Assembly: GCF_008973715.1 (NCBI RefSeq)
Contig: NZ_WBOL01000001.1
Coordinates: forward strand, 62,001 to 126,000
DNA length: 64,000 nt
Source of the DNA: Nitrincola schmidtii
Lineage (GTDB): Bacteria; Pseudomonadota; Gammaproteobacteria; Pseudomonadales; Balneatricaceae
Direction: 5' to 3'
The position numbers were made by a program, and so were the translations under genes. This document shows positions 1 to 64,000 of this stretch, piece by piece. How positions within the stretch are numbered: position 1 is the stretch's first letter; the number at the start of each line of letters is the position of its first letter. Under the pieces are notes generated by a model. It saw only the letters and a list, made by a program, of their open reading frames with translations. It was not told the DNA's origin and ran no database searches.

Positions 1-1
1 T

Positions 2-1270
2 GTCGCGCAAAAAACCTTGTCTTCAGGGGGAATGAACTTGATGCAGGGTATGCAAAAGCTGGTTGAGGACATTCAACACAGTCTACTACAGCAGCCTGAT
101 GAAGAGTCCGATCTAAAAGTGGGACGCGATTTAGCTGCCACACCTGGCAAGGTCGTTTATCGAAACCGATTGATTGAACTGATTCAGTACAGCCCCACCA
201 CAGAGAAAGTAAACGCCGAACCTGTCTTGATCGTCCCTGCGTGGATAATGAAATATTATATTTTAGATTTATCACCGCATAATTCGATGGTGAAGTATTT
301 AGTGGATCAAGGTTTTACCGTATTTATGATCTCTTGGCACAACCCAACCGTCGAAGATCGCGATCTTTCCATGAAGGATTACACTCAAAAAGGTGTCATG
401 GCGGCGCTTGACGCGATCAGTCACATCATTCCAGATCAAAAAATTCATGCGGCGGGTTATTGCTTGGGTGGCACACTGTTATCGATTGCTGCTGCTGCTA
501 TGGCACGTGATGAAGATGATCGACTCAAATCCGTGTCACTGTTTACCGCGCAAACTGACTTTACTGAAGCCGGTGAACTGATGCTGTTTATCGATGAAAG
601 CCAGCTGAGCTACATGGAAGATATCATGTGGGAAAAAGGCTATCTCGATACCAAGCAGATGTCGGGGGCCTTTATGCTTCTTCGCTCCTACGATCTACTC
701 TGGTCGCGAATGGTCAACGAATATCTACTGGGCGACAAACCATCCACCAATGATTTAATGGCCTGGAACGCTGATGCCACACGGATGCCTTATCGCATGC
801 ATTCTCAGTACTTAAGGCTCTTATTTTTGAATAATGATTTGGCGAGTGGACGTTATATCGTTAATGACAGACCTATATCGTTGCGTGATATTCGAGTCCC
901 CGTCTTTGCGGTGGCCACGGTCACAGATCACGTTGCGCCTTGGCGGTCTGTTTACAAGATTAATGACATCTTCAATACCGAAGTTACCTTTGTGTTAACC
1001 AGTGGCGGACATAATGCCGGGATCGTCAGTGAACCGGGTCACCCAAGGCGTCATTTCCAAATTGGCTTGCAACATGCCGAGGATAAACATATCCCAGCCG
1101 ATCAATGGCTGCAGCAGCATGAGAAGCATGTGGGGTCTTGGTGGGAACCTTGGGCCGGTTGGTTAGAATCTAAGTCTTCGGGACATGTGCTACCACCGAG
1201 CATGGGTAATCCAGAGAAAGACTTATATCCTTTGTGCGACGCTCCTGGCAATTACGTAATGGAAAAATAG
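2..1270 (+). CDS. phaC: Polyhydroxyalkanoate synthase (class I-like), C-terminal part, cut by the window edge
   Basis: This enzyme polymerises 3-hydroxyacyl-CoA into polyhydroxyalkanoate at the granule surface. The frame is open to the left edge, so about 150 N-terminal residues of the usual 560-590 lie outside; 422 codons remain. The alpha/beta-hydrolase core is complete: the lipase-box-like GYCLGG carries the nucleophilic Cys (codon 461-463), followed by the Asp of VTDHVAPW (926-928) and the His of GGHNAG (1010-1012), giving the PHA synthase Cys-Asp-His triad. The closing WWEPWAGWL and GNYVMEK segments resemble typical PhaC C-termini. No phaA or phaB gene follows. The family call is firm; the class is inferred from the length and sequence of the visible part. 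Confidence 0.93.
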   Translation, partial: VAQKTLSSGGMNLMQGMQKLVEDIQHSLLQQPDEESDLKVGRDLAATPGKVVYRNRLIELIQYSPTTEKVNAEPVLIVPAWIMKYYILDLSPHNSMVKYLVDQGFTVFMISWHNPTVEDRDLSMKDYTQKGVMAALDAISHIIPDQKIHAAGYCLGGTLLSIAAAAMARDEDDRLKSVSLFTAQTDFTEAGELMLFIDESQLSYMEDIMWEKGYLDTKQMSGAFMLLRSYDLLWSRMVNEYLLGDKPSTNDLMAWNADATRMPYRMHSQYLRLLFLNNDLASGRYIVNDRPISLRDIRVPVFAVATVTDHVAPWRSVYKINDIFNTEVTFVLTSGGHNAGIVSEPGHPRRHFQIGLQHAEDKHIPADQWLQQHEKHVGSWWEPWAGWLESKSSGHVLPPSMGNPEKDLYPLCDAPGNYVMEK

Positions 1271-1317
1271 AAAATTATAGAAAAATCATTCACAGTTAAT
1301 AGTTTTTTTTAATTTTG

Positions 1318-1351
1318 ATAAGCGCGAATTCAACACTATATTCGCGCTTAT
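1318..1351. terminator. 12-bp stem-loop after phaC, possible terminator
   Basis: ATAAGCGCGAAT (1318-1329) pairs perfectly with ATTCGCGCTTAT (1340-1351) around a 10-base loop, 47 bases after the phaC stop. A run of eight T lies before the hairpin rather than after it, so it is not a textbook intrinsic terminator on the plus strand. It may protect the phaC 3' end or act in the leader of the next gene. Confidence 0.45.
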
Positions 1352-1405
1352 GGAGATACCGGTTTTCGGGCGCTCTGGAAAATGTATTAACTTTGTAGTG
1401 AGAGT

Positions 1406-1606
1406 ATGCAGATGGGCACAAAAGTACGTGTCGATCAGGTCTCTGTCGATGAGATAGATGACTGGAGCGAACAATTTTCTGAAGAAGAAGAGATCGGTCG
1501 TAGCCGTCTCAAATACAATGGCAAACGTCGTCGTCAAATCGAAGATTTGATGGAAGAACGTCGCCTTTTGAAACAGATCAGCGACGTATTTGACGAACAC
1601 GCTTAA
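1406..1606 (+). CDS. Small charged protein, resembles the PA3496 family of putative regulators
   Basis: This 66-residue protein has an acidic N-terminal half (EEEE near residue 27) and a basic then mixed-charge C-terminal half (KRRRQIEDLMEERRLLKQI) predicted to be helical. That KRRxIEDxxEERRLxxxI pattern resembles short proteins annotated in Pseudomonas as PA3496-family putative regulatory proteins; I assign this from memory of the pattern only. An ATG at 1412 is an alternative start. It sits alone between two stem-loops and is probably monocistronic. An opposite-strand frame overlaps it, but the charge pattern and family resemblance favour this strand. Function is unknown. Confidence 0.65.
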   Translation: MQMGTKVRVDQVSVDEIDDWSEQFSEEEEIGRSRLKYNGKRRRQIEDLMEERRLLKQISDVFDEHA

Positions 1607-1630
1607 GATGAAATTTTAGCCGTTGTTGCA

Positions 1631-1662
1631 TTTCGCTCACGGAGATAACTCCGCGAGCGAAA
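1631..1662. terminator. Stem-loop between the small regulator-like gene and ask
   Basis: TTTCGCTC (1631-1638) pairs with GAGCGAAA (1655-1662), and the stem continues through one mismatch into GGAG/CTCC with an ATAA loop. It lies between two convergent genes, 24 bases after the small protein gene and 3 bases from the ask stop, so it probably terminates both. The T-tracts are short. Confidence 0.55.
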
Positions 1663-1664
1663 AT

Positions 1665-3092
1665 TTATGCGGCGCAGATCACATCGCCATGTTCTTCCCT
1701 TTCTATTAAGGCGTGATGCAACGCTTTGACCGCACTTTCATAGTCTTCATCGTTCACCACACATTGCATTTCAACCTGTCGCATCGATTGGTGCAGCGCC
1801 TGGATGCTTATTTTTGCATCGGCTAAGGCGGACACGGTTTTAGCCAAAATACCCGATACTTTCAAATCTGAGCCAATGGCTGAAACAATCGCTACTTTCT
1901 GTAGATTAACTTCTGCACCACTATACGCCTCTCGAATAAGACGCATGGCACGGTTAACCATTTTGCGAGATCCAGCAACGTAGTAAGTAATGCTGTTGGC
2001 ATCTGAGTCACGATTGACGATATACAACTTCAATTGATGAAGTAATCGAGCCAACTCAATATCGTAATTGCTATCACCGAGCATATCTTGGTCAAAAATC
2101 TCGATGGCAAAGACATTGCGTCGACCGGCAATGATTTCGACACAGGGTTCAGCACTTCGGTAGTCGGTGCTGATCACCGTACCAGAGTGGTAGGGTTCGA
2201 AAGCATTTTTAATTCGCAGTTGTATTTCTTGCTGTCGCAAACCCTTGGCAGCTTTAGGGTGGATGGCTTCCATCCCTAAGTTGGATAACTGATCTGCTAC
2301 GTCATAATTGGTCCGACCGATGGTCACAATTTTATCTAGACCCACCACAGCAGGATCTGCACTGCTTAAGTGATATTCTTTATGAATGATCGCTTCATGA
2401 GCATTGGTAATGGTGGCAATCTTACTAAAGGTCATTTCACTGTAGCCACGATCAAAGGTTCGCATCACCCCTTCACTGCAATGCGCGTACCCTGTCGCAA
2501 TGGGTAACTCGCGAGTGAGATCTATGTCTTCAAAATGGGTTTTGATCATGTCATCAAAACTCAGAGGATGCTCTTGATGCCAACCTGAAAGATCCACAAA
2601 CCGTGCATTGACACCGGCATTGTTCAGCGCCAGCACAGAGTTAAAAGCACTGTGCGTTTCACCCAAGGATGCCAACATTTCGCGCACTCTAAGCAGGTGA
2701 TCTTCTAACTGGAAATGTCCTACTGAACAGAGCTTTTGCAGATTTTCCATGCAGTTTTCGGCGCCTTTAATGCGCTCTAGAATAAACTGATCAGCTTTAT
2801 GACGATCTTCACCGGTAAAGAGTTCTGCATTTTTGCTAAGCATCTCTTTGCGAACCTGCTCTAGGTTTTCCTTCCAGGCCAGTTCATTCTCTGCTTCGGC
2901 GAATCGAGCATAAACGCCCGGCTCGCCAGTCTTTTTATGTTCGAGTAACAGATTAGTGATACCGCCATAAGCCGATACCACAAAGATTCTGTTATACAGG
3001 GCTGCGCCCTGACGGTTACCGATTAAAATGGTATCCATCAGTTCGCTGAAACGGCTCATTGATGTGCCGCCTATTTTTTCAACAGTATGCAT
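1665..3092 (-). CDS. ask: Aspartate kinase of the ectoine-cluster type (Ask_Ect)
   Basis: This enzyme phosphorylates L-aspartate, the first step towards aspartate semialdehyde, the source of diaminobutyrate for ectoine. The protein has 475 residues. The N-terminal VEKIGGTSM fits the aspartokinase substrate-binding segment, and ACT-type regulatory repeats follow from about residue 390 (VAIVSAIGSDLKVSGILAKT). The start MHTVEKIGGTSMSR matches the specialised Ask_Ect branch, whose members are encoded with ectABC and are thought to escape normal feedback control. It is the last gene of the leftward ect operon, 78 bases after ectB; that gap is too small for ectC, which normally lies here. The kinase family is certain and the Ask_Ect branch is supported by context. 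Confidence 0.92.
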   Translation of the reverse strand: MHTVEKIGGTSMSRFSELMDTILIGNRQGAALYNRIFVVSAYGGITNLLLEHKKTGEPGVYARFAEAENELAWKENLEQVRKEMLSKNAELFTGEDRHKADQFILERIKGAENCMENLQKLCSVGHFQLEDHLLRVREMLASLGETHSAFNSVLALNNAGVNARFVDLSGWHQEHPLSFDDMIKTHFEDIDLTRELPIATGYAHCSEGVMRTFDRGYSEMTFSKIATITNAHEAIIHKEYHLSSADPAVVGLDKIVTIGRTNYDVADQLSNLGMEAIHPKAAKGLRQQEIQLRIKNAFEPYHSGTVISTDYRSAEPCVEIIAGRRNVFAIEIFDQDMLGDSNYDIELARLLHQLKLYIVNRDSDANSITYYVAGSRKMVNRAMRLIREAYSGAEVNLQKVAIVSAIGSDLKVSGILAKTVSALADAKISIQALHQSMRQVEMQCVVNDEDYESAVKALHHALIEREEHGDVICAA

Positions 3093-3170
3093 AGTAATTC
3101 CTTTCCCAGACAGGTGTCGGGTTAGTTTACCTCGCTAAATTTGGTGCTAGTGACGTCAGAAAATAAGTGT

Positions 3171-4496
<1,326 letters not shown>

Positions 4497-5042
4497 TCAG
4501 GATTTACTCAACGGATCCTTCAAGGGACCACCACGCCATAGCATTTCATCATCATGCTGGTCAGCGAAGTGGGCTTTGCGACTAAACAACACTGTCTTCT
4601 CTATGGGTGCATTCAACTGCTGATATGCACGGCTAAACAATGCCTCAGATGCAGTATTGCCGGGTGTAATCGTCGTTTCGATATAGTGAATCGACTTCTC
4701 GCTACGACAGCGTTCAATTAACGCCATCAGCATACGCAACGCTAAACCTTGACCACGACAGCTGGCATCGACGGCCACCTGCCACACAAACAAGGTGTTA
4801 GGGCGTGATGGCGGTATATAGCCAGAGATAAACCCAACCAGCTTATCATCACCATTGGTCGCCGCTATCGAGGTATCAGCGAAATGGGTGCATTGAAGCA
4901 GATTGCAGTAAGTCGAGTTAGTGTCCAGCGGTGGACAGCGGTCTACCAGTTCATTTAGAGGCTGACCATCCGTTGAAACGGGTTTGCGGAAAGTCGTCAC
5001 TGACATTTCTGCTATCGCTTTACTCGTTGTATGACTATTCAT
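4497..5042 (-). CDS. ectA: L-2,4-diaminobutyrate acetyltransferase
   Basis: EctA acetylates diaminobutyrate to N-gamma-acetyl-diaminobutyrate, the substrate of ectoine synthase. It is a GNAT-fold enzyme: the acetyl-CoA loop is VDASCRGQGLALRM, and CPPLDTNSTYCNLLQC followed by GFISGYIPPSRP is characteristic of EctA. I place the start at the ATG at 5042 (MNSHTTSK), giving 181 residues, because AAGGAAG lies just upstream and the family homology begins shortly after it. An in-frame ATG at 5105 would add 21 Cys/Asn-rich residues typical of untranslated leader. It is the first gene of the operon and is divergent from ectR. Confidence 0.94.
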   Translation of the reverse strand: MNSHTTSKAIAEMSVTTFRKPVSTDGQPLNELVDRCPPLDTNSTYCNLLQCTHFADTSIAATNGDDKLVGFISGYIPPSRPNTLFVWQVAVDASCRGQGLALRMLMALIERCRSEKSIHYIETTITPGNTASEALFSRAYQQLNAPIEKTVLFSRKAHFADQHDDEMLWRGGPLKDPLSKS

Positions 5043-5180
5043 TGCTTCCTTAATATTTTGTAATACTATGCAATTATTATAAACACACTGACAATTACTT
5101 TGCAAACCTATGTATAAAATCTACTACTTTTGTCTATTAATGGCTTTAATCGACTAATTTATGGCTTTTTTGCATAAAAT

Positions 5181-5200
5181 ATACGAATAGTATATCGTAT
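5181..5200. promoter_or_regulatory. Inverted repeat in the ectA-ectR divergent region, candidate EctR operator
   Basis: ATACGA (5181-5186) and TCGTAT (5195-5200) form inverted arms around an 8-base AT-rich spacer. The site is about 140 bases upstream of ectA and 40 bases upstream of ectR. MarR-type EctR proteins of methylotrophs bind an AT-rich inverted repeat at the ect promoter and repress it; assigning that role here is inference from position and symmetry. Confidence 0.5.
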
Positions 5201-5240
5201 TGCATTACAAAGTAATTAAAAGGAGGTAACGCTTATCTAT

Positions 5241-5786
5241 TTGCATTACCACTATGAAAAGCCTCAAAATAGCGACTTATACCACTGCAATGCTAAAGAA
5301 CTGGAAACACTTATGCAGAAAAGTCAGGATGTGCTGGTGTTGTTGCGACAGATTATTCGCGCAACCGAATTGCACGATAAACAACTGAGTCGCGTAACTG
5401 GGTTGACCATGCCGCAGTTAATGTCCATGCAAGTACTCCATATGCAAGGCCCTATGACCGTCGGCGCACTGGCTAATCAGATGAACCTGACCCAAGCAAC
5501 GGTGACCAGTATTCTTGATAGACTGGAGAAGAAACAGCTAACCACTCGCGTGAGAAGCCAAGAAGACAAACGTAAAGTACTGGTCTACCCGACTGGAGAA
5601 GGCTTGGCCCTATTAAAGTCGGCCCCTGCCACCCTTCAAGATCGTTTAATCAATGCCTTTGAAGAGATGCAAGAATGGGAACAGTCGATGATTGTCGCTT
5701 CGTTAGAGCGCATCTCTTCCCTGTTAGGCGCCGATTCGATTGACGCAGCCCCAATGCTTGATGTTGGTCCACTCGATCGCTCATAA
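5241..5786 (+). CDS. ectR: MarR-family transcriptional regulator, EctR type
   Basis: This is a winged-helix MarR regulator of 181 residues. The DNA-binding core is clear: MTVGALANQMNLTQATVTSILDRLEKKQL is the helix-turn-helix (about residues 72-100) and VRSQEDKRKVLVYPT is the wing with the conserved D-R signature. The divergent position 198 bases from ectA matches EctR of halotolerant methylotrophs, a repressor of ectoine genes. The start is a TTG with a strong AGGAGGT at 5221-5227, a rather long 13-base spacing; the next in-frame ATG, about 25 codons in, would leave the DNA-binding domain intact. It probably regulates ectAB-ask through the palindrome at 5181-5200. Confidence 0.88.
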   Translation: MHYHYEKPQNSDLYHCNAKELETLMQKSQDVLVLLRQIIRATELHDKQLSRVTGLTMPQLMSMQVLHMQGPMTVGALANQMNLTQATVTSILDRLEKKQLTTRVRSQEDKRKVLVYPTGEGLALLKSAPATLQDRLINAFEEMQEWEQSMIVASLERISSLLGADSIDAAPMLDVGPLDRS

Positions 5787-5876
5787 CGTAATGTAAAAGG
5801 GTTAAGTGGTATCTGTTATATTAGATCTGCTAAAATCTCGCATCTTTTACATTACTTTGTCAGGACATATCGACTC

Positions 5877-6920
5877 ATGAGCAAATTCTGGAGCCCTGCT
5901 ATACGCTCCCTGGTGCCTTATACACCCGGTGAACAACCCAAGGTGCTCAATCTGATTAAGCTGAACACCAACGAGAACCCCTACCCGCCCTCACCTAGCG
6001 TGGTTAAAGCCATACATGACTTCTCTATGGATCGTTTGCGTCTTTATCCAGATCCAGAAGCAAGCAAGCTTAAAACTGCTTTAGCGGATTATCATAACCT
6101 TGATGCTAATCAGGTATTTTTGGGCAATGGTTCTGACGAAGTTCTTGCGTTAGCGTTTATGGCATTTTTTCGTCATGACGCTCCATTGTTGATGCCAGAA
6201 ACTACCTATAGTTTTTATGAAGTGTATTGCGACCTATTGAATATCAATGCAGTACGCATCCCCCTGAATGCCAATTATGAAATCAATTTGGATGATTATG
6301 CTCAGAAGAATGGCGGTATTATTTTCGCCAATCCTAACGCACCCACAGGTATCGCATTACCACTGAGCCGTATCGAGAAGTTGCTGAAAGATAATCCTGA
6401 TACTGTCGTACTTGTTGATGAGGCTTATGTCGATTTTGGTGGCGAAAGTGCTATTTCATTGATCGATAGCTACCCTAACCTACTTGTTTCACACACCTTC
6501 TCTAAATCACGATCATTAGCTGGCATGAGAATTGGTGCTGCCTTTGGACATTCAGATCTGATCAATGGCCTTGAACGCGTTAAGAATAGCTTCAACTCTT
6601 ACCCGTTAGATATGCTGGCTATTGAAGCCGCTACTGCATCCGTGTCAGATGATGCCTACTTTGAAGAAACCTGTCAGCGCATCATTGAAACACGTGAGAA
6701 AACCACAGAAGCTTTACTTGCTAAAGGCTTTAGAGTATTGCCATCCTGCGCCAACTTCATTTTCGTTTCTCATCCAGAGAGGGATGCTAAAGAGCTGATG
6801 CAGGCGTTACGTAACGAGAATATTTTGGTAAGGCATTTCACTAAACCCAGCATTAATCAATTTCTGCGCATTACCATAGGGACAGATGCAGAAATGGAAG
6901 AACTGATTGCTAAGTTGTGA
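5877..6920 (+). CDS. hisC: Histidinol-phosphate aminotransferase
   Basis: HisC converts imidazole acetol phosphate and glutamate to histidinol phosphate in histidine synthesis. The 347-residue protein is a class-I/II PLP aminotransferase: LNTNENPYPPSP near residue 28, NPNAPTG (about 150), VDEAYVDF (about 181) and the PLP lysine in HTFSKSRSLAGMRIG (about 209) are all present and match HisC. It is not in a his operon and stands alone behind ectR with a 90-base gap. Related paralogues sometimes act on aromatic amino acids, so the exact substrate is slightly open. Confidence 0.9.
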   Translation: MSKFWSPAIRSLVPYTPGEQPKVLNLIKLNTNENPYPPSPSVVKAIHDFSMDRLRLYPDPEASKLKTALADYHNLDANQVFLGNGSDEVLALAFMAFFRHDAPLLMPETTYSFYEVYCDLLNINAVRIPLNANYEINLDDYAQKNGGIIFANPNAPTGIALPLSRIEKLLKDNPDTVVLVDEAYVDFGGESAISLIDSYPNLLVSHTFSKSRSLAGMRIGAAFGHSDLINGLERVKNSFNSYPLDMLAIEAATASVSDDAYFEETCQRIIETREKTTEALLAKGFRVLPSCANFIFVSHPERDAKELMQALRNENILVRHFTKPSINQFLRITIGTDAEMEELIAKL

Positions 6921-6960
6921 TGTGTTGGAACGTATTACAGAGTTGAAGAGTTAATAAATT

Positions 6961-6982
6961 ATCGCCCGCATTGGCGGGCGAT
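6961..6982. terminator. GC-rich stem-loop between hisC and a convergent GGDEF gene
   Basis: ATCGCCCGC (6961-6969) pairs perfectly with GCGGGCGAT (6974-6982) around a 4-base loop, 41 bases after the hisC stop. It is probably a shared terminator for the two convergent genes; T-tracts are short on both sides. Confidence 0.7.
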
Positions 6983-7021
6983 TTATGTAGAAGCCGGACT
7001 TATCTTTAAAAGTGCTTAACT

Positions 7022-7921
7022 TCAGAAAGATTCACCTTCAACACGATCACCACCACTTTGGCGAGCAACCGCAAGGTTTTCCTGAATACGTCTGAGCATG
7101 TCTTCAGCAGTATCTTCAAGACCCGCCAACGTCGCAACACCCACACTGACGGTACAATGGATATTGCCAGAAGCGTAAGGCAACTCTAGGCTGTTAGCTA
7201 AACGCCGTACACGCTCACCCGCCAGTAAAGCCTGTTCATGATTCGTCTCTGGTAGCACCAAAATTAACTGATCATCACTGAATCTTGCTAAAAAGTCAGC
7301 GGTACGTTTCATACGGTGCAACTCAGTTACCATATGTCTTAATAATTGATCACCGCCATCCCAGCTATGTTGGTCATTGATGCCACTAAAGTCATCTATA
7401 TCAACGATCAAAGCGCTGCATACACCATCATAACGCTGAGCTTGAGCCAGATTCTGTTCCAATAGCGGCATTAACGCACGTCGGTTATAGGCACCGGTTA
7501 ATGGATCACGTTGAGCCTGACTGGTGATGCGACGCTCTAGTTTTTTACGATCGTTAATATTACGCAAGGACCAGATTAGCTGCTCTGACTCGGTGACAAT
7601 CATTCGACTGTGGAACCAGATTACCTCTTTTAAACCCATCGCTTTTAAAGCATGTTGATGATCTGGTCGAAAAACCAATTCATTCTTTACTACCTGCCCG
7701 TGTTGACGAGCCGTTTCGATATAACCACGAATGAGGGTTAAATAGTCTGCAGGAAAGATATCCTCTAAGGGCTTACCTATTAACTCATTGACGATTAACC
7801 AATCTTCATCGCCAGGACTGACGCGAGTGACTATTTCCTCTTCTACCACGAGCACCAGATCAGAACTCAGGGACAAGAGTGCATCAAAGGAATCTTTCAG
7901 CGTCATCTGTTGATCAGACAT
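7022..7921 (-). CDS. PAS-GGDEF protein with a degenerate active site, likely c-di-GMP receptor rather than cyclase
   Basis: The protein has 299 residues: a PAS-like sensor (about 10-125, with VVEEEIVTRVSP and FHSRMIVTESEQLIWSLRNI) and a GGDEF domain (about 135-299) beginning DPLTGAYNRRAL. The metal-binding segment VDIDDFSGIND is intact, but the signature loop reads RFSDDQ where active cyclases have R-Y/F-GG(D/E)EF, so synthesis of c-di-GMP is unlikely. Five residues before the loop, RTAD preserves the RxxD inhibitory site that binds c-di-GMP. Family knowledge therefore suggests a c-di-GMP-sensing or scaffolding role. It follows the cytochrome c5 gene by 41 bases on the same strand and may be co-transcribed. 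It has no membrane segment. Confidence 0.85.
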   Translation of the reverse strand: MSDQQMTLKDSFDALLSLSSDLVLVVEEEIVTRVSPGDEDWLIVNELIGKPLEDIFPADYLTLIRGYIETARQHGQVVKNELVFRPDHQHALKAMGLKEVIWFHSRMIVTESEQLIWSLRNINDRKKLERRITSQAQRDPLTGAYNRRALMPLLEQNLAQAQRYDGVCSALIVDIDDFSGINDQHSWDGGDQLLRHMVTELHRMKRTADFLARFSDDQLILVLPETNHEQALLAGERVRRLANSLELPYASGNIHCTVSVGVATLAGLEDTAEDMLRRIQENLAVARQSGGDRVEGESF

Positions 7922-7962
7922 GCCTGTATCTCCTTGGGCAGGTTCTGTTAAAAAGCTTAAAG

Positions 7963-8262
7963 CTATTTCAGACGACTTATCATCACTTCAACAGCGGCTC
8001 GAAGTTGATCATCTGTGCAATTAAAACAGGTTCCTTTAGGTGGCATGGCACCTTTACCGCTGATAACCGTTTGTGTCATAGCATCTACGCCAGTGGCAAT
8101 ACGTGGAGCCCAGTTGTCAGCATCATCCATTTTAGGTGCACCAGCCAAGCCAGCATCATGACAAGCCTGACAGTGTCTATCCACAATTGCTTCAATTTCA
8201 GCATGGGCAACACCACTACCTAACAGTAAGCCAAGTACAACAGGGGCGATGATTTTTTTCAT
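7963..8262 (-). CDS. Cytochrome c5-type periplasmic cytochrome c
   Basis: This 99-residue protein starts with a signal peptide (MKKIIAPVVLGLLLGSGVAHA, cut after AHA) and carries one haem-binding CQACH. MPPKGTCFNCTDDQL supplies the axial Met and the extra CxxC pair typical of the cytochrome c5/c555 group. It should be a small periplasmic electron carrier to terminal oxidases or reductases. The mature part, about 78 residues, fits the family. It is upstream of the GGDEF-like gene on the same strand. Confidence 0.92.
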   Translation of the reverse strand: MKKIIAPVVLGLLLGSGVAHAEIEAIVDRHCQACHDAGLAGAPKMDDADNWAPRIATGVDAMTQTVISGKGAMPPKGTCFNCTDDQLRAAVEVMISRLK

Positions 8263-8410
8263 AAGAATATCCTGACAAGTTAAAATGACTTTAACTCAAG
8301 GATAAACCAGAGTGGCGAACAAATCGAGTGCGATTTAAAACTGCAGACAGGATTAACGTGGCTAGGCAGCCAAGGATGATAAATAGCAGACTTTTAACTG
8401 GAATAAAAAA

Positions 8411-8455
8411 GGCAGCGTCAATCGAGAAGCGAAACACTTCTCGGTTGACACTGCC
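8411..8455 (-). terminator. Intrinsic terminator of htpG
   Basis: A 19-base arm (8411-8429) pairs with 8437-8455 with few mismatches around a 7-base loop. Read on the minus strand it is followed directly by a run of six T, and it lies 19 bases after the htpG stop: a textbook intrinsic terminator. Confidence 0.9.
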
Positions 8456-8474
8456 GTGATTTAAGCCTTATTGA

Positions 8475-10394
8475 TTAAGCGCTGAGCTCTAATAAAAGCT
8501 TATTCAAACGAGTGGTGTAGGCTGCAGGATCTTCTAACTGACCCCCTGCTGCAAGATCCGCTTGATCCAATAGAATCATTGCCAGATCTGCAAAACGAGC
8601 TTCATCCGCTTCTTGATCTAACTTAACAATCAATGGATGCTCTGGATTGACTTCAAAGATCGGTTTAGTGTCAGGGACTTTCTGACCAGCCGCTTCCATG
8701 ATCTTACGCATCTGCATACCCATGTCGTAATCGTTCAGCACCAAACAGGCAGGTGAATCTGTTAGACGATGAGTGACGCGAACATCAGAAACACGCTGCT
8801 CTAGCACTGGCTTCAAACGCTCTAGCAGACTTTCCAGTTGCTTAGCGGTTTCTTCCTGCTGTTTCTTCTCTTCTTCTGACTCGACTTCACCTAGATTCAG
8901 CTCACCTTTGGTGACATCTTGGAAAGACTTGCCTTCGAAGTCGAATAGCTGGCTCATCATCCAATCGTCAATACGATCGGTTAACAACAACACTTCGATG
9001 CCTTTTTTGCGGAAGATCTCTAAGTGAGGACTGCTCTTAGCGGTATTGTAGTTATCCGCTACCACGTAATAGATTTTTTCTTGTCCCTCTTTCATGCGAG
9101 ACACATAATCTTCTAGGCTAACAGATTGCTCAGTATTACCCGTGTGGGTTGAGGCAAAGCGCAACAGCTTGAGGATTTTTTCTTTATTGGCGTAGTCTTC
9201 AGCAGGACCTTCTTTGAGTACCTGACCAAATTCTTTCCAAAAAGCCGCATACTTTTCAGTATCCTTCGCCAACTTGGACAGCATATCTAACACGCGCTTG
9301 CTTAATGCACTGCGAAGTTTGTCAACGTTAGGATCTTTTTGCAGAATTTCACGCGACACGTTAAGTGACAAGTTATTGCTATCCACCACACCTTTGATAA
9401 AGCGCAGGTATAGCGGCAGGAACTGATCTGCTTGATCCATGATGAAAACACGCTGAACATAAAGTTTCAGTCCACGCGGTGCTTCACGGTTCCACATATC
9501 ATATGGCGCGTGTTCAGGCACATAGAGTAAGCTGGTGTATTCTAACGTACCTTCCACCTTGTTGTGCGACCAGGTCATCGGGTCGCTGTAGTCGTGAGAG
9601 ATATGCTTATAGAACTCTTTGTATTCCTCGTCTTTCACATCACCTTTGCTGCGTGTCCACAACGCGGTGGCACTGTTTACAGACTCAAACTCGGGCGCTT
9701 GCTTAACGTCCTTGGTTTCTTCTTCATCATCTGCAGAAGGCATCGCTTCTTTTTCCATCATCACAGGGAATGCGATATGGTCAGAATACTTACGAACGAG
9801 ACTACGTAAACGCCAGCTATCGGCGAACTCTTCTTCACCGTCTTTCAGGTGCAACACAATACGCGTACCACGACCCGCTTTTTCAGTTGAGGCAATCGTG
9901 AATTCACCTTCACCACGGGATGACCAGTGAACCGCATCGGTAATCGCTGCGCCCGCACGGCGAGTAAACACATCCACTTGATCAGCGACAATGAAGGCAG
10001 AGTAGAAACCGACACCAAACTGTCCGATCAACTGACTGTCTTTGCTTTTATCACCGGTTAGATTATTCAGGAAGCTGGCCGTACCGGATTTAGCAATCGT
10101 ACCCAGATGATCAATCACTTCTTCACGGCTCATGCCGATACCGTTATCTTCGATGCTAACGGTTTTCGCTTCTTTATCGAAGCTGATACGAATCTTTAGG
10201 TCAGAGTCACCTTCGTAGAGGTCACTCTTTTCCAGCGCTTCAAAACGTAACTTTTCTGCTGCATCGGAGGCGTTGGAGATTAGCTCACGCAGAAAAATTT
10301 CTTTATTAGAATAGAGCGAATGCACCATTAAGTGCAGGAGTTGCTTGACCTCTGTCTGAAAGCCAAGGGTTTCTTTCTGGGTTTCTGTACTCAT
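8475..10394 (-). CDS. htpG: Molecular chaperone HtpG (bacterial Hsp90)
   Basis: HtpG is the cytosolic Hsp90 homologue, an ATP-driven dimeric chaperone for late folding steps. The 639-residue length is normal. The N-terminal ATPase domain shows [23 protein letters not shown] and [12 protein letters not shown]; the middle domain includes NVSREILQ; and the C-terminal dimerisation domain runs to the end. The gene is monocistronic, bounded by its own terminator and preceded by a sigma-32-type promoter overlapping the end of the upstream gene. No anomalies are seen. Confidence 0.98.
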
Positions 10395-10459
10395 TTTTGT
10401 CTCAGACTCCTGTTTGATGGACGATCATCAAGGCGATGAATGCCTTTGCACTGGGTCTG

Positions 10460-10487
10460 ATATAGGGGCAGTTTTCAAAGTTTCAAG
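10460..10487 (-). promoter_or_regulatory. Sigma-32-type heat-shock promoter of htpG
   Basis: On the minus strand CTTGAAA (10487-10481) is followed after 12 bases by CCCCTATAT (10468-10460), close to the sigma-32 consensus CTTGAAA and CCCCATnT. The predicted leader to the htpG ATG is about 58 bases. The -35 element begins at the base after the stop codon of the DUF599 gene. Confidence 0.8.
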
Positions 10488-11240
10488 TCAACGCGTGCCA
10501 TTATCTACTTTAGATATGACAGGACGATTGAGTTCTGAGCTCATCATCAGGGTTTTTAAGGTCGAGGATTTAAATTCGCGTCGATACAACACATAAACAA
10601 TCACCGCACTGAGAAACATGAACATCCAGGGATTAATTGTCCAACTCAAGACAGCAATACTGAAATAGTAAGTGCGCAACCCTATGTTAAAGCTGTTCGC
10701 AGCCATGGAAGCCATTTTCGCCGCACGCGCTGCGTGTGCTTCTAACTCCTTCGCACTTAAATCCTCTTCCGGCATGGGTGCACCACCAATCATCACCGAG
10801 GCAAAACCATACTGACGCAGACTCCAGGTAAACTTAAAGAAGGCATACACAAACAACAGCAACATCACTAACAGTTTTAACTCCCACTCTTGCCGTGTTG
10901 CTTGCATCGCAAATGGAAGATCTTTAATTAGGTTGATGACCTGATCGGTCGAACTCATGACGGTCAAAATACCCGCCATCACCAGTATCGTCGTACTGGC
11001 AAAAAAGGAGACACTTCTTTCCAAATTAGAGATAACGGTGGTATCCGCAATACGGTTATCTCGAGCCAACATCCGTCGCATCCATTCGGTACGATAGATG
11101 TGCAATACACTGGCTAAGCAAGGCGTGGTGTAACTTTTAACGCGAGCGTAAAACATATAGCCATTAAAACAGACCAAAAACCAAACTAAGGCCAGTAAGT
11201 TTAACCAGTTATGCTCCAAAAATGACTGCAGCTCAAGCAT
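10488..11240 (-). CDS. DUF599 family membrane protein
   Basis: This 250-residue inner-membrane protein has about four hydrophobic segments (near residues 12-31, 76-97, 120-140 and 200-222). The motif order RTEWMRRMLARDNRIADTTVISNLERSVSFFASTTILVM is the DUF599 signature, in which R..RI.D and SFFAST are the conserved blocks. No biochemical function is established for the family that I know of. It lies between selO and htpG on the same strand, 57 bases after selO, and the htpG promoter starts right at its stop codon. Confidence 0.85.
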   Translation of the reverse strand: MLELQSFLEHNWLNLLALVWFLVCFNGYMFYARVKSYTTPCLASVLHIYRTEWMRRMLARDNRIADTTVISNLERSVSFFASTTILVMAGILTVMSSTDQVINLIKDLPFAMQATRQEWELKLLVMLLLFVYAFFKFTWSLRQYGFASVMIGGAPMPEEDLSAKELEAHAARAAKMASMAANSFNIGLRTYYFSIAVLSWTINPWMFMFLSAVIVYVLYRREFKSSTLKTLMMSSELNRPVISKVDNGTR

Positions 11241-11297
11241 GTGAAGGCTCCAATAGATCTAGCTGTTTAGTCTAAAGTATAACCTTAGATAACTCCA

Positions 11298-12773
11298 CTA
11301 AGATGAACAGGTTAGACAGATGGCTTTAGCCCAATCGGGGGGTGCTTCTTGATAACGCTGCAAGTGTGGATGCGCTTCAGTAGGATGGCGCAATACAGGT
11401 AGCAGTTGATTGACGAGACGGTAATCTCCTTGGGTTGCCTCGCGTATCGCTTCTTCTGCCATATAATTTCGCAAAAGATAGCGAGGATTAACAGATCTAA
11501 GCTGTTGCTGGCGAATCGGTTCACTGGCCATTTCCAATGCAATTCGTTGCTGATAGGTTTTCAACCAAGCATCCCAGTGCTGCTCTGAACTCTGAGTAAA
11601 TTCTGTAAGATTTTCAATGCTTAGCTGTTCTGTAGACAGATCTGCAATCGCACTAAAAAATCGAGTGATATCGGTACGGTTTTGCTTAAACAGATTCCAC
11701 AGCTTTTCTATTAATGCTGCATCATCGGGATGAGTAGTCAGCAATCCCAAGCGTGCTTTTCGACGCTGAAGCAACTGTACTTCAAATTGATTCATAAAGG
11801 TTTCCAGTTCTGCTTCTAACGCTTCACGCTCTACTAAGGGCAGTAAAGCTTGCGCCAAACAGGCAAGATTCCAATGTACGATGGCCGGTTGACGGAAAAA
11901 GGCATAACGTCCCGCATCATCATTTTTATTGGCAATATGATCGGGCTCGTATGCATCTAAAAAGGTGAAGGGTCCATAGTCAAAGGTTTCACCCAGTATC
12001 GACATATTGTCTGTATTTAATACGCCATGCACAAAGCCGTAGGCCTGCCAATAGGCGACCAATGACGCTGTTTTGGCCTGAATCATTTGATAGAAGGCTA
12101 AATAGGGATTGTCTGCCTGTAAGGCTTCGGGATAAAAGCGCTGTATAGCGTAATCAGCCAACTGCTTTAACTCATCATGGCGCTTGGTATAGTAAAGCCA
12201 TTCAAAATGCCCAAAGCGAATATGACACTGGGTGACACGCAGCAACATTGCACAGGGTTCCATGCCTAAACGCGATGTGTATTCTTCACTACCAATTAAG
12301 CATAGGGCTTCAGTGGTGGGAATACCTAAACCCACCATGGCCTCGCTGACTAAATATTCACGAATACTGGACCTTAACACCGCTTTACCATCACCAAAAC
12401 GAGAAAAAGCAGTTTGCCCTGCCCCTTTTAAGTGAAGATCCCAACGCTCTCCGCGCTGATTAATCACCTCAGCTAGCAACTGTCCCCGCCCATCTCCTAG
12501 GTCAGGATTATAATGACCAAATTGATGTCCTGTGTATTTCATTGCCAGGGGTGAAGAACCAGGCAAAGGCTGTAAGCCAGCAAAATAGTTAACCAACTGA
12601 TCGGGGTTGCACTGACACGGATCTAAATCTAGATGGCGGGCAACACGGGGGTTAAAACTGATCAAATGGGCATTTTTGAGGGGTTTAGGTGAGGTTCGTT
12701 GAAACCAATGTTCAGGCAAACGCGCATAGCTATTATCAACATTAAGCTTGTCCAATGTGCGCAGCATTTGCAT
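11298..12773 (-). CDS. selO: Protein adenylyltransferase SelO (YdiU family)
   Basis: SelO is a pseudokinase-fold enzyme that transfers AMP from ATP to protein side chains and is linked to redox stress. The 491 residues include the family block YTGHQFGHYNPDLGDGRGQLL (written here in parts: YTGHQFG, then LGDGRGQLL) near residue 80, followed by LKGAGQTAFSRFGDGKAVLRS and HGVLNTDNMSILG. The C-terminus ends CLTCSS, where the Cys three from the end takes the place of the selenocysteine of animal SelO. GGAG lies six bases before the chosen ATG. It is divergent from the DUF3301 gene. Confidence 0.95.
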   Translation of the reverse strand: MQMLRTLDKLNVDNSYARLPEHWFQRTSPKPLKNAHLISFNPRVARHLDLDPCQCNPDQLVNYFAGLQPLPGSSPLAMKYTGHQFGHYNPDLGDGRGQLLAEVINQRGERWDLHLKGAGQTAFSRFGDGKAVLRSSIREYLVSEAMVGLGIPTTEALCLIGSEEYTSRLGMEPCAMLLRVTQCHIRFGHFEWLYYTKRHDELKQLADYAIQRFYPEALQADNPYLAFYQMIQAKTASLVAYWQAYGFVHGVLNTDNMSILGETFDYGPFTFLDAYEPDHIANKNDDAGRYAFFRQPAIVHWNLACLAQALLPLVEREALEAELETFMNQFEVQLLQRRKARLGLLTTHPDDAALIEKLWNLFKQNRTDITRFFSAIADLSTEQLSIENLTEFTQSSEQHWDAWLKTYQQRIALEMASEPIRQQQLRSVNPRYLLRNYMAEEAIREATQGDYRLVNQLLPVLRHPTEAHPHLQRYQEAPPDWAKAICLTCSS

Positions 12774-12909
12774 TCCCGTCTCCGTTTTTTAAATCTTAGT
12801 CATTCGTTGATTTATACCTTACTATTTTTGTCAGGTATTGTCATCCCATAGGTGTTAATGCCTGCTTGGTGATATGATCTGTGTATTGTTAGCACCCAGG
12901 AGCAAGTTG

Positions 12910-13236
12910 ATGTGGTTTGATTTAAAGGCGGTTATTTGGATCTGTGTCATTGCTAGCCTAGCATTGCTCTGGTGGCAAAACTTGAAGATGCGTGAAATCG
13001 CTCTGGTGGCCGTCAAACGTTATTGCGATCGAGAAGGATTACAGCTGCTTGATCAAAGCGTGGCCTTAAAAAAGATCAATTTTAAGCGTGATCAACACTC
13101 AGGAAGCGTGGTGTTGCGAAGAAATTATAAATTCGAATTTACCAGTACAGGCGATGAACGTTACAGCGGAATGGTTGAGATGCATGGACAGCGGTTAGCG
13201 GGGATTACTACAGAGCCTTATCGCATACCCGAATAA
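12910..13236 (+). CDS. DUF3301 family membrane-anchored protein
   Basis: The product has 108 residues with an N-terminal membrane segment (about 6-23, VIWICVIASLALLWW) and a soluble domain carrying the DUF3301 pattern: CDREGLQLLDQSVAL, then RRNYKFEFTSTGDERYSG and a closing EPYRIPE. I start at the ATG at 12910 because AGGAG lies seven bases upstream; an earlier in-frame ATG at 12874 adds 12 residues without a good ribosome site. Its function is unknown. It is transcribed away from selO and ends at a bidirectional terminator shared with sucD. Confidence 0.85.
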   Translation: MWFDLKAVIWICVIASLALLWWQNLKMREIALVAVKRYCDREGLQLLDQSVALKKINFKRDQHSGSVVLRRNYKFEFTSTGDERYSGMVEMHGQRLAGITTEPYRIPE

Positions 13237-13262
13237 AATCGCCCGCAAAAGCGGGCGATTTT
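13235..13262. terminator. Bidirectional terminator between the DUF3301 gene and sucD
   Basis: AAAATCGCCCGC (13235-13246) and GCGGGCGATTTT (13251-13262) form a perfect 12-bp stem with an AAAA loop. A/T-rich outer ends provide a U-tract on either strand, so it can end both the DUF3301 transcript and the suc operon. Confidence 0.9.
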
Positions 13263-13278
13263 CAGGATTAAGCAATGA

Positions 13279-14160
13279 TTACTTCATTGCCCAGCCAGTG
13301 ATTTCTGACAGTGCTTTGCCGATATCAGCCAGTGAACGTACAGTTTTAACGCCAGCATCTTCCAGTGCAGCAAACTTCTCATCAGCAGTACCTTTACCGC
13401 CAGAGATGATCGCGCCCGCATGACCCATACGCTTACCCGCAGGAGCAGTAACACCCGCAATGTAAGATACGACAGGCTTAGTGACGTGATCTTTGATGTA
13501 AGCCGCTGCTTCTTCTTCAGCAGAACCACCGATCTCACCGATCATAACGATCGCTTCAGTCTGTGGATCGTTCTGGAACAATTCCAGAATATCGATGAAG
13601 TTAGAACCAGGGATTGGGTCACCACCGATACCGACACAGGTAGACTGACCGAAGCCAGCATCAGTCGTTTGCTTAACCGCTTCATAGGTCAGGGTACCTG
13701 AACGTGAAACGATACCGACTTTACCGGGTAAATGGATGTGACCTGGCATGATACCGATCTTACATTCACCTGGGGTGATCACACCTGGGCAGTTTGGACC
13801 GATCAAACGAACACCTAGCTCGTCGCACTTCACTTTGCATTCCAACATGTCTAGTGTTGGGATACCTTCAGTGATACAAACGATCAGCTTGATACCGCCG
13901 TTAGCCGCTTCAAGGATAGAATCCTTACAGAAAGCAGCAGGTACGTAGATAACAGATGCGTGTGCGCCTGTCGCTTCTACCGCTTCAGCAACCGTATTGA
14001 ATACAGGTAGACCTAGGTGCTCAGTACCACCTTTGCCTGGCGTAACACCGCCAACCATTTTGGTACCGTAAGCAATCGCCTGCTCTGAGTGGAAAGTACC
14101 TTGACCGCCAGTGAAACCCTGACAGATGACTTTAGTGTCTTTATTAATCAGAACGGACAT
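13279..14160 (-). CDS. sucD: Succinyl-CoA synthetase, alpha subunit
   Basis: SucD with SucC converts succinyl-CoA to succinate with nucleoside triphosphate formation. The protein has 293 residues. The CoA-binding Rossmann region starts at [18 protein letters not shown], and the phosphorylated active-site histidine is His247 in [14 protein letters not shown], equivalent to the E. coli enzyme. It begins 2 bases after the sucC stop, so the two subunits are almost certainly translationally coupled, and it is the last gene of the suc operon. Confidence 0.98.
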
Positions 14161-14162
14161 GA

Positions 14163-15329
14163 TTATTTACCCTCCGCGGCTTTCACAACCTGCTGTGCAG
14201 CGTCAGTTAAGCTGGTCGCCGCAATGATATCTAGACCGGATTCAGCTAGACGCTGAGCGCCCAGTTCGGCGTTGTTACCTTCCAAACGAACAACAACAGG
14301 AACGTTTACACCGACTTCTTTAACCGCACCGATAATACCATCAGCAATGAGGTCGCAACGTACGATACCACCGAAGATGTTAACCAGAACTGCGCTAACA
14401 GTGCTGTCAGATAGGATGATTTTGAACGCTTCAGTTACACGTTCTTTCGTTGCACCACCGCCAACATCTAGGAAGTTAGCAGGTTGTCCACCGTGTAGTT
14501 TAACGATGTCCATAGTACCCATTGCTAGGCCTGCACCGTTAACCATGCAACCGATGTTACCTTCAAGCGCTACGTAGTTCAGTTCCCACTGAGCTGCATG
14601 AGCTTCACGCTCATCGTCTTGTGAAGGATCGTGCATTGCTTGAATGTCTTTGTGACGGTAAACAGCGTTGCTGTCGATCACGATTTTCGCGTCTAGGCAG
14701 TGCAGGTTACCCGCATCAGTGATCACCAATGGGTTGATTTCTAACAAAGCCAGATCTTTTTCTTCAAACATTTTCGCCAAACCTAGGAAGATATTGACGA
14801 ACTGCTTGATCTGATCACCTTGAAGACCCAATTTGAATGCCAACTCGCGACCCTGGTAAGGTTGAGCGCCAGTTAACGGATCGATGGTTGCTTTCAGGAT
14901 TTTTTCAGGTGTTTCGTGAGCAACTTTTTCGATTTCCACGCCGCCTTCAGTTGAAGCCATGAAAACGATACGACGTGTAGAACGGTCTACGACTGCACCT
15001 AGGTAAAGCTCGTTCGCGATGTCTGTGCAGGTTTCAACCAAAATTTTAGTCACTGGCTGACCGCTAGCATCCGTTTGATAGGTGACTAAACGCTGACCTA
15101 ACCATTTTTCAGCAAAGGCTTTAGCTTCAGCAGGAGAGTCTACCAGCTTAACGCCGCCAGCCTTACCACGTCCACCAGCGTGAACCTGGGCTTTTACAAC
15201 CCATTTGTCACCGCCAATTTTCTCAGCTGCTGCTGCAGCTTCATCAGGAGTATCTACCGCAATGCCTTTAGAGACTGGCAGACCATATTGGGCAAACAGT
15301 TGTTTACCTTGGTATTCATGAAGGTTCAT
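14163..15329 (-). CDS. sucC: Succinyl-CoA synthetase, beta subunit
   Basis: SucC is the ATP-grasp subunit that binds nucleotide and succinate. Starting at the ATG at 15329 ([12 protein letters not shown]) gives 388 residues, exactly the E. coli length, and this start matches the conserved family N-terminus; an upstream in-frame start at 15413 would add 28 Cys-rich residues without homology. [24 protein letters not shown] and [10 protein letters not shown] are visible family motifs. A 128-base gap containing a stem-loop separates it from lpd upstream. Confidence 0.97.
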
Positions 15330-15408
15330 GTTCTGATCCGTTGAGTTATCGATTAAACATGTACAGCACAGGGCTGTTAACCGCTGACTGCACCTTGTGT
15401 GAACCGCA

Positions 15409-15444
15409 AACACAGTGGTTAAGCTTTTGGCTTACCACTGTGTT
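15409..15444 (-). other. Intercistronic stem-loop between lpd and sucC
   Basis: AACACAGTGGTTAAGC (from 15409) pairs with GCTTACCACTGTGTT with one bulged base around a short T-rich loop. It lies in the 128-base gap between lpd and sucC. Only a short T run follows on the minus strand, so it may be an mRNA-processing or partial-termination structure that lowers sucCD relative to sucAB-lpd; that is inference. Confidence 0.55.
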
Positions 15445-15457
15445 GCAATCCTTCAGG

Positions 15458-16894
<1,437 letters not shown>

Positions 16895-16950
16895 TCATCT
16901 ATCCTGTTTTAAGAATAAGTTTCTATCTCTACTTACCTGTTAAGCCGTGC

Positions 16951-18165
16951 TTAGACATCCAGTATGAGACGCGCAGGATCTTCTAGAAGATCTTTGATAG
17001 TCACGAGGAATTGTACCGCTTCCTTACCATCAATCATACGATGGTCGTATGACAGAGCCAGATACATCATCGGCAGAATAACGACTTGACCTTTAACCGC
17101 CATTGGACGCTCTTGGATTTTGTGCATTCCCAAGATCGCTGTTTGTGGTGGATTCAGGATAGGCGTAGACATCAAGGAACCAAATACACCACCGTTAGTG
17201 ATAGTGAATGTACCGCCTTGCATATCTTCCATACCTAGCTTGCCATCACGGCCACGCTTGCCAAAGTCAGCAATCGTTGCTTCAACATCAGCCAAGCTCA
17301 TGCTGTCAGTGTCGCGAAGAACAGGAACCATCAAACCACGCTCAGTAGAAACAGCAACACCGATATCTTGGTAGGCATGGTAAACCATATCATTACCGTC
17401 GATAGACGCATTGACTGCTGGGAAGCGCTTCAGTGCTTCTGTCGCTGCTTTTACGAAGAAAGACATAAAGCCTAGACGAGTGCCGTTATGAGTCTTCTCG
17501 AAAAGATCTTTATATTGACTACGCAGATCCATCACGGGCTTCATGTTAACTTCGTTGTAAGTCGTTAACATCGCAGCGTTTTGCTGAGCTTCAACCAAAC
17601 GTTTCGCAATGGTTGCACGTAGACGTGTCATTGGAACACGCTTCTCTACACGCTCACCCGCTGGAACGTTGATAGCTACTGATGGTGCAGCAGCAGCTGG
17701 TTTAGCGGCAGCAGCTGCTGCAGGAGCTGATCCACGGTTGTTCAGGTAGTTCTGAACGTCTTCTTTAGTGATGCCACCGTTTTTACCGGTGCCTTTGATT
17801 TGCGATGCATCTAAATTGTTTTCATCAATCAGCTTGCGTGCAGCAGGACCAATTTTTTCCGCATCGGTATCACCGGTATCCGCAACTGCTGAAGAAGCAG
17901 AGGCTGCAGGAGCGGCACTAGCCGCTGCACCTGCTTCAAAAATCGCCAAAATTTCTTCGCTGAGAACGGTATCGCCCTCTCCCTTTAGGATTTCTTTAAT
18001 CACACCATCAGCTGGAGCGACGACTTCAAGAACAACTTTATCTGTTTCGATATCTACAATCAGCTCGTCAGTTACACAGGCTTCACCTGGCTTTTTATGC
18101 CAAGTTGCGACCGTACCATCGGCGACCGATTCAGGGAACGTAGGTGCTTTAATTTCGATACTCAT
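16951..18165 (-). CDS. sucB: Dihydrolipoyllysine succinyltransferase (E2) of 2-oxoglutarate dehydrogenase
   Basis: SucB forms the core of the complex and transfers succinyl groups to CoA. The 404 residues show one lipoyl domain with the lipoylated Lys43 in [11 protein letters not shown], an Ala/Pro-rich linker (about 80-100), the E1/E3-binding domain (about 105-142, [15 protein letters not shown]), a second Ala-rich linker, and the catalytic domain with His375 and Asp379 in SYDHRMIDG, numbered as in E. coli. It lies 47 bases after sucA. Confidence 0.98.
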
Positions 18166-18212
18166 GTTCTTTCCTTTATGTATGCTGCTCTGTGGTTCAT
18201 TCGAACGCGTTA

Positions 18213-21044
18213 TTAACCGTTTATCGCTTCATTAACCAGCTTTTCTTGCTGCTCAACGTGTACAGAAATGTAACCTACTGCAGGCGCTGCTGCGTGAGGA
18301 CGTCCGACACCTTCGAGGAAAAGTTTCGGATTGTGTTTCTGTAACACATGGCGCATGTGATGCTGGCTGCAATACCAAGCGCCTTGATTCATTGGCTCTT
18401 CCTGACACCACACTACGGATTCAAGATTAGTGTAGTCCGCAATCACTTCACCAAGGATCGCTTCTGGGAAGGGATACAATTGCTCTATACGAACAATCGC
18501 AACATCATCTTTTTCCAGTTCAGCGCGACGATTGTATAGGTCGTAGTAAACTTTACCGCTACACATCACCAATCGTTTCACTTTCTTAGGATCCAGCTTA
18601 TCCACTTCAGGGATAACTGGCTGGAAAGTACCATTCGCTAAATCTTCCAGTGAACACACTGCTTGCTTATGACGAAGTAAAGACTTAGGCGTCATCACTA
18701 CCAGAGGCTTACGCAGTGGGCGTGTTACCTGGCGACGCAACAGATGGTAAATCTGTGATGGCGTAGTCGGTACAGCAACCTGAATGTTGTGCTCTGCACA
18801 TAACTGCAAGAAACGCTCTAGGCGAGCAGATGAGTGTTCTGGACCTTGACCTTCAAAACCGTGTGGAAGCAGCATCGTTAAGCCACATAGACGGCCCCAC
18901 TTATGCTCACCACTGGTGATGAACTGATCGATGACAACCTGTGCACCGTTAGCGAAATCACCAAACTGTGCTTCCCAGATTACCATGCTGTTTGGCATCG
19001 TAGTCGCATAACCGTATTCGAAGGCTAATACCGCTTCTTCTGAGAGGAAGGAGTCAAAGATGTCGAATTTAGGTTGGTTTTCATCAAGATGCTGCAGTGG
19101 TACATAGGTACTGGCATCTTTCTGATTATGCACAACGGCATGACGGTGAGAGAAGGTACCACGACCTACGTCCTGACCCGTTAGACGAACCTGATGGCCT
19201 TCAGCCAATAAGGTTGCATAAGCCAAGGTTTCCGCAAAGCCCCAGTTGATTTCCATCGCTCCGGCAGCCATGCGTACGCGATCATCATAGATCTTTTGTA
19301 CTTGACGCTGTATCGGGAAGCTTTCTGGGAAGCGGCACATCTTCTGCCCTAACTCTTGAAGCAACTTGATATCAACGGTTGTATCCGCTTCGAAAGTCCA
19401 CTGATGACCTAGGTAAGGTCTCCAGTCAACGAACATTTCTGAATTAGGTTCCATCACTAGAGACTTGGCAACATGCTCACCATTCTCCAATGCTTTACGA
19501 TACTCTTGCTCCATCTCTTTGCTTTGTTCAGCAGTAATCACTGCCTCATCTACTAAACGCTGAGAGTAGAGTTCACGAGTCGTTTTTTGAACCTTAATTT
19601 GGCTATACATCAGTGGCTGAGTGCCTGATGGCTCATCAGCTTCGTTGTGTCCACGACGACGATAGCAAACTAAATCGATGACCACATCTTTGTTGAATTC
19701 GTTGCGGTAATCTAAGGCCAATTGAGTCACGAAACGCACGGCTTCAGGATCATCACCATTAACATGGAAGATAGGTGCCTGTACCATTTTAGCGACATCA
19801 GTACAGTACTCAGATGAGCGTGAATCTTCTTTCTTAGACGTGGTAAAGCCCACTTGGTTGTTGATAACGATATGGATCGTACCACCAGTCTTGTAGGCGC
19901 GTGTCTGTGACATCTGGAAGGTTTCCATCACAACGCCCTGACCTGCAAACGCAGCATCACCGTGGATAGAAACAGGAATAACCGTATTACCCACTGCATC
20001 GTCGCGACGATCTTGACGCGCACGAACCGACCCTTCAACCACAGGAGATACAATCTCTAAGTGAGAGGGGTTGAACGCCATCGCCAAGTGAACTTCGCCA
20101 CCAGGGGTCATGATGTTTGAAGAGAAACCTTGGTGGTATTTAACGTCACCGGAAGTTTCTAGCGTTTTCTTACCTTCAAACTCACCAAATAGATCGGATG
20201 GGTTTTTACCAAAGATGTTAACCAGGACGTTCAAACGACCACGGTGTGCCATACCGATTACAATTTCATTGGCACCGTCTTTACCCGCGCGCTGAATCAG
20301 TTCATCTAAACAAGGAATCAAAGACTCACCGCCCTCAACACCAAAACGTTTTGCACCGGCATAGCGAGAGCCGAGATATTTCTCTAGGCCTTCTGCAGCG
20401 GTTAAACGCTCAAGGATATGAATACGGGTATCTGCATCCAGAACAGGATCGCAACGCACAGGCTCCATGCGTGATTGAATCCAACGTTTTTCTTGAGTAT
20501 CTACAATATGCATATACTCTGCACCCACTGATGAGCAGTAGGTTTTTTTCAGATCTTCAACGATGGATTTCAGTGGCGCTTCTTCTGTTCCGAAGAACAA
20601 TGAGCCGAGCTGGAAAGTAGTATCGTAATCAGCTTCAGAAAGCTCATGGAAGCGTAAGTCAAGATCGGGAACAGGTGGACGCTGCAATAAATTCAGCGGA
20701 TCGATTTTAGCTACCTGATGTCCACGTACGCGGAAAGCGTTGATCATACGTAACACGCGGACTTGTTTCTTCTCATGCTCAGAGCTAACGCTAGCTACCG
20801 CACCATTACCTGCTTTACGTTGGGTTTTAGCCAACAACTGGAAATGATCACGAATAGGGGTATGCGGTATATCTTGAGTGAGGTTATCACCTGTCTTTGG
20901 CAGACGATCAAATTCTTCTCGCCACTCCTGAGGAACGGCATTGGGGTCAAAGAGGTAGGCTTCGTATAGTTGTTCTACATATGAAAGATTACCACCGTAT
21001 AGGTGAGCGTTCTTCCACATCAGCTCCATCATGCTGTCTTGCAT
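18213..21044 (-). CDS. sucA: 2-oxoglutarate dehydrogenase E1 component
   Basis: SucA is the thiamine-diphosphate enzyme that decarboxylates 2-oxoglutarate and succinylates the lipoyl arm of SucB. With the ATG at 21044 ([19 protein letters not shown]) it has 943 residues, the usual size; GGTGAA lies just upstream, and an in-frame start at 21104 would add 20 residues absent from the family. [14 protein letters not shown] and [19 protein letters not shown] are the substrate- and cofactor-binding blocks. It opens the sucAB-lpd-sucCD operon, about 315 bases downstream of the sdhB stop. Confidence 0.98.
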
Positions 21045-21314
21045 TATTATTTCACCCTGAGTCTGAGGTAAGCTGTCCGGCAAGGCTGCACCACTCCTCG
21101 CCACACATGGCGGCTTCCTCTTAGCTGATTACCGTTTTTTGATGCCCAGTCATTAAGCTGAAGGCATTCGTATTATTTTACGACTTTTCTCGACTGCTTA
21201 ACACCGTTCATCTGAATTGAATTCTACAGAAAATAGTTCCGCTGGGTAACATAGACCTTATGGGAAGATTTGCTTGTTTTAAGTAACAATATCGCATAAG
21301 GATATAACGCAAAT

Positions 21315-21343
21315 AAAAAAGGCGCCGATCTGGCGCCTTTTTT
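21315..21343. terminator. Terminator of the sdh operon
   Basis: GGCGCC (21321-21326) and GGCGCC (21332-21337) pair around GATCT, flanked by A6 and T7 runs that extend the stem and provide U-tracts on both strands. It lies 17 bases after the sdhB stop, inside the 315-base sdhB-sucA gap that must also carry the sucA promoter; I see no unambiguous promoter boxes there. Confidence 0.93.
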
Positions 21344-21359
21344 TAGCAAGCAATTAAGA

Positions 21360-22064
21360 TTAGGTAGCACGCTGCAATAGCATGTTACGAATTTTACCAA
21401 TTGCTTTGGTTGGGTTCAGACCCTTGGGACAAACGCTGACACAGTTCATGATGCCATGGCAACGGAATACGCTGAACGGATCATCCAACTCTGACAAACG
21501 TTGATCACGAGCCGTATCACGCGTATCAGCCAAGAAACGGTACGCCTGTAGCAAGCCAGATGGACCGATAAACTTGTCTGGGTTCCACCAGAAAGATGGA
21601 CACGCTGTTGAACAGCATGCACACAGGATGCACTCGTAAAGACCATCTAACTCAGCACGATCTTCAGGCGTTTGTAGACGCTCGATTGCAGGCGGTGGCG
21701 TATCGTTGATCAAGAAAGGTTTAACTTTCTCATATTGTCTGTAGAACTGACTCATATCAACAACGAGATCTCGAATCACAGGCAGACCCGGCAGTGGACG
21801 AAGAACAAGTTTGTCCTTCACAACTACCTGAGACAATGCAGTGATACAAGCCAAGCCATTTTTACCATTCATGTTCATACCGTCTGAACCGCAAACACCT
21901 TCACGGCATGAGCGACGGAATGTCATGGATGTATCTTTTTCTTTCAGTAACTGGAGCAAGTCCAGCACCATGATGTCTTTACCGCCAGGAATCTCTATGT
22001 GGATATCCTGCATGTAAGGCGCATCATCGGTTTCAGGGTTGTATCTATATACACTTACCAGCAT
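21360..22064 (-). CDS. sdhB: Succinate dehydrogenase iron-sulfur subunit
   Basis: SdhB carries electrons from the SdhA flavin to ubiquinone at the membrane anchor. The 234-residue protein has all three cluster motifs in the usual order: the plant-ferredoxin-type [2Fe-2S] site SCREGVCGSDGMN (about 58-70), the [4Fe-4S] site CILCACCSTACPS (about 145) and the [3Fe-4S] site CHGIMNCVSVCPKGLNP (about 200). It is the last gene of sdhCDAB, 12 bases after sdhA. Confidence 0.98.
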   Translation of the reverse strand: MLVSVYRYNPETDDAPYMQDIHIEIPGGKDIMVLDLLQLLKEKDTSMTFRRSCREGVCGSDGMNMNGKNGLACITALSQVVVKDKLVLRPLPGLPVIRDLVVDMSQFYRQYEKVKPFLINDTPPPAIERLQTPEDRAELDGLYECILCACCSTACPSFWWNPDKFIGPSGLLQAYRFLADTRDTARDQRLSELDDPFSVFRCHGIMNCVSVCPKGLNPTKAIGKIRNMLLQRAT

Positions 22065-22076
22065 ATCATCAGCCTC

Positions 22077-23849
22077 TTAGTAAGTTCTGATCTTGGGCGG
22101 GAAAGCGTCCATGGTTTTGGGCGCAAAATTCACCGCACGCTTACCTATACGCTTGTTGTCTGGGTAATAGATCGAATGGCATAGCCAATTTTCGTCATCA
22201 CGCTCAGTGAAGTCGTTACGCGCATGCGCACCGCGAGACTCTTTACGCTCGACAGCAGCGACAGCAGTCGCTTCAGCAACTTCTAACAAGTTTTCAAGCT
22301 CCAGCGCTTCAATACGAGACGTATTGAAAGACTGGCTCTTATCTTCAAGATGCAGATTTTCAACTTTCTTACGAATTTCTCCGAGTAACTGCAACCCTTT
22401 ATCCATTGCTGCACCGTCACGGAATACACCGAAGTAAAGCTGCATAGTACTTTGCAGTTCTTTACGAACATCAGCGATCTTTTCACCGCCCGTGCTATTA
22501 TTCAGACGGTTCAAGCGAACCATTGCTGCCTGAATATCAGCTTCGGTTGCATCTTTAACTTCGTAACCTTCGCGCATCTGCTCTTCGATCTGCATACCTG
22601 CAGCGCGACCAAATACAACCAAGTCAAGCAAGGAGTTACCACCCAAACGGTTTGCACCGTGAACAGATACGCATGCCACTTCACCGCATGCAAACAAACC
22701 GTTCACAATATGGTCTTTGCCATCTGCATCTGGATTGATCACTTGGCCACCGATGTTGGTCGGCAAACCACCCATCATGTAGTGACAGGTTGGAACCACA
22801 GGAATAGGCTCTTTAACGGGATCCACGGCTGCGAACGTTTTCGACAACTCACAGATGCCGGGGAGACGCGAATGCAGAACTTCTTCACCTAGGTGATCAA
22901 GTTTTAACAATACGTGATCACCGTCTGGGCCACAGCCACGGCCTTCTAGAATCTCAAGGATCATAGAACGTGCCACAACGTCACGACCTGCTAAATCTTT
23001 AGCATTCGGTGCGTAACGCTCCATGAAGCGCTCACCGTCTTTATTGATCAGGTAACCACCTTCACCACGGCAACCTTCAGTAACCAGTGTACCCGCACCT
23101 GCGATACCGGTTGGGTGGAACTGCCACATCTCCATATCTTGAGCGGCGTAACCTGCACGCAATGCCATACCCATACCGTCGCCAGTATTGATTAACGCAT
23201 TTGTCGTAGAGGCATAGATACGACCTGCACCACCGGTAGCAAGTACCGTTGCTTTCGCTTTGATGTAGACGGTTTCGCCTGTTTCAATGCAGATAGCGAT
23301 ACAACCTACCACGGCATTGTCAGCGTTTTTGACTAAGTCAACAGCGTACCATTCATTAAGAAAGGTTGTACCCGCTTTCATATTAGCCTGGTACAGAGTG
23401 TGCAACAAAGCATGTCCTGTACGGTCAGCTGCAGCGCAAGTACGAGCTGCCTGAGTTGGGTTATCTGGGCCTTTAGACTGACCACCGAATGGACGCTGAT
23501 AAATACGACCGATTTCAGTACGAGAGAAAGGTAGACCCATGTGGTCAAGCTCGAAAACAGCTTGTGGACCTACAGAACACATGTATTCGATAGCGTCTTG
23601 GTCACCGATATAGTCGGAACCCTTAACGGTATCGTACATGTGCCAACGCCAATCATCATTAGGATCTGCACTTGCAATAGCACAGGTGATACCACCTTGC
23701 GCAGAAACAGTGTGTGAACGGGTTGGAAACACCTTAGTAACACAGGCAGTGTTTAAGCCAGACTGTGCTAACTGTAGCGAGGCACGCATGCCTGCACCAC
23801 CACCACCAACAACGATGGCATCAAAGGTTAATGTACGCAGCTTTGTCAT
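22077..23849 (-). CDS. sdhA: Succinate dehydrogenase flavoprotein subunit
   Basis: SdhA oxidises succinate to fumarate with covalently bound FAD. The 590 residues show the dinucleotide fold [15 protein letters not shown] (15-29) and the FAD-linking His46 in [31 protein letters not shown] and [10 protein letters not shown] are the substrate-site blocks. It starts 3 bases after the sdhD stop and is followed by sdhB after 12 bases. Confidence 0.98.
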
Positions 23850-23852
23850 CTT

Positions 23853-24200
23853 TTATACACCCCATAGAATCTGAATGCCCCACACGACGTAAATAAACGC
23901 CAGTAGACCACATACGGATTGAAATGCGAAACGGATGCTAGTCTTTTTGATGTAGTCAGTTGATACCGACCAAAGACCTATCCAAGCATGTGCTACCATT
24001 GACAAAATCGCCAACAGGGTGAAGATGCGCATCGCTGTGTTCTGAAACAGAGAAGACCAAGAGGCATAGCTCAGATCAGAACTGAACAGCAAATAGCCAA
24101 TCATGAAAATAGTGTAAGCCATCAGTACAGCAGCAGTTACCCGCTGCATCATCCAGTCATATAGACCACTGCGGCCAAAACTCGTAATACTTGTTACCAT
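23853..24200 (-). CDS. sdhD: Succinate dehydrogenase membrane anchor subunit
   Basis: SdhD and SdhC hold haem b and the quinone site in the inner membrane. I choose the ATG at 24200 (MVTSITSFGRSGLYDW), giving 115 residues as in E. coli, because GGAG lies seven bases before it; the ATG two codons earlier is only one base from that GGAG. Three membrane segments are visible (about 20-38, 54-76 and 88-110), and AHAWIGLWSVSTDYIK contains the conserved His and downstream Asp-Tyr of the family. The start overlaps the sdhC stop by a few bases. Confidence 0.95.
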   Translation of the reverse strand: MVTSITSFGRSGLYDWMMQRVTAAVLMAYTIFMIGYLLFSSDLSYASWSSLFQNTAMRIFTLLAILSMVAHAWIGLWSVSTDYIKKTSIRFAFQSVCGLLAFIYVVWGIQILWGV

Positions 24201-24571
24201 ATCCATACTCCTGCCAAAAGGACAAGAACACCACCTGCAACCAAGGTTACTTTGGCAGCCAACGTACCTGATTCCAGCTCTTCACAGTAACCGAAGTCCA
24301 TAATCAGATGTTTGACGCCCGCAACTAGGTGATACAGCAGTGCTGATACAAATCCCCATGCGATGAGTTTAGCCAGGAAGCTATCCCGGAGAAGATCAGC
24401 CGCGGCATTAAAGCCTGACTGAGATTCCAGTGACAATCCCAATAAGTACATCGCAAAGATGGCACCAAAAAACAGTGCTACACCCGTTACACGATGTAGT
24501 ATTGAGGTGACCGCCGGAAGTGGCAGTTTAATGGTTTGTATATCTAGGTTTACAGGTCGTTTTTTGTTCAC
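24194..24571 (-). CDS. sdhC: Succinate dehydrogenase cytochrome b556 subunit
   Basis: SdhC is the first gene of sdhCDAB. The 125-residue protein contains LPAVTSILHRVTGVALFF, with the conserved Ser/Arg quinone-site residues near residues 23-27, and HLVAGVKHLIMDFG (about 82-95), which carries the haem b histidine. Three membrane helices are evident. The start is a GTG with a weak GAG-containing ribosome site. It is divergent from gltA across a 433-base intergenic region. Confidence 0.95.
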   Translation of the reverse strand: MNKKRPVNLDIQTIKLPLPAVTSILHRVTGVALFFGAIFAMYLLGLSLESQSGFNAAADLLRDSFLAKLIAWGFVSALLYHLVAGVKHLIMDFGYCEELESGTLAAKVTLVAGGVLVLLAGVWIW

Positions 24572-24886
24572 GGCTCTAGTTCACACTTTTGTAGTCCCTT
24601 TGCAGGACGGGTTGCTGGAAGTGCTTAGAAGCAGTAGTTCGTTTGCCGAACCGGCATTGCACATTTGTGCCATTGCACAACTGTACAATGTCAACTCAGG
24701 GCTCGAAGTATAGTCAGTTACGACATTGAATACAACGCGACTTGACCCCTGTACAACAATGGTCTAACACGCTTAAACACTGAGAAAAATTTCAGCATTA
24801 CCTGATAAGTTGACTAGGCTATTTAAGATCACTCTGTTATCTTATTTGACGACATGTTGCATTGCGGTATTCGTCTTTAGGTTGAA

Positions 24887-24914
24887 TTGACAAACCATCG
24901 TCAACCTCTATAGT
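24887..24914 (+). promoter_or_regulatory. Sigma-70-type promoter of gltA
   Basis: TTGACA (24887-24892) and TATAGT (24909-24914) are separated by 16 bases, giving a predicted start near 24921 and a leader of about 84 bases to the gltA ATG. The rest of the 433-base sdhC-gltA gap (24572-25004) must also contain the sdhC promoter, which I cannot place with confidence. Confidence 0.6.
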
Positions 24915-24919
24915 TGACG
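24899..24919. promoter_or_regulatory. Inverted repeat overlapping the gltA -10 element
   Basis: CGTCAAC (24899-24905) and GTTGACG (24913-24919) are perfect inverted arms with a 7-base spacer, and they straddle the TATAGT box. A protein bound here would block RNA polymerase, so a repressor site is likely; I cannot name the protein. Confidence 0.5.
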
Positions 24920-24928
24920 GGTTCTCAT

Positions 24929-24943
24929 TCAGGTAGTACCTGA
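24929..24943. promoter_or_regulatory. Perfect palindrome in the gltA leader
   Basis: TCAGGTA-G-TACCTGA is a perfect 7+7 palindrome with a single central base, about 10 bases downstream of the predicted gltA transcription start. It may be a second operator, or a small RNA hairpin in the leader. Confidence 0.45.
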
Positions 24944-25004
24944 CAATGTAATCAAATGACCAAGATAAGTCATTGTAATTATAACCGAATGATAGGAGCC
25001 ACCT

Positions 25005-26279
25005 ATGGCTGACAAGAAAGCACGTTTGACGGTCGACGGCATGGATGAAGTGATTGAACTGCCCGTTTACTCCGGCACAGAAGGTCCAGATGTTATTGAT
25101 GTCCGTCCGCTGACTGGAAAAGGTCTTTTTACCTATGACCCAGGCTTTGTTTCTACAGCGGCATGCGAATCACAAATCACCTACATTGATGGTGATAAGG
25201 GGATTCTGCTACACCGTGGATACCCGATTGATCAGCTCGCTGAGAAGTCGGATTACCTCGAAGTCTGCTATTTGCTGCTGAACGGCGAACTTCCTGACGC
25301 CGAGCAAAAGAAAAAGTTCGTAAGCACCATCAGTAATCACACGATGGTTCATGAACAATTGATCTCTTTCTACAAAGGCTTCCGTCGTGACGCACATCCT
25401 ATGGCGATCATGTGTGGTGTTGTGGGTGCGCTATCTGCCTTCTATCACGATTCGTTAGATATCAATAACGCTAACCACCGTGAAGTGTGCGCCTATCGAT
25501 TGATTGCCAAAATGCCAACGTTTGCTGCGATGTGCTACAAGTACTCTATCGGTCAACCGTTCATGTTTCCTCGCAATGACAAAGGCTATGCTGAAAACTT
25601 CTTGCGCATGATGTTCTCTACACCCTGCTCTGAATATGAAGTTAGCCCAGTACTGGTTCGCGCCATGGATCGCATCTTCACGCTTCACGCCGATCATGAA
25701 CAGAATGCGTCTACCTCCACTGTTCGTTTAGCTGGTTCTTCTGGTGCAAACCCATTTGCCTGTATCGCTGCGGGTATTGCAGCACTCTGGGGACCTGCTC
25801 ACGGCGGTGCTAACGAAGCCGTACTGACCATGCTTGAAGAGATCGGTGATGAAGCCAATATCCCTGAGTTTATCAAGCGCGCGAAAGATCCTGATGATCC
25901 ATTCCGCTTAATGGGCTTCGGTCACCGTGTGTATCGCAACTTCGATCCACGCTCACGTGTGATGAAGAAAACCTGTGATGAAGTGTTGGCTGAACTTAAC
26001 ATCAATGATCCTTTATTGAAGATCGCCACTCGCTTGGAAGAAATAGCTCTGGAAGACCCATACTTTGTAGAGCGTAAACTCTATCCAAACGTGGACTTCT
26101 ACTCAGGTATCATTTTGAAAGCGATGGGCATACCCACCAGCATGTTCACCGTGATCTTTGCCATGTCGCGTACTATCGGCTGGATTTCTCATTGGAACGA
26201 GTTCCATTCAAGTCCAAACCGTATCGGTCGTCCGCGCCAGCTTTATACCGGTGCGAAAAAGCGCGATTATCCGGGTTAA
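25005..26279 (+). CDS. gltA: Citrate synthase (type II, hexameric type)
   Basis: GltA condenses oxaloacetate with acetyl-CoA at the entry to the TCA cycle. The 424-residue length and the N-terminal domain ([11 protein letters not shown]) match the allosteric NADH-sensitive type II enzyme of gammaproteobacteria. Active-site blocks are present: [23 protein letters not shown] and [14 protein letters not shown] with the catalytic histidines, and a C-terminal [13 protein letters not shown] lies six bases before the ATG. It is divergent from the sdh operon, the usual layout in Pseudomonas and relatives. Confidence 0.98.
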
Positions 26280-26308
26280 TAGATCCACTTGCCTTCATTG
26301 TGTGTAGA

Positions 26309-26336
26309 AACGCCCGCTTATTGCGGGCGTTTTTTT
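26309..26336 (+). terminator. Intrinsic terminator of gltA
   Basis: AACGCCCGC (26309-26317) pairs with GCGGGCGTT (26323-26331) around a 5-base loop and runs into seven T, 29 bases after the gltA stop. Confidence 0.95.
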
Positions 26337-26353
26337 GTCATCTAATACGTTGT

Positions 26354-28510
26354 TTAACAGTGTTTTATTTCAAAACAGCAATGAATTTTGCTGTTTCGCT
26401 TAAAGTCTGGATCTAAGGTGTGCGGTGTTATGTCGTTAATCTTGTAACGAGACAAGGCATCATAATCCAACTTAAAGCGACGATAGTTATTCGAGAAGAT
26501 CAGCACCCCTTGCGGACGCAATAAGCGCATCGCATCTTCCACTAAGGCGACATGATCACGTTGAACATCCAGTACGCCTTCCATTCTTTTTGAGTTAGAA
26601 AAGGTCGGTGGGTCCATAAAAATTACATCGTAAGCGGGTTGTTTTTGACGCTTAAGCCATTTAAAGCAATCCTCACGAATCAATTGATGCTTCGACATAT
26701 CCTGCTGGTTCAATTGAAGATTTTGTCTTGCCCAATCCAAATAGGTTGCAGACATATCGACACTGGTGGTTGATTTAGCCCCTCCAACAGCAGCATGAAC
26801 CGTTGCTGTAGCGGTATAACAGAAAAGATTAAGCACATCCTTCCCGGCTGATAGCGTTTGTAACTGACGCCTAACCGGCCGGTGATCTAAGAATAACCCC
26901 GTGTCCAAATAGTCATGCAGATTGACTCGCAACAAACAACCATGTTCTTTGACAACAAAAAAATGGCCTGTATCGTTATGACGTTGATATTGATCGCTAC
27001 CCTGCTGGCGTTTACGCTGCTTAAGGATCACTTGATCGGGATGCTTCTCTAGCACTACCGCTGTCGCAGTGACCGCCTCAGACAGGCGATTAAAAGCCTT
27101 TACCGGATCTATACTGCTCGGTGCCTGATACTCTTGAATCAACACTTGGTCACCATAGATATCAACGGCAACCGAATATTCGGGCATATCTGCGTCATAA
27201 AGACGGTAACACTCTATCGACTCTTGCTTAACCCAGCGGCGCAGATTCTTCAGATTTTTTTGCAGCCTATTGGCAAACATTTGTGCCGTTTCGTTTAAGG
27301 TAAGGGTGCCGCCCTGCTCTTTCTGTTCAGCTTGTTCTGCAAAAATATCAAATAGGAATACACGACTCTCTAACGCACCATTGAATAGTTGATAATCCTT
27401 ATGAGGCTTGAGGCCCATAACACGGCTTAAAGAGGTATCAGAGGTCAACACCGCAGCATTCCAGCCATAAAATTGGCGGCGCATCAATTGACCCAATTGT
27501 TTGTAGAGAAACATAAGCGGGCCTGTTTCGCCAAGTCGTTCACCATAGGGAGGATTGGTAACCAACAACCCTTTATCCACGCCTTCTGGGCGCGTAACGT
27601 CAGTTATTTCTTTAACGTCCAGATGAATCCATTGGTCTAATTTTGCGCGACGAACATTGTCTTTAGCGGCAGCAATGACACGCGCATCCTGATCAGAACC
27701 GATCAATGTTAGTGTCTGATTTTCACGTCCTGTAGCTTGTCGCCCATGCGCTTCTGTCAGTAATTGCTGCCATAGTTCACGATCGAAGTCTGGCCAACGC
27801 ATAAATCCAAATGTTTGCCGATACAATCCAGGGGCGATATCTAAACTCATCAACGCCGCTTCAGTTAATAAGGTAGCAGAACCACACATCGGATCGACGA
27901 GACAGCTAACCTCTTGCTTACCCCAACCAGCGCGCAGTAACACCGCAGCTGCCAGGTTTTCTTTCATTGGCGCTTCACCAGTTTTGCCTCGATAACCACG
28001 TCGATGCAAACTATCACCCGATAAATCTAAAGAGACAGCCACTTTACCTCGCGCCAAATGAACGTTGATGCGCAACTCAGGTTGCTGTTTATCGATTTCG
28101 GGACGCTGCCCTGTGGCTGCTCTTATTTGGTCAACAATAGCGTCTTTTACTTTTAGCGCTCCAAAATGGGTGTTGCGTATCTCTTCTGTTTGACCATTAA
28201 AGTCAACACTCATCGTGCCAGATGGTCGTAAATGAGCCAACCAATCGATTGACTGTACTACATCATAAAGAGAGTCTGCAGTGGTCACAGGAGCCTCAGT
28301 CAGTCGCAGCAAGACTCGACTGCCGAGACGTGACCAAAGACACATTCGATAACCTAACGCCTTATCGCCTTGGCAACTGACACCTGCCACCGTCATACGC
28401 ACAGCCTGCCCTTGCAACTCGTTCAACTCGTCCGCAAGAAGTTGCTCCATACCTTTCGGACAGGTCACAAAATAGTGATAGATTTCCGCGCCCTGAGTTT
28501 CTGGTGTCAT
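26354..28510 (-). CDS. rlmL: Bifunctional 23S rRNA methyltransferase RlmKL (m2G2445 and m7G2069)
   Basis: The enzyme modifies helix 74 of 23S rRNA, making m2G2445 (N-terminal half) and m7G2069 (C-terminal half). The 718 residues show an N-terminal THUMP domain (about 50-160), a methyltransferase domain with VDPMCGSATLLTEA and LLVTNPPYGERLG (the NPPY catalytic motif), and a second methyltransferase domain with LNLFCYTATATVHAA and VIFMDPPTFSNSKRM. This is the fused gammaproteobacterial form. GAGGT stands just before the ATG. Confidence 0.97.
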   Translation of the reverse strand: MTPETQGAEIYHYFVTCPKGMEQLLADELNELQGQAVRMTVAGVSCQGDKALGYRMCLWSRLGSRVLLRLTEAPVTTADSLYDVVQSIDWLAHLRPSGTMSVDFNGQTEEIRNTHFGALKVKDAIVDQIRAATGQRPEIDKQQPELRINVHLARGKVAVSLDLSGDSLHRRGYRGKTGEAPMKENLAAAVLLRAGWGKQEVSCLVDPMCGSATLLTEAALMSLDIAPGLYRQTFGFMRWPDFDRELWQQLLTEAHGRQATGRENQTLTLIGSDQDARVIAAAKDNVRRAKLDQWIHLDVKEITDVTRPEGVDKGLLVTNPPYGERLGETGPLMFLYKQLGQLMRRQFYGWNAAVLTSDTSLSRVMGLKPHKDYQLFNGALESRVFLFDIFAEQAEQKEQGGTLTLNETAQMFANRLQKNLKNLRRWVKQESIECYRLYDADMPEYSVAVDIYGDQVLIQEYQAPSSIDPVKAFNRLSEAVTATAVVLEKHPDQVILKQRKRQQGSDQYQRHNDTGHFFVVKEHGCLLRVNLHDYLDTGLFLDHRPVRRQLQTLSAGKDVLNLFCYTATATVHAAVGGAKSTTSVDMSATYLDWARQNLQLNQQDMSKHQLIREDCFKWLKRQKQPAYDVIFMDPPTFSNSKRMEGVLDVQRDHVALVEDAMRLLRPQGVLIFSNNYRRFKLDYDALSRYKINDITPHTLDPDFKRNSKIHCCFEIKHC

Positions 28511-28728
28511 GATTACCTCGTCCGATGTCTTTGGGATGAAAAATTTTCAAGTTCAATAGCACTATTGATCTTTTGTTGTAAACGCATGATTAACTTCACG
28601 ATTGTGCAGTTGCGCTATGAGTCACTCTATGAACGTTGTATTACATTATAGTTAATATCAATAGCCAACGCCGCTTATTTCCTATACTAATAAGGTGTGT
28701 GTTAGTTGCCTATTAACCACACGCGAAA

Positions 28729-28785
28729 GGTACCAAATCTATTGGTGAACCCTTGCCAAATTGCAATGTCATATTGTTTGGTACC
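28729..28785 (+). other. Inverted repeat upstream of rmf, possible 5' UTR stem
   Basis: GGTACCAAA (28729-28737) pairs with TTTGGTACC (28777-28785), 31 bases before the rmf ATG; a weaker inner stem (ATTGG with CCAAAT) fits inside. It lies within the 306-base rlmL-rmf gap, which must also hold two divergent promoters. If rmf transcription begins upstream, this forms a leader hairpin. Confidence 0.5.
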
Positions 28786-28816
28786 GCGATGACAATTAGA
28801 AATTGAGAGGCGCATT

Positions 28817-29023
28817 ATGAGAAAACAGAAACGAGACCGCAGTTCTACTCTGCATAACCGTGGATTTGTTGCAGGCCTTAATGGTCGTTCAAAAGAGGAA
28901 TGCCCCGTACAAACATCTGAACTTCGATCGCACTGGATGAACGGTTGGCGAGAGGGTCGCGAAGCACACTGGAGCGGTATGTCCGGCGTTTCTGCTATCC
29001 AAATTAACCCCACTTTAGCATGA
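28817..29023 (+). CDS. rmf: Ribosome modulation factor
   Basis: Rmf is a small basic protein that binds 70S ribosomes in stationary phase and drives their pairing into inactive 100S dimers. The 68-residue product matches the E. coli family closely at KQKRDR, then RGFVAGLNGRSKEECP and HWMNGWREGRE; the C-terminal tail (SGMSGVSAIQINPTLA) is longer than in E. coli. GAGAGG precedes the ATG by six bases. It is monocistronic and divergent from rlmL. Confidence 0.95.
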   Translation: MRKQKRDRSSTLHNRGFVAGLNGRSKEECPVQTSELRSHWMNGWREGREAHWSGMSGVSAIQINPTLA

Positions 29024-29092
29024 TTTCTGATAAACGATTTCTTTCACTATTCGATTCAAAAACGAGTTTAGGAAGCTTAGTTTAGATTGTTG

Positions 29093-29145
29093 AGGTTGCG
29101 ACAGCATTTTCATGACAAAATCATTGAGCAAATGTGTCGCAACCT
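29093..29145. repeat. Inverted repeat between rmf and pyrD
   Basis: AGGTTGCGACA (29093-29103) is perfectly complementary to TGTCGCAACCT (29135-29145) across a 31-base AT-rich spacer. It lies between the convergent ends of rmf and pyrD and may act as a shared terminator or 3' stabiliser, although it lacks T-tracts. Confidence 0.5.
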
Positions 29146-29163
29146 TGAATCGAAGATCCGATT

Positions 29164-30192
29164 TTACTTCTTCAGCAACTGCTCTAACGCCTTAACGGAC
29201 TCATGTACTAATGTGGGACCACGATAAATTAAGCCAGAATAAATCTGCACTAAACTCGCGCCCGCTTCGATCTTTTCTGCTGCGTCAAATGGCTCAGTAA
29301 TGCCACCGACACCAATAATTGGCAATGCCCCTTTCAAATGACGATTCAACGATACAATCGCCGCTGTAGAGCGGTTGCGCACAGGTGCACCACTCAAACC
29401 ACCAGACTCTTGGGCTAAGGGCGAATCCTCTACACCCTCACGACTCAAGGTTGTGTTGGTAGCAATAACAGCATCCATTTCATAACTTTTGAGTGCATTA
29501 GCCACTAGCTCAAACTCTTCTTCTTCCATGTCTGGAGCTATTTTTAACGCAATAGGTACATATTTCAGGTGCAGCTTGGATAATCTGGCTTGCTCATTTT
29601 TTAACGCATCTAACAGACCGTTTAATGAATCACCAAATTGAAGACTGCGTAATCCAGGCGTGTTAGGTGATGAAATGTTAACGGTCACGTAACTGGCGCG
29701 ATCATAGACTTTACGCAAACAATAGAGGTAATCATCATTGGCCTGCTTGTTTGGTGTATCTTTATTCTTGCCAATATTGATGCCCAAAATGCCGTTGTAA
29801 CGAACTTTCTCAAGATTTTTGAGTAACTGATCGACACCGTCATTGTTAAAACCCATGCGATTAATTATCGCAGTATGATCTGCCAAACGAAAAATTCGAG
29901 GACGCGGATTACCCGGTTGAGGTTTCGGCGTTACCGTACCTACTTCAATAAATCCAAAGCCCATCGCTGCCAAACCATCGACGGCAGTACCGTTTTTGTC
30001 TAAACCAGCAGCGAGACCTACAGGGTTGGGAAAGCGCAAGCCCATCACTTCTACCGGAAGGCTTCTTGTACGCGCGCCTGCTAAGTGCTGCAAGCCTAGC
30101 TCAGACAGCAGATTCATACTGGACAACGAAAGGTTATGTGCAGTTTCTGCATCGAGTCTAAACATCAATGAACGAGCGACATTATATAGCAT
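29164..30192 (-). CDS. pyrD: Dihydroorotate dehydrogenase (quinone), class 2
   Basis: PyrD oxidises dihydroorotate to orotate in pyrimidine synthesis and passes electrons to ubiquinone at the inner membrane. The 342 residues include the amphipathic N-terminal extension typical of class 2 (about 1-45), [16 protein letters not shown] for FMN binding, and [17 protein letters not shown] with the class 2 catalytic Ser; [19 protein letters not shown] closes the phosphate-binding barrel end. It is convergent with rmf. Confidence 0.98.
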
Positions 30193-30260
30193 AGCAATCT
30201 CAAAGCGGATTTTTGAAAACGGCGTCTATTATACCCTTTTGCACAGCACAAATGACAGCA

Positions 30261-30482
30261 TCAACTCAATCTGTCTATTTGCAATAGACGTCCTTGATCA
30301 TCAAAGTAGACAGTAAAGCTACCTTTTAAGCCTGAAAGAGACACATATTGGCGCATTACAGAAGCAGGAAGACGGACCATACGTCCGTCTCTTGCACGTG
30401 CTGATATGTGAACAGCACGTCCTTGGTAGTATTTCATGTATTCTTCCCGGCTAATTGCCAGGTCGAGGATGACATATCTCAT
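30261..30482 (-). CDS. DUF2835 family small protein
   Basis: This 73-residue protein follows the DUF2835 pattern: an aliphatic first strand (RYVILDLAISREEYMKYYQG), DGRMVRLPASVMRQYV and GLKGSFTVYFDDQGRLLQIDR. The family has no known function that I can cite. It lies 50 bases downstream of the large glutamate dehydrogenase gene on the same strand and may share its transcript. No Shine-Dalgarno sequence precedes the ATG; a perfect 14-bp stem-loop ends one base before it, so translation may depend on structure or coupling. Confidence 0.85.
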   Translation of the reverse strand: MRYVILDLAISREEYMKYYQGRAVHISARARDGRMVRLPASVMRQYVSLSGLKGSFTVYFDDQGRLLQIDRLS

Positions 30483-30519
30483 CAGCTAACTGCCAGAACA
30501 AAAGACTGGCAGTTAGCTG
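30483..30519 (-). promoter_or_regulatory. 14-bp perfect stem-loop abutting the DUF2835 start codon
   Basis: CAGCTAACTGCCAG (30483-30496) and CTGGCAGTTAGCTG (30506-30519) pair perfectly around a 9-base loop. It begins 13 bases after the gdh stop, and its last base touches the A of the next start codon. No T-tract follows, so it is not a standard terminator; it would occlude the ribosome-binding region. Confidence 0.7.
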
Positions 30520-30532
30520 GATGCGAAACTAC

Positions 30533-33500
30533 TCAGCCTGCGGTGTGAATACAGGTTCGAGCGAGATCATACAACTCTCTGACGGCCACTGTATACATTG
30601 CATAGTCTTGAGTTTTAGCGGATTTAAGATCATCAAGCACTTTATCCCAACGCTCAAGTAAAGGTTGATTCAACGCGACCCACTGCTCCAGTAGTGACGT
30701 AGCATCGGATTTATCAGCTTGTCCCAATTTTAATACTGAAGCCATGAGAGCTCGTTGATGCCAATCTAAATCGTCACGGAAGGCATCACGCGCTAATGCT
30801 TGCCAGTAGTTCTCTACCGTTAGATCATTGAGCTGATTGGCAAACCAATGCAACTCTAGCCGCTCACCTAAGCCAAAGAAAGCGAGTGCGGCACGCTGCA
30901 TATCCACTTTTTCTTCACGTGCAACCTCAATGACAGCTAAGGCAGAGAAAAGAATATTGGAACCAGCAACCACTTTCGCCAGATCTGCAGGAACACCAGC
31001 ATCGGTATAGCGTTGATAAGCAGTTTCCCATTGCGACTTAGGCTCGCCACAGAGTAACTCGCCTAAATTCTCAGCAACCTGCTGCAATGGCTTAGCAAAG
31101 ACGCTGATTTCTTGTTCACATTCCACCCCACCACGACGATTACGCAAGAACCAGCGTGTTGCGTGGCGAACAAGGTATTGTAGACGTTCCATCATTTCTA
31201 ATTGAATGGATGCATCTACTTGATAATCGAGTAACTCAATTTCTTTCCATAACTCTCTAATGCGGAAGGTATCACGAACCAATACATAAGCACGCGTTAA
31301 GGTTTCGATGTTACTACCTGTAGAGACGGTCAGGCGATCCGCAAAGTTGATACCCATCAAGTTAACGATTTCGTTGGCAACTTGAGTCGATACAATTTCA
31401 CGAACGAGGCGATGTCCTTTCAGTTCCTCACCGAACTTTTCGCGCATCTGTTTAGGAAAGGCAGTGACCAGTTCTTGCGCAACATAAGGATCGCTGGGTA
31501 ACTCAGTATCTAACAAACGCTCTTTTAGATCTGCTTTACTATAAGAAACCAGCACGGATAGCTCTGGACGACTAAGTCCTTTTCCTGCCAACCGCTGCTC
31601 TTCAATAAACTCGTCTGAAGGAATGTACTCCAGCTTACGATTCAGCTTGCCTTGTGCTTCTAGCTTGCTGATAAAGCGTTGATATTCAGAGATAGAAACT
31701 AACGAACGACGTTCAGCCAAGGTCAGTGCCTGAACCTGACGATAGTTGTTTTTCAATACCAGCGAAGAGACTTCGTCAGTCATTTCAACCAGCAACTTAT
31801 TTCTCTGCTTGAGGGTCATATCCCCTGCTGCAACTAAACCATTCAGTAGTATCTTGATGTTAACCTCATGGTCAGAGCAGTCGACACCACCGGCATTATC
31901 AATAAAGTCGGTATTCAGACGACCGCCATTACGAGCGTACTCCATACGACCCATTTGCGTCATACCGAGGTTACCACCCTCGCCAATCACTCGGCACTGA
32001 AGGTCACAGCCGTTGACACGTAAACCATCGTTTGCCTTGTCACCGACATCTGCATGGCTTTCATGACTGGCTTTGATGTAGGTACCGATACCACCGTTCC
32101 ACAATAGATCAAACTGCGATTTCAATATCGCAGAGATAAGATCTGTCGGTGTCATCTGAGCATTGCTGACACCTAACATTTTTTTCATTTCAGGCGTTAA
32201 TTTAATCGACTTAGCTGAACGCTCAAATAAACCACCACCTTTAGAAATTAAGGATGCGTCGTAATCATTCCAGCCGGAACGTGGTAGTTTGAATAAGCGA
32301 TCACGTTCAGCAAAGCTTGCTGCGGGATCTGGATCTGGATCGATAAAAATATGCAGATGGTTAAACGCTGCAATCAGTTTAATCTGATTCGACAACAACA
32401 TACCGTTACCAAACACGTCACCTGACATATCGCCGATACCCACCACGGTAAAGGGTTCTGTGCGGGTGTTATGGCCCAGTTCACGGAAATGACGTTCGAC
32501 CGAGACCCATGCGCCTTTGGCGGTAATCCCCATTTTCTTGTGGTCATACCCTTGGCTTCCACCCGAAGCAAAGGCATCACCTAACCAGAAATTGTATTCT
32601 GCCGCGATACCGTTCGCGATATCAGAGAAGGTTGCTGTTCCTTTGTCGGCAGCAACAACCAGATAGGTATCATCCTCATCGTGACGAACGACTCTTTGCG
32701 GAGGAGCCACATCGCCTTCGACAAGATTATCGGTGATATCTAAAAGCGCACTGATAAACATTTTGTAGCAGTTTATGCCCTCTTCCAACCACTCGTCACG
32801 GGTCATGCCAGAATGCAGTTTCTTAGCAACAAAGCCACCTTTCGCACCAACGGGAACGATCACGGCGTTCTTTACCTGCTGCGCTTTTACCAAGCCCAAC
32901 ACTTCTGTTCTGAAGTCTTCGTTACGATCTGACCAACGCAAACCACCACGGGCCACTTTACCACCACGAAGATGGACACCTTCAACACGAGGCGAGAACA
33001 CAAATATCTCAAACATCGGTCTAGGCTGAGGAATATCTGGAATATTGGCCGGTGACAATTTGAATGAGATGTAAGACTTATGCTTACCCTCTTTGAGTTG
33101 GAAGAAATTGGTTCTCAAGGTCGCTTTAATCAAGATCAGATATTCACGAATCACCTGATCTTCGTTTAAGCTGGCGACACTCTCAAGAGCTTCTTGAATG
33201 CGTTGTTCAATCGCGTCCTCGATTTTTGCATCGGCTTTATCTGGGTCAAAGCGAGCATTAAAGAGATTGACTAACTCTCTTGAGATGCCAACATGATTGT
33301 TCATCGCAGCGATAACCGCTTCGGTACTGATCGGGAAACGTATCTGCTTCATGTAAGCAGCATAGGCGCGAAGCACCTTAACTTGTCGCCATCCCAGACC
33401 TGCACCTAATACCAGCTTGTTAAAGTCATCACTGGTACAGTTGCCACGCCAAATATTTAAGAAGGCATCTTCAAAGGTTTCTTGAAGCGCTTCTATTGAA

Positions 33501-35365
33501 GCATGCTGCTGGCCGCTGTAACGTAGGTTGAAGTCGTGAATCCAGATGGTTTTCTCATCTGTTTTGATTTCGTATGGATGTTCATCCATGACGCGCAAAC
33601 CGAGGTTTTCCAATATCGGAAGCACATCTGACAAGGGTAGCGAGTTACCATAGTGGAAGAGTTTAAAGTTTAATTCATCGTCTTCACGATCTAATGCACG
33701 GTAAAAACTTAATGCGATGGGATTATCTTCACTCATGCTTCGCATGTGCTGGATATCAATAACCGCCGTTCGTGTAGAAAAGTGGGCACGATAACTGGCC
33801 GGAAAACCGCCATTAAAATGATTAAAACTATGTATTCCCTTCTCTTCACCTAGAGAATCAGTCAGCGCTGCAAACAGGTCTTCATCCCAACTACGAGCCG
33901 CTTCACGGATTTGATGCTCAATATCTGCGACGTCGAATTGCTCTATCACTGCTTGCTCATCATCTGCATTACGCAGGTTAAATTGCGTACGTGCCAAAAT
34001 AGATTCTGAGAAATAGGTGGTAAATTCAGCTAGCTCACATTTTAGTGAGCGCTTTAAAATATTTTCAGCACGTAGACGGAACTCAGTACTATAAATCTCA
34101 CGTGGTACATAAACTAATGCAGAGAAGTAATGACCTTGTTGATCACGACGAACAAACACACGAATTTGACGACGCTCACGAATTTCTAGAATGCCCATAG
34201 CCATTGACGTAAGTTCGTCAGCCTGCATCTGGAACAGCTCATCTCTTGGAAAGGTGTCCAGAATTTGAAGCAACTGCTTCCAATCATGACCATGCTCTAC
34301 AAAACCTGCATTGGCCAACACGGTATTAATCTTGTTTCTGATAACCGGAATACTGCGGGGTGAATGCATGTAGACTGAGGAGGTGTATAGACCTAAAAAT
34401 CTAACTTCACCGATTAGATTGCCTTTCTCATCAAAACGTTTGAAGCCGATATAATCTGGGTATGCTGGACGGTGCACACGCGACTTAGCCGCCGCTTTTG
34501 AAAAGCTGATCAGATCTGGAAGCAGTGTATGCTGATCTGCATTGAGGTTGTCCGCATCGAGGAATTTTTCTCGGCACTCTTTATTACAGTCCCTTAATAA
34601 GCCGAGGCCAGATCCATCAACCGTTTCTAAGGATTGCTGTTTGCCTGATTTTTTCAGATCAAACATTTCGTAGCCAAGAAAGGTAAAGTTACCTTGCATC
34701 CACTCCAGAAACGCAGTCGCTTCTGCGAGGTCTTTTTTCTCTAGGGTCGAACCCACTTTTTTAAGATGCGCTAACTGCTCGGAGACAGCATCGAGCATGG
34801 GCTTAAAGTCTTCAACAGAGGCACGCACTTCATCAAGAACAGCCAAAAGCTCAGTTCGTATCTGTTCTAGTTTTGCAGCATCGGTATGACGATCAACTTC
34901 TATCGCTACAACTGATTCAGATTGTCCCTGAGCCTTGTTAAATCCTGTTAGTGCGCCTTTGGCATCACGTTGTGCATTCAGAACAACATTATTAATGGCA
35001 TGTATAGATAAGTCTTGACGATTTAACTCCATACGTAAGGAGTCGATAATAAAGGGGCGATCAGTAGAGACAACGGCGATGACGGTATGGGTTGATTGCC
35101 ACCCATGTCTCTCATAGTCAGGATTGAAAACCTTAATCCGGGGCACATCACTGGGGGCTTCTTGAATAAACTCCCACATATCTAAGGTAGCACCTAGCAA
35201 GTCATCCTGACGCCATTTTTGTAGATCCATCTCTGGAGTATTTCGATAATAACTTTCAACAAACTGATTCAAAAGCTCTGCTTTACTGTCTGCCAAGCGC
35301 TTACGAATATCAGCTTTTAGACGTTCCAGTAGCGTTTCCTTTGATTCCGCAACGTTAAGGGGCAT
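30533..35365 (-). CDS. gdhB: NAD-specific glutamate dehydrogenase, large (about 180 kDa) class
   Basis: The enzyme deaminates glutamate to 2-oxoglutarate with NAD, a catabolic step feeding the TCA cycle. With the ATG at 35365 (MPLNVAESKETLL) it has 1610 residues, normal for the L-GDH-180 class; GAGAAAG lies upstream, and an in-frame ATG at 35422 would add 19 residues. A long N-terminal regulatory part with ACT-like stretches precedes the catalytic core (about 800-1200), where LRGGKVARGGLRWSDR, VPVGAKGGFV with the catalytic Lys, and GDMSGDVFGNGML are visible. The C-terminal helical region completes the class. Confidence 0.96.
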   Translation of the reverse strand: MPLNVAESKETLLERLKADIRKRLADSKAELLNQFVESYYRNTPEMDLQKWRQDDLLGATLDMWEFIQEAPSDVPRIKVFNPDYERHGWQSTHTVIAVVSTDRPFIIDSLRMELNRQDLSIHAINNVVLNAQRDAKGALTGFNKAQGQSESVVAIEVDRHTDAAKLEQIRTELLAVLDEVRASVEDFKPMLDAVSEQLAHLKKVGSTLEKKDLAEATAFLEWMQGNFTFLGYEMFDLKKSGKQQSLETVDGSGLGLLRDCNKECREKFLDADNLNADQHTLLPDLISFSKAAAKSRVHRPAYPDYIGFKRFDEKGNLIGEVRFLGLYTSSVYMHSPRSIPVIRNKINTVLANAGFVEHGHDWKQLLQILDTFPRDELFQMQADELTSMAMGILEIRERRQIRVFVRRDQQGHYFSALVYVPREIYSTEFRLRAENILKRSLKCELAEFTTYFSESILARTQFNLRNADDEQAVIEQFDVADIEHQIREAARSWDEDLFAALTDSLGEEKGIHSFNHFNGGFPASYRAHFSTRTAVIDIQHMRSMSEDNPIALSFYRALDREDDELNFKLFHYGNSLPLSDVLPILENLGLRVMDEHPYEIKTDEKTIWIHDFNLRYSGQQHASIEALQETFEDAFLNIWRGNCTSDDFNKLVLGAGLGWRQVKVLRAYAAYMKQIRFPISTEAVIAAMNNHVGISRELVNLFNARFDPDKADAKIEDAIEQRIQEALESVASLNEDQVIREYLILIKATLRTNFFQLKEGKHKSYISFKLSPANIPDIPQPRPMFEIFVFSPRVEGVHLRGGKVARGGLRWSDRNEDFRTEVLGLVKAQQVKNAVIVPVGAKGGFVAKKLHSGMTRDEWLEEGINCYKMFISALLDITDNLVEGDVAPPQRVVRHDEDDTYLVVAADKGTATFSDIANGIAAEYNFWLGDAFASGGSQGYDHKKMGITAKGAWVSVERHFRELGHNTRTEPFTVVGIGDMSGDVFGNGMLLSNQIKLIAAFNHLHIFIDPDPDPAASFAERDRLFKLPRSGWNDYDASLISKGGGLFERSAKSIKLTPEMKKMLGVSNAQMTPTDLISAILKSQFDLLWNGGIGTYIKASHESHADVGDKANDGLRVNGCDLQCRVIGEGGNLGMTQMGRMEYARNGGRLNTDFIDNAGGVDCSDHEVNIKILLNGLVAAGDMTLKQRNKLLVEMTDEVSSLVLKNNYRQVQALTLAERRSLVSISEYQRFISKLEAQGKLNRKLEYIPSDEFIEEQRLAGKGLSRPELSVLVSYSKADLKERLLDTELPSDPYVAQELVTAFPKQMREKFGEELKGHRLVREIVSTQVANEIVNLMGINFADRLTVSTGSNIETLTRAYVLVRDTFRIRELWKEIELLDYQVDASIQLEMMERLQYLVRHATRWFLRNRRGGVECEQEISVFAKPLQQVAENLGELLCGEPKSQWETAYQRYTDAGVPADLAKVVAGSNILFSALAVIEVAREEKVDMQRAALAFFGLGERLELHWFANQLNDLTVENYWQALARDAFRDDLDWHQRALMASVLKLGQADKSDATSLLEQWVALNQPLLERWDKVLDDLKSAKTQDYAMYTVAVRELYDLARTCIHTAG

Positions 35366-35473
35366 ATCTTTCTCTCTTTTTTTAGTTTTTGCTATGGGTA
35401 TACACAATGGATCATTGCGCATTGAATAGCCTTTCCTGATAATGAGTTAAAACTAACTACTACTTAAGACTAT

Positions 35474-36877
35474 ATGATCAGGTCCGTTACGCAAGGTATA
35501 TCGATTGCTTTTGTACTTTTTTTTTACTGTGCAACCCTCAGTGCAGAGGTTCGAGTTAACCAGCCAATTCAATTAGTGGTCGAAACGGATAGAAATCAGT
35601 TATATCAATATTCTCAATTGATAGTGACTTTACATATATTTCATGAGGAACCTTTACCGGAAACTGTCGATATTATTCCTCCACAATTAGAGGAAGGGCG
35701 TGTTCGTACGTTGGGTTTACCTTACACGCGCATGGAAGCAGGCCCTAGCGATTACGATTTTCACACGACACAAAGCTATGCACTCTTCCCTGATCAAGTG
35801 GGTGAGCTTGTCAGCACGGGTCCTAGCATCAGGTTTCCATCAACCTTTAATAACGGATCACAAGTCTTAACCGCAGATATCCCAGCCGTGAATGTGATCG
35901 CGAAACCCGATGGTTTTGAATCCTTGATAAGTGAAAACCTCATTTTGAGTGATACCACTCATCAGTTAAGTAATGCCGAATTAGGCTTTATTCGACGTGT
36001 TTCTGTGACGGCAGTCGGCACCCTGCCTCATCAATTACCCGATAGAATACTCGACCCCCTAGATCGACAAGATTACCGTTTAATCGAGCGCTTCATTGAT
36101 GAGTTTCACTCGCGCCAAGGTGTCACCAGTCTTTTGCAAGAGCTGTGGCATGTTACCCCCACTGCCAGTGCTTCTTCTTCTCAACCCGTCAGTTCCGTCA
36201 TCTGGTGGGATACCGAAACGCAAACGTTAAGGCAGTCTCATACACCACCCCCCACTTTGGGAACAGCCGAACTATTAGAGGAAGTTATCGCAACTCAAGC
36301 AGCTCCGACAGCCACAGAGACTCCTACAAACGTTCAAACAGTCAATCTATCGACCACACAACAAAGCACACCTTTTTGGCTGCAAGTCGCGATAGGCTTC
36401 ACTCTATTAACCGTCGTATCGCTAGCAATATTAGCTGGATTTAAGTTTCAATTGGGAAGAAATACTAGCAATAAGAGAGCAAACGCTTCTTTAAAAAACG
36501 GGCTAAAGCAATCAGCTAAAACTAATGATCCTAAGGGAACAGCGGCAAAACCTAGCTCAAGGCAAGCGGAAAAAATAACGGATACTCACTCACTGAAAGC
36601 CAATGCCGAACTTCATGCCTTTCAAGGATTAATGTCAGCTTGCCAACAAAATGCTTGTCATCAAGCTAGAACAGCCATTGTTTTATGGGCTGCTTGTTTT
36701 TGGCCAGAAAAACGTATTACCCATACGGAATCCATTTATCAAGCTAATGTAAGTCAAACGTTAAATTACCTACTGTTAGATCTAGAGCATCATATCAAGC
36801 AGTCTCAAGAATCTGCTTGGCGCGGTGATCTCTTGCTAGAGGCTGTCAAAACCTTGCGCCGACGCAGATTCAAATAG
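35474..36877 (+). CDS. BatD-like membrane-anchored protein
   Basis: The 467-residue protein has a signal peptide (about 1-24), a periplasmic region with the BatD-type start EVRVNQPIQLVVETDRNQLYQY(written up to the first strand) and beta-rich repeats, a low-complexity Thr/Pro/Ser linker (about 260-305), one membrane segment near 307-328, and a basic cytoplasmic tail. BatD proteins belong to Bat/aerotolerance operons with MoxR and von Willebrand proteins, but none of those genes is adjacent here. It is divergent from the large gdh gene with a 108-base gap. Family assignment is moderate; function is unknown. Confidence 0.65.
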   Translation: MIRSVTQGISIAFVLFFYCATLSAEVRVNQPIQLVVETDRNQLYQYSQLIVTLHIFHEEPLPETVDIIPPQLEEGRVRTLGLPYTRMEAGPSDYDFHTTQSYALFPDQVGELVSTGPSIRFPSTFNNGSQVLTADIPAVNVIAKPDGFESLISENLILSDTTHQLSNAELGFIRRVSVTAVGTLPHQLPDRILDPLDRQDYRLIERFIDEFHSRQGVTSLLQELWHVTPTASASSSQPVSSVIWWDTETQTLRQSHTPPPTLGTAELLEEVIATQAAPTATETPTNVQTVNLSTTQQSTPFWLQVAIGFTLLTVVSLAILAGFKFQLGRNTSNKRANASLKNGLKQSAKTNDPKGTAAKPSSRQAEKITDTHSLKANAELHAFQGLMSACQQNACHQARTAIVLWAACFWPEKRITHTESIYQANVSQTLNYLLLDLEHHIKQSQESAWRGDLLLEAVKTLRRRRFK

Positions 36878-36879
36878 GT

Positions 36880-37746
36880 TCAGACCAGATTTTTGAGTGC
36901 TGACTCCAATCTTGGGTAATTGAAAGAAAAACCTGATTTTGTTAGTGCAACCGGTTTAACGCACTGCCCTTCAAGCAATAACTCGCTAGCTTCACCAAGC
37001 ATTAACTTCATTGTGAATGCTGGAACTCTGAAGAAAGCAGGTCGATGCAATGCTTTACCTAAGGTTTTAGAAAACACTTCGTTGGTGACTGGCTCTGGAG
37101 CAGTCAGATTAAAGGGTCCGGATAATTCCGGGCGATCAAGTAACCAACCAATGGCCGCCACTTCATCATCGATATGAATCCATGACATCCATTGTTTACC
37201 GGAAGCAATAGGTCCACCCAGCCCAAATCTAAAGGGCGGTAACATTTTCTTTAATGCCCCTTCTTTAGCACCTAACACCACGCCGGTTCGAATTAAACAC
37301 ACTCTAACACCCAAGGCTTCTGCTTTAAGGGCTTCTGCTTCCCAGTCCGCACAGAGTTGATGGGTAAAACCTTTGATAGGAGTGGAATTTTCATCTAGCT
37401 CACCTGAGGCTTGACTACCGTAATAGCCAATGGCAGAACCACTGATCAGGGTTTTAGGTTGTTGCTGCTGTTTTGCCATCCATTCCACTAGGCTTTTGGT
37501 GGTTTGAATACGGCTATCTCTAAGCAGCTGCTTTCGCTCGGGCGACCAGCGCTTATCAACGATACCAGCACCGGCAAGGTTGATGACGGCATCAATCGGT
37601 TCTTTAATATCGTCGAGTTGCTTTACCCAATTCGTTTTTGATGAAGATTGACGTGACCAAATGACGACTTGATCACCCCTTGATGTTAAGGTTTTTTCCA
37701 GTGCTTGACCGATAAAACCACTCCCTCCGGAGATCAAGATACGCAT
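36880..37746 (-). CDS. TIGR01777 family NAD(P)-dependent epimerase (YfcH-like)
   Basis: This 288-residue atypical short-chain dehydrogenase has the N-terminal Rossmann motif ISGGSGFIGQAL (5-16), NLAGAGIVDKRW (about 77), the active-site region SGSAIGYYGSQ (about 104), and a C-terminal DUF1731 segment (about 240-285). Such proteins are often called nucleoside-diphosphate sugar epimerases, but the true substrate is unknown. It ends 2 bases from the end of the convergent BatD-like gene. Confidence 0.92.
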   Translation of the reverse strand: MRILISGGSGFIGQALEKTLTSRGDQVVIWSRQSSSKTNWVKQLDDIKEPIDAVINLAGAGIVDKRWSPERKQLLRDSRIQTTKSLVEWMAKQQQQPKTLISGSAIGYYGSQASGELDENSTPIKGFTHQLCADWEAEALKAEALGVRVCLIRTGVVLGAKEGALKKMLPPFRFGLGGPIASGKQWMSWIHIDDEVAAIGWLLDRPELSGPFNLTAPEPVTNEVFSKTLGKALHRPAFFRVPAFTMKLMLGEASELLLEGQCVKPVALTKSGFSFNYPRLESALKNLV

Positions 37747-37860
37747 TTAATTTTCTCCTACATTTTTTTATATATAAATTAGTACGTATTTGCTAAATTA
37801 CCAGATTGCAAATTGCATCAATATGTTACGACTTTTCTGAACTGATCAGGTATCAAGTCC

Positions 37861-39000
37861 ATGCAGGCAGACAAATCCATTACAGATGAGAACAAAGAGC
37901 TAAGGCAACGCGTTAATATTTTGCATCATAAGGCAGAGCGCAACGAGCAACTGTTGAAAGCTTTTTTTGCTGCTGAGCTGGAGCTCCTCTCTTGTGTCAC
38001 GCTAGCTGAGTTACTTGATTACCTTCTCAATCATTTCAAAGAAAAATTTTCACTCTGCAGCATTACATTAATGCTGCTTGATCCAGAGGATGCTGTGCAA
38101 GAATTACTGGATGGCTCTGATCGCTTCAATCATTTTGAAGGGCTCAACCTTATACCTAATCCACAAACCCTGCACACGCTCTTCCCAGAGGTTCAGCCCT
38201 ACTGCGGTGAAGCTGACAACATCATTCGCGATAACTGTTTTCCTACTACTAACGCTACTATTCATGTGTCTGTTCAGTCATGCGCCCTCCTGCCGTTGGT
38301 TAGAGAAAACTGCTTAATTGGCGCGCTTTGCCTCGGCAGCTCTGACCCTCAGCGCTATAACCACCTGCTACGTTTCGATTATGTTTCACATCTAGCCTCT
38401 GTCGTTGCCGTTTGTATTGAAAACGCTATCAGCCGCGAAACTTTGCAAAGACTCAGTAGTATGGACTCTTTGACAAGAGCGTTAAATCGAAGAGCTTTCA
38501 GTCAACAATTACTTAGAGAAATTAAGCGCTGCAGCCGAACAGGTGAACCTATGGCGTGCATATTATTGGATATTGATCATTTCAAACCGGTCAATGATAC
38601 CCATGGGCATCTCAGCGGCGATAAAATACTGCGCGATATGGCGCAAGTGCTGAAAGACAATCTTCGCGATACAGACAGTATTGCTCGATATGGCGGTGAA
38701 GAATTTGCTATTCTTCTACCAGGCTGCGCTGAAGCTGAAGCAATTCAGGTAACAGAAAATCTTCGAATAGCGATCTGTAATACTGCCTTTACGGGGCATT
38801 TAGGTGAGCCCATTTCGATTACTGCATCGCTAGGTATTACAATCTGTGAACAGGGTCATACAACGACTCTGGAAGTCACCAAACTCTCTGAGAGCCTGAT
38901 CCAAACTGCTGACCAAGCTCTCTATGTAGGTAAACGAAATGGTCGCAATCAAGTGCGATTTCAATCGTTAGATACAAACCTCCCCGCTACACCGCGCTAA
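37861..39000 (+). CDS. Diguanylate cyclase with DUF484/GAF-like sensor
   Basis: The protein has 379 residues. The N-terminal half (about 10-200) contains a coiled-coil-like start (ENKELRQRVNILHHKAERNE) and a GAF/DUF484-like sensor. The C-terminal GGDEF domain starts DSLTRALNRRAF (about 202), has DIDHFKPVNDTHGH for metal and GTP, and an intact RYGGEEF signature with an RDTD inhibitory site five residues earlier. It should therefore make c-di-GMP and be product-inhibited. No membrane segment is visible. Its 3' end overlaps the convergent hemerythrin gene by 14 bases. Confidence 0.93.
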   Translation: MQADKSITDENKELRQRVNILHHKAERNEQLLKAFFAAELELLSCVTLAELLDYLLNHFKEKFSLCSITLMLLDPEDAVQELLDGSDRFNHFEGLNLIPNPQTLHTLFPEVQPYCGEADNIIRDNCFPTTNATIHVSVQSCALLPLVRENCLIGALCLGSSDPQRYNHLLRFDYVSHLASVVAVCIENAISRETLQRLSSMDSLTRALNRRAFSQQLLREIKRCSRTGEPMACILLDIDHFKPVNDTHGHLSGDKILRDMAQVLKDNLRDTDSIARYGGEEFAILLPGCAEAEAIQVTENLRIAICNTAFTGHLGEPISITASLGITICEQGHTTTLEVTKLSESLIQTADQALYVGKRNGRNQVRFQSLDTNLPATPR

Positions 39001-39538
39001 CTTCTTGAATCATTGCCTTATAAATTTCTCGGTAGTTTTCACCCTGCTTCTCTCCGAATAACGGATCTTCGTGCTGAGGCAAATTCTTTTCCAGAACTAT
39101 CCAGTCATCTGCAGTGGAGATTGCATTGATCTTAGGAAAAATGGCTTGTTCTTCAAAATTGATATGTGCCCGTTCACGCTGTACAAAGTTTTCAAGACGC
39201 TGAATAAATTCAGCCATAGGAATGACCGCATCATGCATCACTGCATCGACGGTTTCCGTCACTTCACGTGAAAGTTGCTTCAAATCGACATGCTGTGCTT
39301 CACAGGCTTTTAGATCTTTATCTAGATTAGTATCACGCAATTCGAAGTAGTGATACATATGGTCTTCGCGGGGATGATGGCTTTGGTCGGCATAATTACC
39401 GATATATTCAACCAACTCAGAGAGAAGCTGGAAGTTAGGTGAATCACCTTCTTTAAGCTTCTGGATTTTCATCTCCAGCACTTCTAAAAGTCGACTCAGA
39501 TTGATGTGATCTTGATGCAATTGCTCTAATATAGTCAT
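38987..39538 (-). CDS. Hemerythrin HHE-domain protein
   Basis: This 183-residue protein folds as a diiron-binding four-helix bundle. The ligand pattern is visible: HQDHINL in helix 1, SHHPREDHMYHYFE (about residue 54), and ERAHINFEEQAIFP (about 125). Such proteins sense or store oxygen, or handle nitric oxide and iron. An FNR/ANR-type site is centred about 41 bases upstream of a predicted start, suggesting induction when oxygen is low. The gene converges on, and overlaps by 14 bases, the GGEEF cyclase gene. Confidence 0.92.
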   Translation of the reverse strand: MTILEQLHQDHINLSRLLEVLEMKIQKLKEGDSPNFQLLSELVEYIGNYADQSHHPREDHMYHYFELRDTNLDKDLKACEAQHVDLKQLSREVTETVDAVMHDAVIPMAEFIQRLENFVQRERAHINFEEQAIFPKINAISTADDWIVLEKNLPQHEDPLFGEKQGENYREIYKAMIQEVSAV

Positions 39539-39570
39539 CTCACTGTCTCCTGAAAGGTCATGAGTTTCAC

Positions 39571-39611
39571 TATATACCGCAGTTGCAACAAATGCAGTTG
39601 ATCAATATCAA
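39571..39611 (-). promoter_or_regulatory. FNR/ANR-type site and -10 box upstream of the hemerythrin gene
   Basis: TTGATCAATATCAA (39598-39611) fits the FNR consensus TTGAT-N4-ATCAA perfectly. A TATATA -10 candidate lies at 39571-39576, placing the box centre near -40.5, close to the -41.5 used by class II FNR-activated promoters. Confidence 0.75.
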
Positions 39612-39649
39612 TTAAATCGACATTGATCCACTGCAATTAGTCATAAATC

Positions 39650-40036
39650 TTAACGAAATAGCTCGTCATCAAATGGATCAAGTGGATTTTCTAGCAGGCT
39701 ATCTTCACGAAAATAAAGAACACGACCTTCTAATTTCAAACCCTTAGAGCTGAACCAACGTTCATTTTCTTCCAAAGACTCCTCTGCACGACTAACGGAA
39801 TACCATGCACGAATAATTCGGTAGAAATAATGTGCAAAAAGTGCAGCCGAAGCACCCAAGAAGAAGTCAGAACCCATCGCAAAGAGAATGATGATCAAAG
39901 CAACAATCCAAACGCGACTGCGCTTTGCTTCTTTCACCGCTTCTTTAGCGACGCTGAGCTGTTCTTGGCACTTAAGTGCACGACGAAAATTTTGCTGTAA
40001 GTCAAACTTTTGGTCGGTCGGTAGAAATTTTTGCAT
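39650..40036 (-). CDS. Uncharacterised small membrane protein
   Basis: I do not recognise this 128-residue protein. It has a helical, lysine-rich N-terminal part (about 10-42), one long or two short hydrophobic segments at about 43-78 (VWIVALIIILFAMGSDFFLG and on), and an acidic tail ending LDPFDDELFR. Both ends are probably cytoplasmic if two helices are formed. It lies between pepN and the hemerythrin gene on the same strand, with gaps above 100 bases on both sides, so it is probably transcribed on its own. Coding character is good, but no family can be named. Confidence 0.6.
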   Translation of the reverse strand: MQKFLPTDQKFDLQQNFRRALKCQEQLSVAKEAVKEAKRSRVWIVALIIILFAMGSDFFLGASAALFAHYFYRIIRAWYSVSRAEESLEENERWFSSKGLKLEGRVLYFREDSLLENPLDPFDDELFR

Positions 40037-40096
40037 TCTCTTTTCCTGACTGTTTTATTTTATAAATTTTGAATAGAGTATATCCGAGGCTGTGCT

Positions 40097-40116
40097 AGGG
40101 ATCGAGCCTGATCCCT
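40097..40116 (-). terminator. Small stem-loop after pepN, possible terminator
   Basis: AGGGATC (40097-40103) pairs with GATCCCT (40110-40116) around a 6-base loop, 26 bases after the pepN stop. There is no T-tract on the minus strand, so the assignment is weak. Confidence 0.35.
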
Positions 40117-40142
40117 ACAACCTTTGACTAAAGACACTACTT

Positions 40143-42764
40143 TTACAAACTTTTACTCACCACTTCATACACATCACCAGAAAGCTTCCCAGAGTCCATA
40201 ATGCGCTGCAGTTGGGCTTGCATCATCGCCTGACGATTGGGAGTATAGCGCTTCCATCGTGTTAAGGGCGTCAAGAGTCTCGCTGCGATTTGCGGATTCT
40301 GAGCATCCAGTTTGAGTATATGATCTGCAAGGAAACGATAACCGCTTCCATCCTCAGCATGGAAGTTTACGGCGTTTTGATTACAAAACGCACCAATCAC
40401 TGAGCGTATTTTGTTTGGGTTACGTGGATCATAAACCGGATGATCGAGTAGCTGCATAACACGCATCAAAGCACCCGGCTTTGGATCGGTGGCTTGCACC
40501 ATCAACCACTGATTCATGACCAAGGATTCATGCTGCCACTGCGTTAAGAAACTATCAAGAGCCGTATGAGCTGAATCATTGAATTCGGAATGAGCCAGAT
40601 TTACCAATGCAGCGAACTGATCAGTCATATTGTCCGCTGTCTCAAATTGCTGTTCTGCTAAGGCTAAGTGCGCTGGATTATCAACGGCCATTAAATAGCC
40701 TAAGCAGAGATTTCGCAGACTTCTTCTTGCCATCTCTTTAGGTTCTGCTGAGTAGGCAACATCAGTATCATGCTGCTGGTAAAGCTCCAGCCAAAGATTT
40801 GCTAGCTTAGACGCAAGTTCACGCTTAATAAATTGACGAACTTGATGAATGGCAATCGGGTCGATTTGCTCTGCCAGTTCACTGATGTAAGCTTCACTGG
40901 GTAACGTCATCAATAACGCCGCCATGGCGGGATCTTGAGGCGCTTCTTTGATTAACAATCTCCAAGTTGCCAGAAAGTGTTCAGGCAAGGCTAAGTCTTT
41001 TTGCTGCTGATAATCATCTATCAATTGATTGATCAGACGAAGCGCTAACTGTTGACCTGCATCCCAGCGATTAAATCCATCTTCGTCATGACTTAACAGA
41101 AAGGCTAACTGCTCATCAGTATATGGATAGCTAAGCTTCACCGGTGCGGAAAAATTGCGAAGTAATGATGGCAAAGGTTGTTCATCAATCTTTTCAAAAA
41201 TGAAGGTCTGCTCTGCATCTGTTAATTCAAGCAACATAGAAGTTCCTCCTTCAGCTAACACAAAGGAAGTACCATCTGCGCGCAATAGACCAACACTTAT
41301 CGGCATGTGGAAAGGTTGTTTTTGCTTGGATTCAGGCGTTGCAGGGCAGCTTTGCTTAACTGTTAATTCATAACGCTGTGCTGCTGCATCATAGCGATCC
41401 GTCACTGTTAATCTTGGTGTACCTGCTTGGCTATACCAGCGCTTGAACTGTGTTAGATCACGCCCTGATACGTCAGCCATGGCTTGGACGAAATCATCGG
41501 TCGTTACCGCCTGACCATCATGTCGTTCAAAATAGAGATCTGAGCCCTTACGGAAGGTTTCAGGCCCCAACAAGGTATGCAGCATTCTGACAACGGCGGC
41601 ACCCTTCTCATAAACCGTTAAGGTGTAGAAATTAGAAATTTCAATAAAGGAGGCAGGTCTGACGGGATGCGCCATGGGACCCGCATCTTCAGCAAATTGA
41701 GCCGTGCGTAAAATACCCACTTCATCGACACGCTGAACCACTGCTGAGTGCATATCTGCCGAGAAACATTGATCACGAAAAACGGTAAACCCCTCTTTCA
41801 AGCTCAACTGGAACCAATCACGACAGGTCACCCGATTTCCCGACCAATTATGGAAATACTCGTGTGCAACAACGGATTCGACTCGTTGAAAGCCCATATC
41901 TGTGGTCGTTCTTGGATGGGCTAAGACACAAGAGGTATTGAAAATATTTAAGCCTTTATTTTCCATCGCACCCATATTGAAAAAATCGACCGCAACGATC
42001 ATGTAAATATCAAGATCATACTCACGACCATAGACCTGCTCATCCCAACGCATCGAGTTTTTAAGCGCTGTCATCGCATGATCTAGCTTTTCCAAATCTT
42101 TAGATTCAGCGAAGATCTGCAAGGTCACTTTACGCCCTGACTGAGTGGTAAAGTGATCCTCCAGACAGGCTAAATCACCTGCGACTAAGGCAAACAGGTA
42201 AGCAGGTTTAAGGAAAGGATCTTGCCATTTAACCCAATGACGACCATCATCTAGCACCCCCTTTTCAACGGGGTTACCATTACTGAGTAAAATCGGATAT
42301 GCCTTTTGGTCTGCCACCAAGGTGGTCGTGAATGTGGCCATGACATCAGGACGATCGGGATAAAAAGTGATTCGCCGGAAGCCTTCCGCCTCACATTGAG
42401 TGCAATACATTCCATCAGAGAGGTATAGACCTTCAAGCGCCGTATTCTCTTTAGGATTAATCTCCGTTTCTATTTCAAGTTCGAATGCATCAGGTAAATC
42501 GCTAATCAATAAGGATTCTGTTTCTCGATGATAAGCAGATGATTCTAGCGGTTGACCATTGAGCTTGATCGAACGTAGCTGAAGGCTTTCATGCCCATGC
42601 AACTCCAACTCTGTCGACACCACTGCATCTGGATTTCGCTTAACACGCAATGTACTGAAAACGTGCGTTTGCGTTTCTTCTAACTCAAATTTGAGATCGA
42701 TGGTCTCGATTAAGTAGCTAGGTGGCGCATAATCTTTAAGATAGATGACAGGTTTAGCAGACAT
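40143..42764 (-). CDS. pepN: Aminopeptidase N
   Basis: PepN is a cytosolic M1-family zinc aminopeptidase that completes peptide breakdown. The 873-residue length is normal. GAMENKGLNIF is the exopeptidase motif (about 262), VVAHEYFHNWSGNRVT holds the HExxH zinc ligands (about 297), and the third ligand Glu lies in LSLKEGFTVF. The C-terminal alpha-solenoid is complete. AAAGGAA precedes the ATG. The DUF1315 gene lies 23 bases upstream on the same strand, so the two may be co-transcribed. Confidence 0.97.
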   Translation of the reverse strand: MSAKPVIYLKDYAPPSYLIETIDLKFELEETQTHVFSTLRVKRNPDAVVSTELELHGHESLQLRSIKLNGQPLESSAYHRETESLLISDLPDAFELEIETEINPKENTALEGLYLSDGMYCTQCEAEGFRRITFYPDRPDVMATFTTTLVADQKAYPILLSNGNPVEKGVLDDGRHWVKWQDPFLKPAYLFALVAGDLACLEDHFTTQSGRKVTLQIFAESKDLEKLDHAMTALKNSMRWDEQVYGREYDLDIYMIVAVDFFNMGAMENKGLNIFNTSCVLAHPRTTTDMGFQRVESVVAHEYFHNWSGNRVTCRDWFQLSLKEGFTVFRDQCFSADMHSAVVQRVDEVGILRTAQFAEDAGPMAHPVRPASFIEISNFYTLTVYEKGAAVVRMLHTLLGPETFRKGSDLYFERHDGQAVTTDDFVQAMADVSGRDLTQFKRWYSQAGTPRLTVTDRYDAAAQRYELTVKQSCPATPESKQKQPFHMPISVGLLRADGTSFVLAEGGTSMLLELTDAEQTFIFEKIDEQPLPSLLRNFSAPVKLSYPYTDEQLAFLLSHDEDGFNRWDAGQQLALRLINQLIDDYQQQKDLALPEHFLATWRLLIKEAPQDPAMAALLMTLPSEAYISELAEQIDPIAIHQVRQFIKRELASKLANLWLELYQQHDTDVAYSAEPKEMARRSLRNLCLGYLMAVDNPAHLALAEQQFETADNMTDQFAALVNLAHSEFNDSAHTALDSFLTQWQHESLVMNQWLMVQATDPKPGALMRVMQLLDHPVYDPRNPNKIRSVIGAFCNQNAVNFHAEDGSGYRFLADHILKLDAQNPQIAARLLTPLTRWKRYTPNRQAMMQAQLQRIMDSGKLSGDVYEVVSKSL

Positions 42765-42787
42765 GAGCTGGCATTCCTTTAATGATC

Positions 42788-43054
42788 TTACGAATTTAGA
42801 ATTTTGATTACGTCTGGCTTTAAAGGATCAGAGCCATGTTGTTTTCCATCAGGGCGCGTTCTGTCAATAAAACCAACGCGCTCTTGTTCAGGAATATTGC
42901 GCTTATGCTCATAGGCGATAATGGCTCTAAGACTTTGCTCTCGCTGCTCGGGTGTCAGTTTGATGCCATTTGGCCACTTACCCAGTTCTACTGAACGTTT
43001 CATCGACTCATAAACATCCACCGTCATGGAATCGATCATTTCATCAAATGTCAT
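42788..43054 (-). CDS. yeaC: DUF1315 family protein (YeaC-like)
   Basis: This 88-residue protein matches YeaC: MTFDEMIDSMTVDVYESMKR at the start, ELGKWPNGIKLTPEQRE in the middle and a tail with Asp/Lys/Pro. The start at 43054 is preferred because GGAGAAAG lies seven bases upstream; an earlier in-frame start at 43108 adds 18 basic residues that do not fit the family. Its function is unknown. It sits in a leftward run of genes from nadK through pepN. Confidence 0.88.
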   Translation of the reverse strand: MTFDEMIDSMTVDVYESMKRSVELGKWPNGIKLTPEQREQSLRAIIAYEHKRNIPEQERVGFIDRTRPDGKQHGSDPLKPDVIKILNS

Positions 43055-43113
43055 TGCACTTTCTCCACAGAATCTTTTTTTGGTCCGAAGAATCTTTTTT
43101 GGCGTCACCGATC

Positions 43114-43737
43114 TTATGAACTGACGCGACGACTGAATAACTTAACCGGTAAAACAAATAGTAAACCGACCAGCAGCCCAACTAAGTGTGCGGTGTTCGC
43201 TACCGCCCCCATGCCTACCCATTGCAAAATACCTAAATAGCCTAGCACTAACCATACGAGCATAAAGCCCATTAGGCCTTGTGGTAAGCCAAATCGAGGA
43301 CGATAGCCTTGTTTATCCCACAACCAACTGTAGCCTAATACGGCATACACAACACCAGACATACCACCAAACATAGGCCCGCTAACTAAAAACTGTGCCA
43401 AATTTGACAAAATAGCTGCCGACAAAAACAAGCACAACATAACCCAGCGACCATGCAATTGCTCAATACGACTACCAACCACCCAAATCCACAACAAGTT
43501 AAATACCAAGTGGAGTTCACTAAAGTGCATAAAAGCTGGCGTTACCAGTCGCCACCACTGCCCTGTCGACAACATGGCTGAAAAGGTGTGATGAAAAATC
43601 TGCTGACCTCGAATCGAAAAATCAGTAAAGGTTAGCAAGCGCATCAACTCACGATTCTCTCCGAACCCCATCGCAAAAGAGATAATTGCACTGATCAGGA
43701 TAAGCGAGAGTGTTAAAGCACTTTTTTGCCAAGGCAT
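43114..43737 (-). CDS. Rhomboid-family intramembrane serine protease
   Basis: The 207-residue protein has about six hydrophobic segments. The catalytic Ser is in FGGMSGVVYAVLGY (about residue 127) and the catalytic His in NTAHLVGLLVGLLF (about 184); the HxxxN-type loop of helix 2 is seen as HLVFNLLWIW (about 76). It is shorter than GlpG and lacks its N-terminal cytosolic domain, as in minimal rhomboids and rhombosortases. It starts 12 bases after the metallophosphoesterase stop. Confidence 0.9.
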   Translation of the reverse strand: MPWQKSALTLSLILISAIISFAMGFGENRELMRLLTFTDFSIRGQQIFHHTFSAMLSTGQWWRLVTPAFMHFSELHLVFNLLWIWVVGSRIEQLHGRWVMLCLFLSAAILSNLAQFLVSGPMFGGMSGVVYAVLGYSWLWDKQGYRPRFGLPQGLMGFMLVWLVLGYLGILQWVGMGAVANTAHLVGLLVGLLFVLPVKLFSRRVSS

Positions 43738-43749
43738 TACAAGATTCTC

Positions 43750-44733
43750 TTATTCATCAATTGCAACTTCTCTAGCCACATCAACCCACACAAACTTATC
43801 CTTCTGGATACGCGTTTCGCCATCCATTCGGTAGGCGACTAACTTACCAAACTTCACAGCACTGTAATCCAAACAGGCAATATTAGGCGCTAAAGGCTCT
43901 GGCTCTCCTTGACACCAATAATGACCTATAAACAATGGTTTATTATCATCTCTGTAACAGATTAACTCACTTCTTTGTTCTCGTGTCAGCGGTAGCTTAG
44001 CCATATGCGCTGGCAATGGATCGGGTTGAAAAACCACATCATTAAGATAATAGGGATCACGTAACCAGAATTTAGTTCGAAAAAAACTACGCTCAAAACC
44101 ATCTTTACTGATCATAATCTCTTTATTAGGCAGCTCTAGATGCGTTCCACGGAGCAGAATGTCCATGATGTCATGTTCTTGAGAATCACCCACTGCAGAA
44201 CGAAACAGAAAACCACGGCGCATGCGATTGCCATCATTCATGGCAATAAAGCGATCAATTAACTCCTGATGCCAGCAGGCATGCACGATACGGAAGTAAT
44301 CGAAGTCGAGGAATACTGGCATCTCTTCAAACCAGTTTAAGAAATCTCGCTGATCATCAGGATGATTAGCTAACTGTTCTAGGGTCGCCTCAAGAATACG
44401 ATAGTTACGAGGGGTATGCTTACGCAGATAAGGCTGAGCAAAACCACTAGGCGCAGGTGTGGTGTAGCAGATGTAATTATATTCATGATTTCCCATGACA
44501 ATTTGGGCATGACCTGCCTCTACCATATCCCGAACAAGGTGCAAGGCTTCACGAATATGAGGGCCTCTATCAATAATGTCGCCGACGAATATCGCTTGGC
44601 GTGTCGGATGTTGGTACACGCCTTGACGCTGAACATAGCCCAACCTGTTTAACAGGATACGTAGGCTTATCGCACAACCATGTACGTCGCCTATGATGTC
44701 GAAACCTGAAAATTTACTGTCCTTCACAGACAT
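43750..44733 (-). CDS. Calcineurin-like metallophosphoesterase
   Basis: The 327-residue protein contains the dimetal phosphoesterase motifs in order: FDIIGDVHGC (about 10), AIFVGDIIDRGPH (about 47) and IVMGNHEYN (about 79), with later His residues (HACWHQ, and HYWCQG near 270). It resembles the serine/threonine phosphatase and ApaH-like branch, but its substrate cannot be read from sequence. The annotated ATG touches the GGAG site; a GTG at 44727, six bases from it, may be the true start. It sits between nadK and the rhomboid gene. Confidence 0.9.
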   Translation of the reverse strand: MSVKDSKFSGFDIIGDVHGCAISLRILLNRLGYVQRQGVYQHPTRQAIFVGDIIDRGPHIREALHLVRDMVEAGHAQIVMGNHEYNYICYTTPAPSGFAQPYLRKHTPRNYRILEATLEQLANHPDDQRDFLNWFEEMPVFLDFDYFRIVHACWHQELIDRFIAMNDGNRMRRGFLFRSAVGDSQEHDIMDILLRGTHLELPNKEIMISKDGFERSFFRTKFWLRDPYYLNDVVFQPDPLPAHMAKLPLTREQRSELICYRDDNKPLFIGHYWCQGEPEPLAPNIACLDYSAVKFGKLVAYRMDGETRIQKDKFVWVDVAREVAIDE

Positions 44734-44762
44734 CTCCTAAAACACTGACGTGAATATGAATC

Positions 44763-45641
44763 TCAACCTGGCTTAGAGCTCCAGCCAAGTTTTTCACGAC
44801 AGGTTTGATAAAAATTGTAATCACTAGGATGCAATAACTTGAGTTTATGAGATTTTTTGCGAATGGAGATAATATCGCCAGGCATTAAGCTAAAATCAGA
44901 CTGACCATCACATGAGATGGTTGGATAGGTACTATTTTCTTCACTGATCACCAATTTTAATTCACTGTTACCACTCACCACTATTGGACGACTAGACAAG
45001 GTGTGGGGAAACATGGGCACTAGCACTAAGGCATCCAGTTTAGGGTGCATAATGGGCCCTCCCGCAGATAACGCATAAGCGGTAGAACCCGTCGGTGTAG
45101 CAACAATCAAACCATCTGAGCGCTGGGTATAGACAAACTGTCCTTCGATATATAACTCGAATTGGATCATACGAGTGGCTTTACCTGGATGAAGTACACA
45201 GTCATTTAAAGCGACCAACTCACCCACGGTTTCACCTTTACGCCGAATAGAAACATCTAACAAAAAGCGCGTATCGACACTGTATGCACCATCAAGCACT
45301 TCAGCGACACGCGTTTCTATCTCTTGAGGGGAAATATCGGTTAAGAAGCCAAGGTTGCCTCGATTCACCCCTAATACGGGTATATTACTTCGCGCTAGGG
45401 ATCTAGCCGCACCCAGAAGACTTCCATCACCACCGACCACGATGGCAAGATCACAAATTTCACCCATCATTTTTTGTTTACAGGTTTGACGACCGTGACC
45501 AGGCATAACTTCCGCAATTTTTTCGTCCAGTATCACATTAAGGCCGCGCTCATCTAAAAAGCGTATCAACTGTTTTAGAGTGTCGATGACTGCTTTACTA
45601 CCGAGTCGCCCAATCAAACCTATGTTACGAAAATTATCCAT
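44763..45641 (-). CDS. nadK: NAD kinase
   Basis: NadK phosphorylates NAD to NADP with ATP. From the ATG at 45641 (MDNFRNIGLIGR) it has 292 residues, the E. coli length. The GGDGSLLGAAR motif (about 72) and LNDCVLHPGK, then TPTGSTAYALSAGGP (about 173), are diagnostic. A GTG at 45653 is an alternative start; GAGAG is five bases before the ATG. It is 33 bases downstream of the ACC-deaminase-like gene. Confidence 0.96.
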   Translation of the reverse strand: MDNFRNIGLIGRLGSKAVIDTLKQLIRFLDERGLNVILDEKIAEVMPGHGRQTCKQKMMGEICDLAIVVGGDGSLLGAARSLARSNIPVLGVNRGNLGFLTDISPQEIETRVAEVLDGAYSVDTRFLLDVSIRRKGETVGELVALNDCVLHPGKATRMIQFELYIEGQFVYTQRSDGLIVATPTGSTAYALSAGGPIMHPKLDALVLVPMFPHTLSSRPIVVSGNSELKLVISEENSTYPTISCDGQSDFSLMPGDIISIRKKSHKLKLLHPSDYNFYQTCREKLGWSSKPG

Positions 45642-45674
45642 CCTTACTCTCACTCTGCATGCATGTCTAAATTA

Positions 45675-46625
45675 TTATATAGGTAGTGGTCCAATATACG
45701 CCGCTGATCTTTGTTGAAGTTGCTGCTGACAGCCTCTTATCCCTTGAAGCCCTCCCGTATGCAATAGCGCCACTTTCGATCCGGCTGGAAAGTGGCCTTG
45801 TTGCAGCAACCGACTTAATCGATGGTAAACACGTAAGGTGTAAACTGGATCAAGATCAATACCATAGCATGTTGATAAGCGTTGCCATAGTGCCGCCATC
45901 ATCGGAGTGACTCGCGCATAAGGTAATTCGCCATCAAACACTGTAAAACCTTCTTTCAATTCAATCTGATCCGTTCGATCAGCATGGTTCGCCTGCCAAT
46001 GCTGATGCAACATCTGAGTCGCTTCCAGGGCTGAGATTTTTAATGCGGGGACCACGATGACCTGCGTTTGCAGGGGCCTGTTAGCAATTAAGCCCGCTAC
46101 TGTCGCCCCCGTTCCTAAGGCACAACCTAGATAATCAGGTAAAGGCTGATCTTTCGAAAGATGCTTCCATATTTCCCCACATGCATTGACTGCCTCAGAA
46201 CTACTTCCGCCTTCAGGGATAATCTGAACATCGCCAAAGCGCTGGCGTAGGTGATCTAAATAATCCACTCGATAGCGTTGAGCATACTCAGCACGTGATA
46301 CGAAATGTAACTGCATTCCCCAGTTTTTCATATCCTGCAATGTGGGATTTAAGCTTTTAGGCTGTTCACCGCGAATAATGGCCATCGTCGATAAGCCATG
46401 AAGAAAGCCTGCATAAGCGAGCGCATGAAGGTGATTGGAGAAGGCACCACCAAAACTAAGTAGTGGTTGATTTGGATGCTTTTTGGCACGTTCGAGTGCA
46501 GGCTGGAGTTTAAACCATTTATTGCCACTGATATGGGGATGGGTTTGATCAAGGCGAATGATATACAGTTCAACACCGAAGGTTTGCCAGAGTGGCAAAT
46601 TAAGCTTTTCGATGGGAACAATCAT
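45675..46625 (-). CDS. PLP-dependent enzyme, ACC deaminase/D-cysteine desulfhydrase family
   Basis: The 316-residue fold-type II PLP enzyme has the PLP lysine in HISGNKWFKLQ (about 37) followed by LLSFGGAFSNHLHALA, and a glycine-rich phosphate loop at CALGTGATVAGL. These fit the 1-aminocyclopropane-1-carboxylate deaminase/D-cysteine desulfhydrase group; which substrate it uses cannot be told from sequence, and D-cysteine is commoner in gammaproteobacteria. It begins only 39 bases downstream of the last tRNA of the array on the same strand, so it may share that transcript. Confidence 0.85.
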   Translation of the reverse strand: MIVPIEKLNLPLWQTFGVELYIIRLDQTHPHISGNKWFKLQPALERAKKHPNQPLLSFGGAFSNHLHALAYAGFLHGLSTMAIIRGEQPKSLNPTLQDMKNWGMQLHFVSRAEYAQRYRVDYLDHLRQRFGDVQIIPEGGSSSEAVNACGEIWKHLSKDQPLPDYLGCALGTGATVAGLIANRPLQTQVIVVPALKISALEATQMLHQHWQANHADRTDQIELKEGFTVFDGELPYARVTPMMAALWQRLSTCYGIDLDPVYTLRVYHRLSRLLQQGHFPAGSKVALLHTGGLQGIRGCQQQLQQRSAAYIGPLPI

Positions 46626-46664
46626 AAGGAAATGTATAAGGCTGGTAAAAATGCCTTAGAAAAA

Positions 46665-46741
46665 TGGCGGAATGGACGGGACTCGAACCCGCGACCCCCT
46701 GCGTGACAGGCAGGTATTCTAACCAACTGAACTACCACTCC
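46665..46741 (-). tRNA. tRNA-Asp (GTC), copy 1
   Basis: The cloverleaf is complete, with acceptor GGAGTGG pairing with CCATTCC, anticodon GTC in the CTGTCAC loop, TTCGAGT in the T-arm, and an encoded CCA. It is last in the five-gene array. Confidence 0.97.
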
Positions 46742-46758
46742 GTACTGGTATAACGCTA

Positions 46759-46834
46759 TGGTGGGCGAAGAGGGGTTCGAACCCCCGACCCCCTGCTTGT
46801 AAGGCAGGTGCTCTCCCAACTGAGCTATTCGCCC
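46759..46834 (-). tRNA. tRNA-Val (TAC), copy 1
   Basis: Acceptor GGGCGAA pairs with TTCGCCC, the anticodon is TAC in the CTTACAA loop, the T-loop reads TTCGAAC, and CCA is encoded. Confidence 0.97.
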
Positions 46835-46854
46835 ATAACGTAAATCTGCAAAAA

Positions 46855-46931
46855 TGGCGGAATGGACGGGACTCGAACCCGCGACCCCCTGCGTGACAGG
46901 CAGGTATTCTAACCAACTGAACTACCACTCC
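46855..46931 (-). tRNA. tRNA-Asp (GTC), copy 2
   Basis: This copy is identical in sequence to copy 1 over the tRNA, with anticodon GTC and encoded CCA. The spacer to the next tRNA-Val is only 4 bases. Confidence 0.97.
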
Positions 46932-46935
46932 GTTT

Positions 46936-47011
46936 TGGTGGGCGAAGAGGGGTTCGAACCCCCGACCCCCTGCTTGTAAGGCAGGTGCTCTCCCAACTGA
47001 GCTATTCGCCC
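46936..47011 (-). tRNA. tRNA-Val (TAC), copy 2
   Basis: This copy is identical to the first tRNA-Val, with anticodon TAC and encoded CCA. Confidence 0.97.
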
Positions 47012-47039
47012 AAAACGTTGTCGCTGCTATGATTGTAAG

Positions 47040-47116
47040 TGGCGGAACGGACGGGACTCGAACCCGCGACCCCCTGCGTGACAGGCAGGTATTCTAACCA
47101 ACTGAACTACCGCTCC
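47040..47116 (-). tRNA. tRNA-Asp (GTC), copy 3 (first transcribed)
   Basis: It matches the other tRNA-Asp copies except for a compensatory acceptor-stem change (GGAGCGG with CCGTTCC instead of GGAGTGG with CCATTCC). It is the first tRNA of the array; the promoter should lie within 47117-47280, an AT-rich stretch in which I cannot single out boxes. Confidence 0.97.
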
Positions 47117-47280
47117 ACAAACAATCACTGCTTTTGCAGTCGTTTCGTTTTGCAAAATTGCATCCCGTAACGAGGTGCGAATTCTAATGAATTTCTGGTC
47201 GTTGTCAAACCCTTCCGGCAAATTATTTTAGAATTTTTTATTTTTGTTTGTTTTTTGATCTATTTAGCGATGGTGGTGTC

Positions 47281-47382
47281 GTTGATGTATTAATTGTCAT
47301 GCGACACGCTTTTCGTCGTCCTTGACCGCTCGCTGACGACATCCATGTCGTCAGACGGTCTCATGACAACTAACACACCAAC
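47281..47382 (+). repeat. Structured repeat, copy A1 (inverted-pair family)
   Basis: Outer arms 47281-47305 and 47358-47382 pair over 21 of 25 positions. Inside lie a small hairpin (GTC, loop GTCCTT, GAC) and a perfect hairpin CTGACGAC-ATCCAT-GTCGTCAG. The conserved core starts GACACGCTTTTCGTC and ends CAGACGGTCTCA, shared with copy A2 at 55644-55743. It lies in the 581-base gap (47117-47697) between the tRNA array and syd. No T-tract follows on either strand. Confidence 0.8.
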
Positions 47383-47530
47383 TCATATGAATTCATCACG
47401 TAATTCTTTTCAATTAGCAATCAAGCAAAAAAACTGTTTATCGTGATGGGATTAAATGATGAGATTTTCAGCATGATAAGTAACGATCGATTTGCTTAAA
47501 AATCTATCAGCCAATAGAGTACGTCAAAGA

Positions 47531-47647
47531 GATCGATGAGGTGGTCACTGTCTGACCCTCAGCGCCATGGATGGCGCTGTGGAGCCATCAGGGATGATTT
47601 ACGGCCTGTCAGGAACGGCGAGTCAGACAGTGATTACCTCATTGATC
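47531..47647 (-). repeat. Structured repeat, copy B1 (inverted-pair family)
   Basis: Outer arms 47531-47556 and 47622-47647 pair over 23 of 26 positions. The inner hairpin AGCGCC-ATGGAT-GGCGCT is the reverse complement type of that in copy A1, so B1 is the same family in opposite orientation. A 14-base near-duplication (ACGGC at 47601 and 47615) is unique to this copy. It lies about 150 bases from A1 and 50 bases before syd. Confidence 0.8.
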
Positions 47648-47697
47648 GACAGAGTTAGCAACGTAATCGTTAACAACCCCTGTAAAAGAGTTTAGCA

Positions 47698-48264
47698 ATG
47701 AGCAAAGAGCCATCTGAAGTCCAATTAGCAATTAAGCAATTTATGCAAAAAGTGACAAACATGTGTGAGACACAAGGCTGGCCGCAGCTTCCTTATGACA
47801 AGGAGTGGCCGAGTCAATGTTGGCAGAATGAGGCAGATGAAGGGGTACTGACTTTGTGGAAACCGGTGCTTCAGACCGAATCGATCAATATGTTTGAGCG
47901 CCTAAGTCAGGCTTTAGAAACAGAGATACACCCTGATATCGCCGATTTTTACAGCGTCTATTGGTCAGATCCCCTCCCCGCTAAAGCACCTCAAGGAGAA
48001 CTTTCTTTACTGCAAGTATGGAACCCTGAGGATATCGAACGTCTAAGAGCTAACCTGATTGGGCATGCACTGGAAAAGAAACGACGTAAATTACCCTTAA
48101 CACTCTTCTTTGCAGTCACCTTGCCGGATGGTAATCTTATTATCAGCTTAGATAATGCAGATGGCAGCATTTGGCTTGAATCACCGGGTAAGCCGCCTCA
48201 TCAGCGCTTAGCTAACTCGTTGGCAGAATTTATTCATCAATTAGAACCTATTCCTTTCGAATAA
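47698..48264 (+). CDS. syd: SecY-interacting protein Syd
   Basis: Syd is a cytosolic protein that binds SecY at the inner membrane and is thought to monitor translocon quality. The 188 residues show the family pattern: WPSQCWQNE near 40, WKPVLQT, EIHPDIADFY, SLLQVWNPEDIERLRANLIGH (in parts: LLQVWNPED, then LRANLIGH) and a final LANSLAEFIHQLEP. It starts 50 bases after repeat B1 and is followed by the yajG-like gene after 11 bases, probably as one transcript. Confidence 0.93.
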   Translation: MSKEPSEVQLAIKQFMQKVTNMCETQGWPQLPYDKEWPSQCWQNEADEGVLTLWKPVLQTESINMFERLSQALETEIHPDIADFYSVYWSDPLPAKAPQGELSLLQVWNPEDIERLRANLIGHALEKKRRKLPLTLFFAVTLPDGNLIISLDNADGSIWLESPGKPPHQRLANSLAEFIHQLEPIPFE

Positions 48265-48275
48265 GAGGTGTCACT

Positions 48276-48854
48276 GTGCGTATCATTGGATTGATCACTT
48301 TAGCAATATCCCTGAGTCTTATTGTTGGCTGCTCGGGACCGCTACCACAACGTATCAACCTAGCACCTGAAGTTGTCTCAGCTCCTCGTCTACCGCAATC
48401 CATGCCTGTCAGAGTTGATGTCAACTACCCTAGCCTACAACTTAAAATTGGCACCGTTGCTGATCGCTTAGGAAATGAAGTACCTGTCTGGGTTACCGAT
48501 AATATTCGTAATGAAATTCAACGGGCAGCCACGCAAACTTTAACCCGAATGGGCGTGGCGACCAGTTCTAATGCGAGCGCGCAACTCACCATCAGTATTG
48601 ATCATTTAAGCTACAACCTTCGCAGTGATGGCATACGTCGGGAACTAGTCGGAGATATGCGGATTAGTATGCAGGTCGTTGATGGGAATCGTCGCTATCA
48701 AGGAAAGTTTGAGTCCAATAGACGAGAAGAAATTGTCAGAACGCCTAGCGAAGCTAAGTCCCATGAGTTTATCAACTTACTTGCTAGCGAGGCCTTATTT
48801 CAAGCATTCAACGATCCTGAATTTACACGTTTCTTGATCGCAGGTGCTCGCTAG
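48276..48854 (+). CDS. yajG: YajG-family lipoprotein
   Basis: The 192-residue protein has a lipoprotein signal peptide with lipobox LIVGC (Cys at about 19) and a mature domain of the YajG kind: NLAPEV, then VWVTDNIRNEIQRAATQTL and LTISIDHLSYNL. Ser-Gly after the Cys suggests an outer-membrane destination. The start is a GTG with AAGAGG upstream, 11 bases after syd. Function is unknown. Confidence 0.88.
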   Translation: MRIIGLITLAISLSLIVGCSGPLPQRINLAPEVVSAPRLPQSMPVRVDVNYPSLQLKIGTVADRLGNEVPVWVTDNIRNEIQRAATQTLTRMGVATSSNASAQLTISIDHLSYNLRSDGIRRELVGDMRISMQVVDGNRRYQGKFESNRREEIVRTPSEAKSHEFINLLASEALFQAFNDPEFTRFLIAGAR

Positions 48855-48880
48855 CATTGTTTTGCTTTTAAATGGTAACG

Positions 48881-49291
48881 CTAGGCTTTGTTAAAACTGA
48901 GCGCCACTGAGTTGATGCAATAACGTAACCCAGTGGGCTCAGGACCATCATCAAAAACATGACCTAAATGCGCTTCGCAGCCCGAGCAAGTCACTTCTGT
49001 TCTCAGCATTCCATGTGAACGGTCATCATGGGTATGTATTGCACCCGCTTTTGCCATTTGCCAAAAGCTTGGCCAGCCACATCCTGCATCAAATTTATGC
49101 TCAGAACTGAACAGCAATTGATCACAACAGACACAATGATAGTGCCCAGGTTCGTTAAACTTATCATACTCACCAGTAAAAGGACGTTCCGTACCTTTTT
49201 GTCTGCAAACGTAATATTGATCCGGCGTTAAGGTTTCTTGCCATTGCGCATCCGTTTTTGTGTTCTTAGAAGCCGTTTTATCCACCATCAC
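48881..49291 (-). CDS. msrB: Peptide-methionine (R)-S-oxide reductase
   Basis: MsrB repairs the R form of methionine sulfoxide in proteins with thioredoxin as reductant. The 136 residues carry the zinc ligands in CVCCDQLLF and [21 protein letters not shown] for substrate binding, and the catalytic Cys in [11 protein letters not shown]. It converges with the yajG-like gene; the second Met is an equally possible start. Confidence 0.97.
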
Positions 49292-49437
49292 ACCTACTCC
49301 AGAAAATATCTTTGAGAAACCACGTTAGAACATTGAATTTAGTCGGCTAGCGCGTATCATAAGCGCCTTCGGGCCTGCCGTCCGGCCCTCCTAGTTCATA
49401 CGTCACAGCGCCTCGGATGGAGCGCAGGATTATTATC

Positions 49438-50652
49438 ATGCCCGTTATTCGTAAATCTAACAAACTAATCAACGTCTGCTACGACATTCGTGGCCCAGTT
49501 ATGCAAGAAGCTAAACGACTGGAAGACGAAGGCCATAGAATTCTTAAGCTGAATATCGGCAACCCCGCGCCTTGGGGCTTTAATGCTCCGGAAGAGATAG
49601 TGCAGGATGTAATCCACAATTTACCTGAGTCCCAAGGCTATTGTGATTCTAAGGGTGTGTTCTCTGCTCGCAAAGCAGTGATGCACGAGTGCCAACGCAA
49701 ATCGATCAAGCATGTCACGCTAGAAGATATCTACATTGGCAACGGTGTATCTGAGCTAATCGTCATGGCGATGCAAGGCCTGCTGAATGACAATGATGAG
49801 ATGCTGATTCCATCACCTGATTATCCATTATGGACAGCGGCTGTTAGCTTATCCGGTGGCACACCGGTGCATTACCATTGTGATGAAAGTAACGAATGGT
49901 ATCCAGATATCGACGATATCCGCAGCAAGATTACAGAACACACGCGAGGCATTGTTGTTATCAACCCCAACAATCCAACCGGCGCGCTATATCCAGAGTC
50001 TTTATTGCTACAAATCCTAGAACTAGCGCGTGAACACAGTTTAATCGTGTTTGCTGATGAAATTTACGACAAAATTTTATTTAACGGTGCTGAACACACC
50101 TCTTTAGCTTCGCTAGCAGATGATGTGCTTTGTTTAACCTTCAACGGCTTATCTAAAACCTATCGAGCTGCAGGTTTTCGTTCAGGCTGGATGATTATTA
50201 GCGGCCCTAAGCATCGTGCCAGAGATTACATTGAAGGCTTAGACATGTTGGCCAGCATGCGACTCTGCGCTAATGTTCCAGCGCAGTATGCTATCCAAAC
50301 TGCACTAGGAGGCTATCAAAGCATCAATGAATTGATCGTGCCTGGTGGACGCTTGCATGAGCAAATGGAATTAGCGCACCGTATGTTGAATGAAATACCT
50401 GGCGTCTCTTGCGTCAAACCTAAAGGTGCACTCTATCTGTTTCCTAAACTGGACCCTGCAGTCTATCCTATTCAAAACGACGAGAAATTTGCGCTCGATC
50501 TATTGCAACAACAAAAAGTTCTTGTTGTCCAAGGAACCGGGTTTAATTTAGACGATTCTCAACACTTTAGATTGGTATTTTTACCGACCGTCGATCTACT
50601 GAGCGAAGCTATCGAGAGAATTGCGACCTTTTTAAAAACTTATGAACAGTAA
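49438..50652 (+). CDS. alaA: Glutamate-pyruvate (alanine) aminotransferase AlaA
   Basis: AlaA makes alanine from pyruvate and glutamate. From the ATG at 49438 (MPVIRKSNKL) it has 404 residues, close to E. coli YfbQ; AGGA lies about ten bases upstream, and an earlier in-frame ATG at 49417 adds seven residues. NIGNPAPWGF (about 41), NPNNPTGALYP (about 178), FADEIYDKI and the PLP lysine in GLSKTYRAAGFRSGW (about 240) are all in place. It is monocistronic. Confidence 0.95.
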   Translation: MPVIRKSNKLINVCYDIRGPVMQEAKRLEDEGHRILKLNIGNPAPWGFNAPEEIVQDVIHNLPESQGYCDSKGVFSARKAVMHECQRKSIKHVTLEDIYIGNGVSELIVMAMQGLLNDNDEMLIPSPDYPLWTAAVSLSGGTPVHYHCDESNEWYPDIDDIRSKITEHTRGIVVINPNNPTGALYPESLLLQILELAREHSLIVFADEIYDKILFNGAEHTSLASLADDVLCLTFNGLSKTYRAAGFRSGWMIISGPKHRARDYIEGLDMLASMRLCANVPAQYAIQTALGGYQSINELIVPGGRLHEQMELAHRMLNEIPGVSCVKPKGALYLFPKLDPAVYPIQNDEKFALDLLQQQKVLVVQGTGFNLDDSQHFRLVFLPTVDLLSEAIERIATFLKTYEQ

Positions 50653-50832
50653 TTCATTTGTCGATAAGTCGGTCTATACTCAATGTGATAGAACTGATTA
50701 GCGCAATGATTCCAGCTGCTTAACTCAATCGTTAGAGTGAGCAGTTGGCAACTGGTTTTTTAGTTATGTAATTCAGATAAGCAGTTCAAATTTTCCGCAA
50801 ACTAGCCGTTGATATTAGGAAAGACAGCCAAA

Positions 50833-51201
50833 ATGTTTATTAAAATCAAAAAGAACAGTGGTATTTCCATGCAGCATAACGGTGTCGATAAACGACACAT
50901 TGTGCCGGTCACCTCAAACTTTTTACTCAACCTAAATTTGGTTGCAGAGGCTTCTTTTTATACGCTAAAAGAAACCAAAATCCGTTATGACCTAGAGCAG
51001 CATGCTATTGAATTACCCATGCATACTGCGGTAATTCATTTACACATGAATTACATCTATGCACTCTCTCATGATGCAAAGAGCAAAAATCACAATCAGG
51101 TCGCGGAGCGCCAGTATTACAAGCTATTTTTCCGACCTGAGAATTTAGAGCCATACCTGGAGTTGCGTGCTGCTATTGAAACGCAAGTTGCTAATTTGTA
51201 A
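50833..51201 (+). CDS. Uncharacterised protein
   Basis: I do not recognise this 122-residue soluble protein. It begins MFIKIKKNSG after AGGAAAG at nine bases; an upstream TTG at 50809 is less likely. It is basic at the N-terminus with a hydrophobic patch around VTSNFLLNLNLV, a His-rich middle (HLHMNYIYALSHD) and no signal peptide or membrane segment. A perfect 22-bp stem-loop follows 36 bases after the stop, indicating a separate transcription unit between alaA and htpX. Confidence 0.6.
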   Translation: MFIKIKKNSGISMQHNGVDKRHIVPVTSNFLLNLNLVAEASFYTLKETKIRYDLEQHAIELPMHTAVIHLHMNYIYALSHDAKSKNHNQVAERQYYKLFFRPENLEPYLELRAAIETQVANL

Positions 51202-51237
51202 TCGTCATAGCGATAAAGCTAACGATTAACCTAGATT

Positions 51238-51291
51238 AAAGGCATCAAAGATAGAAGCCCCTAAAACAAGGCTTCTATCTTTGATGCCTTT
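51238..51291 (+). terminator. 22-bp perfect stem-loop after the uncharacterised gene
   Basis: The arms 51238-51259 and 51270-51291 are perfectly complementary around a 10-base loop, and TTTGTTTT begins at the end of the stem. It is probably the terminator of the 122-residue protein gene. Confidence 0.8.
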
Positions 51292-51335
51292 GTTTTACAT
51301 ATCCCCTTATATTGACTATCAAGACTAGTGATTGG

Positions 51336-51363
51336 TTGAAACTTTCCTATAATGCCCCCATCT
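51336..51363 (+). promoter_or_regulatory. Sigma-32-type heat-shock promoter of htpX
   Basis: TTGAAA (51336-51341) and CCCCATCT (51356-51363) are separated by 14 bases, fitting the sigma-32 consensus TTGAAA and CCCCATnT. The predicted leader to the htpX ATG is about 40 bases. A TATAAT also lies within the spacer but without a well-placed -35. Confidence 0.8.
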
Positions 51364-51409
51364 AAATCACAGAATTTTTTAACTTGAAAACCCATGGAAC
51401 CCAACCACT

Positions 51410-52294
51410 ATGAGAATACTACTCTTTCTTGCAACCAACTTAGCCGTGCTGCTTGTCGCAAGCATCACGCTAAACCTTTTGGGTGTAGAACATTACCTAG
51501 AAGGTAGTGGGCTGAACCTCACGTCTTTATTGATTTTCTGTGCTGTATTTGGCTTTGCAGGGTCATTTATCTCTCTGTTTTTGTCAAAATTCATGGCTAA
51601 GAAAGCCACAAAAACTGAAATCATTACTCAACCTCGTAATGAAGATGAGCGCTGGTTATTGGAAACTGTTGCTGAGCTATCTCAAAAAGCTGGCATTAAA
51701 ATGCCCGAGGTGGGAATTTTTCCTGCTCAACAATCCAATGCCTTTGCAACTGGCTGGAATAAAAATGATGCGCTCGTAGCCGTCAGTACCGGTCTATTGC
51801 AGCGTTTTCGTCGTGAAGAAGTTCGTGCGGTCATGGCACATGAAATTGGTCACGTCGCTAATGGTGATATGGTGACTCTGGCCTTGATCCAAGGCGTCGT
51901 GAATACCTTCGTCATGTTCTTCGCACGCATTGCCGCCCATATCGTCAACAACTTTGTCAATCGCGGACAAGGTGGTGAACGCGGTATCGGCTACTTTATT
52001 ACGGTTATCGTGTTCGATATCATTTTCGGGATTTTGGCATCAGTGATTGTTGCGTGGTTCTCGCGTAAGCGTGAATTCAGAGCAGATGAAGCGGGTGCAT
52101 CTCTTGCGAGTCCTGCAGCGATGATCAGTGCTTTACAAAGACTCAAAGCTGAACAAGGCATTCCTGATCAAATGCCAGATCAGATGATGGCATTTGGGAT
52201 TAACAGTCACTTGAAAGATGGCTTTATGAAGTTACTTTCGACTCACCCTCCGCTGGATGATCGCATCGCTGTGCTGATGCAGCGTGGAAGATAA
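51410..52294 (+). CDS. htpX: Membrane metalloprotease HtpX
   Basis: HtpX is an inner-membrane zinc protease that helps FtsH remove misfolded membrane proteins. The 294 residues have N-terminal membrane segments (about 4-25 and 33-55), the HExxH site in [13 protein letters not shown] (about 140), two further membrane segments (about 155-180 and 195-220), and the third zinc ligand Glu in [10 protein letters not shown]. Length is normal. It has its own heat-shock promoter and a strong terminator. Confidence 0.97.
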
Positions 52295-52301
52295 AAACAA
52301 C

Positions 52302-52328
52302 GAAGGGCGCACTCAGCGCCCTTCTTTT
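52302..52328 (+). terminator. Intrinsic terminator of htpX
   Basis: GAAGGGCGC (52302-52310) pairs with GCGCCCTTC (52316-52324) around ACTCA, followed by five T, eight bases after the htpX stop. Confidence 0.92.
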
Positions 52329-52350
52329 TAGATTACTCTTTACGCCGAGA

Positions 52351-53175
52351 TTATACCGCAATCGGTAAAGGTGGTTCGGGCCTATCAGGATCGATAGGAT
52401 CGTCGTCCTTCTCTGCTTGGCTTTGTAAATACTCTAATATCGCATCTGCCACACGCGCATGCAGATCTGGCAAGCCAGTATTGCCAAACAAACGGTTAAA
52501 CTCCAATAGATAGGGGTGATCACCCACCATGGCTATATCAAACCCCGCATGATCTAGATCGAGTTTTTCTGCTAACTCTAGCGCCAGCGAAACCGCAGCA
52601 GGATGTAATGGGCTGACATCAACCTGTCCACCTCTGGAGACATTATTGTGAAAACCATCCTGTCCTTGCAGTCGCCAATACCCTGCCACTAATTTTTTTC
52701 CAACCAGAACAATACGCATATCACGATCGATTGGCAGATACTCTTGCACATAAAGCACATCGGTTTTAGCCAGGTACGCATTCCAGTCAGCTTTATTTTC
52801 GATCAGGAACACCCCTTCTCCCATACTGCTTTTTGGAATTTTAGCAACAAAAGGCAAATCCATTTTATCCCATAACATTTCTGCTCTGGAGGGTGTATTG
52901 GGTTCTATCTCTGTCCAAGGCGTATTTAGAGGAACAAGCATCTTGAATGCACGAGTCATTTCAATCTTATTATGTCCCAACAAATAAGAGGCATGGCTTG
53001 GAAAAATCTTCTTTTTAAGCCCGAAAACAATGGCGTTTACCTGCCAATACTCAGGAAACAGCACCCAGTCCGCCGTCAGAATTTCTTCTTTTTGACGAAA
53101 CATATGCTCAGGTTTAAAAACAGTCACGTCAGGAAGACGTAGGGTTCGGAACGCATCAAAGGATACGAGTTTCAT
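52351..53175 (-). CDS. ATP-grasp domain protein (RimK-like)
   Basis: The 274-residue protein has an ATP-grasp fold: LPFVAKIPKSSMGEGVFLIEN is the ATP lysine and glycine loop (about 126-146), VLYVQEYLPIDRDMRIVLVG the adenine-binding and central strand (about 160), and HPYLLEFNRLFGNTGL the metal-binding Glu-x-Asn motif (about 220). The RimK-type glutamate ligases and related peptide ligases are the nearest group; the substrate is unknown. An acidic/Pro tail (DDDPIDPDRPEPP) is unusual. It stands alone, convergent with htpX and divergent from the decarboxylase gene. Confidence 0.82.
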   Translation of the reverse strand: MKLVSFDAFRTLRLPDVTVFKPEHMFRQKEEILTADWVLFPEYWQVNAIVFGLKKKIFPSHASYLLGHNKIEMTRAFKMLVPLNTPWTEIEPNTPSRAEMLWDKMDLPFVAKIPKSSMGEGVFLIENKADWNAYLAKTDVLYVQEYLPIDRDMRIVLVGKKLVAGYWRLQGQDGFHNNVSRGGQVDVSPLHPAAVSLALELAEKLDLDHAGFDIAMVGDHPYLLEFNRLFGNTGLPDLHARVADAILEYLQSQAEKDDDPIDPDRPEPPLPIAV

Positions 53176-53376
53176 TTAGGATGATTCGAAAGTTGAATTA
53201 AGGCGAATTTTAATCTGAGATTTGTATAGAGTCGATCATTTTTTACACTGGATAGCTGCGTCTCTATTACATACAATAGGCACCGCAGGAACCAGCCGGC
53301 CAAGCGCCTCCCGCAATAGTATTGTCATATGAATAAGTGACAATCTTCACTCACTTTGAACCACAGGCTGCCATTC

Positions 53377-55629
53377 ATGAAGTTTCGTTTTCCCGTCATC
53401 ATCATCGATGAAGATTTCCGTTCAGAAAATATATCTGGGTCAGGTATTCGCGACCTTGCTCAAGCGATCAGTAACGAAGGCATGGAGGTCGTTGGCTTTA
53501 CCAGCTATGGCGATTTAACCTCCTTTGCACAGCAGGCAAGTCGCGCCTCCTGCTTTATTTTATCGATTGATGATGAGGATTTTGCCGACGCGGGTGAAGA
53601 TCCATCACGCTGTGCCTTGAACGCTGTGCGTGATTTTATTATCGAAGTACGTAAGCGTAACGCCGATATACCGGTGTTCTTGTATGGTGAAACGCGTACT
53701 TCAAGGCATATTCCAAACGATATCCTGCGAGAACTTCATGGCTTCATTCATATGTTTGAAGATACCCCAGAGTTTGTTGCTCGCCACATTATTCGTGAAG
53801 CACGAAAATATCTTGAAAACTTAGCGCCACCTTTTTTCCAAGCGTTGATGGAATATGCCAGTGACAGCTCTTACTCTTGGCACTGCCCTGGGCACTCGGG
53901 AGGCGTTGCTTTCCTAAAAAGCCCTGTTGGACAGATGTTTCACCAGTTCTTTGGAGAGAATTTATTAAGAGCCGATGTTTGTAATGCGGTTGAAGAGTTA
54001 GGCCAACTGCTTGACCATACCGGCCCTGTGTCTGCCAGTGAGTCCAATGCGGCACGTATTTTTAATGCCGACCATCTATTTTTTGTTACCAATGGTACTT
54101 CTACCTCTAATAAGGTCGTGTGGCACTCTACCGTGGCGCCAGGTGATATCGTGGTTGTGGATCGTAACTGTCACAAATCGATTCTTCATTCGATCATTAT
54201 GACGGGCGCTATTCCGGTATTTTTGATGCCAACCCGAAACCACTACGGCATCATTGGTCCTATTCCTAAGTCCGAATTTGATCCTGAAACGATTCAGCGC
54301 AAAATTGAACAAAATCCATTTGCGCGTGAAGCGCTGAACAAAAAACCACGCATTCTGACTATCACGCAAAGTACCTATGATGGTGTGCTTTACAACGTCG
54401 AAACCATCAAATCGATGCTCGGTGACACCATCGATACGCTGCATTTCGATGAAGCTTGGTTACCTCACGCCTCTTTCCATGAGTTTTACAAAGACATGCA
54501 TGCGATCGGCAGTGATCGCCCACGTTCAGAAAATGCGCTGGTATTTGCCACTCAATCAACGCACAAACTCTTGGCTGGCTTATCTCAAGCGTCTCAAATT
54601 CTGGTTCAGGATGCCTCTTCACGTAAGCTGGATACGCATCGTTTTAATGAATCTTATTTGATGCACTCATCTACCAGCCCTCAATACGCCATTATCGCAT
54701 CCTGTGATGTTGCGGCTGCCATGATGGAGCCACCGGGTGGCCACTCATTGGTTGAAGAATCTATTCTAGAAGCTTTAGATTTCCGTCGCGCAATGCGCAA
54801 GGTGGATGAAGAGTTTGGCAGTGATTGGTGGTTTAAAGTCTGGGGCCCTGATTATTTGGCTGACGAAGGTATCGGTGATCGCGATGATTGGGTCATCCAT
54901 GCCGGTGACACCTGGCATGGTTTTGGTGAAATAGAATCAGGCTTTAACATGCTAGACCCGATCAAAGCCACCATCATCACACCGGGACTTAATCTTGCGG
55001 GTGAGTTTGACGAACAGGGTATTCCGGCTGCTATTGTCAGTCGCTACTTAGCCGAGCACGGTATTATCATTGAGAAAACTGGCCTTTATTCCTTCTTTAT
55101 CATGTTTACCATCGGCATCACTAAAGGCCGTTGGAACTCTATGGTCACGGAATTACAGCAGTTTAAAGATGACTATGACCGCAATCGCCCGTTATGGCGC
55201 GTCATGCCAGAGTTTGCTAAAAAATTCCCTGCGTATGAGCGTATCGGCCTGCGTGATCTGTGTAACCAAATTCACTCGGTATACAAAGAGTATGATGTCG
55301 CACGCATCACCACTGAAATGTATCTGTCTGAAATCGAACCTGCGATGACGCCTGCGGATGCATGGGCACGCATGGCACATCGTGATGTTGAGCGCGTATC
55401 GATTGATGAGCTAGAAGGTCGTGTGACCGCGATGCTGGTAACGCCTTATCCTCCGGGTATTCCATTGCTGGTGCCAGGCGAGCGCTTTAACCGCACTATT
55501 GTTCGTTACTTGCAGTTTGCGCGTGATTTTAATGCGTTATTCCCAGGTTTTGAGACGGATGTTCATGGATTGGTGCGTGAAAAGACGCCACATGGGGATG
55601 CTTATTTTATTGATGTGGTGAAGGGGTAA
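53377..55629 (+). CDS. Orn/Lys/Arg decarboxylase (inducible type, LdcA/AdiA-like)
   Basis: This fold-type I PLP decarboxylase converts a basic amino acid to cadaverine, putrescine or agmatine. From the ATG at 53377 (MKFRFPVIII) it has 750 residues: an N-terminal response-regulator-like wing domain (about 1-130), the PLP core with SWHCPGHSGGVAF (about 170), VTNGTSTSNKVV, HFDEAWLPHA and the PLP lysine in ATQSTHKLLAGL (about 395), and a C-terminal domain. Length and motifs fit LdcA/AdiA; arginine versus lysine specificity is not readable. An in-frame TTG at 53356 is less likely. Structured repeat A2 begins 15 bases after its stop. Confidence 0.93.
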   Translation: MKFRFPVIIIDEDFRSENISGSGIRDLAQAISNEGMEVVGFTSYGDLTSFAQQASRASCFILSIDDEDFADAGEDPSRCALNAVRDFIIEVRKRNADIPVFLYGETRTSRHIPNDILRELHGFIHMFEDTPEFVARHIIREARKYLENLAPPFFQALMEYASDSSYSWHCPGHSGGVAFLKSPVGQMFHQFFGENLLRADVCNAVEELGQLLDHTGPVSASESNAARIFNADHLFFVTNGTSTSNKVVWHSTVAPGDIVVVDRNCHKSILHSIIMTGAIPVFLMPTRNHYGIIGPIPKSEFDPETIQRKIEQNPFAREALNKKPRILTITQSTYDGVLYNVETIKSMLGDTIDTLHFDEAWLPHASFHEFYKDMHAIGSDRPRSENALVFATQSTHKLLAGLSQASQILVQDASSRKLDTHRFNESYLMHSSTSPQYAIIASCDVAAAMMEPPGGHSLVEESILEALDFRRAMRKVDEEFGSDWWFKVWGPDYLADEGIGDRDDWVIHAGDTWHGFGEIESGFNMLDPIKATIITPGLNLAGEFDEQGIPAAIVSRYLAEHGIIIEKTGLYSFFIMFTIGITKGRWNSMVTELQQFKDDYDRNRPLWRVMPEFAKKFPAYERIGLRDLCNQIHSVYKEYDVARITTEMYLSEIEPAMTPADAWARMAHRDVERVSIDELEGRVTAMLVTPYPPGIPLLVPGERFNRTIVRYLQFARDFNALFPGFETDVHGLVREKTPHGDAYFIDVVKG

Positions 55630-55643
55630 TTCGTTTGGTGTGC

Positions 55644-55743
55644 GAGCAGGTAGCACTGCTTTGAGACACGCTTTTCGTCATCCATGACCGCTCCCTGTCG
55701 CCATCCATGGCGACAGACGGTCTCAAATCAGCACTACCTGCTC
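55644..55743 (+). repeat. Structured repeat, copy A2 (inverted-pair family)
   Basis: Outer arms 55644-55667 and 55720-55743 pair over 21 of 24 positions. Inside are GTC-ATCCAT-GAC and CTGTCGCC-ATCCAT-GGCGACAG. The core matches copy A1 over about 60 bases, with paired changes in the second hairpin, while the outer arms are unrelated to those of A1. It begins 15 bases after the decarboxylase stop. Confidence 0.82.
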
Positions 55744-55874
55744 TCCCTTGGAGATCGGTGGTTGTCATTCAATAAAATTAACAGCAAATACTGATAGAAA
55801 CCCATACACACTCCAATCCCTACAAGGATGATTGAAGTGCTTTTAAATCCCCACTGAACTATGGATGGGATGAT

Positions 55875-55964
55875 GGGTTGGGGATTGCATGACCCTCTGC
55901 GCCATGGATGGCGCAGTGGAGCCATCAGGGATAATTTCACGGCGTGTCATGCAATTCCAAACTC
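55875..55964 (-). repeat. Structured repeat, copy B2 (inverted-pair family)
   Basis: Outer arms 55875-55893 and 55946-55964 pair over 16 of 19 positions. The inner hairpin is TGCGCC-ATGGAT-GGCGCA. Core blocks TGGAGCCATCAGGGAT and ACGGC are shared with copy B1. It faces A2 in the 367-base gap (55630-55996) between the decarboxylase and the convergent DUF5610 gene; the 131 bases between A2 and B2 show no other feature. Confidence 0.8.
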
Positions 55965-55996
55965 AGCATACCAAACCACGCCGTCACAGCAGATTT

Positions 55997-57133
55997 TCAG
56001 ACCTTATCAGACTTCGGATCAACTGCATTCAACAATTGACCAAGATTATCTTGGTAGCGACCCTGTTGTTCCGCATCGGCCAGTTTGAAGCGAGTGTCTT
56101 GTTCAACCAGAGACTGCATCAACGATTTACCGAAGCCCATCTGGTCTTGAACAAACTCAAGCATGCGGTTGTTAAACTGATCACGCAACTCTTGGACTAA
56201 CTGACCTAAGCGACGACCCGGACGTTGGTCTTCTGTTTGATCGGTGAGTTTTTCAGTTTGTTGATACTGGCTGGCCATACTACGAACTTCAGTACGGGTT
56301 AAAGTCAGATCAAAGGCACTGAGTTGTGAACCATCAAGAGATAACTGTCCGGCTTGTTCAAAGGCACGCTGTACATCACCATTAAAAAACTCATCGGACA
56401 ACTGACTCACATCCCTAATGAGATTTTGAATCGCATCAATTTCATCCGCATTCAGGTTGCCTTCAACACTGAATGAAAAACCGGAACTTTGCGTACGACT
56501 CATATCGAACACTGCTGCAGAGTTACCTTTGCCATCTGCGGCAACACTCATTCCTGCTTGAAAACTTTCACTCCGATCAAATCGAATTTTGACCTGATCA
56601 CCTTCTTTGGTGGTGACATTCAGCTCAAAACTATCCGCACGCTCGAAACGCTGTGCTACGGACATAGAAACCAAATCAGACGCCATACGCTGGTCGGGTG
56701 ATAAAGCACGAAGCTTATCAAAGGTTAATTCTTCAGTTTTCGCAACGTCTTCTGCAATTTTGCCATTCAGTACCCCCAAACCATTGAGGATCTCTTTGGC
56801 CTCTTTAAAACCTTTTTCAACACCCTTCATCGCTCGGTCATAAAGCTTTTGGATATTTTCTTCCGACTCTCCACGGGCACGAGCCATTTCCATGCCTTGT
56901 GCAACAAAACCACTGATACGATCCGCAACTTTTTCGGGCGTAAACTGATTGGCATCAAGTTTTTTCATGCCCTCTAGATTCATGCCTGGAATTTGCTGGG
57001 CAAGGGTTTGAAGAATTTTGGTTTGCAGTTGATTGAGCTGAGGGCCTGAGTCATTTCGAGATGATGAGACTGAAGGTTGCTTAGCATCATTAGTTCGAAC
57101 AAACGATGGTTGAAGTGAGTTGATAGTGCTCAT
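55997..57133 (-). CDS. DUF5610 domain protein
   Basis: The 378-residue protein has a Ser/Asn-rich N-terminus (about 1-30), a helical segment with PGMNLEGMKKLDANQFTPEK (about 49-68), a long helical DUF5610 domain (about 40-130), a beta-rich middle (SFELNVTTKEGDQVKIRFDR, about 168-187), and a Gln/Asp-rich helical tail. No signal peptide is seen. The family occurs in Pseudomonas and marine gammaproteobacteria without assigned function. GAGGG lies upstream of the ATG. It is in a leftward pair with the DUF1285 gene. Confidence 0.82.
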   Translation of the reverse strand: MSTINSLQPSFVRTNDAKQPSVSSSRNDSGPQLNQLQTKILQTLAQQIPGMNLEGMKKLDANQFTPEKVADRISGFVAQGMEMARARGESEENIQKLYDRAMKGVEKGFKEAKEILNGLGVLNGKIAEDVAKTEELTFDKLRALSPDQRMASDLVSMSVAQRFERADSFELNVTTKEGDQVKIRFDRSESFQAGMSVAADGKGNSAAVFDMSRTQSSGFSFSVEGNLNADEIDAIQNLIRDVSQLSDEFFNGDVQRAFEQAGQLSLDGSQLSAFDLTLTRTEVRSMASQYQQTEKLTDQTEDQRPGRRLGQLVQELRDQFNNRMLEFVQDQMGFGKSLMQSLVEQDTRFKLADAEQQGRYQDNLGQLLNAVDPKSDKV

Positions 57134-57199
57134 AGTACTGCCCTCATATTATCTGTATCCGTTATCGGCCAAGAGCATCAAAACTTGAGATGATCTTAC

Positions 57200-57763
57200 T
57201 TACTCCACCCCTAAACTAAACGCTTCACCTTGACTATAAATTACCCAGGCTTGACCTTCGGATGTAGCCATCGGTTCTGCCCATTCAGCCAACTGATAAA
57301 AGACCGATCGTTGAATGCGGCCTTCCATTCCCTGTCTAATCATTAAATAGGGTGATGGCTCGCCCGTGTTAGCATCTGTCACCACTCTGATTGGATGCTT
57401 TGGCCCTGCATCAACCACTTCTCCAGTTGCCGTTTTGAAGCGCAATATCGCGGGTGTCTGGTCTAATCGTTCTACAGCAATCACTTGAAAAGGAACATCA
57501 TCGACTTGAATGCCGACCTTCTCCACTGGCGTTTTCAAAAAATACAGATCGCCCTCTTTCCACAAAATGCGGGAAAACATTTTAACCATGGCGGGCCGCT
57601 TGATTTCACCTCCTTGATAAAACCATCGACCGTCTTGAGCGATACGCATATCTATATCACCACAAAAATCCGGGTTCCATTTCTCTAGCGGAGGCAAAGG
57701 TAAATCTGTGTTGATTTGCTTAAACAAAGATTCTGGTGATGAAACTGTCTCATTTTGACTCAT
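57200..57763 (-). CDS. DUF1285 family protein
   Basis: This 187-residue protein carries DUF1285 features: LPPLEKWNPDFCGDIDMRI, DGRWFYQGGEIKRPAMVKMF (about 52-71), LKTPVEKVGIQVDDVPF and the C-terminal RSVFYQLAEWA. No function is established that I know of. It is upstream of the DUF5610 gene on the same strand with a 66-base gap, and divergent from the MTHFR-like pseudogene. Confidence 0.87.
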   Translation of the reverse strand: MSQNETVSSPESLFKQINTDLPLPPLEKWNPDFCGDIDMRIAQDGRWFYQGGEIKRPAMVKMFSRILWKEGDLYFLKTPVEKVGIQVDDVPFQVIAVERLDQTPAILRFKTATGEVVDAGPKHPIRVVTDANTGEPSPYLMIRQGMEGRIQRSVFYQLAEWAEPMATSEGQAWVIYSQGEAFSLGVE

Positions 57764-57856
57764 AAAAATTTCAATTCAAAAGTAGGTTTATTGAATGGGT
57801 TTCATTGTTAAACTAATTGCGACTGAATATTAATCTATCACGACACTGAGTAAGCT

Positions 57857-58813
57857 ATGAATCGCAATCTTTCGGACACATTAAACGATCCTCAACAGGG
57901 AGTTTATTTCATTGGCACTACGCCACCACGCGCCGGTACCGATGATGAAAAAATGGCCGAGATCGCGGAAAAGCTGTTAGGTCGTCTCAGTAGCATCGAA
58001 TATGACGGTGTTGTCGTTTACGACATTCAAGATGAAAGCAGTCGCATCGATCAACCTCGCCCTTTTCCCTTTATGGAAACCCGTGATCCACGATAATATT
58101 CTTACCTGTTATCACGACTGTCTGGTCGTGACACCATTACTTATAAAAGTGTAGCACAGCGAGATCGCAGTAGCTTTGAGGCTTGGTTGCAAGAAACCCA
58201 TCAAAAATTCAGTCAACAGCATCTTGTCTTAGTAGGTGCTCCATCTTCTGAAGGCCAAGTTCATCTAAACCTTAACGAAGCTTACGATGCCTTTCGAGAC
58301 AGTGGATTACCCTTTACCTTAGGAGGCGTCACAATCGCTGAACGTCATGCAGCTAAAGGAAATGAACATTTACGCTTGATACAAAAGGCTGAACAAGGTT
58401 GCTCTTTCTTTATCTCTCAAGCGGTGTATAACCCACAAGCAACCATCGACTTACTGACTGGCTATGCTCGTGAATGCCGTTTACGCGGCGAAACCCCTAA
58501 GCGCATTATTTTAACTTTTACGCCCTGTGGTAGTGAAAAAACACTGGAGTTCATGCATTGGTTGGGGATTTCTGTACCTGCAGCGACACGTTGGCGTATT
58601 TTGGACGCAGAGTCACCTTTATCTGAATCTATTCGCATTTGCCACAATAGCTTAGAACAGATTTTGGAAGCTTGCCTGCCGCTCGGTTTGCCTTTGGGAC
58701 TAAATATTGAAAGCTTAACCAATCGTAAAGAGGAGATAGATGCGTCTATCTCACTTTTCAGACTACTCAAAGCGACGCTTGAACTTAATCTTGCTGAGCG
58801 AGCAATCGCATAG
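57857..58813 (+). pseudogene. Methylenetetrahydrofolate reductase-like gene interrupted by one in-frame TAA
   Basis: Reading the frame from 57857 gives an MTHFR-like TIM-barrel protein (GVYFIGTTPPRAG, then GVVVYDIQDESSRIDQPRPF) that stops at codon 80, TAA at 58094-58096. The same frame continues at once with YSYLLSRLSGRDTITYKS and runs without another stop through HLVLVGAPSSEGQ, FTLGGVTIAERHA and FFISQAVYNP to 58813, 318 codons in all. The stop lies at a position where related proteins have a residue in DPRxYS, so a single base change (for example CAA to TAA) is the simplest cause. The last 29 bases overlap the convergent retropepsin-like gene. A sequencing error is the main alternative. Confidence 0.85.
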
Positions 58814-59519
58814 CCTCTTCAATTTCGGCTCGGGTCGCTTGTAAATTAGCCAAGCGACTGGGGTCCCAAACCACTTGCTCATTATCAAAATCTATCCGGT
58901 ATTCTATCTGGCGCAGAAAATCCATGCCCAGTAAGCCATCATGTGGTGCACTGCCTTGAAAGTCGATAATACCCGCTCTCGGAGTACTTAACTGGTAGGG
59001 TCCTATTTCAATTCTATCGAATCTAGCTGAGTAGGTTTGAATAATATCGCCACTAGCAACTTGAGCAAAACCGGCTGGACGTGCATCAACACGCAACCTT
59101 TCTAGGGGTTGTCGATGAAGAACCGTAGCGGTTGCGCCAGTATCCAAAACTAAGTTCAACTGAGCACTCCTACCCCCTAGCATCACTCGAACAGGCACTA
59201 GGACACTATTTCCGCGAATACTCACCGATGTTGTAAGGGTTGCGATTGCTTGATCGACTTCTCTTAACTGTTGCTGCAACTGCTGTTGATTCATCCTCTC
59301 TAAACGCTGTAGCTCCATCTCTGCTTGCTGCTCTGGAGTCATACGAGTAGCACGCACTTCTATCTGCTCACGATATTGCTGAGGTACTTTAGTAATATGA
59401 TCAACAAAGACACGACGACCCTGATCATCTATATAATGAAGGATTTGAGCCTGACTAACGCTACAAGTTAGCAATAGCGCTAGTATCAAACCTGTGTAGG
59501 TTAGCTGACGTCCAATCAC
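58785..59519 (-). CDS. Secreted retropepsin-like aspartic protease with DUF4124-like N-terminus
   Basis: The 244 residues comprise a signal peptide (about 1-24), a DUF4124-like segment (HYIDDQGRRVFVDHITKVP, about 28-46), a Gln/Glu-rich helical linker (about 60-90), and a retropepsin-like domain with the catalytic LVLDTGATATVLH (about 123) and HDGLLGMDFLRQ (about 190). Such clan AA single-domain proteases work as dimers, here probably in the periplasm. Substrates are unknown. The 3' end overlaps the MTHFR-like pseudogene by 29 bases. Confidence 0.85.
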   Translation of the reverse strand: MIGRQLTYTGLILALLLTCSVSQAQILHYIDDQGRRVFVDHITKVPQQYREQIEVRATRMTPEQQAEMELQRLERMNQQQLQQQLREVDQAIATLTTSVSIRGNSVLVPVRVMLGGRSAQLNLVLDTGATATVLHRQPLERLRVDARPAGFAQVASGDIIQTYSARFDRIEIGPYQLSTPRAGIIDFQGSAPHDGLLGMDFLRQIEYRIDFDNEQVVWDPSRLANLQATRAEIEEAMRLLAQQD

Positions 59520-59584
59520 AGCGACCTCGAGAAAAGTTTAAACTCTCTTTATATCGCAAACTGGACATCAGTACCACAAACTTA

Positions 59585-60202
59585 CTAGATCAAAATCATC
59601 ACAACACAAGATGCCGTTAAGCCACCCATGACTCGATTAAAGTATGACCAATGGATTGGCGTTTTGAGTATTCGACCTAGCAAAACACCGAAACTTGCCC
59701 AGAGTGCAATCGATGGCAAGTTCACAATCGCCATCGCGACAATCACCAATACCACTGACACTAAAAATGCATCTCCACTGAGGGTAAACGAGGCCAGTGC
59801 TGAGATAGCCATCATCCAAGCCTTTGGGTTAACAAACTGAAATGCTGCAGCCTGAAAAAACGTTAAGGGCTTGCTTTGTCCTTCTTTATTTAACTTAGGC
59901 GCAGGTGAATGATAGATCTTCCATGCCAACCAAATTAGGTAGGTACTTCCGACCACCTTTAGTACGACCATCATCACCGGCCAAGTCTCGAACAAAATAC
60001 CTAATCCTAGTGCAACGGCCGACATTAACACCATCACACCAAAGGTAATACCTAACATATGTGGAATACTGCGACGAAATCCAAAGTTAGCTCCGGAAGC
60101 AGTTAACATCACATTGTTTGGACCTGGAGTGATAGACATGCTGAATGAAAACACCAATACCGGCAGCATTAGACTGATAAATTCTAGATTTGAGATGGTC
60201 AT
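59585..60202 (-). CDS. LysE/RhtB family amino acid exporter
   Basis: The 205-residue inner-membrane protein has five or six hydrophobic helices and the family N-terminal motif MSITPGPNNVMLTASGANFG (about 23-42). These transporters export amino acids such as lysine, threonine or homoserine lactone. A strong GGGAGGAG precedes the ATG. It is divergent from a MocR-type regulator across 162 bases, a pairing that suggests control by that regulator. Confidence 0.92.
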   Translation of the reverse strand: MTISNLEFISLMLPVLVFSFSMSITPGPNNVMLTASGANFGFRRSIPHMLGITFGVMVLMSAVALGLGILFETWPVMMVVLKVVGSTYLIWLAWKIYHSPAPKLNKEGQSKPLTFFQAAAFQFVNPKAWMMAISALASFTLSGDAFLVSVVLVIVAMAIVNLPSIALWASFGVLLGRILKTPIHWSYFNRVMGGLTASCVVMILI

Positions 60203-60222
60203 AAATCACTCCTCCCTGATAA

Positions 60223-60238
60223 ATTGTATCAATACAAT
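60223..60238. promoter_or_regulatory. Palindrome upstream of the LysE-type exporter, candidate MocR operator
   Basis: ATTGTAT (60223-60229) and ATACAAT (60232-60238) are perfect inverted arms with a 2-base centre, about 20 bases before the exporter ATG. A related AATACAG occurs closer to the regulator gene. A role as operator for the divergent MocR-like regulator is inference. Confidence 0.45.
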
Positions 60239-60364
60239 TATCAATTAAACGGTTCAAAACTTAACTCTTGTTAAGTACAATTAAAGATATATATACGACC
60301 AATACAGTTCAATTAATTAATTGTGACCCAAACAATCTAGCAATTCAGTGATGGAGATACTCGT

Positions 60365-61786
60365 TTGCGAATTCAAGAGAAAGCTCGTGCTCGTTGCCAA
60401 TGGCTACCCATCTTAGATAAAACTCAAGACACTCTGTATCTTGCTTTAGCTGATCAGTTAGCAGCGGATATTGCTTGTGGCACGTTGAAACCCGGTGATC
60501 CATTACCACCTCAACGCCTATTGGCTGATGCCTTAGGGGTTACGCTGGGTACTATTTCTCGTGCCTATCGGGAAGCAGAAAGACGAGGCTTGACCGAAGC
60601 AAGAGTCGGGAGCGGGACGCGTATTCGAGGAATTCAATCTGACGAACCGAAATTCCATCATCTTTCAAAAGCTGATGCTGACAGTATTGATTTGTCCCTA
60701 AGCATTCCGATTCCCAATGCCGTTCGGAGCGAACAACTGGCGATTAGTCTACAAAACCTAGCCAATAATCCAGTCGCATTGCGACAAGTGCTAGCTTACC
60801 AACCAGAGCAAGGTAATCTTCAGCAACGTGAAATACTTGCTAAATGGCTAACACAACATGAACTTACTGTTTCAGCAGATGAGTTAATTCTGACTGAAGG
60901 TGGACAGCATGCCGACTTTTTAGCCATGCAAGCCTTGATTCGCCCAGGAGAAGCGGTTGCGTCAGCAGCACTTACCTATCCTGGCATGATCGCGGTTGCG
61001 CGCCAGCTAGGTTTAAAGCACTTACCGATTCCGACCGATGAACAAGGCATCATGCCTGATGCGCTTGAGCGATTATGCCAGCAACAAAAAATACGTTTAC
61101 TCTATGTCATGCCTGAATATAACAATCCTACCGGCGAACAGATGAGCGAATCTAGACGCTTGGCATTGATCGAGATTGCCAGGCGTTATGATCTATTGAT
61201 TTTAGAAGATGCGGTTCAATACGTGTTACCCGAAGAAAGAGGCACACCTTTTTATCAACTGGCACCAGAACGTTCTTTATATATCTTCAGCGTATCAAAA
61301 ATTATTGAGGGCGGTATTCGCTTTGGAGCCTTACGTGCACCCACTAATTTGATGCCACGCCTGTCTGCTTCCTTGCGAGCACAGTGTTGGTCCGTGCCCG
61401 GAATTGTCGGTGCATTGGTATGTCAGTGGTTAGAATCAGGCAATGTTGATGCCTTAATAGATTGGCAATGGCAAGAGGTCAAACAGCGACAAGTTTTACT
61501 ACAGCAATACCTAAGCGAGTATCAGCCTATTGCTCACCCTTACGGTTTTCATGCTTGGCTTAACCTACCTGAACCTTGGCGCGCTGTTGACTTTGTAAAC
61601 GAAGCGGCGCGTTTAGGTATTACCTTGATCGCTTCTGATCCTTTTTGTGTAGGATCTTATCCAGCCCCCCAAGCAGTCAGAATTTGTGTGACGCCACCAG
61701 CCGATATCATCATCTTAAAGAAGGGATTACAGATACTTAAAGACTTACTCTTAGAGGGGCCTTCACATACGGCACCACTGATATAG
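60365..61786 (+). CDS. MocR-type regulator (GntR helix-turn-helix fused to an aminotransferase-like domain)
   Basis: The 473-residue protein joins a GntR winged helix (about 22-92, LADALGVTLGTISRAYREAERRG as recognition region) to a fold-type I aminotransferase-like domain (about 115-465) with YNNPTGEQMS and the PLP lysine in SVSKIIEGGIRFG (about 308). MocR proteins sense PLP-bound amines or amino acids and control nearby genes. The start is a TTG with GGAG eight bases upstream. It is divergent from the LysE-type exporter. Confidence 0.93.
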   Translation: MRIQEKARARCQWLPILDKTQDTLYLALADQLAADIACGTLKPGDPLPPQRLLADALGVTLGTISRAYREAERRGLTEARVGSGTRIRGIQSDEPKFHHLSKADADSIDLSLSIPIPNAVRSEQLAISLQNLANNPVALRQVLAYQPEQGNLQQREILAKWLTQHELTVSADELILTEGGQHADFLAMQALIRPGEAVASAALTYPGMIAVARQLGLKHLPIPTDEQGIMPDALERLCQQQKIRLLYVMPEYNNPTGEQMSESRRLALIEIARRYDLLILEDAVQYVLPEERGTPFYQLAPERSLYIFSVSKIIEGGIRFGALRAPTNLMPRLSASLRAQCWSVPGIVGALVCQWLESGNVDALIDWQWQEVKQRQVLLQQYLSEYQPIAHPYGFHAWLNLPEPWRAVDFVNEAARLGITLIASDPFCVGSYPAPQAVRICVTPPADIIILKKGLQILKDLLLEGPSHTAPLI

Positions 61787-61892
61787 TATCGACAATATTA
61801 TAGTATCGACAAAAGTCTCTATCTGTAGCTAAGGATGATCACTTTGCGTACAATACTAACGTCTGCAACATCATTTCCTAGGTATTTTTATC

Positions 61893-63032
61893 ATGTTTTC
61901 TCGTCGCTTCGCTTCCAGTGCTAGCGTTACTCTTTTGTGTGCGTTTTTTAGCCTAAATATATTGGCCGAGGAGGGTTTTTCTGTTGAAAATCTATCCGAA
62001 CCATCTTCGGAAATGGTCGTCGAGGAAGTTTTTTATAGTGATGATGTCGCTATAAGCGCTGTGCGTGAACGCTGGATGCTTAACTTATTTTTTGAAAATG
62101 ATCTTTTCAGCCGTACAGATCAACAATATACAAACGGAGTTAGAATGTCTTGGGTTTCGCCAGATATTGATAGTTTTGTCGATGACGAAAGCCTACCACT
62201 ATGGATGCGAAATGCTAACCGCTTTTTAAGCCCGCTGGATCCCGTTTCTTATGATCATGATGGCGAGGTCAGCCGTCGTATGATTTTCTCTTTGGGTCAG
62301 AAAATGTTTACTCCGGACGACCGAGAGAGAACAACTATTGACCCTAATGATCGCCCTTACGCAGGCTGGTTATACTTAGGTATGGGTTATCACACTCGTT
62401 CACTTGATCGTTTGAACTCATTTGAAGTTAATGTGGGTATTGTTGGTCCTGCTGCCTTAGCTAAAGAAGCTCAGGATTTTGTTCATGATATACGCGATAT
62501 TGAACGTTTTAATGGTTGGGATAATCAACTCGGTAATGAGCTAGGTCTACAGTTTGTTTATGAACATAAAAACCGCATCTTTCGACACACAATCATCCCT
62601 GGTTGGCAGCAAGATTTTATTGTCCATGGCGGCGGTAGCCTTGGTAATGTCGCCACCCACTTAAATACCGGTGGCCAATATCGACTAGGTCATAATTTAC
62701 CCGGAGATTTCGGTACGTCAGCATTACGACCTGGTGGTGATAATAGTGTACCAATGCCAGTCAATGGTAATGGCTCAAACCCCTTTGGCTTCCACGGTTT
62801 TGTATCCATAGATGGACGCTTGGCGTTGCATGATATTTTCTTAGATGGCAACACTTTCCGAGACAGTCATTCGGTAGAGAAGCGTCATCTTACCGGTGAT
62901 CTATCGCTTGGGTTTGCCACACATTTTGACCGCTGGAAAATATCCTATGCAAATATATGGCGCAGCAAGCAATTTCGTGGACAAAAGGGTACGCATAGCT
63001 ACGGATCACTCGGCGTATCTTACTCTCTATAG
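61893..63032 (+). CDS. lpxR: Lipid A 3'-O-deacylase LpxR family outer-membrane protein
   Basis: LpxR enzymes remove the 3'-acyloxyacyl group from lipid A at the outer membrane. The 379 residues have a signal peptide (about 1-25), then the catalytic-site block FFENDLFSRTDQQYTNG (about 65-81) with the conserved Asn-Asp and Thr, DRPYAGWLYLGMGY, and FVHDI with the catalytic His (about 194). A closing aromatic strand (SYGSLGVSYSL) fits an outer-membrane barrel. An acidic stretch of about 35 residues precedes the barrel. It is monocistronic. Confidence 0.9.
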   Translation: MFSRRFASSASVTLLCAFFSLNILAEEGFSVENLSEPSSEMVVEEVFYSDDVAISAVRERWMLNLFFENDLFSRTDQQYTNGVRMSWVSPDIDSFVDDESLPLWMRNANRFLSPLDPVSYDHDGEVSRRMIFSLGQKMFTPDDRERTTIDPNDRPYAGWLYLGMGYHTRSLDRLNSFEVNVGIVGPAALAKEAQDFVHDIRDIERFNGWDNQLGNELGLQFVYEHKNRIFRHTIIPGWQQDFIVHGGGSLGNVATHLNTGGQYRLGHNLPGDFGTSALRPGGDNSVPMPVNGNGSNPFGFHGFVSIDGRLALHDIFLDGNTFRDSHSVEKRHLTGDLSLGFATHFDRWKISYANIWRSKQFRGQKGTHSYGSLGVSYSL

Positions 63033-63069
63033 ATTTTTTGACTAAACTTTTGCTTTAACAACCTTACCG

Positions 63070-63444
63070 TTAACCTCCTGTCATTTTGACCTTAAAGCCC
63101 TCTGCTTCCAGTAGGGCTTTAATCACATCTCGCTGATCACCCTGAATCTCGATAACACCGTCCTTTAACGAGCCGCCAGTTCCACAGCGTTGCTTTAGTT
63201 TCTTGGTTAGGGTTTTTAGCTCTTGTTCTGGCAAAGGCACTCCTGAAATAGTGATCACACCCTTGCCTTTTCGACCCGCCACTTCGCGACGGATCTTTAC
63301 CACACCATCTAAATTCGCCAGTCGCTGTTGTTCTGCAATATCATCACAACGACAGGCATCAATCGATTCACCACACCCCGGACAAAGCTTTCCTTTTTCA
63401 GTGGAGTAAACCAAACCGCTCAGTTGATCTTTTAAAGACGCCAT
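63070..63444 (-). CDS. yciH: SUI1/eIF1-like translation factor YciH
   Basis: The 124-residue protein has a short zinc-finger-like N-terminal region (CPGCGESIDACRC, about 18-30) and a SUI1 domain (about 45-124) with GKGVITISGVP, KLKQRCGTGGSLKDGVIEIQGD (core CGTGGSLKDG) and a closing VKMTGG. YciH may influence start-codon selection on bacterial ribosomes. It lies 35 bases after the dGTPase gene on the same strand. Confidence 0.93.
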   Translation of the reverse strand: MASLKDQLSGLVYSTEKGKLCPGCGESIDACRCDDIAEQQRLANLDGVVKIRREVAGRKGKGVITISGVPLPEQELKTLTKKLKQRCGTGGSLKDGVIEIQGDQRDVIKALLEAEGFKVKMTGG

Positions 63445-63479
63445 TCTCTTCTCACTTAAACTCTCTCTTAAACTCTCGC

Positions 63480-64000
63480 TTAACTAGGCAGGTGCTGCCC
63501 TATTCCACCACCTATTTGCCGGGCAAGATAAGTGGCGTAGGTATCGGTCATGCCGCCAATAAAGTCCACAGCACGCATGTAGCTATCATACAGAGGCCAT
63601 TCCGCTGGTGGGGCATGAATACCTAGAAGGGTCATGATCTTTTCAGTTCGATAGCCTAGGTCTTCACCTTTCTTCTGATGGGATTCATACACCGCATCAC
63701 AAAAGGCGTCTAGCAATACACCTAGGGTTGTGTAGGCACCGACTTCAAGCTCTGCTTTTCTGTTGTTGGGAAACACGCGTTCACGGGCGATACGCTTTGC
63801 CGTTTTCAACCCTTCAGCCACCATTGGATCACCATCGCTGAGTAGTTCGCCTTGGTAGCTGCCATCCATAATCGCATCGTAGTGTTTGCCGTAGGTTTGC
63901 ACCGCGGAATTCACCATATTTTCCATTGCCTTGCCTCGCAACGCAGAAATTTTGCGGCGCGCAGACGCTTGAGAGTTGAAAATAGCGTCATCAAAACTCA
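63480..64000 (-). CDS. dgt: dGTP triphosphohydrolase, C-terminal part, cut by the window edge
   Basis: Dgt hydrolyses dGTP to deoxyguanosine and triphosphate. The frame is open to the right edge and only the last 173 codons are visible; the HD-domain catalytic residues lie outside. The C-terminal region is typical of the family (RGKAMENMVNSAV, HYDAIMDGSYQGELL, VFPNNRKAELEVGAY, YMRAVDFIGGMTDTYATYLA). It is followed by yciH on the same strand. Confidence 0.9.
   Translation of the reverse strand, partial: SFDDAIFNSQASARRKISALRGKAMENMVNSAVQTYGKHYDAIMDGSYQGELLSDGDPMVAEGLKTAKRIARERVFPNNRKAELEVGAYTTLGVLLDAFCDAVYESHQKKGEDLGYRTEKIMTLLGIHAPPAEWPLYDSYMRAVDFIGGMTDTYATYLARQIGGGIGQHLPS

Follow-up and report, generated by a model that had tools for sequence, protein, structure and literature searches.

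A large family of folded intergenic repeats in Gammaproteobacteria, apparently related to the TwoAYGGAY RNA motif

The window, a stretch of 64,000 nucleotides from contig NZ_WBOL01000001.1 of Nitrincola schmidtii, contains four copies of a structured repeat arranged as two inverted pairs (Table 1). The pair A1/B1 lies between divergent tRNA genes and syd; in the other pair, A2 begins 13 nt past the end of an Orn/Lys/Arg decarboxylase gene and B2 adjoins the 3' end of a convergent DUF5610 gene (gene end 55997), and no gene stands behind the repeats, as the original prediction had noted. The copies were delimited with R1, a covariance model of the repeat family whose training set of 34 copies includes the four described here; R1 returned exactly four matches in the window at E 1 (E 9e-22 to 3.4e-11). 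In an untrained check, A2 alone was used as a blastn query against the genome, recovering itself, A1 (E 1.7e-16), B2 (9.3e-4) and three further places; B1 was not recovered by this query.

Table 1. Repeat copies and spacers in the window (loops of A1 and A2 are given in plus-strand letters).
Feature	Positions	Core strand	Constrained (GGA) strand	R1 score (bits)	Hairpin loops	Fold, GGA vs TCC strand (kcal/mol)	Remark
A1	47280..47383	+	-	97.2	GTCCTT 47318-47323; ATCCAT 47341-47346	-55.7 vs -38.8	
Spacer of pair 1	47384..47530						
B1	47531..47633	-	+	56.0	ATGGAT 47567-47572; AGGGAT 47590-47595	-44.5 vs -44.6 (no strand difference)	outer stem extends to about 47647
A2	55642..55745	+	-	99.7	ATCCAT 55680-55685; ATCCAT 55703-55708	-59.9 vs -52.1	
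Spacer of pair 2	55746..55867						
B2	55868..55971	-	+	82.2	ATGGAT 55904-55909; AGGGAT 55927-55932	-49.5 vs -42.9	

All four copies fold far better than shuffled sequences (z -4.3 to -7.1; 0 of 200 shuffles as good). A1 and A2 are 87.5% identical over a 64-nt core and B1 and B2 84.6% over 78 nt, while the similarity between A and B copies, which had been described as related in opposite orientation and are so, is lower (E 0.049 to 5e-8). The placement of A on the plus and B on the minus strand also stands, the spacing being 147 and 122 bp by R1 instead of the 131-148 bases first given. Some details of the first description held in part: a GACACGC or ACACGC block was assigned to the copies, but B1 reads GACAGGC, and the two hairpins do lie within a long outer stem, with loops that vary around the ATCCAT type (GTCCTT in A1; B1 and B2 each have ATCCCT). 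Compared with the ortholog in genome G009, B1 contains an insertion of 13 nt. As originally stated, the DNA between A and B is unrelated at the two loci (best blastn E 0.29), and the flanks gave no match at E 0.1; because spacers and flanks are unrelated, a recent segmental duplication of the two loci, the alternative named at the outset, is ruled out.

A search of the genome and its relatives with R1, as had been proposed, gave 181 matches in 11 of 11 genomes of the genus and at least 1332 in 20 of 20 genomes outside it, the latter picked because they held the pattern and scored for up to 150 candidates each. A survey of the class, with up to 17 candidates scored per genome, found matches in at least 40 of 229 genomes, the window's own included. 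The figures 181 and 1332 are matches and not copies, since 5 of 142 that were checked proved to be the second strand of an already matched copy, and the true number of copies may fall short of them by a few per cent; 40 of 120 sequence stretches were left out before the counts. Genome G044 alone holds 75 matches, and 12 of its 20 best-scoring ones are identical over 104 nt. Among the 150 of 181 genus matches listed, all 31 pairs closer than 300 bp face inward, bearing out the expected recurrence of inverted pairing, although many of these pairs are orthologs or repeat a single unit, so that they are not independent; outside the genus adjacent pairs are inward in 26 of 38, and alternating +-+- arrays occur at two loci (L076 and L136). 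Thus the four copies are members of a large family of folded repeats located between genes in many Gammaproteobacteria, of which we found no description in the literature searched, mostly open-access main text.

Each copy forms a three-way junction in which an outer stem of roughly 23 pairs encloses two small hairpins. The sequence of the outer stem varies freely while its pairing is kept: double changes were seen at 23 of 23 pairs, and the covariation score of 0.552 compares with 0.149 for shuffles and no more than 0.076 for slid pairings. The loops are conserved. GGA lies within the loop of hairpin 1 in 130 of 130 distinct copies outside the genus and 119 of 125 within it, a triplet fixed there by the search pattern, and within the loop of hairpin 2, which was not in the pattern, in 124 of 130 and 111 of 125; the loops were part of the model by which all copies in these counts were found. 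Hexaloops of hairpin 2 read ANGGAN, with variable N, in 94 of 97 and 84 of 87 cases in two sets; loops other than hexaloops occupy this position in 33 of 130 copies outside the genus and 38 of 125 in it. In each window copy the two ANGGA hairpins are 23 nt apart.

The repeat had been described on the strand with TCC loops, which turned out to be the less informative one, folding being kept on the other. On the TCC strand most outer-stem mismatches are A·C or C·T, which correspond to G·U and G·A on the GGA strand. In two sets, A·C against G·T counts were 158:26 and 147:41, and C·T against G·A counts 101:16 and 93:8; removal of the five second-strand matches from the genus set left 156:22 and 100:12, respectively. 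The GGA strand was the more stable as RNA in 96 of 109 and 97 of 113 copies, and as DNA in 96 of 109 and 91 of 111. This asymmetry is present with every orientation of the adjacent genes, an indication that it belongs to the element itself. One strand, that with GGA, is kept foldable while the sequence keeps changing. The asymmetry of the small hairpins is not uniform: with loop-closing pairs excluded, A·C against G·T was 18:7 in the genus and 9:15 outside, where C·T against G·A was 44:2. This counts against the interpretation we propose below, as do the convergent gaps outside the genus, with A·C against G·T of only 20:12, and B1, which folds equally well on both strands.

The family had been left without a name; its GGA strand appears, from sequence comparison, to be distantly related to TwoAYGGAY (Rfam RF01731; Weinberg 2010), a named but unexplained RNA motif with two AYGGAY-loop hairpins and an outer stem that is not well conserved. 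The repeat likewise encloses, within a single outer stem, two hairpins whose loops are of the ANGGAN type, and the alignment with the motif runs over its full length. In the window RF01731 scored 26.3 bits on A1 (minus strand), 23.9 on B2 and 21.4 on B1 (both plus strand), all under the curated cut-off of 43 bits, and A2 gave no match among those listed at E 5. In four genomes of the genus, G000, G001, G002 and G010, 16 of 16 RF01731 matches fell on R1 copies in the opposite strand, and the same was true of the five checked in G033, G035, G036 and G039. Across 14 genomes searched, 12 had a match at E 1 and two exceeded the cut-off, with 46.4 bits in G033 (Halopseudomonas) and 44.0 bits in G039 (Microbulbifer), both on R1 copies; 14 control genomes had no match, and none of 15 other loci reached the cut-off. 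Two copy-rich genomes, G030 and G037, gave no match at E 1, which again goes against our reading. TwoAYGGAY differs in that the window copies are under its cut-off and in that the repeat is high-copy, inward-paired and interspersed; the parts of its published descriptions available to us do not present the motif as a repeat.

The original prediction was also borne out in its comparison with REP/BIME elements, since the repeats are extragenic, multi-copy palindromes that often form inverted pairs or arrays of alternating orientation and often lie close to the 3' ends of genes; they differ from REP, BIME and REPIN sequences in being longer (~100 nt), in their three-way junction and in having both loops on one strand. 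Overall, then, that first interpretation is partly supported. We put at roughly even odds (about 0.5) that the repeat is a high-copy, non-autonomous REP/BIME-like palindrome related to TwoAYGGAY, with its folded GGA strand under constraint and its arms renewed by template switching. The GGA strand folds into a long outer stem from which two hairpins arise, most of their loops being ANGGAN, and it is the folding of this strand that is kept; the arms drift fast yet stay complementary. Template switching between the arms in replication would copy changes from arm to arm and may occasionally flip the core in place, and on the GGA strand selection or propagation would let G·U and G·A stand more often than A·C or C·T. 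Copies would spread in trans by an enzyme or a recombination route, often as inward pairs and perhaps in the form of a folded single strand; that they affect transcripts of adjacent genes would be a further, conjectural step.

At two of five aligned orthologous loci the core is reversed between collinear flanks, and spacer inversion and arm homogenisation have been described as products of template switching (PMC8604942). Against this reading, template switching alone predicts no strand asymmetry, and at the window's own sites the orientation is identical in the relatives with a copy; moreover, we found no mobilising enzyme, defined no target duplication and saw no clean empty site. B1 is present in G008 and G009 and absent in G006, where letters resembling the right arm are retained and a deletion may have occurred; the idea, drawn from this site, that the outer stem derives from an inverted target duplication was rejected, the retained letters resembling the element's own arm. 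In the syd neighbourhood seven genus genomes are without a copy, but the gap does not align. An autonomous element within the wider inward pairs examined was also looked for: L089 and L122 hold apparently ordinary genes (by eye), L220 encloses a ParD/ParE-like pair, and the ORFs of L313-L317 include no transposase recognisable by eye.

A serious though doubtful candidate is that GGA-strand transcripts, with their two ANGGA hairpins, act as decoys titrating CsrA/RsmA, as a distributed sponge. The loop composition given above agrees with it, ANGGA being described as the CsrA motif (PMC9788540), and the same idea is in print for TwoAYGGAY (PMC4333381). The repeat may have a CsrA-binding role. However, of 35 single copies in tandem context only 16 have the GGA strand in the sense direction of the upstream gene, the asymmetry is as strong where TCC is sense (35:8, 21:3) as where GGA is (21:5, 16:1), and promoters are not in excess on the side of the GGA strand (p 0.98, 0.86). 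Presence of csrA was uninformative as a marker of the repeat, with matches in 35 of 39 genomes with copies vs 18 of 20 without; G244 (98% complete) has seven repeat matches and no csrA match. Taken together, these indirect tests lend no support to transcription of the repeat and its binding by CsrA. Decoy RNAs of the CsrB/RsmZ type, which share ANGGA in hairpin loops, are one or a few sRNA genes, whereas the repeat has tens to hundreds of scattered copies and no promoter signature.

We consider it unlikely that the repeat is an mRNA 3'-end element, a long hairpin protecting or ending transcripts in either orientation. Of the copies in tandem context, 24 of 35 and 17 of 22 lie closer to the stop codon of the upstream gene (median 44 and 41 nt), each of the two plasmid copies examined is located some 110 nt 3' of a gene, and REPs are placed similarly near gene 3' ends (PMC3733652). 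Yet no U-run follows the stem: the 12 nt after the hairpin hold on average 2.0 T on the GGA and 3.0-3.3 on the TCC side, with seven or more T found in no more than 1 of 119 and 1 of 121, and neither promoter nor terminator signal was found inside the element. A1 and B1 sit between divergent genes, and this explanation leaves the conserved loops and inward pairing unaccounted for. Position relative to genes departs only modestly from background, in an analysis where 31 of 93 and 41 of 88 clusters were unplaceable (within a called ORF or at an edge), a result that counts against our preferred reading.

That a RAYT (Y1) transposase moves the repeat as a classical REP or long-TIR element is disfavoured and seems very unlikely. 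The inward pairs and +-+- arrays recall BIMEs, self-complementary TIR repeats are reported for one S. maltophilia RAYT (Di Nocera 2013, PMC3733652), and in the window's genome one copy (G000:C7:82037-82141) has a Y1 match 2.2 kb away, to one side only. Nevertheless, no R1 copy at E 0.1 was found in 20 regions around Y1 matches (~2 kb each side, covering 22 of 35 Y1 matches) or at six further Y1 loci of the genus and relatives, no RAYT being attached to the repeat in the regions examined; Y1 matches are absent from 4 of 20 genomes with copies (G044 included) and from G001, G005 and G009 of the genus. By eye, the alignment has no conserved GTAG tag. That the repeats are selfish or neutral palindromes, palindromic by replication template switching alone and without function, is highly improbable: in-place inversion and fast arm turnover would suit it, as would the lack of a match to A2 in phage records and the 17 plasmid records with matches in all, but template switching alone would not be expected to conserve the loops and the junction or to produce the strand asymmetry.

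Returning to the constrained palindrome that we favour, a broader and rather speculative proposal is that TwoAYGGAY, far from being a lone RNA, is one strand, in folded form, of a mobile palindrome that is widespread and has no known transposase, and which would seed gammaproteobacterial genomes with tens to hundreds of paired CsrA-type sites. If so, expansion of the repeat would give genomes a tunable CsrA/RsmA sponge, and the repeats would buffer a global regulator, provided that CsrA binds their loops. An unexplained Rfam motif is now apparently tied to an abundant repeat family, the strand-resolved signature tells which strand of a palindromic repeat folds, and natural core inversions together with arm co-evolution at orthologous sites allow template switching to be weighed against selection. 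One further likeness concerns the Yersinia sRNA Ysr224 (RF02770): although its score is far under the cut-off of 70 and its match is on the TCC strand, B1 reaches 28.4 bits with a GCGCCATCC-TGGCGC hairpin.

The covariance model, built from 34 copies and describing the TCC strand (the complement of the GGA strand, on which most hairpin loops read ANGGAN), recovered a structured repeat of ~104 nt four times in the window, the copies being arranged as the two inverted A(+)...B(-) pairs that the original prediction had described (see table). In each copy two small hairpins lie inside an outer stem of about 23 pairs formed by a left and a right arm. The DNA between A and B had been called unrelated at the two loci, and comparison of the spacers agrees; as the surrounding DNA is also unrelated, a duplicated segment was ruled out as the origin of the two pairs.

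Repeat pairs and neighbouring tRNA genes, in window positions
Feature	Position	Strand	Setting
Pair 1, A1...B1	47280-47633	+...-	between tRNA cluster (-) and syd gene (+)
Pair 2, A2...B2	55642-55971	+...-	between convergent Orn/Lys/Arg decarboxylase and DUF5610 protein genes
tRNA cluster	46668-47116		five tRNA genes in tandem, tRNA-Asp alternating with tRNA-Val

Both pairs are common only to the closest genomes: the model matches next to syd and in the decarboxylase-DUF5610 gap in the same four (G000, which is the window's genome, G006, G008 and G009), and it matches no syd-adjacent copy in the seven other genus genomes. In G010 a repeat pair lies on the opposite side of a gene bordering the decarboxylase-DUF5610 gap, and no DUF5610 match was found in G002. 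At the window's own sites, relatives carrying a copy have it in the same orientation as in the window. B1 (47531-47647) is missing in G006, whereas A1 is kept there; B1 carries a 13-nt insertion in G000 and lacks it in G009. A scan of 11 orthologous loci, the window's own among them, showed five genes in the tRNA-Asp/tRNA-Val cluster at 7.

The family is not confined to these copies, since the model gave 181 matches across the genus, in 11/11 genomes, including 14 matches in the window's genome. Moreover, searching public genomes with a DNA pattern of the B-type core gave at least 120 stretches, 80 of which were used; among the stretches listed, the hosts were Xanthomonas, Stenotrophomonas, Shewanella, Oceanisphaera, Microbulbifer, Marinobacter, Halopseudomonas, Rheinheimera and others. 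Twenty genomes from this set had at least 11-150 matches each and at least 1332 in total, with up to 150 candidates scored per genome; these are counts of matches, which the second strand of one copy may inflate slightly (5/142 in one counted set). An even sample of the class gave a match at E 1e-6 in at least 40/229 genomes, own included, with 17 candidates scored per genome, and a phylum-wide sample in 8/120, own included, all eight from the same class. Phage records searched with A2 gave no match; two queries matched 2 and 17 plasmid records, the 2 falling among the 17, of which two were from Alphaproteobacteria. In plasmid pDCA a copy (L248:2501-2618) is flanked on one side by a haloalkane dehalogenase gene and on the other, starting 36 bp past the copy's match, by a gene annotated as an ISAs1-family transposase.

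In 125 distinct genus rows 90.6% of cells were paired, vs 65.6% in shuffles, and all 23 outer-stem pairs showed double changes. Fitting the alignment to the structure favours pairing, but on the modelled strand this would increase G·U and not A·C; the outer-stem mismatches there (genus set; other loci) were 158:26 and 147:41 for A·C vs G·T, and 101:16 and 93:8 for C·T vs G·A. Read on the GGA strand, A·C and C·T become G·U and G·A. The small hairpins, loop-closing pairs omitted, gave A·C 18 vs G·T 7 in the genus, and A·C 9 vs G·T 15 and C·T 44 vs G·A 2 at other loci. The outer-stem asymmetry agrees with RNA folding of both strands: when only the arms were folded, joined by a symmetric cap, the GGA strand was stabler in 93/104 and 91/99 differing copies. 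Related copies are non-independent, so that sign-test p values overstate certainty, but the two sets are from different genera. In the window, folding favours the GGA strand for A1, A2 and B2 and neither strand for B1. Most GGA-strand loops are ANGGAN; outside the genus the search pattern dictated the loop of hairpin 1 but not that of hairpin 2. Of the hairpin-2 loops, between about a quarter and a third have other lengths, often AGGAC. Several genus copies (L043, L045, L051, L052, L055) hold within the hairpin-2 loop a nested hairpin element, GCCGAAAATGCAGGAGCATTTTTCGGC or near it, after a GCCATGGACGGC-type hairpin, and one copy outside the genus has a similar insert.

Gene context was assigned with a simple ORF caller, which classified 62/93 clusters outside the genus and 47/88 within it. 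Divergent gaps held 10/62 and 9/47 of these, vs 41/157 and 7/63 background gaps, so they are not consistently avoided; in tandem gaps the copies were nearer the upstream stop in 24/35 and 17/22. We favour a REP/BIME-like repeat in which the constraint on one folding strand would be intrinsic to the element and not set by neighbouring genes, because of these counts and of the points that weigh against a cis-acting mRNA role. The main rival is predicted CsrA binding, as proposed in a later paper on the Rfam motif TwoAYGGAY, there called of unknown function (PMC4333381). A cis-acting mRNA role is less favoured, as copies show no preference for having the GGA strand in the sense direction of neighbouring genes, the mismatch asymmetry keeps its sign whichever way the genes run (its weakest value is 20:12, for convergent gaps outside the genus), and promoter and terminator signals are absent at the copies.

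The family had been left without a name, but Rfam's TwoAYGGAY (RF01731) is a known relative. On the GGA strand its model aligned over its full length to A1, B1 and B2, all below the cut-off; over 14 genomes it matched in 12 at E 1 and passed the cut-off in 2, with no match at E 1 in G030 and G037, though both are copy-rich. These matches coincided with copies, on the opposite strand to our model, in 16/16 cases from four genus genomes and in all five checked outside it, both above-cut-off ones included. No match occurred in 14 control genomes, and none reached the cut-off at 15 other loci. The original description (PMC2864571) gives gut, gammaproteobacterial and clostridial DNA as the sources of TwoAYGGAY and classes it as probably an RNA and not as a cis-regulatory element.

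The inverted pairing recurs beyond the window. Among the 150 genus matches listed, neighbours less than 300 bp apart faced inward in 31/31 cases; these are not independent events, because most of 19 pairs from G010 and G002 align as a single ~350-bp unit, spacer included. Wider genus neighbours (785-1408 bp) among the matches listed comprised one inward and three same-direction. The 80 other loci gave 38 adjacent neighbours within 500 bp: 26 inward, 6 outward (four being junctions within longer arrays), and 5 and 1 same-direction. Unlike the usual inward pairs, L068:3108-3749, from a Saccharophagus-labelled MAG, holds four same-orientation copies at ~180-bp spacing. In G010, two inward copies 785 bp apart enclose a ParD/ParE-like toxin-antitoxin pair (L220:661-1198).

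No recognisable transposase was enclosed by the wide inward pairs looked at, no Y1 (REP-associated, RAYT) transposase was attached to copies in 20 regions and 6 loci, and several copy-bearing genomes gave no Y1 match.

Among five orthologous loci aligned in the four close genomes, two show opposite core orientations within collinear flanks (G000 vs G006 and G008; G000 and G009 vs G006), and a third shows arms that had changed together. At the first the arms share no sequence similarity, which makes separate insertions at the same site, instead of inversion, conceivable. According to two published reports, template switching between inverted arms homogenises arms and inverts spacers (PMC8604942) and maintains hairpins (PMC8794818). 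In Luteimonas G044, 12 of the 20 top-scoring copies were identical over 104 nt and their homologous flanking DNA had diverged; selection by score is biased towards identity, though not towards this contrast with the flanks. In many Luteimonas copies and several from G010 (L279-L298 and L008, L034, L035) an intact A is preceded, at a distance of a few tens of bases, by a decayed left half of A, as if new copies replace or adjoin old ones.

Follow-up and report, generated by a model that had tools for sequence, protein, structure and literature searches.

Self-complementary, locus-specific arms of AYGGAY-type double hairpins in Nitrincola and their probable link to an ISAs1-type element

Among described RNA motifs, TwoAYGGAY (Rfam RF01731) resembles the hairpins analysed here in having, on the same strand, two AYGGAY-loop hairpins enclosed by an outer stem, and has been predicted to bind CsrA (PMC4333381). 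Ysr224, a Yersinia sRNA (Rfam RF02770), shares with them a GCGCCAUCC(A/C)UGGCGC hairpin that is matched on the opposite strand. Among dispersed repeats, REP and the CGTC- and GTAG-tagged repeats are likewise intergenic palindromes, often arranged as inverted pairs near the 3′ ends of genes (PMC3733652). CGTC-tagged REPs measure 20–40 bp, with a stem of 8–9 bp that starts with A-T pairs and a CCA tail, and some REP families sit inside longer palindromes (PMC3733652). As to the upkeep of such structures, arm homogenisation and spacer inversion are described as two outcomes of polymerase template switching between inverted repeats (PMC8604942), a process that has also been argued to maintain RNA stems, with loop inversion reported alongside (PMC8794818).

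We compared these systems with the hairpins found in a 64-kb stretch of DNA from a Nitrincola species (45% GC), the whole of which is referred to here as the window. At the Rfam gathering score, only tRNAs were found in the window. RF01731 matched with 26.3, 21.4 and 23.9 bits, below its gathering score of 43 bits, which was reached in none of the 11 genus genomes (best score, 42.1), and RF02770 matched with 28.4 and 22 bits, its gathering score being 70. An assignment to CGTC-tagged REP was rejected because the stem of hairpin 1 starts with C/T-G-N rather than with A-T pairs. Mobilisation as a GTAG REP by Y1-RAYT was also rejected, given that no hairpin occurs at the 18 Y1 transposase loci of the genus.

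Hairpins in the window

The window contains four hairpins in two divergent pairs, hp1/hp2 and hp3/hp4, each consisting of one B-type and one A-type core (Table 1). hp1 is located between a tRNA-Asp/Val cluster and a gene that we take, from its protein, to be syd, and hp2 lies just upstream of that gene. The core that the preliminary description had recognised in all four hairpins was borne out: cores are 60–64 nt long and share 87–92% identity among copies of the same type. Each comprises two hairpins with near-invariant NGGA loops, enclosed by the outer stem. Covariation in a 34-sequence alignment backs four core helices, with 90.8% of cells paired and a score of 0.505; shuffles gave 0.116, and sliding the alignment gave no more than 0.085.

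Table 1. Positions of the hairpins and associated features in the window
Feature	Position	Strand	Remarks
hp1, B-type hairpin	47281..47382	− (core strand)	outer arms 47281-47305 / 47358-47382, 21/25 paired; orthologs in G006, G008
hp1 first AYGGAY-type hairpin loop	47337..47350	−	CGACATGGATGTCG
hp1/hp2 element interior	47383..47530		between two outward-pointing hairpins; no ORF; relatives' version shorter
Candidate promoter just before hp2			TTGCTT-17-TAGAGT; TTGCTA-17-TACAGT in G008; read by eye
hp2, A-type hairpin	47531..47647	+	outer arms 47531-47556 / 47622-47647, 23/26 paired
hp2 first AYGGAY-type hairpin loop	47563..47576	+	CGCCATGGATGGCG
hp3, B-type hairpin of second window element	55644..55743	−	arms 21/24 paired; orthologs in G006, G008, G009
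hp4, A-type hairpin of second window element	55875..55964	+	arms 16/19 paired; orthologs in G006, G008, G009

The outer arms, 19–26 bases long, are self-complementary in every window hairpin, and all four pairing counts given earlier were reproduced (Table 1). When arm alignments were scored with equal treatment of G.U and A.C, the 14 own-genome copies mostly reached 36–45, whereas shuffled arms scored 12.8 ± 4.6 (maximum 32.5) and arms taken from different copies scored 14.2; the score of hp2 was low only because the scoring did not bridge a short tandem duplication in its core, which is absent from the G009 ortholog. The self-complementarity of the outer arms is thus far beyond chance. The arms had also been said to differ completely between copies. 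They do differ, but the wording was slightly overstated: own-genome arms show a mean identity of 34%, against 27% for shuffled sequence, and those of hp2 and hp4 are 60% identical, so that traces of common ancestry remain.

Two local features accompany hp1 and hp2. An 18-nt stretch of the interior (47411-47428) matches the beginning of the syd coding region (47722-47739) at 17/18 positions. In the G008 ortholog of hp2 (L098, 576-610), the first inner hairpin has been deleted between short TCAG repeats, with both outer arms kept.

Copies, probable carrier and empty sites

A covariance model located 16 copies of the hairpins in the own genome, 41 in G010, 49 in G002 and 4–17 in other congeners, many of them forming divergent A-type/B-type pairs approximately 100–260 bp apart. 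With a later covariance model (E ≤ 1e-5), the family was present in 67 of 369 sampled Gammaproteobacteria genomes. Phages yielded no match to the consensus core. Plasmids yielded none with hp2 as the query; the consensus core did match plasmid pDCA (NZ_KU922118.1). There, a B-type hairpin on the minus strand (75.2 bits) and an A-type hairpin on the plus strand (65.7 bits) enclose an ISAs1-family transposase gene, encoding DDE_Tnp_1 and its associated domain. The element carries perfect 17-bp terminal repeats (17/17) and the 10-bp target duplication AGGTTGGGGT on both sides; target-site duplications of the ISAs1 family measure 8–10 bp.

Traces of this organisation recur in chromosomal copies. 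Locus L142 of G086, from a related genus, has the same terminal inverted repeats (TIRs) as pDCA (16/16 and 15/16) with A(−)/B(+) hairpins and no transposase, and is flanked on both sides by the 10-bp duplication GGGGGCAAGA. At L148, a TIR is present together with a flanking repeat matching at 9/10 bases. Overall, TIR matches of at least 13/16 lay 43–48 nt outside the core in 8 copies, compared with 0–1 in control windows, and the copies that retain a TIR keep the pDCA layout, with approximately 45 nt between hairpin and TIR.

The window pairs resemble the pDCA element in their outward-pointing B(−) and A(+) hairpins and in similar B arms, and differ from it in lacking a transposase and a recognisable TIR or target-site duplication at either pair. 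The absence of a transposase from the 148-bp interior of the hp1/hp2 locus is expected of a MITE, but is not proof of one. Judged by these sequence comparisons, the divergent pair corresponds in layout to an ISAs1-type element after gene loss, and homology of the hairpins and of their arrangement suggests that both pairs in the window are MITEs of this type in an eroded state. The hairpins were, however, absent from 10/10 other plasmid-borne ISAs1-family elements examined, and G169 and other genomes outside the family carry solitary hairpins without a TIR. The hairpin family is therefore wider, and ISAs1 is at most one carrier.

Other copies differ in what they contain or enclose. L076, L077 and L080 of G010 carry a nearly identical, hairpin-forming 48-nt insert (CCGAAAAATGCTCCTGCATTTTCGGCATTCCCGCCGTCCATGGCGG) in the loop of hairpin 1. 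At L082 (G010:C1:1001000-1002750), an A/B pair at 404 and 1292 encloses genes for a ParE-like toxin and a ParD-like antitoxin, and at L135 of G086 such a pair encloses a protein with a NOV_C domain. At L131 and L134 (G007:C43 and C11), hairpins of the same orientation lie between PIN-domain toxin-antitoxin genes, an arrangement that resembles a small cassette array.

Comparison with congeners bears on the origin of the arms. G001, G002 and G010 retain the order tRNA-Asp/Val–syd, and the intergenic region of each contains neither the hairpin nor a comparable palindrome; the hp3/hp4 site is empty in G001, G003, G005, G007 and G010, with a short intergenic gap compared with 367 bp here. As far as sequences this diverged can show, such sites indicate that the arms were not present beforehand. 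At the empty hp3/hp4 sites L269, L270, L273 and L274, from several species, the convergent genes are separated by a short, terminator-like hairpin that has no relation to the arms; no obvious hairpin of this kind occurs at the own-genome hp3/hp4 site, as if the element had replaced it. Two candidate losses in G006 were rejected: a precise excision of hp2, which is rather a deletion leaving a remnant of the right arm, and L173 as an empty site, which reflects a partial deletion.

The preliminary description had raised two origins for the locus-specific arms, the first being that the core inserted in the middle of locus-specific palindromes already present. Such insertion would account for own-genome arms that differ by locus while the cores are alike. 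It conflicts with the empty sites, where the palindrome expected at the syntenic tRNA-Asp/Val–syd region of the three congeners is missing. It also conflicts with the arms of G010, GGGCTGATGGGATCGGATTTG (A) and CGGGGTGGTGGTATCGCTTTGG (B), which are common to about a dozen pairs, B arms similar to these occurring also in G001, G007 and another genus (G086); sharing of this kind had itself been named as evidence against palindrome insertion. Furthermore, several copies in the unrelated genome G324 have the outer portion of the arm in common and vary in the inner portion, the reverse of what target-derived arms would show. We consider this origin very improbable. The accompanying premise, that a mobile element would carry identical arms everywhere, holds for recent copies and fails for old ones, which drift while staying self-complementary.

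Joint divergence of the arms and strand-biased wobble pairs

For the second origin, in which one arm is copied from the other, there is support from joint divergence of the arms, from the perfect arms of G324 and from inversion of the core at three loci. Joint divergence was examined at eight own loci, each with an ortholog in at least one of G006, G008 and G009; the group 'L168?' proved not to be orthologous and was excluded from later ortholog counts. As anticipated for arms under copying, the two arms of a hairpin had changed together, mostly by transversion-type double changes. Counted per position, compensated double changes between orthologs were found at 22 positions, and single changes to real mismatches at 24, the latter indicating that neither copying nor selection is complete. 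In a separate tally, compensated doubles between orthologs were of transversion type in 30 cases and of transition type in 9; transversion-type doubles have no path via a G.U step.

The ten copies of G324 have clearly different arms, and these form 276 Watson-Crick pairs, 4 G.U pairs and 0 mismatched pairs; of the changes that separate related copies within that genome, 43 are compensated and 2 are single. At L165, L166 and L172, the orientation of the core with respect to the flanking genes is reversed from one species to another. Joint arm changes and core inversion match both outcomes described for template switching, which we infer to be the probable copying process between the inverted-repeat arms.

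A second signal is the direction of the wobble pairs. Counted per position (20 positions per arm, the compared loci sharing a phylogeny), single changes away from a Watson-Crick pair at orthologous loci led to G.U in 23 cases and to A.C in 1. Within copies, the ratio of G.U to A.C on the GGA-bearing strand was 222:72 overall, 33:4 in the own genome and 76:26 among non-redundant arms, and the direction was alike in 13/13 informative own loci. The bias was weaker in genomes outside the family (G.U 32, A.C 14), and the mismatches of G169 showed little strand bias (G.U 9, A.C 5). If selection did not distinguish the strands, G.U and A.C would be expected in roughly equal numbers; the excess of G.U suggests selection for folding of the GGA-bearing strand, as RNA or as single-stranded DNA. 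hp3 and hp4 are also better conserved than the sequence between them, a difference that we did not take as proof of selection because template switching can cause such conservation too (PMC8604942).

Plain compensatory evolution of a functional RNA at each locus, in which a base and then its partner are fixed by selection and no arm is copied, would explain much of this second signal: the strong excess of G.U over A.C in the own genome and at orthologous positions, the covariation in the core, and the conservation of hp3 and hp4 above their spacer. Most double changes, however, have no G.U route; the related copies of G324 show almost no single changes; and the core inversion at three loci, which reverses the GGA strand with respect to the genes nearby, is left unexplained. 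We regard compensation as the sole process as unlikely.

The strand bias is equally compatible with folding of single-stranded DNA, the folded GGA strand then serving as a recombination substrate, as with integron attC sites or in Y1/HUH transposition. The position of the hairpins at the ends of the element and the toxin-antitoxin genes in some of the spans between hairpins fit this reading. Against it, the intact relative possesses a DDE transposase, TIRs and a 10-bp duplication and needs no single-stranded hairpin, the Y1 transposase loci of the genus lack such hairpins nearby, and the bias persists at fixed loci after insertion. This role for single-stranded DNA appears improbable, and more so than RNA compensation. 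Integron attC sites as such, considered on account of the toxin-antitoxin genes, were rejected on their description: attC sites have conserved outer and variable inner parts, a layout opposite to the present one, and the intact relative on pDCA is of DDE type.

We consider it likely that hp1 and hp2 are the ends of an old, gene-less ISAs1-derived element, that the arms belong to the element, and that their complementarity is restored by copying together with selection for folding. A MITE-like remnant of this kind would have entered the tRNA-Asp/Val–syd region in an ancestor of this Nitrincola clade, hp1 and hp2 being its subterminal B and A hairpins with cores pointing outward, and hp3/hp4 would represent a second such element. 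After insertion, the arms of each copy would mutate freely in sequence, while complementarity would be restored by two processes: template switching at replication, which would copy one arm from the other and sometimes invert the core, and selection for folding of the GGA-bearing strand, probably as RNA. Free mutation combined with restored pairing would leave arms that are locus-specific yet self-complementary.

Possible function and comparison with known systems

The orientation of the hairpins to neighbouring genes is mixed and flips between species, which makes a fixed cis role unlikely; a function as leader or terminator of one gene was rejected, because no one cis role can account for this. 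The AYGGAY loops, the weak same-strand match to RF01731 and the published suggestion for TwoAYGGAY (PMC4333381) make binding of CsrA/RsmA by the GGA hairpins a lead, and the folded GGA strand may act as an RNA that possibly binds these proteins. A broader proposal is that transposon-spread AYGGAY double hairpins in many Gammaproteobacteria are dispersed RNAs acting on CsrA/RsmA, their stems rewritten by arm copying and core inversion so that only the structure is inherited; we hold this to be speculative and rather doubtful.

The pattern is unusual and real, and is explained mainly by known processes, namely a MITE-like transposon remnant, arm copying and strand-specific folding. It provides natural, dispersed and easily sequenced long stems whose sequence turns over fully while complementarity is kept, and in which core inversion serves as an independent sign of template switching. 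Whether pairing in RNA stems is maintained by stepwise selection or by arm copying thereby becomes directly testable in bacteria. In addition, an orphan structured-RNA motif is tied to a probable carrier, an ISAs1-type transposon, suggesting that such small elements can seed strand-specific folded RNAs beside host genes.

Within the literature searched, neither the connection of this hairpin family with an ISAs1-type element nor the evidence from wobble pairs and inversion had been described. Unlike REP sequences, the hairpins described here are approximately 100 bp long, contain two inner hairpins and are linked to an unrelated transposase. With template-switch hairpins they share arm homogenisation, compensatory multi-base changes and inversion of the spacer or loop; those studies concerned yeast coding repeats, rRNA and microRNA with short loops (PMC8794818; PMC8604942), whereas here the spacer is approximately 60 nt long and belongs to a dispersed bacterial repeat.
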